Assembly: GCA_003344655.1 (NCBI GenBank) | Contig: MAIU01000006.1 | Coordinates: forward strand, 1 to 33,043 | Source: Candidatus Korarchaeota archaeon NZ13-K | GTDB lineage: Archaea; Korarchaeota; Korarchaeia; Korarchaeales; Korarchaeaceae | Length of the DNA stretch: 33,043 bases | Direction of reading: 5' to 3' | In this document: piece after piece, positions 1 to 33,043 of the stretch | Numbering within the stretch: position 1 is the stretch's first letter | Layout of the letters: the number at the start of each line of letters is the position of its first letter | Program-made: the position numbers and the translations under genes | Notes under the pieces: model-generated | The model's input: the letters and a program-made list of their open reading frames with translations, nothing else | Database searches by the model: none | Told to the model about the DNA's origin: nothing

Positions 1-22
1 GATCATCACACGGGTCACCCTT

Positions 23-709
23 TTAAAAATGGCAGTCGCCCAGCCTCCTCACCTCCGCGCCTATCGTGATGAGAACGCAATCGGCCAGGTTGCTGAATAT
101 CCCGACCTCCATCACGCCCGGTATGAGCTTGATCCTCCTCTCCACGGACGCGGGATCATCCAGAGGGGGGCACCTGAGGTCGACGATCAGGTTGCCGTTG
201 TCCGTGACGAAGCGCGAACCTCCCGCCATCCTCAGCTCGGCGTCGCAGCCCATCTCCTTCGTCAGTCTATCGATGGTCCAAGAGACCCCGTAGGGGAGGA
301 CCTCCACCGGAAGGGGTCTCCTCGAGCAAAGTCTCTCTACTAGCTTCGTGTGGTCCGCTATGACGACGTACACCTCGCTGTGGAGGGCGAGTATCTTCTC
401 CCTGAGCAGGGCCCCTCCCCCTCCCTTCAGGAGGTTCAGCTCCCCATCCACCTCATCCGCGCCGTCCACGGTAAGCTCCGGCCTCCCCTCATCGGGATGC
501 ACGACCCTGAGGCCCATCCCCCTGGCCACCCTCTCTATCTGACTCGAGGAGGGGATCACCAAGAGCCTCCCAGCGTGATCCGATCTGGCAAGCTCCTCGA
601 CGAAGACGGCCACCGTGGAGCCGGATCCCAACCCGAGGACCTCAACCCCTTCTACGAGCTTCAAGGCCTCCCTAGCCACGATCCTCTTCTCCAATTCAAC
701 GTCAGACAT
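23..709 (-). CDS. rpiA: ribose-5-phosphate isomerase A
   Basis: Interconverts ribose 5-phosphate and ribulose 5-phosphate in the cytoplasm, supplying ribose for nucleotides. The 228-residue length matches RpiA. Family motifs are visible in order: the phosphate-binding GLGSGST loop near residue 27, DGADEVD near residue 82 with the active-site acids, and KGGGGALLREK just after it with the catalytic lysine region. The ATG directly follows the stop codon of the upstream GTPase gene (TGA then ATG) and has a GGTGAG ribosome-binding site, so the start is secure. It is the last gene of an MBF1-GTPase-rpiA unit. It may work with the 6-phospho-3-hexuloisomerase at 8551 in making ribose from hexose in an archaeon; that link is inferred from co-occurrence only. 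Confidence 0.96.
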   Translation of the reverse strand: MSDVELEKRIVAREALKLVEGVEVLGLGSGSTVAVFVEELARSDHAGRLLVIPSSSQIERVARGMGLRVVHPDEGRPELTVDGADEVDGELNLLKGGGGALLREKILALHSEVYVVIADHTKLVERLCSRRPLPVEVLPYGVSWTIDRLTKEMGCDAELRMAGGSRFVTDNGNLIVDLRCPPLDDPASVERRIKLIPGVMEVGIFSNLADCVLITIGAEVRRLGDCHF

Positions 710-1876
710 TCAGCTCACCACTATCTCCACAACATCCCCGTCCTCGAGCAGGAAATCCGGTCCCACCTTCATGGGCGAGTAGGGGAGCCTTCCGGACCAC
801 ACCTTGGCGTACCTGAACCTCTCCTTGAAGGATTCATGTATGAACTCCGCCAAATCGATGACGCTGGAGTTCCTTGGGAGTATGACCGCCCTCTCCGACG
901 GGAGTCTCTCGTTCTTGGATTTCGTGAACACCCTTATGAGTCCCAGCTCCCTGAGTATCATCTCACCCAGCTCATCCCTCGACGGGAGTTGCGTAGGCGA
1001 TGCCACGACCCCGATCACCTTACTCTCATACCTCCTCCTCACCTCATCGACTACGCTAGGATCCTCCAGCATATCGGATTTCGTGAGGAATATTATCGCT
1101 GGTTTGTAGCTTTTCTCCCCGAATATCGCCTCCTCAACATCATCCATCGTGACTGAACCCTCTATCTCGACCCAGGCCCTGTCTATCCCGAACTGTAGGA
1201 GCAACTCCCTGACCTCCCTCTCGGAGCAGTCAACCAGCCTCCCCTTGTTTATTATTATGAGTGCGGGCGCCGCCCTGCTCCTCTTTATCCTGACCCTACC
1301 GGCCGGCCTCTCGAAGGATATCTCCCTGGACTCCAAGAAGCCGAATATCGTCTCCAGGGATCCGATCGGATCCTCCACCGAGCTGACAGTTATCCCCAGC
1401 ACATCTGAGTTCTTCGCCAGAGCAATAGCTAGATTAGTGGGACCGCCCTGCGCCTCCGGTATCAGGGGAGGCGCCTCAACCACCTGGACCTGAGCCCCCC
1501 GGAAGTCCATCATCCCCTCAACCGGCCTCATCGTTGTGAAGGGTTTTGGGGATATCTCGGGCCTGGCGTTCGTCAGCCTCGCCAGCAGGGTGCTCCTACC
1601 TGAGTTAGTGAATCCCACCAGCACCATCTGGGCTGCCCCCCTCTTCTCAACCATCAAAGAGACTCCCTTGGACTTCTTAGCGTATCTCTTCCTCTCTATC
1701 TCCTCTTTCAGTTCTGCCATCCTCCTCTTGATGAACTTCTCCATCTTCTCCGTTCCCTTGTGCTTTGGTATCAGCGAGTAGAACTCCCTGAGCTTCTGCA
1801 ACTTCTCCTCCGGCGTTTTAGCCTTGGAGTACTCCTCCCACTTGGCCTGGGCTTCGGGTGGGAGGTTAGTGGGCAT
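710..1876 (-). CDS. DRG/OBG-like GTPase with TGS domain, altered P-loop
   Basis: A TRAFAC GTPase related to the ribosome-associated DRG (RBG) family, 388 residues. Residues 1-80 form a charged helical N-terminus typical of archaeal DRG-like proteins. The G domain begins at residue 84, and residues about 315-388 are a C-terminal TGS domain ending in GDVVEIVVS. The G1 loop reads GFTNSGRST, with arginine 94 where nearly all P-loop GTPases have lysine. The usual DxPG of G3 reads VEAPP. G4-like motifs are INKGR and TKSD. GTP binding is therefore uncertain, although the fold is clear. The gene starts 11 nt inside the end of the MBF1 gene and its stop touches the rpiA ATG, so the three are co-transcribed. 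A role on the ribosome is an inference from the family and from linkage to MBF1. Confidence 0.88.
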   Translation of the reverse strand: MPTNLPPEAQAKWEEYSKAKTPEEKLQKLREFYSLIPKHKGTEKMEKFIKRRMAELKEEIERKRYAKKSKGVSLMVEKRGAAQMVLVGFTNSGRSTLLARLTNARPEISPKPFTTMRPVEGMMDFRGAQVQVVEAPPLIPEAQGGPTNLAIALAKNSDVLGITVSSVEDPIGSLETIFGFLESREISFERPAGRVRIKRSRAAPALIIINKGRLVDCSEREVRELLLQFGIDRAWVEIEGSVTMDDVEEAIFGEKSYKPAIIFLTKSDMLEDPSVVDEVRRRYESKVIGVVASPTQLPSRDELGEMILRELGLIRVFTKSKNERLPSERAVILPRNSSVIDLAEFIHESFKERFRYAKVWSGRLPYSPMKVGPDFLLEDGDVVEIVVS

Positions 1877-2432
1877 CCTCTCCCTTCCTCCTCTTATCCT
1901 TCACCTCCACTATTTCCCCGAGAGTGATTCCCCTGTGGGTCAGCTGCGGCGCTGAGCTGGTCACCTCCACCCTCTCGGGACTCCTCTGCACTATAGACAC
2001 TTCTAGAAGTTTCTCTATGTTCCTAGCCAGCTCATAGCTCGGGACTACTTTTTCGGATTCTATGTTCCTGAGGAGGGATGCTTTTATGTTAAGGGAGGCG
2101 GCGACCTGCTCTATGGATAGTCCCAGCGATTCCCTAGCTTCCCTTATCCTCTTACCGTAATCCTCCACTAGCTCGATCTCCCCCTCCCTTCTCCCTCTCC
2201 TCGGGGGAGGGGCCTCCTTGGGGGGGCCCTTGGGCTGCTTGACGCGAGCCGTCCTCACCTCCACCTGAGGTTCCGGGGTTCTCTCCTCGTTCTTCTTACC
2301 CCTCCTCACCTTCTTCGCGCATCCAGCGCACAAGGATGCCTTATATCCGTCCAAGTCGACCACGACGGGCTTCCCGTAGAAGGTCCCCCCGCAGAGCTCG
2401 CACACATAGAGCTCCCCTGACAAACCCACCAA
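1866..2432 (-). CDS. mbf1: multiprotein bridging factor 1 (archaeal MBF1)
   Basis: Archaeal MBF1 binds the small ribosomal subunit and has been linked to translation; in eukaryotes it is a transcription coactivator. The protein has 188 residues. The N-terminus holds a zinc ribbon with CxxC pairs at residues 11-14 and about 36-39. A basic, proline-rich linker follows, and then a Cro/C1-type helix-turn-helix at about residues 90-150 (IREARESLGLSIEQVAASL and LLRNIESEKVVPS). The annotated start is TTG at 2432; in-frame GTG (2429) and TTG (2423) are alternatives. A TATA-like element centred near 2460 lies 28 nt upstream of 2432, consistent with a nearly leaderless TTG start. It is the first gene of the MBF1-GTPase-rpiA unit, divergent from NAC. 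Confidence 0.92.
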   Translation of the reverse strand: MVGLSGELYVCELCGGTFYGKPVVVDLDGYKASLCAGCAKKVRRGKKNEERTPEPQVEVRTARVKQPKGPPKEAPPPRRGRREGEIELVEDYGKRIREARESLGLSIEQVAASLNIKASLLRNIESEKVVPSYELARNIEKLLEVSIVQRSPERVEVTSSAPQLTHRGITLGEIVEVKDKRRKGEDAH

Positions 2433-2455
2433 CTCCCGGGTGACAATAGGAAAGC

Positions 2456-2465
2456 TTTAGATTAA
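2456..2465. promoter_or_regulatory. shared TATA element between MBF1 (-) and NAC (+)
   Basis: TTTAGATTAA lies in the 53-bp gap between the two divergent starts. Its centre is about 25 nt from the NAC ATG at 2486 and 28 nt from the MBF1 TTG at 2432. Both distances fit an archaeal TATA box that sets transcription to begin at or beside the start codon. Neither gene has a convincing ribosome-binding site. Inferred from spacing. Confidence 0.45.
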
Positions 2466-2485
2466 CCTTTGGGTCAGCTGGCCCG

Positions 2486-2836
2486 ATGAGGAGGATAAAG
2501 CCAAGGGACTTGGATAGGATGATGAAGAGCATGGGGATCCAAGTTGAGAGCATAGAGGCCGCAGAGGTTCTGATAAAGCTCGTTTCAGGGGATTCTATAG
2601 TGATAAGGGATCCTCAGGTCTCCCTGATGAGGGTGGGAGGCGAGGAGATATATCAGGTGATGGGAAGGTCCGAGAGGCTGGGCGCCGCGGGGCAGCCTTA
2701 CTCACCCTCCGATGAGGACGTCAGCCTGGTGGCTTCGCAGGCCGGAGTGGATCCGGAGACCGCGAGGAGGGCCCTCATGGAGACAGGTGGGGATCTGGCG
2801 GAGGCCATAATAAGGCTGAAGGAGGGTAGGATTTGA
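2486..2836 (+). CDS. nac: nascent polypeptide-associated complex protein (archaeal NAC)
   Basis: A homodimeric ribosome-bound chaperone that contacts nascent chains at the tunnel exit. Its 116 residues match archaeal NAC. The N-terminus (MRRIKPRDLDRMMKSMGIQ) and the NAC beta-barrel (residues about 20-65, with VLIKLVSGDSIVIRDPQV) are followed by a C-terminal UBA domain at about residues 77-114 (DEDVSLVASQAGVDPETARRAL). The ATG at 2486 has no Shine-Dalgarno sequence but lies about 25 nt from a TATA-like element, which suggests a leaderless transcript. The stop overlaps the TTG of the downstream HIT gene by four bases (TTGA), so the two are translationally coupled. Confidence 0.95.
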   Translation: MRRIKPRDLDRMMKSMGIQVESIEAAEVLIKLVSGDSIVIRDPQVSLMRVGGEEIYQVMGRSERLGAAGQPYSPSDEDVSLVASQAGVDPETARRALMETGGDLAEAIIRLKEGRI

Positions 2837-3348
2837 GCCTGAGGAGACTTTGGGCCGTCTGGAGGATGCCTTACATAAAACTGCTGGCCAGTGAGGGGGA
2901 GAAGGAGTGCATCTTCTGCACGCTCCCCAGGGAGGGAAGGGAAAGGGATAGGGACAACCTGATACTCTACAGATCCAAGTTCTCGTTCATCATGCTCAAC
3001 AAGTACCCCTACAACCCGGGACATCTCATGGTGGCCCCCTACAGGCACGTGGCCAACTTGGATGAGCTTGATGAGGAGGAGACCGCGGATATTATGGAAC
3101 TCCTTAAGCTCTCGGTGAGGGTGCTTAAGAGGGCGATGAGCCCGGATGGATTCAACATAGGCATGAACATCGGTAAGGCTGCCGGCGCCGGTTTCGAGGG
3201 GCATATACACATACACGTCGTCCCTAGGTGGGTTGGGGACGCGAACTTCATGCCAATACTGGGCAATACCAAGGTAATCAGCGAGGCCCTCTCCAACACC
3301 TACGATGAGCTAAGGAGGGTGCTGGACGGTATCGAGGAGATCCAGTAA
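2833..3348 (+). CDS. HIT-family nucleotide hydrolase/transferase
   Basis: A histidine-triad protein of 171 residues, acting on nucleoside phosphates such as dinucleoside polyphosphates or AMP conjugates. The signature HIHIHVVPRW near residue 125 contains the catalytic histidine triad. An N-terminal CxxC (CIFC, near residue 31) could help bind zinc, as in many HIT proteins. The TTG start at 2833 is preferred over the ATG at 2866 because the residues it adds (LRRLWAVWRMPYIK) match the conserved N-terminal strand of this family. It overlaps the NAC stop by four bases. The tRNA-Pro gene follows after about 30 bp. The physiological substrate cannot be read from sequence. Confidence 0.93.
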   Translation: MSLRRLWAVWRMPYIKLLASEGEKECIFCTLPREGRERDRDNLILYRSKFSFIMLNKYPYNPGHLMVAPYRHVANLDELDEEETADIMELLKLSVRVLKRAMSPDGFNIGMNIGKAAGAGFEGHIHIHVVPRWVGDANFMPILGNTKVISEALSNTYDELRRVLDGIEEIQ

Positions 3349-3350
3349 TC

Positions 3351-3360
3351 TTTATTTATT
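3351..3360 (+). promoter_or_regulatory. TATA box for tRNA-Pro
   Basis: TTTATTTATT immediately follows the HIT stop codon and is centred about 22 nt upstream of the tRNA 5' end, a usual position for an archaeal tRNA promoter. Confidence 0.5.
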
Positions 3361-3377
3361 GAGGGAACGGTTGAACC

Positions 3378-3451
3378 TGGGCCGTGGTCTAGCTGGGTAG
3401 GATGCCGGCCTTGGGAGCCGGAGGTCCCGGGTTCAAATCCCGGCGGCCCCA
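3378..3451 (+). tRNA. tRNA-Pro (anticodon UGG)
   Basis: A cloverleaf can be folded by hand. The anticodon loop CTTGGGA (anticodon TGG) sits on the stem CCGGC/GCCGG, and the T arm is CCGGG-TTCAAAT-CCCGG. The discriminator is A and CCA is not encoded. The D arm GGTCTAGCTGGGTAGGAT is typical of archaeal tRNA-Pro. Acceptor pairs 2-71 to 7-66 are perfect, but position 1 is T opposite C72, where archaeal tRNA-Pro normally has G1-C72. No intron is present. Confidence 0.93.
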
Positions 3452-3621
3452 TCGGGTGAAGTGGAGCTTTTATCGGAGGATCCTGAAATGAGGCGACACC
3501 AGCGAGGTGAGGGTCCTCCGCGGCCATTGCCCTGAGCGTCCCAATCGTCCATTCATGAACACATGGGACGGCACCCGGATGGAAAAGCTTATTTGATTTC
3601 ACTGCGAATAGTATTCAGTGG
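3452..3621. other. 170-nt spacer between two tRNA genes with two strong hairpins
   Basis: No credible ORF. Hairpin 1 pairs 3474-3483 (CGGAGGATCC) with 3511-3520 (GGGTCCTCCG): ten pairs including one G-U. A 4-bp inner stem CACC/GGTG (3497-3500 with 3506-3509) closes an AGCGA loop. Hairpin 2 pairs 3537-3543 (CGTCCCA) with 3564-3570 (TGGGACG) and has the palindrome TTCATGAA in its loop. A weaker hairpin at 3600-3620 lies just downstream of the 3' end of the minus-strand tRNA-Thr and may aid its termination. The spacer could be an uncharacterised small RNA or a processed tRNA-Pro trailer. I see no H/ACA or C/D box set that clearly fits. Confidence 0.4.
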
Positions 3622-3696
3622 AGCCCCGGGCGGGATTCGAACCCGCGACCTGCCGCTTACGAGGCGGCCGCTCCGACCGGGCTGAGCTACCGGGGC
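3622..3696 (-). tRNA. tRNA-Thr (anticodon CGU)
   Basis: Read on the minus strand, the acceptor stem is GCCCCGG/CCGGGGC with discriminator U (encoded T), the usual base for archaeal tRNA-Thr. The anticodon arm is GCCGC-CTCGTAA-GCGGC (anticodon CGT), and the T arm contains GGTTCGAATCC. CCA is not encoded and there is no intron. Its promoter is the TATA element centred at 3723, 27 nt upstream, which may also serve the divergent TFE gene. Confidence 0.94.
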
Positions 3697-3718
3697 CCTG
3701 ATGAGGGGGGTATCCTCC

Positions 3719-3727
3719 TAAATAAAC
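3719..3727. promoter_or_regulatory. shared TATA element between tRNA-Thr (-) and TFE (+)
   Basis: TAAATAAAC is centred at 3723. It lies 27 nt from the tRNA-Thr 5' end at 3696. On the plus strand it lies 26 nt from the third in-frame ATG of TFE (3749) but only 17 nt from the first (3740). The geometry supports one element driving both directions and a TFE start at 3749. Confidence 0.45.
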
Positions 3728-3739
3728 TTTGAGGCTCGG

Positions 3740-4282
3740 ATGATGGATATGGTGGACGATGAGCTGATAGTCCTAGCGTTGGCCGTGATAACCAAGGACT
3801 TGGAACTAGCCAGGAGAATCGTGGAGGAAGCGAAGGAAGGCGTGATAGAGGAGGGGGAGATGCAGGAGATACTGAAACTCTCCGTGACGAACCTGAGGGT
3901 GATGCTATATCAGATGCAGGACTCTAACCTGGTCGTTCAGCTCGGAGCGAAGGAAGACGGTAACGGGAACTATCTATCTTTCTGGAGGATAAACAAGGAC
4001 GTCGCTAGATCCTTCCTGATAAGGAGGCTGATGAGGACGAAGAGTGAACTGATCAGGAGGAAGGAGGAGGAGCTCTCCGGTGAGTACTATGTTTGCGCAG
4101 CCGATCCATCTCACGCCAGGCTGAGCTTCGATGAGGTCCTCAGGAGCATGACTGAGGGATCTCCCACGTGCCCCGTGTGCGGGGCGATGCTGGAGCCAGT
4201 GAACAGGGAGAAGGTGGCGGATCTGATAGACTCCATGGTGAGGCTGATAGACGATGCCATAAGAGCTTTGGAAGAAGGATGA
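3740..4282 (+). CDS. tfe: transcription factor E (TFIIE alpha homologue)
   Basis: The archaeal TFIIE-alpha homologue, which binds RNA polymerase and the pre-initiation complex and aids promoter opening. The 180-residue protein has an N-terminal winged helix (residues about 5-90, including LRVMLYQMQDSNLV and YLSFWRIN), a helical linker rich in R, K and E, and a C-terminal zinc ribbon. The second zinc pair is C144-x2-C147. The first is unusual: C119 is followed by H125 instead of the common CxxC. Candidate starts are ATG 3740, 3743 and 3749. GAGG at 3731 supports 3740, while the TATA spacing supports a leaderless 3749. The stop overlaps the ATG of the DUF2110 gene (ATGA), a pairing seen in other archaea. 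Confidence 0.93.
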   Translation: MMDMVDDELIVLALAVITKDLELARRIVEEAKEGVIEEGEMQEILKLSVTNLRVMLYQMQDSNLVVQLGAKEDGNGNYLSFWRINKDVARSFLIRRLMRTKSELIRRKEEELSGEYYVCAADPSHARLSFDEVLRSMTEGSPTCPVCGAMLEPVNREKVADLIDSMVRLIDDAIRALEEG

Positions 4283-5052
4283 TAGAATTGACAAGGGATT
4301 TCTTCATCCAGGAAAGGCTCTTGAAAGGAATCAGGGCGGATCCTTTCTTGGAGGAGCTCGGATGGGAGATCATGCACAGGTTGAGCGGTATGGAGATAGA
4401 CTCACTGGATCTGGACATTGAGGAGGACGGCTGGGTGAGGGTAAGGGTGAGTGGGAAGGATGAGGGGATCGCTGAGAACCTGCTCTGCAGGGTTTACGGG
4501 AGGCTGAAGAGGGCCGCTGACGTTAAGACCGGGGAGCTCTTCAAAGGATTCATCACAGATCTCGGGAAATATGGTTATGGAATTTATTTTAAGGCATTTT
4601 TAGATAAAAAAGATGGACTCTATCCTCTCTATGAGGTGAGGAGGCAATGGGTGGATGGAAGGAGGCTCCCCCTCAGGAGAATAGCCAAGCTCTACGGCCT
4701 GATAGACGGTCTTTCCATGGAGCTATCCCTGATGAAGCGTGATGAGAAGGGGATATACGTCTCGATATCTCCCAGACAGGTTCAAACCATAAGGAGCTTG
4801 GTCAGGAGGGGAAGGGACATACTCTTCATAGTTGGAGCGACCCCAAAGCAGGTGAGGAGGGCTCTGATTAAGACGGGGCACTCTAGGGACGTGTCCTTGA
4901 CTAGAACATCGTTCCTTTCATTCATGCTCGTGTGCAAGCCCGGCACACAGGCGAGGGGTCTCATACCCAGACTGGGGCCCCATCTCCCGGGCGCGGGTCT
5001 CTCGGCCATCCACTCGGATGAGCTCGGTGAGCTGCGGGGGGCAACTTTTTAA
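4279..5052 (+). CDS. DUF2110 family protein, TFE-linked
   Basis: About 257 residues, assigned to the archaeal DUF2110 family from the sequence and its position next to tfe. The reading frame stays open far upstream, but the true start is the ATG at 4279 in the ATGA overlap with the tfe stop. The N-terminal half (residues 1-75) resembles a small alpha/beta domain. The middle holds the conserved-looking stretch FKGFITDLGKYGYGIYFKAF and LRRIAKLYGLIDGLSMELSL, followed by a basic segment with several RRGRD-type motifs (SLVRRGRDILFIVGATPKQV). No catalytic motif is recognisable. Constant linkage to TFE in archaea suggests a role in transcription or RNA handling, but no function is established to my knowledge. 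The tRNA-Ser TATA box overlaps its stop codon. Confidence 0.8.
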   Translation: MIELTRDFFIQERLLKGIRADPFLEELGWEIMHRLSGMEIDSLDLDIEEDGWVRVRVSGKDEGIAENLLCRVYGRLKRAADVKTGELFKGFITDLGKYGYGIYFKAFLDKKDGLYPLYEVRRQWVDGRRLPLRRIAKLYGLIDGLSMELSLMKRDEKGIYVSISPRQVQTIRSLVRRGRDILFIVGATPKQVRRALIKTGHSRDVSLTRTSFLSFMLVCKPGTQARGLIPRLGPHLPGAGLSAIHSDELGELRGATF

Positions 5053-5055
5053 ATC
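5045..5055 (+). promoter_or_regulatory. TATA box for the tRNA-Ser/tRNA-Val/radical SAM transcript
   Basis: CTTTTTAAATC is centred about 26 nt upstream of tRNA-Ser and overlaps the stop codon of the DUF2110 gene. No other promoter-like element is visible before tRNA-Val or the radical SAM gene, so it probably drives all three. Confidence 0.5.
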
Positions 5056-5076
5056 CTCCTCCTCCCTAGTAGGGGA

Positions 5077-5161
5077 GCCGGGGTGCCCTAGCTCGGTAGG
5101 GGGCTGGCCTGCTAAGCCAGTGGCCCATTGGGCCGCGAGGGTTCAAATCCCTCCCCCGGCG
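5077..5161 (+). tRNA. tRNA-Ser (anticodon GCU)
   Basis: A type II tRNA of 85 nt with a long variable arm (TGGCCCATTGGGCCGCG region). The acceptor stem is GCCGGGG/CCCCGGC with discriminator G. The anticodon arm is CTGGC-CTGCTAA-GCCAG (anticodon GCT), and the T arm contains GGTTCAAATCC. The next three bases (5162-5164) are CCA, so the terminus may be genome-encoded. The tRNA-Val gene begins immediately after them, so CCA could equally be a chance spacer. Confidence 0.95.
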
Positions 5162-5164
5162 CCA

Positions 5165-5237
5165 GGGCCGGTGGTCTAGAGGCCATGACGCCGCCCTTAC
5201 GAGGCGGAGGTCGGGGGTTCGATTCCCCCCCGGCCCA
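5165..5237 (+). tRNA. tRNA-Val (anticodon UAC)
   Basis: A 73-nt cloverleaf. The acceptor stem is GGGCCGG/CCGGCCC with discriminator A. The anticodon arm is CCGCC-CTTACGA-GGCGG (anticodon TAC), and the T arm contains GGGTTCGATTCCC. It lies three bases (CCA) after tRNA-Ser and is presumably cut from the same precursor. The discriminator A at 5237 is also the A of an ATG in the radical SAM reading frame, but that ATG is probably not the translation start. Confidence 0.95.
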
Positions 5238-5251
5238 TGCGGGAGGTAAAC

Positions 5252-6709
5252 ATGCCCGTTGAGGAGGGCGGGCTTTACCACAGGGATCCCAGATCCTTCG
5301 AGCTCAGAGCGGCCCTTATATACCCGGGACCCTACAAGGTGGCAGTCAGCTCGCTCGGTCATCAGATGCTCTACTTCATGATGAACTCCGTGGATGGTCT
5401 CATGGCCGAGAGGTTCGTGACGGACATCAGGGGCTCCGTCGAGAGTGGAAGACCTCTGGAGGATTTCGACGTCATATTGGCGACGCTTCACTTCGAGGGT
5501 CAGTATCCAGTCATCCTGAGGATGTTGAATGGTATTAGAAAGCCCGTGATCATTGGAGGACCTGCTGTCAGCTTCAATCCGCTCCCCATGAGTCCATTGG
5601 TCTGGGCCGTCGGCATGGGGGACGCTGAGGGACTTGTCGAGGAGATCCTAGTTATGCTGAAGGAGCATGGCCCTGAGGGAGTATCCCACCCCTCCCTCTT
5701 CCTCTACGAGCGGAGGAATAGGGTGAGGCTCAACAGGTCCCCCGAGATCCGGCCGCTGTACAATCAGCTGAGGGTCTTGGAGGGAGGTCGAGTCACCAAC
5801 AAGTTCCTCTTGGAGATCTCGAGGGGGTGCAACTGGGGTTGCAGGTTCTGCGGGATAGGATGGCACTGGAGACCCCGCGTGGACATGAGAACAGCTCAGC
5901 TCATCGAGGCCCTTGACTCGGCCCAGGAGCAGGGGTTCAGGGAGGTCTACATCATAGGATCAGATGCCGCCTCCTCCAAGGCCCTGAAGGAGGTTCTCGG
6001 GGAGGCCGCAGGCAGGGGGCTCAGGGTGAGCCTGCCCTCCCTCAGGGCCGATCAGGTGGATAGGGAGTTGCTTGACCTGATCAGGGAGACCGGGGAGAGG
6101 ATGATAACCCTGGCTCCCGAGACCGGAAGCGATAGGATGAAGGAGGTCATCAACAAGAGGATGGAAAATGATGATGTGCTGAGGGCCGTGGAGGAAGCGA
6201 GGGATCTCGGCTTCAAGCGTGTGAAGCTCTACTTCATGGTAGGCCTCCCCTTCGAGCGTGAGAGCGACGTGATTGAATCAGCTGAACTGGCTAGGAGGGT
6301 CAATCGGATGATGAGCTGCAAGGTCTCCCTCAGCCTATTCGTCCCAAAGGCTGGGACGCCCTTCGAGAGGGCTCCCTTGCTCGGGGAGGGGGAGTTCAGG
6401 AGGAGGGTTTCCCTATTCAAGAGAAACTTCCGTGGGGAGCTCAATGTCTCGCATTACGGGAGGGCGTACGTTCAGGCCATCCTATCCCTAGGAGGCTTCG
6501 AGATAGGAGACCTCCTGAGGAGGGCGTTCAGGAGACCCTTCAATAGGAGCGTGTACGAGGGCCTGGCCAGGGAGCTGGGCATAGATGTTGGTAAAATCGT
6601 TTACGGTGAGAGGGAGACACCCTGGTGGGACTACGTGAGCGCTGGAGTGGGGAGGCAGGTGATGATCAGGGAGTTCGAGAGATCGCGCGCCGCGGGCTCG
6701 GGGACTTGA
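5252..6709 (+). CDS. radical SAM protein with B12-binding-like N-terminal domain
   Basis: A radical SAM enzyme of about 485 residues. The N-terminal 170 residues resemble the cobalamin-binding-like domain of COG1032-type enzymes (YPGPYKVAVSSLGHQMLY, then VIIGGPAVSFNPLPMSP). The radical SAM core follows, with the [4Fe-4S] motif CNWGCRFC at residues 193-200 and later core strands such as MITLAPETGSDRM and LYFMVGLPFE. No DxHxxG cobalamin motif is evident, so B12 binding is unproven. The start at 5252 is chosen because GGGAGGT (5241-5247) lies five bases upstream; the in-frame ATG at 5237 lies inside tRNA-Val. The gene appears to be co-transcribed with tRNA-Ser and tRNA-Val. RNA modification or methylthiolation is possible, but the substrate is unknown. 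Confidence 0.88.
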   Translation: MPVEEGGLYHRDPRSFELRAALIYPGPYKVAVSSLGHQMLYFMMNSVDGLMAERFVTDIRGSVESGRPLEDFDVILATLHFEGQYPVILRMLNGIRKPVIIGGPAVSFNPLPMSPLVWAVGMGDAEGLVEEILVMLKEHGPEGVSHPSLFLYERRNRVRLNRSPEIRPLYNQLRVLEGGRVTNKFLLEISRGCNWGCRFCGIGWHWRPRVDMRTAQLIEALDSAQEQGFREVYIIGSDAASSKALKEVLGEAAGRGLRVSLPSLRADQVDRELLDLIRETGERMITLAPETGSDRMKEVINKRMENDDVLRAVEEARDLGFKRVKLYFMVGLPFERESDVIESAELARRVNRMMSCKVSLSLFVPKAGTPFERAPLLGEGEFRRRVSLFKRNFRGELNVSHYGRAYVQAILSLGGFEIGDLLRRAFRRPFNRSVYEGLARELGIDVGKIVYGERETPWWDYVSAGVGRQVMIREFERSRAAGSGT

Positions 6710-6832
6710 GGAGAGCGCATTTCCACAACTCGGATAGGGTGATCTGGTCTGCGATCCCCTGCCCCTGAGGGAAAGCCTGTTAGGACGATCGAACTGGAAT
6801 AAAATTTCTTGCCTCTCCGATGGAAGCATCAA

Positions 6833-6848
6833 AGATATTTTTATAAAT
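6833..6848 (+). promoter_or_regulatory. AT-rich promoter element upstream of the 92-residue protein
   Basis: AAAGATATTTTTATAAATT is the only AT-rich block in the 169-bp gap 6710-6878. It lies 30-45 nt before the ATG, with a GGAGGTG ribosome-binding site between. I see nothing else in the gap. Confidence 0.45.
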
Positions 6849-6878
6849 TCCCCCCGTCCAGCCCCTGGAGGTGCTCGC

Positions 6879-7157
6879 ATGCCCAGCTACATCTACATCG
6901 TGCTGTACAAGCTCAAGGAGTTGAGCAGGGATGAGGAGGAGAGGGCCAGGATGCAGTGGGAGGACCTGATGAGGGAGTGGCCACCGGAGGTGAGGCTCAT
7001 AGGAGTTTACGATCACGCCTGGGGAACTGAGTACAACGGCGTCATGATACTGGAGTCGGATAGCATGGACTCGTTCACCAGGTTCTGGAAGTGGTTCAGG
7101 GATAAGGTGAGGTGGTACGTCCCGGAGACCAGGACCATAATAGCTACAAAGAGGTAG
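6879..7157 (+). CDS. small conserved-looking protein, possible ferredoxin-like fold
   Basis: I do not recognise a named family. The 92-residue acidic protein begins with a hydrophobic strand (YIYIVLYKL), then a charged helix with WEDLMREWPPE, a strand-like RLIGVYDHAWGTEYNGVMILES, a helix rich in W and F (SFTRFWKWFRDKVRWYV) and a final strand (TRTIIATKR). The beta-alpha-beta-beta-alpha-beta order resembles dimeric alpha/beta barrel proteins. A good ribosome-binding site (GGAGGTG, 6867-6873) and an upstream TATA (near 6835-6848) support expression as a separate unit. Its 3' end overlaps the convergent truA gene by 14 bases. Function unknown. Confidence 0.75.
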   Translation: MPSYIYIVLYKLKELSRDEEERARMQWEDLMREWPPEVRLIGVYDHAWGTEYNGVMILESDSMDSFTRFWKWFRDKVRWYVPETRTIIATKR

Positions 7158-7833
7158 CCCCTAACGTACGATGAAGAACCCTCATCGCCTCCAGCCTCCA
7201 GATACTTCTCTCGATAATTTTTCTCATGAGAAAGAGCTTCCTCCTAGATACCTCCTTCCATTCAAGGTCTGTGACTGTTCTCAGCAGGATCAGGCCTTCG
7301 GGAGGGGCCAGCCCCATCCTCCTCCCCGTCGAGAGCTCGATCAGCCTGCCAACCAGCCTCCTTACCTCGTTCCTCCCGAAGGACCTCCCGTAAACCTTGA
7401 TGTACGTGAAGTTGTCCCCAGTCTCGACCTCCAGCCTCCTAGCGGAAACTGCCCCGGTCTGATCGGGCCCAAGCGTCTCGAGGAGCTCGTGGACCCTGTC
7501 CAGCTTGAAGGGAACCGCGTATAAATAGACCCTCATGGTGGGCTTGGGGACCCTCTCCGAGCTTGCGACTGCCCAGACGGCCAGATCCATGGGGAGCCTC
7601 GCGTTGAGGAGGGATGCGTTGGGGGGCGGTCCCCTGTAGAAGGCCACGTTATCCAGAGCCGAGACCCCCCTGTCCGTCCTTGAGGTGAACCTCAGCCTCA
7701 CCGTTATCCCTTGCTCGGCCAGGGCCTCAGCCAGCGCGGACTCGACCGTGGGCACTCCCCTCTGCCTGACCACACCGTGGTAACTCCACCCCAGGTAGGC
7801 GAGCCTGAGCGCTGTTATGCCACTCCCAGCCAA
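7144..7833 (-). CDS. truA: tRNA pseudouridine synthase TruA-like
   Basis: Converts uridines in the tRNA anticodon stem-loop region (positions 38-40 in characterised enzymes) to pseudouridine. The 229-residue protein has the catalytic motif SRTDRGVSA with the nucleophilic aspartate at residue 54, the N-terminal LRLAYLGWSYHG strand (equivalent to the usual YDG-Y-G), and the C-terminal FGRNEVRRLVGRLIELSTGR motif. The start is TTG at 7833, preceded by a GGTGGTGGCGAC ribosome-binding site and overlapping the end of the VIT-like gene by 19 bases, so the two are one operon. The tyrosine-containing segment near residue 105 and the overall length are slightly short for TruA but within the archaeal range. 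Confidence 0.92.
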   Translation of the reverse strand: MAGSGITALRLAYLGWSYHGVVRQRGVPTVESALAEALAEQGITVRLRFTSRTDRGVSALDNVAFYRGPPPNASLLNARLPMDLAVWAVASSERVPKPTMRVYLYAVPFKLDRVHELLETLGPDQTGAVSARRLEVETGDNFTYIKVYGRSFGRNEVRRLVGRLIELSTGRRMGLAPPEGLILLRTVTDLEWKEVSRRKLFLMRKIIERSIWRLEAMRVLHRTLGATSL

Positions 7834-8459
7834 GTCGCCACCACCACCAAGAGAATCCCGGCCCCCAGAGTGGTCAATGCGTAAGCCAGCTTACTTCCCC
7901 CGGAGAGGGATCCGAGGTAAGCTCCCATTACAGATAGGAGGATCAGGGCCTCGGCCACGGATGAGAGATAGGAATGCTCGATGTTGAGGAAACCATACCT
8001 GCAGAGCTGGAATGGGATTGAGAGGAGCATCACGACGAGGGATGGTACTCCACCGCTCATGAAGGCTATGATGAAGGCCTTCCCCCTCTCAAGTTTACCT
8101 ATCAAGGTTTCATCTAGCTCCATCAGAACGGCTCTCTCCAGTTCCCTTATCCTGAGCTCCCTCTCAGCCCTCTCCGAGATGTAGGTCCCAATGAACCCGG
8201 ATAGCAGGATGGATAGGGCTCCCGCGCTTATGAGCCCCACGATTACGGAGGGCTCCGAGACCCCCGTTGAGTAGCTCCCCACTATCACCCCCAGAATCAT
8301 TAGCACGCTATCGAAACTGTTCGTCACGACGTACCTCCTAGATATCTCCTTAAGGTCCTCCAGATCGAGTAGAGAATGAAGGTAATCGTCCATACTCCGA
8401 ATCAGACCTATCAATTTTCCCAGCATCTTGGATGCGGGGCCCTCGCTCCCTTCATCCAT
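7815..8459 (-). CDS. VIT1/CCC1-like membrane protein
   Basis: A 214-residue membrane protein resembling the VIT1/CCC1 (DUF125-related) family of iron and manganese transporters. After a soluble N-terminus (residues 1-45) comes RRYVVTNSFDSVLMILGVIV, like the first transmembrane helix of the family. A second helix ends in SGFIGTYISERAERELR, matching the family's conserved region of glycine and glutamate residues, and a charged helix (ELERAVLMELDE) follows. Three further hydrophobic segments complete about five transmembrane helices. The ATG has no ribosome-binding site but lies about 27 nt from a TATA-like element, which implies a leaderless transcript. It shares an operon with truA, apparently without functional connection. 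The metal substrate is inferred from the family only. Confidence 0.78.
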   Translation of the reverse strand: MDEGSEGPASKMLGKLIGLIRSMDDYLHSLLDLEDLKEISRRYVVTNSFDSVLMILGVIVGSYSTGVSEPSVIVGLISAGALSILLSGFIGTYISERAERELRIRELERAVLMELDETLIGKLERGKAFIIAFMSGGVPSLVVMLLSIPFQLCRYGFLNIEHSYLSSVAEALILLSVMGAYLGSLSGGSKLAYALTTLGAGILLVVVATWLGVA

Positions 8460-8480
8460 ACAGGCTCTGGGGGCAGGTAA

Positions 8481-8491
8481 AGGTTATTTTG
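8481..8491 (-). promoter_or_regulatory. TATA element for the VIT-like/truA operon
   Basis: On the minus strand CAAAATAACCT is centred about 27 nt upstream of the ATG at 8459, the spacing expected for a leaderless archaeal mRNA. On the plus strand a separate ATAAATGATAA near 8530-8539 may serve the hexuloisomerase gene. Confidence 0.4.
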
Positions 8492-8550
8492 TTATCTGGC
8501 CGGGCGAGGGTGGGTGATAGGGCACGCCCATAAATGATAAGATTAGCAAG

Positions 8551-9120
8551 TTGATAGAGGTGGTCAGGGAGAATCTGTCGTCAGTTGACGAGGAATCGGC
8601 GAGCATGTTCATAAAGGCGCTCTTCAGGACGATGGGGGAGGGCAAGATATTCGTCGTGGGAGCCGGCAGATCTGGCCTAGTGGCGAAGGCCTTCGCGATG
8701 AGGCTCCTCCATGTGGGCTTTCAGGTCTACGTGGTTGGCGAGACGGTGACCCCATCCATGAAGAAGGGGGATCTCCTCATAGCGGTGAGCGGCTCGGGTG
8801 AGACGAAGTTTCCGGTGACGGCCGCTCAGGTCGCCAAGAGCGTTGGAGCTTACGTTATCGCGATCACGAGCTACCCCAACTCGAGCCTGGGGAAGCTGGC
8901 GGACTTCGTAGTTAAGATCGGTGGCAGGATCCTACCGGAGGAGGAGAGCAGAGACTACTTCACGAGGCAGATACTCGGGATACATGAGCCGCTCACACCT
9001 CTCGGGACGCTCTTTGAACTCAGCGCGATGATATACTTGGATGCGCTAATAGCGGAGATAGTGGAGCTGATGGGGAAGAGTGAGGAGGATCTTGCGAGGA
9101 GACACGCGAACATCGAGTAG
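8551..9120 (+). CDS. hxlB: 6-phospho-3-hexuloisomerase (SIS domain)
   Basis: Isomerises D-arabino-3-hexulose 6-phosphate and fructose 6-phosphate. In many archaea the ribulose monophosphate route runs in reverse to make ribulose 5-phosphate. The 189-residue single SIS-domain protein contains VVGAGRSGLVAKAFAMRLLHVGF, VVGETVTPSMKKGDLLIAVSGSG and the C-terminal EPLTPLGTLFE plus RHANIE, all typical of PHI enzymes (motifs cut here at conserved cores). The only start upstream of the conserved region is TTG at 8551. A GTG at 8560 is about 27 nt from a TATA-like ATAAAT and could be a leaderless start. No hexulose-6-phosphate synthase gene is adjacent. The gene overlaps the CCA enzyme gene by 41 bases. 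Confidence 0.92.
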   Translation: MIEVVRENLSSVDEESASMFIKALFRTMGEGKIFVVGAGRSGLVAKAFAMRLLHVGFQVYVVGETVTPSMKKGDLLIAVSGSGETKFPVTAAQVAKSVGAYVIAITSYPNSSLGKLADFVVKIGGRILPEEESRDYFTRQILGIHEPLTPLGTLFELSAMIYLDALIAEIVELMGKSEEDLARRHANIE

Positions 9121-10534
9121 GCTTGAGGAGGTGCTTGAGAGAGCCAGGCTGCTGGTCTCCCCCTCCGATGAGGAGAGGTCTCTCCTAGAGGGGACTCTGA
9201 AGGAGGTCTTGGAGAGGGTTGAGGGATCCGTCAGAAGGCTGGGGCTCGACGCACAGGTGGTGCCTGTTGGCTCAGCCGTCAGGGACACTTGGCTTCCCAA
9301 CAACCGTGAACTTGATGTCTTTGTGCTCTTTCCGAGGGAGATCGGTGATAAAGAGGTCCTGGGGAGCCTGATAGTTGAGATAGCCAGGGAATCATTCGGA
9401 GATTATGAGCAGAACTACGCGGAGCATCCTTACGTTAAGGTGAGTTATAAAGGCTTCGAGGTGGATCTAGTCCCAGCCTATCGCATATCTCCCGGCGAAA
9501 GGGTGATAAGCGCCGTCGACAGAACCCCCCTGCACAACTCCTACGTCGGATCCAGGCTCAGATCCCCAACGGAGGTGAGGCTCCTTAAGGCCTTCTTGAA
9601 ATCCATAGGGGCTTACGGGGCTGAGGAGAGGGTCGGTGGTTTCAGCGGATACCTCTGCGAGCTCCTGATAATATACTACGGTAGCTTCCTGAATCTGCTG
9701 GAGTCGGCCGTCAAATGGGGACCTAGGGTTTACATCGACATAGAGGGGCATCTCAACGAGGAGTATGCTCTCTCATCCTTCAACGGACCGCTGATCGTCA
9801 TAGACCCCGTCGATCCTAGGAGGAACGCCGCAGCCGCGCTGACCGAAACCCAGTTCAATAGGTTCAAGGTGGCCTCTAGGTCCTTCCTGAGCGATCCCGA
9901 TCTTGAGTTCTTCACCAGGGGGCTCAGGGGCGATGCGGGTAGATGCCCCCTCCAGCATCTCGAGGGCGAGCTCTCCCTGAGGAGGACCAGGCTCCTGGTT
10001 GCGGAGCTTAGGGGACTGGAGGACCTAAGCAGGGAGCTCTTATGGTCGCAAGCCAAGAGATTGGCGAGGCTACTGGGAGATGAACTTGAGAGGAACGGAT
10101 TCAGTCCCATATGGGTCTCCGGATGGACGGATGAGCGTTCATCCATAGTGGTGGCTGCCGAGCTATATAGCCTCACCCTACCTGCCCTCGAAAAGAGGCA
10201 AGGTCCACCTGTTGGGTCGGGTGAGGAGATGAACTTCCTAAGTACTTACGTGGGATCGGAGGATAGCTTCGGTGGTCCATTCATTGAGGGAGATAGGTGG
10301 TACGTGTACAGGAGGAGGAGATATAGCGAAGCTACTCTCTTGCTCAACGACCTGCTCAGCGGCAGCAAGATGCCATCCCTGCTGAGGGGGAGGGCCAAAT
10401 TTAGGATATTGACGGATAAGGAGCTCCCTCTTCTGGACAGATGGGTTCTGAGCGAGATATACAAGGAGATGAGGAAGGAGGAGTTCTTCCTAGCCCACCT
10501 GATCAGGGGAGTGAAACCTGGCCGTGGGACCTAG
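9080..10534 (+). CDS. cca: CCA-adding enzyme (archaeal class I tRNA nucleotidyltransferase)
   Basis: Adds or repairs the 3' CCA of tRNAs, which is essential here because at least three of the four tRNA genes in this window lack encoded CCA. The 484-residue protein shows the class I nucleotidyltransferase core near residues 60-80 (GSAVRDTWLPNNRELDVFV, with the metal-binding aspartate) and the third carboxylate in VDLVPAYRI. A central domain follows (VRLLKAFLKSIGAYGAEE, GFSGYLCELLI), then the C-terminal body and tail domains. The start used is GTG 9080, inside the hexuloisomerase gene. TTG 9092, preceded by GAGGAGG, is an alternative that would remove only four residues. The last 45 bases overlap the convergent enolase gene. 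Confidence 0.94.
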   Translation: MRRILRGDTRTSSRLEEVLERARLLVSPSDEERSLLEGTLKEVLERVEGSVRRLGLDAQVVPVGSAVRDTWLPNNRELDVFVLFPREIGDKEVLGSLIVEIARESFGDYEQNYAEHPYVKVSYKGFEVDLVPAYRISPGERVISAVDRTPLHNSYVGSRLRSPTEVRLLKAFLKSIGAYGAEERVGGFSGYLCELLIIYYGSFLNLLESAVKWGPRVYIDIEGHLNEEYALSSFNGPLIVIDPVDPRRNAAAALTETQFNRFKVASRSFLSDPDLEFFTRGLRGDAGRCPLQHLEGELSLRRTRLLVAELRGLEDLSRELLWSQAKRLARLLGDELERNGFSPIWVSGWTDERSSIVVAAELYSLTLPALEKRQGPPVGSGEEMNFLSTYVGSEDSFGGPFIEGDRWYVYRRRRYSEATLLLNDLLSGSKMPSLLRGRAKFRILTDKELPLLDRWVLSEIYKEMRKEEFFLAHLIRGVKPGRGT

Positions 10535-11758
10535 CTCCTCCTCTATCTCAAGCAGCCTGTTGTACTTGGCCACTCTTTCTCCCCTGGCCGGCGCTCCGGA
10601 TTTCACATAACCGCAGTTCAGTGCGACCGAGAGATCCGAGATGAAAGTGTCCGTCGTCTCACCAGATCTGTGGCTGACTATCACCCTGTACCCGTGCTTG
10701 AAGGCGAGCGCCGCGGTCCTCATGGCTTCAGTCAGGGTCCCCACCTGGTTCACCTTCAGGATCATCGCATTTCCGGCGCCGGCCTCGATGCCCCTCCTCA
10801 GGTACCTCTCATTGGAGACGAAGAAGTCGTCCCCTATGAGCAGGATCCTGTCCCCGAACCTCCTGGTCAGCTCCGATAGGGAGTCGAGGTCATCCTCGTG
10901 AAACGGATCCTCCAGACCCATTATCGGGTACCTTCCCAGGATGTCCTCGTAGAAGGAGGTGAGCTCCTCCTTCTCCATTGACCTGCCATCCAGCTCATAA
11001 AGGCCGTTCATGTAGAAATTGCCGGCCGCGCAGTCCAGGACCAGCTTCACGTCTCCATCGTAGCCAGCTCTTTCCACAGCGCTCACCAGGGCCTCCAAGG
11101 CCTCCTCCACTCTCCTCATAGGGGGGGCGAAGCCACCCTCATCCCCAAGGTTCACGGCGGATCTCCCATACCTCTCCCTCAGGAGATCCCTGAGCTCCAT
11201 GTATATGCTCACTCCAGCGAACAGGGCCTCCCTGAAGCTCCTGAAATTGACAGGAGCTATCATGAACTCCTGTATCGCTAGTTCATTGCCAGCATGCTTC
11301 CCCCCGTTTATGACATTCATCAGGGGTACCGGGAGGACGCCGGCGAGGGTCCCTCCCAGGTACCTGTAGAGGGGAAGCCCCAGCTGGTTAGCCACCGCCT
11401 TAGCTGAGGCCACTGAGACGCCCAGTATCGCGTTGGCCCCCAGTCTGGACTTGTCAGGTGTCCCGTCTAGCTGAATGAGTATATCGTCCACGAGGGACTG
11501 AAGGGACGCATCCACGCCTATCAGGGACTGCCTTATTATCTCATTGACGTTCCTCACGGCCCTCATCACGCCCATTCCCTTGAGCCACTTCCCCCCGTCC
11601 CTCAGCTCCAGGGCCTCCCTCTTCCCCCTGGAGGCCCCCGAGGGCGTTGAGAACCTTCCGACGCCCCCACCCTCCAGTCTGACGGTGACCTCGACCGTCG
11701 GGTTCCCCCTGGAATCGAGCACCTCCCTGGCCCTGACATCGCTTATCCTGAAGGACAT
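10490..11758 (-). CDS. eno: enolase
   Basis: Interconverts 2-phosphoglycerate and phosphoenolpyruvate in glycolysis and gluconeogenesis. The 422 residues match the family. Visible motifs are AREVLDSRGNPTVEV at the N-terminus, LPVPLMNVINGGKHAGN, GDEGGFAPP, the metal ligands in LVLDCAAGNF, LEDPFHEDD and IGDDFF, the catalytic lysine in ILKVNQVGTLTEA, and the signature VSHRSGETTDTFI near residue 365. The ATG has no ribosome-binding site but is 27 nt from an AT-rich element at 11781-11794, so the mRNA is probably leaderless. The 3' end overlaps the convergent CCA-adding enzyme gene by 45 bases. Confidence 0.97.
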   Translation of the reverse strand: MSFRISDVRAREVLDSRGNPTVEVTVRLEGGGVGRFSTPSGASRGKREALELRDGGKWLKGMGVMRAVRNVNEIIRQSLIGVDASLQSLVDDILIQLDGTPDKSRLGANAILGVSVASAKAVANQLGLPLYRYLGGTLAGVLPVPLMNVINGGKHAGNELAIQEFMIAPVNFRSFREALFAGVSIYMELRDLLRERYGRSAVNLGDEGGFAPPMRRVEEALEALVSAVERAGYDGDVKLVLDCAAGNFYMNGLYELDGRSMEKEELTSFYEDILGRYPIMGLEDPFHEDDLDSLSELTRRFGDRILLIGDDFFVSNERYLRRGIEAGAGNAMILKVNQVGTLTEAMRTAALAFKHGYRVIVSHRSGETTDTFISDLSVALNCGYVKSGAPARGERVAKYNRLLEIEEELGPTARFHSPDQVG

Positions 11759-11780
11759 CCCGATCAGCGGGCGGGCTCAC

Positions 11781-11794
11781 TTAATTATTATTAT
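11781..11794. promoter_or_regulatory. shared TATA element between enolase (-) and M42 peptidase (+)
   Basis: TTAATTATTATTAT is the only AT-rich block in the gap. Its centre (about 11786-11787) is 27-28 nt from the enolase ATG and about 27 nt from an in-frame GTG at 11814 of the peptidase gene. The peptidase ATG at 11793 overlaps the element itself. Two symmetric leaderless starts are implied. Confidence 0.45.
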
Positions 11795-12869
11795 GCCCGA
11801 ACTGACCGACCGGGTGATTCCCTTGGAGGAGCCTCTTAGGGAGATCAGGGAGCTCCTCATCAAGCTGAGCTCCCTGGCGAGGGTCACTGGGAGAGAAGCG
11901 ATGTTCGCTCCGGAGATCTCTAGGATTTTTGAGCCCTACTGTGATGTGGTGAGGATAGATCCCTGGGGAAACGTCGAGGGGATAATCAATCCTGGGGGGA
12001 AGCCGCGCGTCATGGTGGCAGCCCATGTCGATCAGATAGGCATAATGGTGAAGGAGGTGACCGAGGACGGCTACCTCAGGTTCGATGGCATCGGATGGGA
12101 TCCCAGGGTCCTCTACGGGTCTCGTGTGAGGTTACTGACCGAGACCGGGATCGTCAGGGGAGTTATAGGACCAGTGCCAACCCACCTGCTGAAGGTCTAC
12201 AAGGAGTTGGAGGAGAAGAAGATTGAGATCAAGGATTTGGTGATAGATGTTGGGGCCAGCAGTAGGGAAGAGGTGGAGAAGATGGGGATAAAGCCTGGCA
12301 CGTACGGTTTGCCGGATTATGAGCCAATAGTGTTGGGAGAGGAGTTCTTCTCCTCTCCGGGACTCGACAATGCCGCCGGACTATCATCGATGATCCACTC
12401 CATGAGGCTCTGCTGGGAGACCAGGGAGAACCTCAACGCGGAAGTTCACTTCACGGCCACAGTTCAGGAGGAGGTCGGCCTCAGGGGGGCCGAGATGATG
12501 TCCTACAAACTGAAGCCGGAGATAGCCTTGGCCGTGGACGTGACCTTCGCCAAGCAGCCCTTGCTGCCGGAGGACCTCAAGCTCAGCCTGGGGAGGGGCC
12601 CCGTGATAGCCAAGGGTCCCATATATCATCCGGAGGTGGTGAGGCTCATAGAGAGGGCGGCCGAGGAGAACAAGATACCCTATCAGTACGAGACCGACTT
12701 CAGAGGTGCTGGAACGGATACCTGGGTCATCCAGGTCGCTAGAGGAGGGGTTAAGACAGCTCTGGTCTCGGTCCCGCTGAGGTACATGCACAGCCCCTGC
12801 GAGGTCGTCAGCATGAGGGACATAGCCAGCTGCGGCCTCCTACTTCAGAAGGTACTGGGGCTCCTCTAA
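11793..12869 (+). CDS. M42 family metallo-aminopeptidase
   Basis: A cytosolic M42 (TET-type) aminopeptidase or deblocking peptidase that trims peptides released by the proteasome, usually as a dodecamer. The 358 residues show every metal-site motif: VAAHVDQIGIMV (His), SPGLDNAAG (bridging Asp), TVQEEVGLRGAE (catalytic Glu and ligand Glu), LAVDVTFA (Asp) and MHSPCEVVSMRD (His). The frame is open upstream, but ATG 11793 is the first sensible start. GTG 11814 is preferred by promoter spacing and still keeps the whole catalytic domain. The stop codon overlaps that of pheT on the other strand. Confidence 0.94.
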   Translation: MPELTDRVIPLEEPLREIRELLIKLSSLARVTGREAMFAPEISRIFEPYCDVVRIDPWGNVEGIINPGGKPRVMVAAHVDQIGIMVKEVTEDGYLRFDGIGWDPRVLYGSRVRLLTETGIVRGVIGPVPTHLLKVYKELEEKKIEIKDLVIDVGASSREEVEKMGIKPGTYGLPDYEPIVLGEEFFSSPGLDNAAGLSSMIHSMRLCWETRENLNAEVHFTATVQEEVGLRGAEMMSYKLKPEIALAVDVTFAKQPLLPEDLKLSLGRGPVIAKGPIYHPEVVRLIERAAEENKIPYQYETDFRGAGTDTWVIQVARGGVKTALVSVPLRYMHSPCEVVSMRDIASCGLLLQKVLGLL

Positions 12870-14509
12870 ATTCTCATCTCGAATAGAGCCACAGGGACGG
12901 TCACCCCGAGCCTCAGGAGCACCTCCGGATCCACCTCCCCTATCACGCCTATCACCTCCCCTCCGGCCAAGATGCTGGCGCAACGCCCCTCGATGAAGGG
13001 CCTCTCGCTCCTCGGTTCCAGCTCCACCTCAAGTGAGAGGTTGTCTGACAGCACCTTTAGGTGTGAGTACACGTCCTCAAATCCGACTGAGTCGTCCGCG
13101 TATGCCGCCGCCACCCTCCTCTCATCCCTGGCCCTCGTCTCCGCCCTCTCATCGACCAGAACTACATCGCCTATCTCGAACACCTTCTGCGGGTATCTCG
13201 CGTGCGTGTTGTTCGATAGGAAGATCAGCAGTCCAGGGAAAAGGGAATCCCTGAGAACGCTGTAGTTCTCCGAGACAGGATTCTCTACCTCAACCACAGG
13301 CCTCTCATCCCTTCCCACCAGGTGGAACAGCGAGTTCCTGCCCGTCATCACGTAATTCAGCACCTCTTGGTAGCCCAGGCCTACCATCAGGATCCTGACC
13401 TTCCTTGAGATGCTCTCAACTGGGTGGGGCCTGCCCACTGTCATGACGTTCCTTGGAAGCTCATATCCTATCCTATTCAACCCCAGCGTTATTGAAACTT
13501 CCTCTACGACGTCAACGGGATGCAGAAAGTCCGCCCTGTAGCCAGGGATCGAGACCCTGATCTTGCCTTCCGAGCCCTCGGCGTCCAACCTGGCCCTCCT
13601 CAACTGGAGCAGGACCTCGTCGCTCGAGAGGTTCAATCCAACTATGCTCCTCACGAAGTCAAGGTCCACCTCCATCTCATCGGGGGCATGCCTTGGGGTC
13701 TCCATCTCAGTGCCGTCCGGATAATGAACCTCCAGCGTGCAAATCTCCCCTCCCCTCTCGGCCAGGGCCGAGGAGATCACCTCAAGAGCGTACCGTATAG
13801 CTTTCAGGTCAGTTCCCGTTACGTCTATGAACACGTCCCTGATCCCGGGGGTCAGCCTCGTCAGCTCGGAGTTTATCACGGGCGGCATGCTCAGGACCTC
13901 CTCCCTCGAGTCCATTATCAGGGGGACCAGCCCCTCCGGATTCTCTATCAGGTGCGAGTAGGCCCTCCCCTTCTCAGTCTGCTCCAGCACCTCCCTGGCG
14001 CTCATCTCAGCGTACTCCCCGAGCGGAATGAAGCGAACCTCCTCCGCCCTCCTGGCGTCATAGATCACCGGCGGTCTTATCTTTGAGAAGTCGTGGAGGC
14101 CTATGGCTACCCTCCTCCTCTTCCTGCCCAGGGTGTCGTGTATCTTCTCTTGGGCCTCTATGAGAGCTATGAGGGATTCCTCCGTCCTTAAATCGACGTT
14201 TTTGACGAGAGATGCCACCACATAAGGCCTTATTCTCTTTACACCATCTCCGACCCTCACATCGAATACCTTCCTGCTCATCCGGTATCTGGGGATGCCC
14301 AGCTCCTCGTTGGAGACCCCCTTCAGGCACCTCACTATCCCCTCCAGCGTGACCAAGTCCATCCTATCGGAGGTCACCTCGAACACCAGTTCCTCCCCGA
14401 AGGACTCCAGGTTTATCTTGGTGAACTCCAAGAGTTCAATCAGCTCCTCCTCGTCGATCCTCCTCCAGATCCTCTCCAACTCGCTCCTACTGAAGCTCAC
14501 CACAGGCAT
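12866..14509 (-). CDS. pheT: phenylalanine-tRNA ligase beta subunit
   Basis: The structural and editing subunit of the alpha2-beta2 PheRS, about 547 residues, with the archaeal/eukaryotic beta architecture. The N-terminal MPVVSFSRSELERIW segment is followed by the B3/B4 editing region (residues about 85-260, with PPVINSELTRLTPGIRDVFI and VTGTDLKAI), the B5 domain and the catalytic-like core. The ATG at 14509 is chosen because GGTGAT lies four bases upstream and the resulting N-terminus matches archaeal PheT; TTG 14521 and GTG 14518 are also in frame. It lies five bases downstream of the pheS stop, so the pair is an operon. The 3' end meets the M42 stop codon head-on. Confidence 0.95.
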   Translation of the reverse strand: MPVVSFSRSELERIWRRIDEEELIELLEFTKINLESFGEELVFEVTSDRMDLVTLEGIVRCLKGVSNEELGIPRYRMSRKVFDVRVGDGVKRIRPYVVASLVKNVDLRTEESLIALIEAQEKIHDTLGRKRRRVAIGLHDFSKIRPPVIYDARRAEEVRFIPLGEYAEMSAREVLEQTEKGRAYSHLIENPEGLVPLIMDSREEVLSMPPVINSELTRLTPGIRDVFIDVTGTDLKAIRYALEVISSALAERGGEICTLEVHYPDGTEMETPRHAPDEMEVDLDFVRSIVGLNLSSDEVLLQLRRARLDAEGSEGKIRVSIPGYRADFLHPVDVVEEVSITLGLNRIGYELPRNVMTVGRPHPVESISRKVRILMVGLGYQEVLNYVMTGRNSLFHLVGRDERPVVEVENPVSENYSVLRDSLFPGLLIFLSNNTHARYPQKVFEIGDVVLVDERAETRARDERRVAAAYADDSVGFEDVYSHLKVLSDNLSLEVELEPRSERPFIEGRCASILAGGEVIGVIGEVDPEVLLRLGVTVPVALFEMRI

Positions 14510-14514
14510 GACGA

Positions 14515-16008
14515 TCACCAAACCAGCGGAGCTCTCCTCAGATAGTCCAAACTCTGGGAATGTAGATCCCTTATGTCCTCCAGTCCCAGCCTGATCATGG
14601 CCAGCCTCCCGATGCCTATCCCCCAGGCCAGGGCCTGAACCCTTGGGTAATCGTAGCCCAGGGGGATGAGCATCTCCGGCCTGAAGAGCCCAGAACCCGC
14701 TATCTCGATCCAGCCGAGCCCCTCATGCTTGACGTAAGCCTCAACGCTCGGCTCTGTGAAGGGAAAGTAGGCCGGCTTGAATCTCACCTCCCTAAACCCT
14801 AGATTCCTGGAGAACTCAGCTAGAAATCCCATCAGGTGCCTGACGTTCATCCCCTCAGCGAGCACCACACCCTCGCACTGGTGGAACTCAACCGCATGCG
14901 TCCTATCCGGCGCCTCCGGCCTAAAAACCTTGTCTATCGCGAATATCTTGCTGGGCACCTCCAGCCCCCCAGCCAGGGATCTAGCTGAGGCGGCAGTCGT
15001 TTGGGATCTGAGTATCAGCCTCCTCGCTATATCGAAGCTCCACTCATATCCCCATCCCCTGGATCCTGTTATCCACCCGTCCTCGTGCGTCTTGGCTATC
15101 CTAGTCACCAGATCACCGTACTTGGACAGGTCCGCGGGCATCCTGGGGTAGGCGACCTTGTAGGAGTCATGCACCTCCCTAGCTGGATGATCCTGGGCTT
15201 GAAAGAGGACGTCGAAGTTCCAGAACTCGCTCTCAACTATCGGGCTCTTGACCTCAACGAACCCCATGCCTATGAGTATCTCCCTGACCTCCTCGAGGAA
15301 CTGGACGTAGGGATGGGGCTTGCCGGGATACGTCAGGGGGGGCCTCGCCCTAACATCGTAGGCCTTGAGCCTCTTCCTCCTCCACTCCCCCGTCACTATC
15401 ACATCTCTATTCAGCTTCCCGATCTCCTCAACGACTCTCAACCTGCCTGATGCCGCACTCAACCCCAGTTCCGTTAGCAGGATCTCCGTCTCCGCACACT
15501 CCTCCACGCGAACAAGCCCCCTCCTGATCAGGCTCCTCAGATGCCCCCCATCGACCTCCGTCTCCTCCACCTCCCTCATGGCCACCTCGTTCAATATGGT
15601 CCTCTCCGGAACCTCCTCGGAGACCAGGGTCAGCGAGATCTCACCATCTGAGCCCTCAACGTCGATTATTCCCTTCCTCCTCCCCTCACCTATCGCCACA
15701 TTCAGTTCGCTCTCCTCAATTGAGCGTAGGAGCTCGCTTATCCTCGCCCTCCCTCCCCTCTCCTTGAGGAGCCCTACCAGCTTCTCCTCCGGGAGGCCCT
15801 CCTTGGCATGCCTCAGACCCCTCTCCGTGAGTCTGAGAACCTTCCTCCTCCTCTCCCTGATCTCAACAAGTCCCTTCTCCTTGAGAAGTTCCGCCAGGGC
15901 CATCACCTTGCTCTTATCCATTCCCAGATCCTCCGCTCTCGCCCTCCCACCGATCAGCCTCAACCTCTCGAGGAGCTCCATCTCCCCCTTTGAGAGAGCT
16001 ATCTCCAT
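14515..16008 (-). CDS. pheS: phenylalanine-tRNA ligase alpha subunit
   Basis: The catalytic class II subunit of PheRS, about 497 residues. The N-terminal 190 residues hold winged-helix repeats (tRNA- or DNA-binding-like, as in archaeal and eukaryotic alpha subunits). Class II motif 1 is near GFVEVKSPIVESEFWNFD, motif 2 near FRPEAPDRTHAVEFHQCEG, and motif 3 is ALAWGIGIGRLAMIRLG. FDVLFQAQDHPAREVHDS is characteristic of PheRS. The ATG at 16008 is favoured because GAGGTGA ends about seven bases before it; the in-frame GTG at 16017 overlaps that ribosome-binding site. It is the first gene of the pheS-pheT operon, 58 bp downstream of the radical SAM-TRAM gene. Confidence 0.95.
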   Translation of the reverse strand: MEIALSKGEMELLERLRLIGGRARAEDLGMDKSKVMALAELLKEKGLVEIRERRRKVLRLTERGLRHAKEGLPEEKLVGLLKERGGRARISELLRSIEESELNVAIGEGRRKGIIDVEGSDGEISLTLVSEEVPERTILNEVAMREVEETEVDGGHLRSLIRRGLVRVEECAETEILLTELGLSAASGRLRVVEEIGKLNRDVIVTGEWRRKRLKAYDVRARPPLTYPGKPHPYVQFLEEVREILIGMGFVEVKSPIVESEFWNFDVLFQAQDHPAREVHDSYKVAYPRMPADLSKYGDLVTRIAKTHEDGWITGSRGWGYEWSFDIARRLILRSQTTAASARSLAGGLEVPSKIFAIDKVFRPEAPDRTHAVEFHQCEGVVLAEGMNVRHLMGFLAEFSRNLGFREVRFKPAYFPFTEPSVEAYVKHEGLGWIEIAGSGLFRPEMLIPLGYDYPRVQALAWGIGIGRLAMIRLGLEDIRDLHSQSLDYLRRAPLVW

Positions 16009-16066
16009 TTCCCTCACCTCAGGGCATGGTCACCCGCCAAACATAAGCATGACTGGGCAGCTCACC

Positions 16067-17080
16067 TCACACACCCCTACCGATGAACCTGGCGTAGAAT
16101 ATGTTGTCCCTGTCCCTTATCACCCTGACCCTGATCTGGGAGCCAGGGGGGACGGGTGGCGCGTCCAACACGGTCACCACCCTGTCCCTAGCGATCGCAA
16201 GGGTCTCACCGGACTTCCATCCCTCCCCGATCACCCTGACGTTCAGGACCTCTCCCTTGACCATGGGTGAGCTCAATGGCCTCGTCTTCCTTATCGAGAA
16301 GTCCTCGGGCTTAAGTATGAGCTTCACGCCGAATTCCTCCTCCCATTTCATCAGACTCCTGTAAAAATCGCTCCATCTCATGGGCCTCACTCCCTTGGGC
16401 TTCCTCCCACCCTTATAGGCCTCGTACTTCTGGATCCCGAGCGCGGGCCACCTCCTGCCGGCCCCCACCCTCAGCGCGTACTCTATCAGCCGCGGCATGT
16501 CCTCATCGTTCAACCCCGGAACCCAGACCGGAGCTATCAGGAGATCTATGGGGCTCTCAGCTATTCTCCTCGCCACCTCAAGCACCTTTCCAACGCTGAA
16601 CCAGCTGGAGCCGGCCAGGTACTTGGCTTTTCCCTCATCGAGGGAGTCCACGCTCAGGTTGATTCTGTCCAGCCCGGCCCTCGCCAGCTCATCCACCAGC
16701 CCCCTTGTGAGCAGGGGTCCGTGCGTCTGCATGGATATCACGCTCACCTCAGGGATCTCCCTCAGCCTCCTCACGAGCTCCACTATTTCGTGGTAGGTGA
16801 GCGGATCCCCCACCGTGTCTATGTGCGCCTCCACATCGGAGACCCCCTTCTCCTCCACCACCCTATTGAACCATCTGAGCAGGTGCTCCAGTTCCACCAC
16901 GTACTCAGTTCTCCTCGTTCTGGAACGAGGACCCGCATCCGTGGAGCAGAAGATGCACGACAGCGGACACGAGGAGACCGGTCTCACCTGAATGACATTG
17001 GTTCCTCTGTCTATCAGGCCGAAAGCCACAGATCCCATGAGAGGAATTCCCTCAGTCACTCTCAGGACGCGCCTCCTCAT
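16067..17080 (-). CDS. radical SAM protein with C-terminal TRAM domain
   Basis: A 337-residue radical SAM enzyme of an uncharacterised archaeal group (COG2100-like, from memory). The cluster motif is CPLSCIFC near residues 38-45, in the context VRPVSSCPLSCIFCSTDAG. Core motifs include HIDTVGDPLTY, VISMQTHGP and RINLSVDSLDE. From about residue 275 a TRAM domain (KGEVLNVRVIGEGWKSGE through IFYARFIGRG) is present, a fold that usually binds RNA in tRNA-modifying enzymes such as the methylthiotransferases. No second cluster domain is evident, so it is not a classical MiaB. RNA modification is the best guess; the substrate is unknown. The ATG is preceded by GAGGGTG. The gene may be co-transcribed with the downstream pheS-pheT. 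Confidence 0.87.
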   Translation of the reverse strand: MRRRVLRVTEGIPLMGSVAFGLIDRGTNVIQVRPVSSCPLSCIFCSTDAGPRSRTRRTEYVVELEHLLRWFNRVVEEKGVSDVEAHIDTVGDPLTYHEIVELVRRLREIPEVSVISMQTHGPLLTRGLVDELARAGLDRINLSVDSLDEGKAKYLAGSSWFSVGKVLEVARRIAESPIDLLIAPVWVPGLNDEDMPRLIEYALRVGAGRRWPALGIQKYEAYKGGRKPKGVRPMRWSDFYRSLMKWEEEFGVKLILKPEDFSIRKTRPLSSPMVKGEVLNVRVIGEGWKSGETLAIARDRVVTVLDAPPVPPGSQIRVRVIRDRDNIFYARFIGRGV

Positions 17081-17095
17081 CGGGCACCCTCAATC

Positions 17096-17104
17096 CTTAA
17101 ATTG
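17096..17104 (+). promoter_or_regulatory. TATA element for the metallophosphoesterase gene
   Basis: CTTAAATTG is centred 26 nt upstream of the ATG at 17126, and no ribosome-binding site is present, so the transcript is probably leaderless. On the minus strand the same element is only 20 nt from the divergent radical SAM gene, which has its own ribosome-binding site. Confidence 0.4.
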
Positions 17105-17125
17105 ACACCTTACTCCCCCTTAATT

Positions 17126-17773
17126 ATGAAACTGCTCGCCATCTCGGACCTGCACTCCTCCAAGGCCTCCTTGGATCCCCTAAGGAGGGAGAGCTTCGAC
17201 GCAGTACTCCTCGCTGGGGACATATCAAATGGGAGCATGGAAGACGTTAGGGATTTGCTCAGATCCCTGAGCGGCTTGGGAGCTCCTGTCTTCTTCGTTC
17301 CGGGTAACATGGATCCCAAGGCGCTTCTGGATGAGCCTGAGATAGAGGGCTGCCTCAACCTCCACGCGAGGAGATCCCGCTTGGGTGGTTACTCGATCGG
17401 TGGCGTGGGGGGAGGAACAATTTCCCCCTTCTCGACAAGGATAGAGTTCTCGGAGGAGGAGATTTCATCATTCCTCAAGGAGATCGGGAGGGTCGAGATC
17501 CTCCTCACGCATGCGCCCCCGTTCGGGGTCCTGGACCGTGTGAGGTCCGGGATCAACATCGGATCCAGGACCCTCAGGGGTTACATAGAGGAGATGACCC
17601 CCCTGATCTGTGTGTGCGGCCACGTGCACGAGTCCAGAGGGGTGGAGAGGATGGGCAGGACCGTCGTAGTGAACCCTGGTCCCCTGCAGAGGGGTGATTA
17701 TGCCCTAATAGAGCTCGAGGGGGATGGGATCAAGGTTCACTTGAGGGGCCACCGAACCCAGGGCAAGCTTTAA
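17126..17773 (+). CDS. calcineurin-like metallophosphoesterase
   Basis: A two-metal phosphoesterase of about 215 residues. All family motifs are present: SDLH at residues 7-10, GDIS near 32, GNMD near 65 (Asp in place of the frequent His/Glu after the Asn), THAPP near 130 and GHVHE near 168. The long open frame upstream is not coding; the ATG at 17126 gives the usual N-terminus MKLLAISDLH. Similar archaeal enzymes hydrolyse phosphodiesters or nucleotides, but the substrate cannot be read here. The gene ends 23 bp before the membrane S-component gene. A separate TATA box overlapping its stop codon suggests the downstream genes can also be transcribed independently. Confidence 0.9.
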   Translation: MKLLAISDLHSSKASLDPLRRESFDAVLLAGDISNGSMEDVRDLLRSLSGLGAPVFFVPGNMDPKALLDEPEIEGCLNLHARRSRLGGYSIGGVGGGTISPFSTRIEFSEEEISSFLKEIGRVEILLTHAPPFGVLDRVRSGINIGSRTLRGYIEEMTPLICVCGHVHESRGVERMGRTVVVNPGPLQRGDYALIELEGDGIKVHLRGHRTQGKL

Positions 17774-17776
17774 TTT
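17768..17776 (+). promoter_or_regulatory. internal TATA element for the vitamin/cofactor operon
   Basis: CTTTAATTT overlaps the stop codon of the phosphoesterase gene. It is centred 25 nt upstream of the ATG at 17797, matching a leaderless promoter. The 14-bp palindrome at 17784-17797 lies between this element and the predicted start site. Confidence 0.45.
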
Positions 17777-17783
17777 GTTGGGG

Positions 17784-17797
17784 TCGGGCTAGCCCGA
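17784..17797. promoter_or_regulatory. perfect 14-bp palindrome, candidate operator
   Basis: TCGGGCTAGCCCGA is a perfect inverted repeat whose last base is the A of the ATG at 17797. A repressor bound between the TATA element and the transcription start would block the polymerase. It could instead form a hairpin only if transcription starts further upstream. No regulator for it is identified in the window. Confidence 0.4.
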
Positions 17798-18324
17798 TGA
17801 ACCTGAGGGAAGTGGCCGTATCAGCGGTGGGCGGAGCCCTCTACGCGCTGCTGGGCTACGTCAGCTGGCTGGGACTCACCTTTTACGGCGTCAGGTTCTG
17901 GCCAGCGGTCGTGATACCTGCCGTGCTCTCCTGCCTCTACGGGGGAAGGGTCGGTGGTCTATCGGCCGCCATAGGCATATTCCTATCAGACGTGGCCACT
18001 CACGGTAACGCGCTCCTCAGCCTGAGCGTCGGCGTGACATCGAACTTCGCTTGCTTCTACCTGATGGGGAGATTGGCGGGGGGAGAGAGGTACTCCCTGA
18101 GAAGGTACCTTGCCGCCTCAACGCTCAGCCTCATCGTGGGGCACCTCATAATAGGTTTCGGGCTGCTACTCTGGAGCCAGTACTTTCCAATGCCCTTCCA
18201 AACGAGCCTAACACCACTCTCACTGACGGCAGCCCTCACGATATCCTTCGTCACATTCGCCTGGGAGCTCCCATTCGTCCTGATACTGGTGCCCCCAATC
18301 GTCCGCGCCGTCAGGAGGGCATGA
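17797..18324 (+). CDS. ECF-transporter S-component-like membrane protein
   Basis: A 175-residue integral membrane protein with five or six predicted transmembrane helices. It resembles vitamin-binding S components of energy-coupling factor transporters: small size, a helix beginning LREVAVSAVGGALYALLGY, the glycine-rich GGRVGGLSAAIGIFLSDVA, and a loop with THGNALLSLSVG before the next helix. No ATPase or EcfT gene is present in the window, so a shared EcfA/EcfT module elsewhere would be needed. It lies ten bases upstream of the pantothenate kinase start, so pantothenate is the most economical substrate guess. That assignment is inference from context; QueT-, biotin- or niacin-type specificity cannot be excluded. 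Confidence 0.72.
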   Translation: MNLREVAVSAVGGALYALLGYVSWLGLTFYGVRFWPAVVIPAVLSCLYGGRVGGLSAAIGIFLSDVATHGNALLSLSVGVTSNFACFYLMGRLAGGERYSLRRYLAASTLSLIVGHLIIGFGLLLWSQYFPMPFQTSLTPLSLTAALTISFVTFAWELPFVLILVPPIVRAVRRA

Positions 18325-18334
18325 GGTGACTGCC

Positions 18335-19189
18335 ATGCTCATCATAGGCCTCGACATGGGTGGAACCACAAGCAAGGGCGTGTTGCTGTCGGAGAGGGGG
18401 GTCCTCCACAGGGTCGTGGTGGTGTCCTCGGATCCCCTGGCCGCGGCGGCGGGCGCGATCGGCAGGATAGTTACTGAGATGGGGTTGAACATAGGTGATC
18501 TCTCCTCCATAGCCGTGAGCGGCGGCAGGTCGAGATCCCTACCTGACAGAATCTTCGGACTCCCTTTGATCGAGGTGGATGAGATTGAGGCCATAGGGAG
18601 GGGAGGAGCATTCCTGGCGGGGCTCGAGGAGTGCGTGGTAGTGAGCGCGGGCACCGGAACCGCGGTGGTCGAGGTCAGGAGGAGGGACTCGGGATATCAG
18701 GTGAGGCATCTGGGAGGAACGGGCGTGGGAGCTGGAACTCTACTGGGATTGAGCAAGCTAATACTCGGAAGATCGTCCGTGGAATCTCTGCTTGAGTTGG
18801 CTGAAAGAGGGAGCTCAAAGAACGTTGATCTCACGGTTGGAGACATAGTCGGAGGACCCATAGGGAAACTCGATGCTGAGGCCACCGCCTCCAACTTCGG
18901 AAAGGTTGGGGATCACAATAGGCCAGAGGACATAGCTGCTGCCCTGATAAACATGGTGGGACAGGTCATAGGGGTCGTCTCCCTATTCGCCGCAAAGTCC
19001 GTGGGGTTGGAGGATAGAATAGTTCTCGTCGGAGGACTCGCGTCCTACGATCTGGTGGTGGAGGCCATAAAGAGACCGATCAGCCTTTTCGGAGGGAGGA
19101 TGATCTCCCCAGCGGATCCTCAGTATGCGACCGCGATAGGCGCATCCCTTAAGCTGCTCTCCTCCCTCACATCCCTAGTGAGGGGCTGA
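18335..19189 (+). CDS. type II pantothenate kinase-like protein (ASKHA fold)
   Basis: Predicted to phosphorylate pantothenate, the first step of the bacterial CoA pathway. The 284 residues follow the type II PanK pattern of Staphylococcus CoaW: ATP-binding IGLDMGGTTSKG at the N-terminus, a glutamate in IEVDEIEAIG where the catalytic base lies, SAGTGTAVVEV, the diagnostic HLGGTGVGAGTLLGLSKLI, then ELAERGSSKNVDLTVGDIVG and ATASNFGKV. Most archaea use pantoate kinase and phosphopantothenate synthetase instead; an ASKHA-type PanK has been described in Picrophilus. ATG 18335 is preferred to GTG 18326 because GAGGTGA lies five bases upstream. The next gene overlaps the stop by one base. A related sugar or N-acetylglucosamine kinase is the main alternative. 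Confidence 0.83.
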   Translation: MLIIGLDMGGTTSKGVLLSERGVLHRVVVVSSDPLAAAAGAIGRIVTEMGLNIGDLSSIAVSGGRSRSLPDRIFGLPLIEVDEIEAIGRGGAFLAGLEECVVVSAGTGTAVVEVRRRDSGYQVRHLGGTGVGAGTLLGLSKLILGRSSVESLLELAERGSSKNVDLTVGDIVGGPIGKLDAEATASNFGKVGDHNRPEDIAAALINMVGQVIGVVSLFAAKSVGLEDRIVLVGGLASYDLVVEAIKRPISLFGGRMISPADPQYATAIGASLKLLSSLTSLVRG

Positions 19190-19917
19190 TGGCTCCCATC
19201 GACCTGGTAGTGGAACTTAGGGGTGTCGTAATCAGGGGGGAGAGGATCCTCCTGGTCAGGGAGAAGGGAGGGAGCGCCTGGTCCCTCCCGGGGGGTGAGG
19301 CCGATCCCGGAAGGGCCTTCTCAGAATCCCTGAGGGAGAGGATAGTGAGTGAAACCGGAATGCTCGTTGATGTCATCAGAGTCATACACTCACGGGATTC
19401 CCCCATGGAGTCCTCTCAAAAGCACTTGCTTCGCTTGGCCTACCTCTGCGTCCCGAGATCCGGGAGGCTCAAGCCCGGGGGCGGTGTGAAGGAGGTGAGG
19501 TGGGTCGACATTGGCAGGGTCGGAGGGCTCCCCCTCTCGGATTCCGCGAGGGAGATCATCGACAGCCTGAACGAGAGGTTCACCCTAATCATCAGGAACA
19601 GGGACGTCAAGAGGATCCTAATAGGTGTCCCCAGGGGGCATTTGCACAAGAGGGTCATCATAGAGCTCAGTAACGGTGCCATAGTGCTTCAGGAGGCGAC
19701 CGTCGAGAACCTGGTGAGGGCCTTCGTGGAGGTTGAGATGCATCCCTTCAGGAGGGCCATAATGCTGGAGGGGAGCCTCATCAAGGAAAGGAAGGAGGGT
19801 TACTCAAGTTACCAGCTCTTGGAGGCTGACTTGGATGAATCTGAGGTCGAGCGGATCATAACGGACATCTTAGGATCCGGAGAGGATGATAGGGAAGATT
19901 TAAAAGGTAGCCGTTGA
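19189..19917 (+). CDS. degenerate Nudix domain fused to an unknown C-terminal domain
   Basis: A 242-residue protein. Residues 5-125 have the Nudix fold pattern (ILLVREKGGSAWSLPGGEAD and EVRWVDIGRVGGLPL). The 23-residue Nudix box (residues 36-57 and the next position) is damaged: expected Glu42 is Arg, the RE pair reads ER, and the first Glu of the EE pair is Ser54. Only Glu55 and Gly57 remain. Pyrophosphohydrolase activity is therefore doubtful, and ligand sensing is plausible. Residues about 130-242 form a separate domain (KRILIGVPRGHLHKRVIIEL, ATVENLVRAFVEVEMHPFRR) that I do not recognise. It is translationally coupled to the pantothenate kinase gene and followed by the NMN adenylyltransferase gene. 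Confidence 0.82.
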   Translation: MAPIDLVVELRGVVIRGERILLVREKGGSAWSLPGGEADPGRAFSESLRERIVSETGMLVDVIRVIHSRDSPMESSQKHLLRLAYLCVPRSGRLKPGGGVKEVRWVDIGRVGGLPLSDSAREIIDSLNERFTLIIRNRDVKRILIGVPRGHLHKRVIIELSNGAIVLQEATVENLVRAFVEVEMHPFRRAIMLEGSLIKERKEGYSSYQLLEADLDESEVERIITDILGSGEDDREDLKGSR

Positions 19918-19992
19918 GGCTCGCCGGGGGATGAGGAGGAGTTACTCCAAGGATCCGTGATTCCATGAGGGAGCTGACCCCGGGTGTCCACC
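19918..19992 (+). other. 75-nt spacer with weak C/D-box RNA-like features
   Basis: The spacer contains ATGAGGA (19931-19937, one mismatch from a C box), GTGATTC (19956-19962, C'-like) and CTGA (19974-19977, D box). These are flanked by CCGGGGG (19924-19930) and CCCCGGG (19978-19984), which can pair. A small guide RNA is possible, but no D' box or target was recognised. Confidence 0.2.
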
Positions 19993-20517
19993 ATGTTCAG
20001 GAGAGCTCTTGTGGTCGGCAGGTTTCAACCCCTCCATTATGGGCACCTCCACCTGTTCAGGTACGCCTTATCAAGGGCTGAGGAGTTGGTAATAGGGATA
20101 GGGAGCTCCCAGTTCTGCTGCCAGCCCAGGAACCCGCTCTCGGCAGGGGAGAGGATGGAGATAATAGTGGTCACCCTGAGGAGGGAGGGCTTCCCGATGG
20201 AGAGGATCTCAATAACCTGCATACCTGACACGGAGTCCGCTGACGAGAAATGGGGTCTCATAGTTCTTGATAGAGTCCCTAAGATAGATGTTGCCTTCTC
20301 CAACGATCCAGAGACGATCAGATGCCTCAGGGAGGTTGGGGTTCATGTGGAGAACGTGCCCTTCTTCAAGAGGGAGATCTACGAGGCCACGAAGATAAGG
20401 GAGCTCATCCTCAGGGGGGATGACTCCTGGAAGCAGCTCGTCCCGAAGCCCTCGCTCAACCTGCTCATGGAGATGGACTTCGAGGGAAGGGTGAGGATGT
20501 TGGGGAGGAACGGGTGA
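19993..20517 (+). CDS. nicotinamide-nucleotide adenylyltransferase (archaeal type)
   Basis: Joins NMN (or NaMN) and ATP to make NAD (or NaAD). About 174 residues of the HIGH-superfamily nucleotidyltransferase fold: RALVVGRFQPLHYGHLHLF carries the GRFQPxHxGH signature, NPLSAGERMEII is the conserved ATP-side motif, and YEATKIREL corresponds to the C-terminal GTxIR/ISSTKIR-type motif (here EATKIRE). WKQLVPKPS near the C-terminus is typical of archaeal NMNAT. GTG 19984 is an alternative start three codons upstream; ATG 19993 gives the normal N-terminus. It is the last gene of the cofactor block. Its stop is one base from the stop of the convergent PIN-ATPase gene. Confidence 0.92.
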   Translation: MFRRALVVGRFQPLHYGHLHLFRYALSRAEELVIGIGSSQFCCQPRNPLSAGERMEIIVVTLRREGFPMERISITCIPDTESADEKWGLIVLDRVPKIDVAFSNDPETIRCLREVGVHVENVPFFKREIYEATKIRELILRGDDSWKQLVPKPSLNLLMEMDFEGRVRMLGRNG

Positions 20518-20518
20518 C

Positions 20519-22114
20519 TCACTCCCCAGAGAATTCGTAATCTTCCTCGCTTCTCTCACTCGGGACAACTCTCAGGCTATCGTTCCTTATCGCCTCCATG
20601 ACCCTCCTCCCCAACGGACTGCTCCTGGCTAAGGTCAGCCTCCCCCTGGAGTCCGTGATCATGGTGGCCACTTCCCTGTTGCCCGCGTATATCGTCACCT
20701 CAGTGTCTGCCATGGCGGGACCGAGGTCTATAACTATGGTGTGCTTCCTCCTCTTCAGCCTGAACCTGGCGGAGGCCTCCTCCTCAACCCCTTCCCTGGA
20801 AGCCACCGGCATCACTATGACCTCCTCTCCAAACGTGTATATCTCGTACTCAACGGTCTCCGTCTCGAAGTCCTTCACCAGTACGACGGGTCTCGCCAGG
20901 GTCACGTCCTTCATACCGGTGGGCATCTTCACGGTTATCTTAAGCGAGTAGACCTTCTCTATCCTCCCATCCCTTATGAAGATCACCGTGTCAACCACGT
21001 GCGGCAGCACACCCAGATCCACCCTCTCTATGAACCTCTGAATGGCCTCTATCGGGAAACCGCAGTGAACGACACCGACCATTCCCACGCCCGCGAGCCT
21101 CATATCGACGAATATCTTGAAATCCTGGGTCTTCCTCATCTCGTCGAATATCACATAATCCGGTCTGACCAGGAGAAGCAGATCCGCTGTGTTCTCAAAG
21201 GTGCCCGCGAGCTTCCCGTACTGAGTGATCTCTGGACCCACCTGAAGATCCCTTGGGGACTCCAATGTCTTCACTATCTTTCCTTTTTCCCTGTAGAACT
21301 CGGCCAAGGCGCTCGCGAACGTCGTCTTCCCGGCGCCCGGGGGTCCGGCTATGAGGATCCCCTCGGCCCTCTCGCTCAGCCTTCTCTTCAGCTTATCGCT
21401 CAGATCGTAATCATCTAGCGTCACCTTCACCAGGGGTCTCACAGCGGTGATCTCTATGCCGTCCGAGAATGGGGGGAAGGCTATCAGGACCCTCAGATTG
21501 CCCAGCTGGATCAGGTAGGCGTCATCGTACATTGCCTCTATGAAAGCATCTGGCCCCGTCTTAGCCCTCTCGATTATCTCATAAGCCATCGTCCTGACCT
21601 CAAACTCCTCGAGCCTCCTCTCGGACAGCTTGACCAGGTTGAAGTTCCCGGGGCGGCCCTTCTTAGCCATGGGAGGCGCCCCCTCCTTGAGGTGAACGCT
21701 CATCGTCTCCTCATCGAAGTAATCGTAGATCCTCAGCCCGTCCATCTTGGGGCCTATGTAGAGGACATCGACCCCCCTGGCCCTCAGGGAAAGCGTGGTT
21801 ATCCTGTCCCCGCAGAGGACCTTGGCGGAGTATCTCTTCGCGATCTCATAGAGAGCGTCCACACCCCTGCCCCTGTGACCCTCGATCCTCACCTCCTCTA
21901 TGTAACCCTCCCCCTGCAGCTCCTGCAACCAGATGATCTCCCCGAGAGCACCGACGCTGAACCTGTCCCCCTTGGACGCCTCTTCCTCAAGCTTCGAGAG
22001 TATCTCCTCCGGTATTATGAGCTTGGATCCCCTTATCAGAGAGTGGCCTGGCTCGTACCTTATGAGGGATCGCATGAGCACATCCGAGCTCAGCACGTAG
22101 ACCGAATCATTCAT
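20519..22114 (-). CDS. PIN-like domain, secretion-type ATPase and KH-like fusion (COG1855 type)
   Basis: About 531 residues. The N-terminal region (residues 1-130; YVLSSDVLM, VDALYEIAKRYSAKVLCGDR) is a PIN-like nuclease domain with a degraded first acidic motif. Residues about 190-420 form a VirB11/PilT-type ATPase with Walker A AGPPGAGKTTFASALA and a Walker B-like YVIFDEM, followed by DMRLAGVGMVGVVHCG. The C-terminus (KHTIVIDLGPAMADTEVTIY) resembles the KH-like RNA-binding module of this archaeal family. The longest frame starts at GTG 22153, but ATG 22114 gives the family-like N-terminus MNDSVYVLSSD and lies 27 nt from a TATA element that would sit inside the longer version. A role in RNA metabolism is a family-level guess. 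Confidence 0.88.
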   Translation of the reverse strand: MNDSVYVLSSDVLMRSLIRYEPGHSLIRGSKLIIPEEILSKLEEEASKGDRFSVGALGEIIWLQELQGEGYIEEVRIEGHRGRGVDALYEIAKRYSAKVLCGDRITTLSLRARGVDVLYIGPKMDGLRIYDYFDEETMSVHLKEGAPPMAKKGRPGNFNLVKLSERRLEEFEVRTMAYEIIERAKTGPDAFIEAMYDDAYLIQLGNLRVLIAFPPFSDGIEITAVRPLVKVTLDDYDLSDKLKRRLSERAEGILIAGPPGAGKTTFASALAEFYREKGKIVKTLESPRDLQVGPEITQYGKLAGTFENTADLLLLVRPDYVIFDEMRKTQDFKIFVDMRLAGVGMVGVVHCGFPIEAIQRFIERVDLGVLPHVVDTVIFIRDGRIEKVYSLKITVKMPTGMKDVTLARPVVLVKDFETETVEYEIYTFGEEVIVMPVASREGVEEEASARFRLKRRKHTIVIDLGPAMADTEVTIYAGNREVATMITDSRGRLTLARSSPLGRRVMEAIRNDSLRVVPSERSEEDYEFSGE

Positions 22115-22136
22115 CCGGAATGGATCCAGCTTCACC

Positions 22137-22145
22137 GTTATAAAC
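22137..22145. promoter_or_regulatory. shared near-palindromic TATA element, PIN-ATPase (-) and IPK (+)
   Basis: GTTATAAAC reads almost the same on both strands (GTTTATAAC). It is centred 27 nt from the ATG at 22114 on the minus strand and 24 nt from the GTG at 22165 on the plus strand. Neither start has a good ribosome-binding site, so one element may drive two leaderless mRNAs. Confidence 0.5.
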
Positions 22146-22164
22146 TGTTGCACCCGGACTGATC

Positions 22165-22905
22165 GTGCTCTACGTGAAGCTGGGCGGATCCCTAGTGACC
22201 CCGAAGAGGGAGGGGAGGAGGGAGATAAGGGAAGGTATCGTCAGGGATCTAGCCAAGGATCTGGCCGAGGTAGCTGGGAGGTTTAAGATATTCCTATCGC
22301 ACGGCGCCGGGCCCTACGGGCATGGACCCGTGCTCAGGCATGGGCTCAAAGCTGGGATGAGCGAGAGCAACCGCTTGGGGGCTTCCGAGACGATGGTGGG
22401 TGTTAGCGAGCTGAACTTGGCAATATCCAAGATAATGCTTGAGGAAGGAATTCCTGTAGCTCCATTTCCAGCAAGAGCTGTTTTCATCAGGGATCGCGGG
22501 ATAGTGAGGTGCCAGGTCGACCAGCTGAGGGGCCTGATCGACTCCGGCCTGGTGCCCCTGACGCATGGTGACCTGATACCGGATAGCGAGAGGGGCGTCT
22601 ACGTGCTCTCCGCGGACGAGATACCGCTCCACCTACTGGAACTCGGGTTGAGGAGGGTCATCTACCTGATGAACCTGCCGGGTGTCCTGGACGGGAGGGG
22701 CAGGGTCGTCCCCACGGTGAGGAGGGAGTTCCTCAGCGGGCTGAGCGGGATGGAGGAGGATGCCACCGGTTCCATAAGGGGGAAGCTGGAGATGGCCTTC
22801 AGGCTCGCTGAGATGGGCGTTGATGTCAGGATAGCCGGTTATCGTAAGAAGGGGGATCTTTTAAGGGCCCTGAACGGTGAGATAGGAACTAGGGTTCTCG
22901 CCTGA
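22165..22905 (+). CDS. isopentenyl phosphate kinase
   Basis: Phosphorylates isopentenyl phosphate to isopentenyl diphosphate in the archaeal alternative mevalonate pathway, feeding membrane lipid synthesis. The 246-residue amino acid kinase-family protein has YVKLGGSLVT at the N-terminus, the SHGAGPYGHG motif including the histidine that contacts the phosphate, LVPLTHGDLIPD and the C-terminal ATGSIRGKLEMAF motif. Their order distinguishes IPK from acetylglutamate and uridylate kinases. The start is GTG at 22165, probably leaderless. The stop abuts the stop of the convergent DUF655 gene (TGA/TCA). Other pathway genes are not in the window. Confidence 0.94.
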   Translation: MLYVKLGGSLVTPKREGRREIREGIVRDLAKDLAEVAGRFKIFLSHGAGPYGHGPVLRHGLKAGMSESNRLGASETMVGVSELNLAISKIMLEEGIPVAPFPARAVFIRDRGIVRCQVDQLRGLIDSGLVPLTHGDLIPDSERGVYVLSADEIPLHLLELGLRRVIYLMNLPGVLDGRGRVVPTVRREFLSGLSGMEEDATGSIRGKLEMAFRLAEMGVDVRIAGYRKKGDLLRALNGEIGTRVLA

Positions 22906-23478
22906 TCAATAGACCTCCTCCTCCAGCTCCAACACATCCTTGGGGGCCACCAGTATGTGATACTTGTCCTTCCCCACCAGCTCGTCCAGGACCCTCTTGA
23001 CGATGAGGTCCGCCGGGTCCTTTATGCCCGTTCTCTCTGCGATGTCCGAGAAGCTGGAGAAGGGCTTCTTGGATCTCTCCTCAAGTATCTTGAGCAGGGT
23101 CTTCTTACCTATACCGGGTAATAGCTCCAGCTGATGGAGCCTCGTGGTGAGGGGAAGGCTCTCATTGAATAGGTTCACGAAGAACTGCTCCCCCTCCACA
23201 ACTATCTTGGATACCACGGATTCCAAGAGCATCTTAGCCGTGGGAGAGAGCTCCTCGTAAGTTAAGTACCTGATGAACTTGCTCACCTCCCTCCTCGGGC
23301 CCTTGCCCACGTAAACCTTGTCCAAAACGTTGACGTTCACGTTGGGCCTCAGGGCGAACTCCATGAGTATGAAGTACCTGTCCCCTATCAGCTGAACCCT
23401 CCTCCTAGCCTCATCGACGTAAAGGACGTAAGCCCAGCTATCGTGAGGCCTCCTCTTCCCCTGCGCGATCCTCCACAT
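22906..23478 (-). CDS. DUF655 family protein with helix-hairpin-helix
   Basis: An archaeal DUF655 (COG1491) protein of about 190 residues. The N-terminal half is a beta-rich region resembling an OB/S1-like fold (SWAYVLYVDEARRRVQLIGD and VNVLDKVYVG). The second half contains a helix-hairpin-helix (LELLPGIGKKTLLKILEE) and a C-terminal helical segment (DPADLIVKRVLDEL), suggesting nucleic acid binding. It lies downstream of rpoF and rpl21e, the usual archaeal order, where ksgA often follows; here the convergent IPK gene comes next. ATG 23478 has GGTG six bases upstream; GTG 23487 is an alternative. Function not established. Confidence 0.9.
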   Translation of the reverse strand: MWRIAQGKRRPHDSWAYVLYVDEARRRVQLIGDRYFILMEFALRPNVNVNVLDKVYVGKGPRREVSKFIRYLTYEELSPTAKMLLESVVSKIVVEGEQFFVNLFNESLPLTTRLHQLELLPGIGKKTLLKILEERSKKPFSSFSDIAERTGIKDPADLIVKRVLDELVGKDKYHILVAPKDVLELEEEVY

Positions 23479-23506
23479 CCCTGACACCAGCTCTTCTATC
23501 CCAAAC

Positions 23507-23863
23507 CTATTCCTTGAGGGACCTTAATAAGTTAAGCATTTCCCTGTAATTTTCCTGCGTGAGCAAGGGATAATCCTTGAAGAGGTAGGCCCTCAGCTCC
23601 TCCTCATCGTCCGGGAGGATGTTAACAAGCATGACGGCATGCTCCTCCTTCAGCCCGAATCTCCTGACGATCTCCTCAACGACATCACGGGCCCTCTTCG
23701 GATCCGAGACCTTCGTGAACTTAGCGAGGTACGTGAGGAGCCTCCTCTGATCTATAGTGAGGGACTCCACGGAAGATGTCCACTTGTCGAACACTAGGGC
23801 CTTCACCTCGGCCAGCGTGAGAGGTCTCTTGTTCACGGGCTCTGTCGAGGTCATCGCGCTCAT
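23507..23863 (-). CDS. rpoF: DNA-directed RNA polymerase subunit F (Rpb4 homologue)
   Basis: The archaeal Rpb4 homologue, which pairs with subunit E (Rpb7) to form the polymerase stalk. The 118-residue helical protein has a first half with the tip-associated region (RPLTLAEVKALVFDKWTSS) and a C-terminal HRDC-like domain (RARDVVEEIVRRFGLKEEHA, VNILPDDEEELRAYLFKD). The ATG overlaps the rpl21e stop (ATGA). An in-frame ATG at 23854 is an alternative start. It is followed after 28 bp by DUF655, the common archaeal order. Confidence 0.93.
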   Translation of the reverse strand: MSAMTSTEPVNKRPLTLAEVKALVFDKWTSSVESLTIDQRRLLTYLAKFTKVSDPKRARDVVEEIVRRFGLKEEHAVMLVNILPDDEEELRAYLFKDYPLLTQENYREMLNLLRSLKE

Positions 23864-24156
23864 CCCGAGTGCCTCTTGATGTGCACGGGCAGCACTATTA
23901 AGTGCTTGGTCTTCCCTCCCAGCCTAACATCAACCAAGTAGGCATCCCCCCTCCTGCCCACCACGACGCCGACCTTGCCCTGGTACCTCCTGTGGGGCAT
24001 GCCCCTCCTCACAGAGGGCTCGACGTCTATCACCACCTTCTCGCCAACCTCAAACTCCTTGAGGAACTTAGCAGGAGAGGGTCTCCCCTTCTCACGAGGA
24101 GTCTTGGAGAGGAAGTTCCTAGACCTGTAAAGGAATCCGAAGGATCTTCTACCCAT
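23860..24156 (-). CDS. rpl21e: ribosomal protein L21e
   Basis: A large-subunit protein shared by archaea and eukaryotes. The 98-residue basic protein begins GRRSFGFLYRSRNFLSKTPR and contains the family stretch EFEVGEKVVIDVEPSVRRGM, followed by PHRRYQGKVGVVVGRRGDAY, an SH3-like barrel. GGTGAT lies a few bases before the ATG and fixes the start. It sits between pus10 (6 bp upstream) and rpoF (4-base overlap). Confidence 0.96.
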   Translation of the reverse strand: MGRRSFGFLYRSRNFLSKTPREKGRPSPAKFLKEFEVGEKVVIDVEPSVRRGMPHRRYQGKVGVVVGRRGDAYLVDVRLGGKTKHLIVLPVHIKRHSG

Positions 24157-24162
24157 GTGACA

Positions 24163-25371
24163 TCACCTTTCGCCTAGCGGAACCATCACCCCGAGTACGT
24201 CGAGTTCACTACAAAAAGATTTTTTCCCCAGCAACTCGGTGACGCTGGGGCTGGTCCTCCCACCATCCCCGCTGACGAGCTCCTTGACGTAAAGTCCCCC
24301 GTCACAGAGCACATATAGTTCAAATTTTCTACTATTTATCATCTTAATGTCAACTTCATATACTCTCTTTATCCTAACAATATCGGATCTCCTCCAGAGC
24401 ACCCTCGTGGGGGTCCTCTGCCTCACGATGGCACCCTCAAGCCTCTCCTTGAGCCTCTCGAGCTCCTCCTCGCTCACATCGCTTTCCACCTCAACCAAGG
24501 CCCTGTAAAGCTTTCTAGTGGCTGAAGAACTCTCCTTCAGAGCCCTGACCTCATCCCTATCGGAGAACCTCAGGTCGGAGACCTCCACGGCCCCGGAGGC
24601 CCTCTCGTTTATCTCCCTCTCGAGCTCGCTCAGGTCGACGTGCCTCCTCCTTGGGTTGATCAGCTCCATCACGAAGGGTCTCCCGCTTCCCAGCATCTTG
24701 GCATCCACGTCCTCCCTGCCGGCGCCGTGAAGCACGTAATCGTCCGCCAGGAAGAACTCCCTCATGACCTCTCCAACTATACCCTCAACACTCCCCTGCG
24801 CCACCTTACCCCTCCACCCACATCTCTCGCAACCCCTCCCACCGCACTCAGCGCACTTCCTCCTGGATTGGGATATCCCCCTCTCCAGCTTCCTGTATCT
24901 GCCGAAGATGAACACAGGCGATGATCTGATGGAGACCTCACCCCTCCTGAAGTCGAAGAGGATCATCGCTGAGGCATTTTCCTCTATCGGTTTCCCGGAG
25001 AGGAGCCCCATGACCCTGTCAAGCGACTTTATGAGTGTCAGCTTGACGGAGCGCATCCTGGGAGGATCGTACTTGGCCCTCACCCTATCCTCCCTCTCCA
25101 TCACCTCAACAGGAAGGATCACGCTCACCTTCAAGGATTCGACCTCAAGGTCTTCCAGCCTCCTCAGGGCCTCCCTTACCATACCCACCACCTCCCTCCC
25201 TATGATGCCGCCGCAGAGGGAGCACTCCTCCCTGAAGTGGGACTCTCCGGACCTAAGGGAGTCCTCCATTCTCCTGACCACTTGCTCCACCCTTTCCCCC
25301 CTCAGGCTGGATTCGCAGAACTCGCAGAGGGCCCCCTCCCTCTCGATGATCAGATCCACCGGATCATCCAC
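24163..25371 (-). CDS. pus10: tRNA pseudouridine synthase Pus10
   Basis: The archaeal enzyme that makes pseudouridine 55 (and often 54) in the tRNA T-loop, replacing bacterial TruB for tRNA. The 402 residues include an N-terminal zinc motif (CEFC near 16-19 and CSLC near 51-54), a THUMP-like domain, an internal cysteine-rich loop (CAECGGRGCERCGWRG) and the catalytic domain, with the nucleophilic aspartate in AGREDVDAKMLGSGRPF. The C-terminal motif RVYEVDIKMINSRKFEL and GDGGRTSPSVTELLG are typical. The start is GTG at 25371, overlapping the end of srp54 by eight bases. All four tRNAs in the window have the T-loop UU that this enzyme modifies. Confidence 0.95.
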   Translation of the reverse strand: MDDPVDLIIEREGALCEFCESSLRGERVEQVVRRMEDSLRSGESHFREECSLCGGIIGREVVGMVREALRRLEDLEVESLKVSVILPVEVMEREDRVRAKYDPPRMRSVKLTLIKSLDRVMGLLSGKPIEENASAMILFDFRRGEVSIRSSPVFIFGRYRKLERGISQSRRKCAECGGRGCERCGWRGKVAQGSVEGIVGEVMREFFLADDYVLHGAGREDVDAKMLGSGRPFVMELINPRRRHVDLSELEREINERASGAVEVSDLRFSDRDEVRALKESSSATRKLYRALVEVESDVSEEELERLKERLEGAIVRQRTPTRVLWRRSDIVRIKRVYEVDIKMINSRKFELYVLCDGGLYVKELVSGDGGRTSPSVTELLGKKSFCSELDVLGVMVPLGER

Positions 25372-26683
25372 TGACTCCCATCCTCCTGAACAGGCTCCTG
25401 GCCTTGGACATGGATGACATGGACTCCATCATCCTCCTGATCTGATGGTAAGACTTCAGCATCCTCCTGACATCTTTCGCGGTCACTCCCGATCCTCTGG
25501 CTATCCTCTCGATCCTCGATCCCCTTATGATTGATGGGTCCCTCCTCTCCTCCGGGGTCATCGAGTTCACGATCGCTATCCACCTCTCAATCTCATCCTC
25601 ATCGATCGCCTGGCGAGGTATCTTCCAGCCGAATCCCGGTATCATCTCGAGGAGCTTATCCAAGGGACCCGCTCCCCTCATCTGCTTGAGATACTCCTTG
25701 AAGTCCTCCAGATCGAACCTTCCCCTTGAGATCCTCTCCAGCAGCTTGCTCTCCCTGAAGGCCTCCTCCACCCTCATTGCGAGCTCAACAAAGTCGCCGC
25801 CGCCGAGCAGCCTCGAGACGAACCTGTTGGGGTCGAACCTCTCCAGATCATCCACCCGCTCTCCAGTCCCTATGAAGAGTATCGGGGCTCCTGACGCGGC
25901 CACCGATGATAGGGCCCCGCCCCCCTTGGCGGCACCGTCCAGCTTAGTGACTATGACCCCGCCGACCGGGATCCTCTCAGCGAAGGCCTTGGCTTGGGAG
26001 TAAGCCGCCTGCCCCATCGTCCCGTCTATCGTTAGGATAACCAGGTCCGGTTTTATCGCCCTGTAGTATCTCTCAAGCTCATCCATGAGGCCAGCTTCAT
26101 CCTTGTGCCTCCCGGCGGTGTCTATCAACACGAAGTTGTACTTCTCCCTCCTGAAAAACTCCAACCCCTCCCTCATTATTTCCAGGGGATCCCTAGAGTC
26201 CTTCCAGTAAACGGGAACCTCCGGACCGACCAGCTGCTCCAACTGAAGCTTAGATGCCGGTCTTATCACGTCAGCCGATATGATCCCCACCTTACCGAAC
26301 CTCTTGGACAGCCATTTAGCTAGCTTAGCGACCGTAGTCGTCTTGCCCGATCCCTCTATACCCACCATGAGTATCACATTAGTCTTCTTGGTTTCAACGG
26401 GGATCTCAGCCGGTTTCCTGCCCAGAAGGGATGTCAGCTCGTCGTAAAGAACCTTTACCGCGAGGTCCCTCCTGCTGAAGCCGGGTGGAGGATCCTCCCT
26501 CAGGGTCCTCTCCTTGATCCTCCTGCTCATCTCAAGAACGAGCTTCACGTCCACGTCAGCCTCTATCAGAGACCTCTGGACGTCCCTGACGAACTCGTTG
26601 ATTGTAGCCTCATCTATGACGGATCTTCCCATCATCCTGCTGACAGCGTTCCTAAGGGAGCTGCCTAATCTCTCCAGGACCAA
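25364..26683 (-). CDS. srp54: signal recognition particle 54 kDa protein
   Basis: The GTPase of SRP; with 7S RNA and SRP19 it targets nascent membrane and secreted proteins to FtsY and the translocon. The 439 residues comprise the N domain (residues 1-90), the G domain with VGIEGSGKTTTVAKLAKW, the DTAGRHKDEAGLM motif and TKLDGAAKGGGAL, and the M domain from about 300 with the RNA-binding helix-turn-helix around RIARGSGVTAKDVRRMLKSY. The methionine-rich tail is short (RRMMESMSSMSKA). The start is TTG, giving MVLERLG as in archaeal SRP54, five bases after the IF5A stop. No SRP RNA was found in this window. Confidence 0.97.
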   Translation of the reverse strand: MVLERLGSSLRNAVSRMMGRSVIDEATINEFVRDVQRSLIEADVDVKLVLEMSRRIKERTLREDPPPGFSRRDLAVKVLYDELTSLLGRKPAEIPVETKKTNVILMVGIEGSGKTTTVAKLAKWLSKRFGKVGIISADVIRPASKLQLEQLVGPEVPVYWKDSRDPLEIMREGLEFFRREKYNFVLIDTAGRHKDEAGLMDELERYYRAIKPDLVILTIDGTMGQAAYSQAKAFAERIPVGGVIVTKLDGAAKGGGALSSVAASGAPILFIGTGERVDDLERFDPNRFVSRLLGGGDFVELAMRVEEAFRESKLLERISRGRFDLEDFKEYLKQMRGAGPLDKLLEMIPGFGWKIPRQAIDEDEIERWIAIVNSMTPEERRDPSIIRGSRIERIARGSGVTAKDVRRMLKSYHQIRRMMESMSSMSKARSLFRRMGVSG

Positions 26684-26687
26684 CTAA

Positions 26688-27092
26688 CTACACGCCACCT
26701 CTCGTCCTGACTATCTTCCTCTTCCCCATGGACTCCCAGTACTCAACTTCCACCCCGCTCCGGAGCTTAGAAGCCAGCTCCTGATCATCGGGTAGGGGCA
26801 GCTCGAATGTCTCGTATGTCTCCAGGTCCATCAGCTGCACCACATTCCCGTAAACGTTTATCACCTGCGCCGTCTTCTTATCAACTATTGGTATCTCGAC
26901 GATGGCATCGGCTGGAAATATCTTGGATCTCCTGCTACCGTCGAATATCCCCCTGGCCTCCACCCTGACCTTGGCCGAGCCATGCTTCCCGGGTTTCGAC
27001 TTGGAGACGTCCAAGACCTCGCAGGGCTCATCGTCCAAGATCACATAACTTCCCTTCCTCAGATCACCCGCGCTACCCCTGGTGACGGACAT
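26688..27092 (-). CDS. translation initiation factor IF-5A (hypusine protein)
   Basis: The archaeal eIF5A homologue, which binds the ribosomal E site and rescues stalled peptide bond formation. The 134-residue protein has the hypusination loop SKPGKHGSAK; lysine 36 is the modified residue. An N-terminal SH3-like barrel is followed by a C-terminal OB fold (QVINVYGNVVQLMDLETYETF). The ribosome-binding site GGAGGTGAT is a near-complete complement of the 16S rRNA tail and lies a few bases before the ATG, suggesting strong expression. Deoxyhypusine synthase is not in the window. The gene lies between rps9 and srp54 in the large minus-strand cluster. Confidence 0.97.
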   Translation of the reverse strand: MSVTRGSAGDLRKGSYVILDDEPCEVLDVSKSKPGKHGSAKVRVEARGIFDGSRRSKIFPADAIVEIPIVDKKTAQVINVYGNVVQLMDLETYETFELPLPDDQELASKLRSGVEVEYWESMGKRKIVRTRGGV

Positions 27093-27119
27093 GTCATCAC
27101 CTCCGGATCGCCTGGGGGG

Positions 27120-27542
27120 TTACCTATAAGATTTCTGGAACCTGGCCCTGGCGCTCCTTCCTCCGTACTTCTTGGGCTCAGTCTGCCTGGGATCTCCCTT
27201 CAGGATGGTCCTGTCGTACTCCCTGAACAGCTCCCTCAGGTGATCGCTCTTGGTGTAACTGATCAGGGCCCTCCCTATGGCCATCCTGACGGCGTCGGCC
27301 TGAGACATGAAGCCACCTCCCTTGACCCAGGCGTGTATGTCTATGTCCTTCACGTAGTCCATCGCCAACCAGAGCGGTTCGAGTATCTTCATCCTAACGA
27401 ACTCGTTAGGCGCGAAGGCCTCAACTGGCAGGCCGTTGATGTAAAGTCTTCCCGACCCCCTCCTGATCGTGGCCATGGCCCTCGCCGTTTTCCTCCTGGC
27501 CGAGGCCAGGGCGTAAATCCCTTCCTTGGCCCTAGGCGACAT
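27120..27542 (-). CDS. rps9: ribosomal protein S9
   Basis: Small-subunit S9 (uS9), about 140 residues. The family motif ARAMATIRRGSGRLYINGLP appears near the N-terminus, then GGGFMSQADAVRMAIGRALI, and the protein ends with the basic C-terminal tail (KYGGRSARARFQKSYR) that reaches towards P-site tRNA. The ATG at 27542 is chosen because GGAGGGGTG lies six bases upstream and it overlaps the L13 stop by 11 bases; an upstream in-frame GTG (27551) overlaps that ribosome-binding site. Gene order L18e-L13-S9 is the standard archaeal arrangement. Confidence 0.96.
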   Translation of the reverse strand: MSPRAKEGIYALASARRKTARAMATIRRGSGRLYINGLPVEAFAPNEFVRMKILEPLWLAMDYVKDIDIHAWVKGGGFMSQADAVRMAIGRALISYTKSDHLRELFREYDRTILKGDPRQTEPKKYGGRSARARFQKSYR

Positions 27543-28017
27543 TCTCGGCACCCCTCCATCCCAGCTGCTTGGACAGCCAGAGCACGGTCACGTAGCCCCT
27601 GCCCTTCTTCGGTCTCAGGGAGTCCACCGTGTATTTAATGTATTCCCTCTCGTCCCCCCTTATCACGGCATCCTTCTCGACGTTGACCAGATCATCCGGG
27701 ACCCCTATGAACACCCTGAGCCTCCTCAGGGCCTCCCTCCCCTTGGCCTTCTTCATCGGAAGCATGCCCCTGACAGTCTTCCAGACGATCCTGTCGGGGG
27801 TCCTGGGCTGGACCGGCGACATCCTCGGGTTTATCCTGCTCTGTATCGACCTCCTGGTCTGATATTTCCTCAGGATCGTCTGGGGGTTGCCGGTTATGAT
27901 CGCCTTCTCCGCGTTCACTATGGCTACCCTCTTACCTTTCAACAGCTCCTTCGCCGCCAGTGAGGCTATCCTACCCAGGATCTTGTTTTCGGCATCTATC
28001 ACCAAATCGAACCTCAT
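27532..28017 (-). CDS. rpl13: ribosomal protein L13
   Basis: Large-subunit L13 (uL13), about 161 residues. The N-terminus MRFDLVIDAENKILGRIAS and KRVAIVNAEKAIITGNPQ match archaeal L13, and PDRIVWKTVRGMLPMKKAKG is the conserved central motif. The ATG at 28017 fits a GGTGGTGAGG ribosome-binding site; the frame also permits GTG codons at 28026 and 28023 immediately after the L18e stop. The gene is translationally coupled to rps9 downstream. Confidence 0.96.
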   Translation of the reverse strand: MRFDLVIDAENKILGRIASLAAKELLKGKRVAIVNAEKAIITGNPQTILRKYQTRRSIQSRINPRMSPVQPRTPDRIVWKTVRGMLPMKKAKGREALRRLRVFIGVPDDLVNVEKDAVIRGDEREYIKYTVDSLRPKKGRGYVTVLWLSKQLGWRGAENVA

Positions 28018-28026
28018 CCTCACCAC

Positions 28027-28395
28027 CTATGTCACTATCCTCGTGTGAGAACCCTTAGGATTCAGCTCAGCGTATTCATCGAGCAGGAGCGCTTTCCCTC
28101 CGGCTTCCTCTATCTTTCTCCTCGCGGATCTGGTGAAGCCGGCGGCCGCGACTATCACGGATCTCCTGATCTCCCCCTCACCCAAGACCTTCCCTGGGAC
28201 TATGACCGCAGCTACGCCATCCGCATATCTCTCTATCTTCCACAGATTCACCTCAACCCTCCTCCTGGTTGGTTTCTTGAGTCTCTCAGCTACGGCCCTC
28301 CATATAGGTGCTTCATTCACCCTGGAGGCCGTCTCCAGGTTCTTTATCATCCTCACCAGCCTGGGATTCGTCGGGCCCGTGGGCTTCAATTTCAC
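28027..28395 (-). CDS. rpl18e: ribosomal protein L18e
   Basis: Large-subunit L18e (eL18), 122 residues, structurally related to L15. It contains KPTGPTNPRLVRMIKNLETA at the N-terminus, RRVEVNLWKIERYADGVAAV and VIVPGKVLGEGEIRRSVIVA. The frame begins with GTG 28395. A TTG six bases downstream (28389) is better spaced from GGAGGGTG and gives MKPTGPTNP, so the true start may be 28389. It is the first gene of the nine-gene minus-strand cluster, behind a TATA element at 28424-28434. Confidence 0.95.
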   Translation of the reverse strand: MKLKPTGPTNPRLVRMIKNLETASRVNEAPIWRAVAERLKKPTRRRVEVNLWKIERYADGVAAVIVPGKVLGEGEIRRSVIVAAAGFTRSARRKIEEAGGKALLLDEYAELNPKGSHTRIVT

Positions 28396-28423
28396 CCTCC
28401 TCTCGTGGGCATGTTAGCCGTCG

Positions 28424-28434
28424 CTTTAAATAAG
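28424..28434 (-). promoter_or_regulatory. TATA box for the L18e-L13-S9-IF5A-SRP54 cluster
   Basis: On the minus strand CTTATTTAAAG is centred about 34 nt upstream of the L18e start, leaving a short leader that contains a GAGGAGGG ribosome-binding site. No other strong promoter is seen until the end of the cluster at 22906. Confidence 0.55.
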
Positions 28435-28477
28435 TTTGGATGCGAGTGTCTTCAATTGCTGGTATATTATTTAACAT

Positions 28478-28542
28478 AATTTGAAAAATGAAAATAGAAT
28501 ATTAATGAAATTTGACATTTTTGATAAATATTTCCAAAAATC
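28478..28542 (-). terminator. T-rich terminator region downstream of the MFS gene
   Basis: Just past the MFS stop codon, the minus strand has several T runs (ATTTTTGG, CAAAAATG, ATTTTCATTTTTC). Oligo-T tracts are the usual archaeal intrinsic terminator. The rest of the 147-bp gap 28396-28542 is AT-rich and holds the ribosomal cluster promoter; no gene is seen. Confidence 0.45.
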
Positions 28543-29838
28543 TCATATTTCCTCTAAAGTTTTACCCATAGTCTCGACACCCATGACGGCCACGGCCAGC
28601 CCCGCCAGCAGGTGGACCAGTGAGAAGACGGCGAACGGACCGGATATCCCAGTGGTAGCGAACAGATATGCGGTTATCGAGGGAGCCACTATCCCTATGA
28701 GTCTGCCGAAGCTAGCAGCTGCCCCGGAACCGCTGCCCCTTATCTCTGTAGGATAGAGCTCCGGGGTGTAGGCGTAGAGCCCGGCCCAGGCACCGAGGTT
28801 GAAGAAGGATATGAGAGAGCTGAAGGCAAACACCCAAATTAGATCCACTCTCAGGCTGAGCAGGGCTGAGAAGATGCCTGCCGCCGTCAGGTATATCGCT
28901 AAAACCTTCTTCCTCCCTATCCTGTCGAGGAGGAAGGATGCCGAGTAGTAGCCCGGGATCTGGAAGAGGGTCACGAGCAGGGTCCACCTCAGGGAGGTGA
29001 CGTCGCCGAGCCCGAACTGCCTCGAGTATATGGTGGGCAGCCAGAGGAATATGCCGTGATAGGTGTAGATGAGTCCCCCCCACAGTATGAAGAGCAGCAG
29101 GGTCCTTCTAGCGTATCTCCCGGACAGGAGATCCTTTATCTTGTATCTCCTGATCTCAGCCTGCTCCCATCCCCCCGGAGCGCTCCTAATGCCTAGAGTC
29201 AGCAGGATCCTCTCCACCTCGCGCACCCTGCCCTTGGCCACAAGGAACCTTATGCTCTCAGGGAGGTAGAGCACGACCAGAGGTAGCGTTGAGAGGGGTA
29301 GAAGGGCTATAGAGAACGTGGCTCTCCATCCGAGAGATGGGAGCAAGAGGTATGGGATCAGAAGAGAGATTATCACCCCGTAAACCCAGCTAGTCTCCAC
29401 CAATCCCAGAAATAGCCCCCTTCTCCCCTTGGGTGTGTACTCGGACACGTAGACGCCGGGCTGCGGTAGGGCCCCACCCAACCCCACTCCCGCCAGGAAC
29501 CTGAGGATGTAGAGGGAGCTCACGTCCTGAGCCAGGCCGCAGGCGGCCGTGAACACCGACTCCATCACCAGCACGATGATCAAGACCTTCCTCCTTCCCA
29601 CGATGTCGGCCAGCCTTCCGAAGAGGAGAGCGCCGAGGAACATGCCAACGTATCCGGAGCTCATCAGGTAGCCGATCGTCATCGTATCCAGGTTCCACTC
29701 CCTGGCTATAGGACCTACCAGAGCTGCGATGAGCATCACGTCCATTGCGGTGAAGCAGTAGACCAAGGAGGCCGTCAGGAGTATCAAATAGTGAAATTTC
29801 CCCACTTCAACCTCGTCGAGTGACCTTATTACCTGCAT
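28543..29838 (-). CDS. MFS transporter, sugar/aromatic acid symporter-like
   Basis: A 431-residue major facilitator with about 12 transmembrane segments. Signature motifs are GRLADIVGRRKVLII (motif A, loop 2-3), RFLAGVGLGGALPQPGVYV with SEYTPKGRRG (helix 4/loop), LPESIRFLVAKGR after helix 6, LLDRIGRKKVLAIY (second motif A) and ELYPTEIRGSGSG. This pattern fits the sugar-porter, AAHS or SV2-like branch. The substrate is not determinable. The ATG follows GAGGGATCC, with a TATA-like GGTTTTAAGC about 32 nt upstream. It is divergent from the CydA operon across a 222-bp gap; nothing in the sequence links their functions. Confidence 0.9.
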   Translation of the reverse strand: MQVIRSLDEVEVGKFHYLILLTASLVYCFTAMDVMLIAALVGPIAREWNLDTMTIGYLMSSGYVGMFLGALLFGRLADIVGRRKVLIIVLVMESVFTAACGLAQDVSSLYILRFLAGVGLGGALPQPGVYVSEYTPKGRRGLFLGLVETSWVYGVIISLLIPYLLLPSLGWRATFSIALLPLSTLPLVVLYLPESIRFLVAKGRVREVERILLTLGIRSAPGGWEQAEIRRYKIKDLLSGRYARRTLLLFILWGGLIYTYHGIFLWLPTIYSRQFGLGDVTSLRWTLLVTLFQIPGYYSASFLLDRIGRKKVLAIYLTAAGIFSALLSLRVDLIWVFAFSSLISFFNLGAWAGLYAYTPELYPTEIRGSGSGAAASFGRLIGIVAPSITAYLFATTGISGPFAVFSLVHLLAGLAVAVMGVETMGKTLEEI

Positions 29839-29864
29839 GGATCCCTCAGAATGCTCGAGTCAGC

Positions 29865-29875
29865 AGCTTAAAACC
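29865..29875 (-). promoter_or_regulatory. TATA-like element for the MFS gene
   Basis: On the minus strand TGGTTTTAAGC lies about 32 nt upstream of the ATG at 29838, leaving a short leader that contains GAGGGAT. The 222-bp gap 29839-30060 holds this element and the CydA promoter, but no ORF that I would call. Confidence 0.35.
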
Positions 29876-30006
29876 ATTTTTGATGGCACGAAGTCAAACC
29901 TCAGAGCCCCCTTTGTTTTCATCGCCCGAAGACCCTGGATGATTCGCGGTGACTCATCGATCTTATATCACATTAGTTAATTTTGGTTCATTTTTCTAAC
30001 ATAATG

Positions 30007-30016
30007 TTTATAATTT
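30007..30016 (+). promoter_or_regulatory. TATA box for the cydA-cydA' operon
   Basis: TTTATAATTT lies in the AT-rich stretch before cydA. A start site about 26 nt downstream would leave a leader of about 25 nt carrying GGGAGGTGG at 30044-30052. A second AT-rich element (TTATATCA, near 29963) could be an upstream promoter or factor site. Confidence 0.5.
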
Positions 30017-30060
30017 ATGGAATTGTTTGGGTGTTATTCCGACGGGAGGTGGTTGTCTAT

Positions 30061-31674
30061 ATGGACCTCCTCTCACAATGGCTGAACTACCCCGCGCCGC
30101 TGGACAGGATCCTCTCCATATTCGGGATAGAGCTTCACTGGCTGATCCTTCAGTACGTCCTAGGCATACCCTTCATGCTCCTGCTGACCCTGCTACTCTA
30201 TGCGAGGAGCAAGGACGGAAGATGGGAGAGGATAGCTAGGACGATGGCCAAATCTCTCGGGATAGTTTTCGCGGTAGGCGCGGCATCTGGCACCCTGAGC
30301 GAGTTCGGTCTGGTGGTCATATGGCCGAACCTGCTGGAGGCGGCGGGCAGGTACATATTCTTCCCACTTTACGCCGAGATATTCGCTTTCTTGATAGAGA
30401 TAATCTTCATATACTTCTTGGTGTTCGCTTGGAACAAGATAGGGGTTAGGGGCAAGATCGTCCTGTCCCTGCTTGCCCTATCCGGGGCTTGGCTTTCTGG
30501 CGCACTGATAATGAGCGTGAACAGCTATATGGTGGCTCCAACGGGCATAGTAGCTGCCTACGACCCGATGAGCGGGTGGAAGTACGATCAGGGCTATCCC
30601 AAGGTCCTGTTGGTGGTTCCCAATGATGTGGTGAAGGCGCTTGACGTGAACAAGCTCTCATCGCTCGGCATGGAGGTGGTTGGCAGTGGGGAGCGGGGAG
30701 TCTCGGTGCTGATGCCCTCCAAGATAGTCTCCAGGTTGGTCAGCGAGGCCTGGGGGAATGTCAGGGTCGGGGAGAGCGTGCTCTCCCTTGTAGTGAAGGA
30801 GGAGGCACTGATCGACCTCAGGGGGCTGCTGGTCAAGGATCTGGTTGACGTCATAATGGTCAACACTGTTAGGAGCGTCGGCTACACAGCCGTGACCTTC
30901 CTCTCACCTGTCTACCTGGGCAGCTTCCTTCACGCCCTGGGATCTGCCATAACGGTCACGGCCTTCACCCTGATCGGGGCCCACTCGCTCCTCCTGCTGA
31001 GGGGTAAGAGGGATGAACATCACTCGGCCGGCTTGAAGCTCGGCATCATCGTAGCCCTTATCTCCATAGCAGTCCAAGGCCTGGTGTTCGGTCACCTCAT
31101 AGGGGTGGAGATAGCCGTCAACAACCCGGAGAAGCTGGCCGCAATGGAGGGAACCAGCAGTGAGATCTTCAGCTTGGGGAGGGCCCTGGGCCTCGAAAAT
31201 CTGATGAGCTTCATAGCCTACGGAAGCTTCGATGCCAAGCTCCCGGATTACGATCGGATAAGCTTGGACTACTGCACCTTAGATGGAGTTCCAGCCATCT
31301 CGGATTGCAGACCCCCTCTCATGATTCACTACCTATACTACGCGAAGATAGGCCTCAGCCTCCTCCTAGGGGTGTACGCTCTACTGTGCTCGATCCTGAT
31401 CCGGAGGGGAGGGCTTCCGAGATCCCTCCTGATGGCCAATCTGGCCACTCCAGCGGCAGCCCAGCTCGTGAGCTTCCTCGGCTGGGCCGTCAGGGAGATG
31501 GGAAGGAAGCCCTGGTCCATATATGGGATCATGACGGTTGATGTCGCCCACACGGCCAACCCGGGGGATGTGCTCTCCTACTCGCTCATAGCGACCATAC
31601 TGGTCTGCGTGGCTCTTGCCCTCATCTCGGCCGTCTGGAAGTTTTTGTATGAGCCTTCCCTGCGGGAGGTGTGA
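30061..31674 (+). CDS. cydA: cytochrome bd-superfamily oxidase subunit CydA
   Basis: Catalytic subunit of a cytochrome bd-type oxygen reductase in the membrane, 537 residues. Recognisable elements: His26 in ELHWLILQYVLG (equivalent to the N-terminal heme ligand), AVGAASGTLSEF, Glu106 and Glu113 in YAEIFAFLIEI (proton-path glutamates, spaced seven instead of eight), NSYMVAPTG, His291 in SFLHALGSA (b558 ligand), NPEKLAAMEG (quinol-site Lys358 and Glu363) and REMGRKPW (residues 478-485). The region that should hold the second b558 ligand reads YYAKIGLSLL, without methionine. About 100 extra residues lie between residues 165 and 280. GGGAGGTGG, eight bases upstream, fixes ATG 30061 rather than the earlier in-frame start at 29983. 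Confidence 0.88.
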   Translation: MDLLSQWLNYPAPLDRILSIFGIELHWLILQYVLGIPFMLLLTLLLYARSKDGRWERIARTMAKSLGIVFAVGAASGTLSEFGLVVIWPNLLEAAGRYIFFPLYAEIFAFLIEIIFIYFLVFAWNKIGVRGKIVLSLLALSGAWLSGALIMSVNSYMVAPTGIVAAYDPMSGWKYDQGYPKVLLVVPNDVVKALDVNKLSSLGMEVVGSGERGVSVLMPSKIVSRLVSEAWGNVRVGESVLSLVVKEEALIDLRGLLVKDLVDVIMVNTVRSVGYTAVTFLSPVYLGSFLHALGSAITVTAFTLIGAHSLLLLRGKRDEHHSAGLKLGIIVALISIAVQGLVFGHLIGVEIAVNNPEKLAAMEGTSSEIFSLGRALGLENLMSFIAYGSFDAKLPDYDRISLDYCTLDGVPAISDCRPPLMIHYLYYAKIGLSLLLGVYALLCSILIRRGGLPRSLLMANLATPAAAQLVSFLGWAVREMGRKPWSIYGIMTVDVAHTANPGDVLSYSLIATILVCVALALISAVWKFLYEPSLREV

Positions 31675-31676
31675 GC

Positions 31677-32837
31677 ATGGTTCCCCAAGTCTTCTGCATC
31701 GCCCTGGTGTTCGGTATCCACATAGTCGCGGTCAACCTGGGCATAGCGCTATCCACGATGATCCCCTTCCTTAAGAGAAGGGCCGACCTGAGTGGCGACA
31801 GGGAGTTGGGCGACCTGACTAAGAGCATCTTCAGGATATATGCCGCAACATATGCTTTAGCTGGTGTGATGGGAACGGCATTCACCGTTTTCCTCCTCAG
31901 CTTCTACCCGGAGTTCGTTGGGGTTGCCGGAAACATAACGCTCGTGCCCTTCGGGCTGGCCATAGTATCCATACTGCTGCACTTCCTGGCGATAGTACTC
32001 TACTACTACGGCTGGGAGACCTTCTCCAGGGAGAGGCATTTCGCGGTCGGGATCCTGTTGGCCCTGACATCCTACACTATACCGCTGGGCTTCAGACTGG
32101 TATTCTCCTTCCTGAACACGCCAGCCGGCTTGAAGTTCGATGGTAAGCCTTACATAGAAACTTTCGAGGCGCTGCTGAACCCCACATTCGCCCCTCTATA
32201 CCTGAAGAGCATAGTGGGGGCCCTCACCTTCGGCTCCCTGTTCATAGCCGCCCTGGCATCCCTCAGCCTGAGCAAGGGGGAGTCCCGGGGGTGGAGGTCC
32301 CTGTACTCAGTGAGCCTGAGCATCGCAACTTTATCCCTGTTCTTGATGCTCCTCCTGGGCCCATGGTATGCCATGTCGCTGCTCTCAACCCCGCTCAAGT
32401 TCGATAACATATTCAGGTCGTTCGGCTGGAGCGTCAGCGGCTCCTCGGCGGGCCCGGACATGGGTTGGTTGTTCGCGGTGAAATTGGTCTTGATATTGCT
32501 GCAGATATACGCCGTGGCGAGGCTCGCGCTGGGAGGAGAGCGGGGGGGAAGTTTCAGGCTCGCCCTCCTGGCAGCAGTTTCCGCCGCCCTGACGATACTG
32601 AGCGGTGAGTATCTGAATATGTTCAGCCAATACCCGTTCTTCCTAGCTAATCTTCCACTGGTGGCATCCCAGATACCTGAGCCTTGGAGGACAATTCTCG
32701 GCAGATCCCTCTCCCTAGAGAACGTCAGCCCCCTGGCCGGTGAGCCATCGCTCCTCCTGGCGACCGCCGTGGGCATCTCGATCCTGCTGGCGGCCGCGGC
32801 GTATTTCATCTACGTGGTGCTCCTGAAGGAGGAGTGA
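31677..32837 (+). CDS. CydA' paralogue (second subunit of an archaeal CydAA' oxidase)
   Basis: A 386-residue membrane protein in the CydB position, but with CydA-like motifs. His15 in FGIHIVAVNLGIAL aligns with the first heme histidine. YAATYALAGVMGTAF matches the SGT helix, VLYYYGWETFSRERHF the helix after the proton glutamates, and LVFSFLNTPAGL the NxWMxxPxG segment. Other key residues are lost: Glu107 is replaced by His102, Glu99 by a hydrophobic residue, the b558 histidine by Lys177, and GRxPW by IPEPW. This fits CydA', the paralogue reported to pair with CydA in archaea such as Caldivirga. ATG 31677 has GGGAGGTG five bases upstream, two bases after the cydA stop. The main alternative is a very divergent CydB. 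Confidence 0.78.
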   Translation: MVPQVFCIALVFGIHIVAVNLGIALSTMIPFLKRRADLSGDRELGDLTKSIFRIYAATYALAGVMGTAFTVFLLSFYPEFVGVAGNITLVPFGLAIVSILLHFLAIVLYYYGWETFSRERHFAVGILLALTSYTIPLGFRLVFSFLNTPAGLKFDGKPYIETFEALLNPTFAPLYLKSIVGALTFGSLFIAALASLSLSKGESRGWRSLYSVSLSIATLSLFLMLLLGPWYAMSLLSTPLKFDNIFRSFGWSVSGSSAGPDMGWLFAVKLVLILLQIYAVARLALGGERGGSFRLALLAAVSAALTILSGEYLNMFSQYPFFLANLPLVASQIPEPWRTILGRSLSLENVSPLAGEPSLLLATAVGISILLAAAAYFIYVVLLKEE

Positions 32838-32857
32838 CTATACGAGATTCCCATCAT

Positions 32858-32874
32858 TTCCAAATTTTTATTTT
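32858..32874 (+). terminator. T-rich terminator after cydA'
   Basis: TTCCAAATTTTTATTTTC follows the cydA' stop by about 20 bases. The oligo-T runs fit an archaeal intrinsic terminator. The same AT-rich tract could instead be a promoter for the short ORF after it. Confidence 0.4.
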
Positions 32875-32875
32875 C

Positions 32876-33010
32876 ATGAAAGCCCAGAGTCCGGTGCTGC
32901 TAGCGTTTTTTGACCCTCACATCCACACCTCAGCGGGGGCATCCTCCACAATACGCGATAGGATCTTCAGTCATCTCGGGTTCGTTGGGGCTGGGACCTC
33001 GCCGGTGTGA
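32876..33010 (+). CDS. possible 44-codon ORF or gene remnant
   Basis: ATG to TGA, 44 residues, containing FFDPHIHTSAG. That resembles the metal-binding start of amidohydrolase, PHP or TatD-type hydrolases (DxHxH), but the frame closes long before such a domain could fold. No clear ribosome-binding site is present, and the window ends 33 bases later. It could be chance, a small peptide, or the decayed 5' end of a hydrolase gene. I see nothing else in 32838-33043. Confidence 0.2.
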   Translation: MKAQSPVLLAFFDPHIHTSAGASSTIRDRIFSHLGFVGAGTSPV

Positions 33011-33043
33011 AGTAGAAGATTATCTTTCACTCCGATTTGGTGC

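Follow-up and report, generated by a model that had tools for sequence, protein, structure and literature searches.

The operon at 30061–32837 of the window, by which we mean the whole 33,043-nucleotide stretch of DNA analyzed here (contig C6 of a 1.37-Mb genome that is 96% complete, from an archaeon of the hot-spring type), is, judged from its sequence, an archaeal CydA-CydA′ oxygen reductase. We consider it probable that the two proteins form a heterodimeric O2 reductase that obtains its heme from other members of the community and serves chiefly for O2 removal, a reading that we find the most likely because the genome lacks ALAD, HemC, CydB, and a heme-copper oxidase. The complex is a further member of the known archaeal CydAA′ type, and not the first for Korarchaeota. 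Korarchaeota are a deep archaeal branch that is usually treated as anaerobic; an O2 reductase conserved in most sequenced members of the phylum bears on how this lineage meets oxygen.

Operon structure, distribution, and gene neighborhood

The two genes lie adjacent and head to tail (Table 1) and both encode proteins of the CydA family, which is the arrangement that defines the archaeal CydAA′ type. The sequence-only reading of this DNA had described an operon of two CydA-like proteins, and this is borne out by the profile searches: against PF01654 (Cyt_bd_oxida_I, Pfam cutoff of 26.2 bits), CydA scores 221.5 bits (1.9e-65) and CydA′ 86.6 bits (1.8e-24), and neither protein has a match to the CydB profile PF02322 at E ≤ 1. 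The NCBIfam models point to the same kind of protein as Pfam, with scores far below the E. coli-type equivalog cutoffs. The PDB relatives of CydA are solely bd-oxidase subunit I, the best being Geobacillus 5doq, and the matches of CydA′ are subunit I chains too (1e-10 to 3e-5).

A strong Shine-Dalgarno sequence precedes each gene. An alternative GTG start of cydA′ at 31671 is possible and would extend the protein to 388 aa within the open frame that ends at 32837; we prefer the ATG at 31677 because of the placement of GGGAGGTG and because most relatives have a conserved Met there. We note that the CydA′ residue numbers used here nevertheless count from GTG 31671.

Table 1. Features of the cydAA′ operon and its divergent neighbor, in window coordinates.
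Feature	Position	Strand	Basis or remark
MFS transporter, aromatic-acid/H+ symporter-like, divergent conserved neighbor	28543..29838	-	TIGR00895, 262.9 bits, below its 418.6 cutoff
TATA-like box TTTATAATTTAT, upstream of cydA	30007..30018	+	by eye, without statistics
Shine-Dalgarno of cydA, GGGAGGTGG	30044..30052	+	sequence
cydA, CydA large subunit, 537 aa	30061..31674	+	ATG 30061, stop ends 31674; PF01654 match
Inserted domain of ~100 aa, TM4-TM5, probably extracytoplasmic (side from CydA topology)	30586..30885	+	alignment
H291 codon, heme b558 histidine (E. coli His186), invariant	30931..30933	+	alignment
Q-loop motif NPEKLAAME, quinol-site Lys and Glu	31123..31149	+	alignment
K429 codon, b558 methionine-ligand site (Geobacillus M325; E. 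coli Met393)	31345..31347	+	alignment
Shine-Dalgarno of cydA′, GGGAGGTG	31664..31671	+	sequence
cydA′, second CydA paralogue in the place of CydB	31677..32837	+	386 aa from ATG 31677
CydA′ H17 codon	31719..31721	+	alignment of 39 CydA′

The genome is korarchaeal by its relatives, in line with the suspicion that the DNA comes from a Korarchaeota-like genome. Candidatus Methanodesulfokora washburnensis, among the closest relatives of this genome, carries the pair at 71% (CydA) and 69% (CydA′) identity, and G009, which we take to be Korarchaeum cryptofilum OPF8, carries it at 73.5% and 68.6%. The idea of a new occurrence in Korarchaeota has to be given up, with the pair present in 17 of the 29 genomes of the phylum. 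Outside the phylum, it is found in the family of G219, presumably a Caldivirga, and in other archaeal families. A PF02322 search that was positive in 10 of 14 control genomes gave no match in this genome or in the other 28 of its phylum, and profile searches found no heme-copper oxidase in this genome. Elsewhere in the phylum, PF00115 (heme-copper oxidase subunit I) has matches of up to 200.6 bits in G018 (C6:4422-5888, L116), G010, G014, G015, and G016, and broken subunit I fragments are present in G007; the five genomes with matches stand in contrast to a 2025 survey, which places Korarchaeota among the lineages without this oxidase (PMC7618691).

The korarchaeal sequences form two clades, with the CydA of the window sharing 71–77% identity with its own clade and 47–50% with the second one, and the CydA tree puts the Caldivirga-type sequences nearer to the latter. 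The AU test does not reject a single clade for the korarchaeal sequences (p of 0.07 for CydA and 0.40 for CydA′), and cydAA′ may have entered Korarchaeota either once or twice.

Within the clade of the window, cydAA′ is divergent from the MFS transporter gene and adjoins an L18e-L13-S9-IF5A-SRP54 cluster in G009, G012, and G022, as well as in G023 as far as the contig reaches, such that, including the present genome, the MFS gene stands beside the pair in five genomes; Methanodesulfokora and the second clade do not have this arrangement. Judged from its family, this transporter might import a quinone head group. We rejected bin contamination as the origin of the operon, because its neighbors are the genes for the ribosomal proteins S9 (identified by Pfam) and L13 and L18e (both named by eye) and for eIF5A and SRP54, and related genomes share this gene order. 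A search of a plasmid collection returned distant bacterial CydA only. The cydA gene of G012 (L036, G012:C3:127103-127561) has an in-frame TGA after ~129 codons beside an intact cydA′, and may be a pseudogene or a sequencing error.

Large subunit and the lysine at the heme b558 site

We aligned 36 CydAA′ large subunits (29 class-1 and 7 class-2) with 3 canonical CydA, and assigned residue roles via the alignment to 5doq. H26, E106, E113, H291, K358, E479, and R482 are invariant in all 36 CydAA′ large subunits, which, together with the gene order conserved in G009, G012, G022, and G023, supports our reading of the operon. H26 corresponds to the first heme histidine, E106 and E113 to the TM3 glutamates, K358 to the Q-loop lysine, and E479 (Geobacillus E378) and R482 are associated with the GRxPW motif, which in this CydA reads GRKPW beside E479. 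The Q-loop pair K358/E363 is kept here; across the alignment, the lysine of this pair is invariant, and the glutamate is present in 26/29 class-1 and 7/7 class-2 sequences.

The first protein departs from canonical CydA at two points that the sequence-only reading had missed, namely, K429 and an insert of ~100 residues between TM4 and TM5. The methionine ligand of heme b558 is Met393 in E. coli (PMC6853902) and is conserved among solved structures (PMC8951039). In our alignment, this site is occupied by Lys in 33 of the 36 CydAA′ large subunits (26/29 class-1, 7/7 class-2); Met is found in each of the 3 canonical CydA and, within CydAA′, in a single clade with 3 members. As heme can be ligated by lysine, His/Lys ligation of b558 by H291 and K429 would be the simplest reading of this pattern; loss of the sixth ligand at b558 is equally compatible with the sequences. 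K429 was considered as a korarchaeal novelty and rejected as such, with Lys being common to nearly all CydAA′. We found no prior report of a family-wide lysine at the methionine-ligand site in the literature examined, and one may already be in print. This near-universal substitution offers biochemists a specific residue to address, in the already expressed Caldivirga enzyme. In the clade that has Met at the CydA b558 site (L106, L107, and L108), the equivalent Lys of CydA′ is lost (S/H) and an upstream His is replaced by Asp, a change that is correlated across both subunits.

The TM4-TM5 insert measures ~100 aa in 29/29 class-1 sequences, 58 residues in class 2, and 9 in canonical CydA, and contains some strands in the predicted model of CydA, which is of low confidence (pLDDT 41). 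A second, very divergent archaeal CydA-CydA′ class (L109-L115 and L073), whose CydA′ proteins score 103–145 bits with the korarchaeal profile, has a shorter TM4-5 insert, and His rather than Lys at CydA′ position 179.

In the mechanism that we propose, CydA would hold the three-heme site and a quinol-type Q-loop, at which a reduced lipid-soluble donor is presumed to be oxidized. Electrons would then cross the low-spin heme b558, ligated by H291 and probably by K429 in place of methionine, to a putative two-heme site (H26, E106, and E479), where O2 would be reduced to water. CydA′ would serve as the structural partner in the stead of CydB, and perhaps also provide a proton path, with heme likely scavenged from the surrounding community and O2 removal as the probable main use of the enzyme.

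Heme supply and physiological role

ALAD (HemB, PF00490) is absent from this 96%-complete genome and, counting it, from 16 of the 17 korarchaea with CydAA′. The search itself works, because five korarchaeal genomes match at 474–486 bits, one of them that of Methanodesulfokora, where CydAA′ is present, and the other four lacking the pair. HemC (PF01379) is likewise absent from this genome and from 14 of the 15 CydAA′-bearing korarchaea tested, and is present in the same five ALAD-positive korarchaea and in 19/19 non-korarchaeal CydAA′ archaea tested, G219 among them. Most korarchaeal CydAA′ enzymes thus occur in hosts that lack a known tetrapyrrole route. In a 2010 survey, K. cryptofilum OPF8 was found to be without any hem or ahb gene, and it was suggested that such archaea either do not need tetrapyrroles or import them (PMC3004389). 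Of these two options we favor heme import, because the same genomes conserve a heme oxidase. The window also encodes the substrate component of an ECF-type vitamin transporter (PF12822, 17797-18324, + strand), which is in line with a cofactor-scavenging lifestyle.

Our search of the literature examined yielded no prior report of CydAA′ combined with missing tetrapyrrole genes across Korarchaeota, although this too may already be in print. A CydAA′ without a known tetrapyrrole route provides a clean test case for heme cross-feeding in hot-spring communities, as well as a warning that missing heme synthesis is no proof of a dead oxidase gene. More tentatively, and with less confidence than for the complex in this genome, we suggest that most Korarchaeota have an O2-reducing complex that depends wholly on heme from other organisms, with a histidine and a lysine as the ligands of b558. 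If true, oxygen tolerance in Korarchaeota hinges on the heme of their neighbors, and His/Lys is the usual ligand pair across the CydAA′ family.

As to the electron donor, MqnA/D of the menaquinone route have no match in this genome, and its UbiA homologues are ambiguous. PF02621 (MqnA/D) has weak matches in 13 korarchaeal genomes, which we rejected as evidence for menaquinone; in G009, the matching protein is an ABC-transporter binding protein beside a permease and an ATPase. A UbiD-UbiA pair neighbors this protein in G009, and is ambiguous as well.

These observations bear on whether the enzyme could instead be an energy-conserving terminal oxidase, supporting microaerobic respiration with imported heme and quinone in the manner of lactic acid bacteria. 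Retention of the quinol-site Lys and Glu, of both TM3 glutamates, and of E479 would be expected of such an oxidase, the UbiD-UbiA pair of the probable K. cryptofilum genome could belong to a quinone route, and the aromatic-acid-type MFS transporter beside cydAA′ in five genomes means that a quinone head group is importable in principle. However, no quinone pathway was found in this genome, UbiD and UbiA serve archaeal isoprenoid and lipid synthesis as well, and Korarchaea are generally called anaerobes, with varied antioxidant genes (PMC10469681), such that we regard energy conservation as possible but rather unlikely.

It is also unlikely, and somewhat more so, that the cell makes its own heme with NirJ/AhbD-like radical SAM enzymes, starting from a late precursor, such as siroheme, that it imports. 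Proteins of this kind are encoded in the genome (G000:C8:13315-14361, C60:1560-2432, and C65:447-2134), where TIGR04545 has twelve matches, the best of 264.8 bits, and one radical SAM protein with 210 bits to TIGR04055 adjoins a UbiA gene, all of which would be consistent with such a conversion. None of the radical SAM proteins in this genome, however, exceeds the curated cutoffs for the heme enzymes (500 for AhbD and 650 for AhbC), and the pair on contig C65 matches TIGR04053 or NirJ better than AhbD.

Finally, if heme cannot be made, the complex could be a relic, or have a non-heme or otherwise altered function. This would agree with the missing ALAD and HemC, with the in-frame TGA in one copy (G012), and with the precedent of an oxidase match in a heme-less methanogen that was judged to be probably no real oxidase (PMC7618691). 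We nevertheless consider it improbable: apart from the Met/Lys site, no heme-ligand or proton-path residue varies among the aligned korarchaeal copies, even at identities down to 45%, and such constancy would be difficult to account for if heme binding were not under selection.

Second subunit and comparison with known systems

CydA′ has nine hydrophobic segments, and its TM2-TM4 region aligns with CydA in a profile comparison (E of 7e-7). Outside Korarchaeota, the CydA′ profile has matches at 300–445 bits, and both profile searches and trees group the protein with other archaeal CydA′, including the Caldivirga-like one. An AlphaFold model built from three sequences is of low confidence (pLDDT 54.9, pTM 0.56); with this low-confidence model, Foldseek returns CydA chains at ranks 1–9 (E of 7.8e-6 to 6.9e-4) and CydB chains at ranks 10–14 (E ≥ 9e-3). 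The sequence-only reading had named two outcomes that would refute it, a clearly better score with CydB than with CydA profiles and a predicted structure without the CydA core; the profile scores and this fold ranking both came out in its favor.

H17 of CydA′, which corresponds to the first heme histidine in CydA, is invariant in 39/39 aligned CydA′, as are H123, R142, and E313. Among the elements that the sequence-only reading had listed as retained, this histidine and the NxPxG segment (here NTPAG) hold, whereas the supposed SGT helix reads MGT, and thus keeps its GT. The losses that it had listed are all found: both TM3 glutamates are missing, the b558 histidine site is K179 (with Lys there in nearly all class-1 CydA′), and SQYPF stands at the GRxPW site. 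These features suggest that CydA′ is a pseudo-symmetric partner replacing CydB, in which a full three-heme site is unlikely. The operon position and similar size might suggest a divergent CydB within an ordinary CydAB enzyme, but this is already refuted by the profile scores (86.6 bits with CydA against no match with CydB) and by the fold ranking with CydA first, with H17 invariant besides.

Compared with CydAB (E. coli bd-I and Geobacillus 5doq), the complex shares the CydA core, the heme histidines, the TM3 glutamates, the Q-loop Lys/Glu, and E479 with GRxPW. It differs in that the PF02322 subunit is absent and a CydA paralogue takes its place, in that the His/Met ligand pair of b558 is broken (H291 is present, and K429 replaces Met), and in the ~100 inserted residues. 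As in Lactococcus lactis, one of our control genomes, where PF01654 and PF02322 both have matches and ALAD and HemC have none, the oxidase genes lie in a genome without heme synthesis. Lactic acid bacteria respire on supplied heme, or on heme and menaquinone (PMC8303990, PMC5094797); the L. lactis enzyme is a bacterial CydAB for which heme rescue has been shown experimentally, whereas in the korarchaeal case it is a prediction from the genes.

The description of CydAA′ as an archaea-only branch can be kept for the quinol-type branch, but the label also covers the bacterial OR-N “CydAA′” pairs of Nitrospinota/Nitrospirales, for which cytochrome c has been proposed as the electron source (PMC10839748). 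The korarchaeal complex resembles these in that two CydA-like proteins are proposed to pair, and differs from them in retaining the quinol-type Q-loop.

The closest counterpart is the CydAA′ of the Caldivirga maquilingensis type, with which our complex shares two CydA paralogues, no CydB, the inserted TM4-TM5 domain, and conserved H26, E106, E113, H291, Q-loop, and E479. A lysine in the place of the b558 Met is also common to both, as seen in L097, the Caldivirga-like copy of G219. The hosts differ, in that nearly all of the korarchaeal ones are without ALAD and HemC, and G219 has HemC. The Caldivirga CydAA′, described by Murali, Gennis and Hemp in 2021, is reportedly an active quinol oxidase with b hemes only, and, by likeness to it, the korarchaeal complex may also contain only b-type hemes and oxidize quinol with O2.
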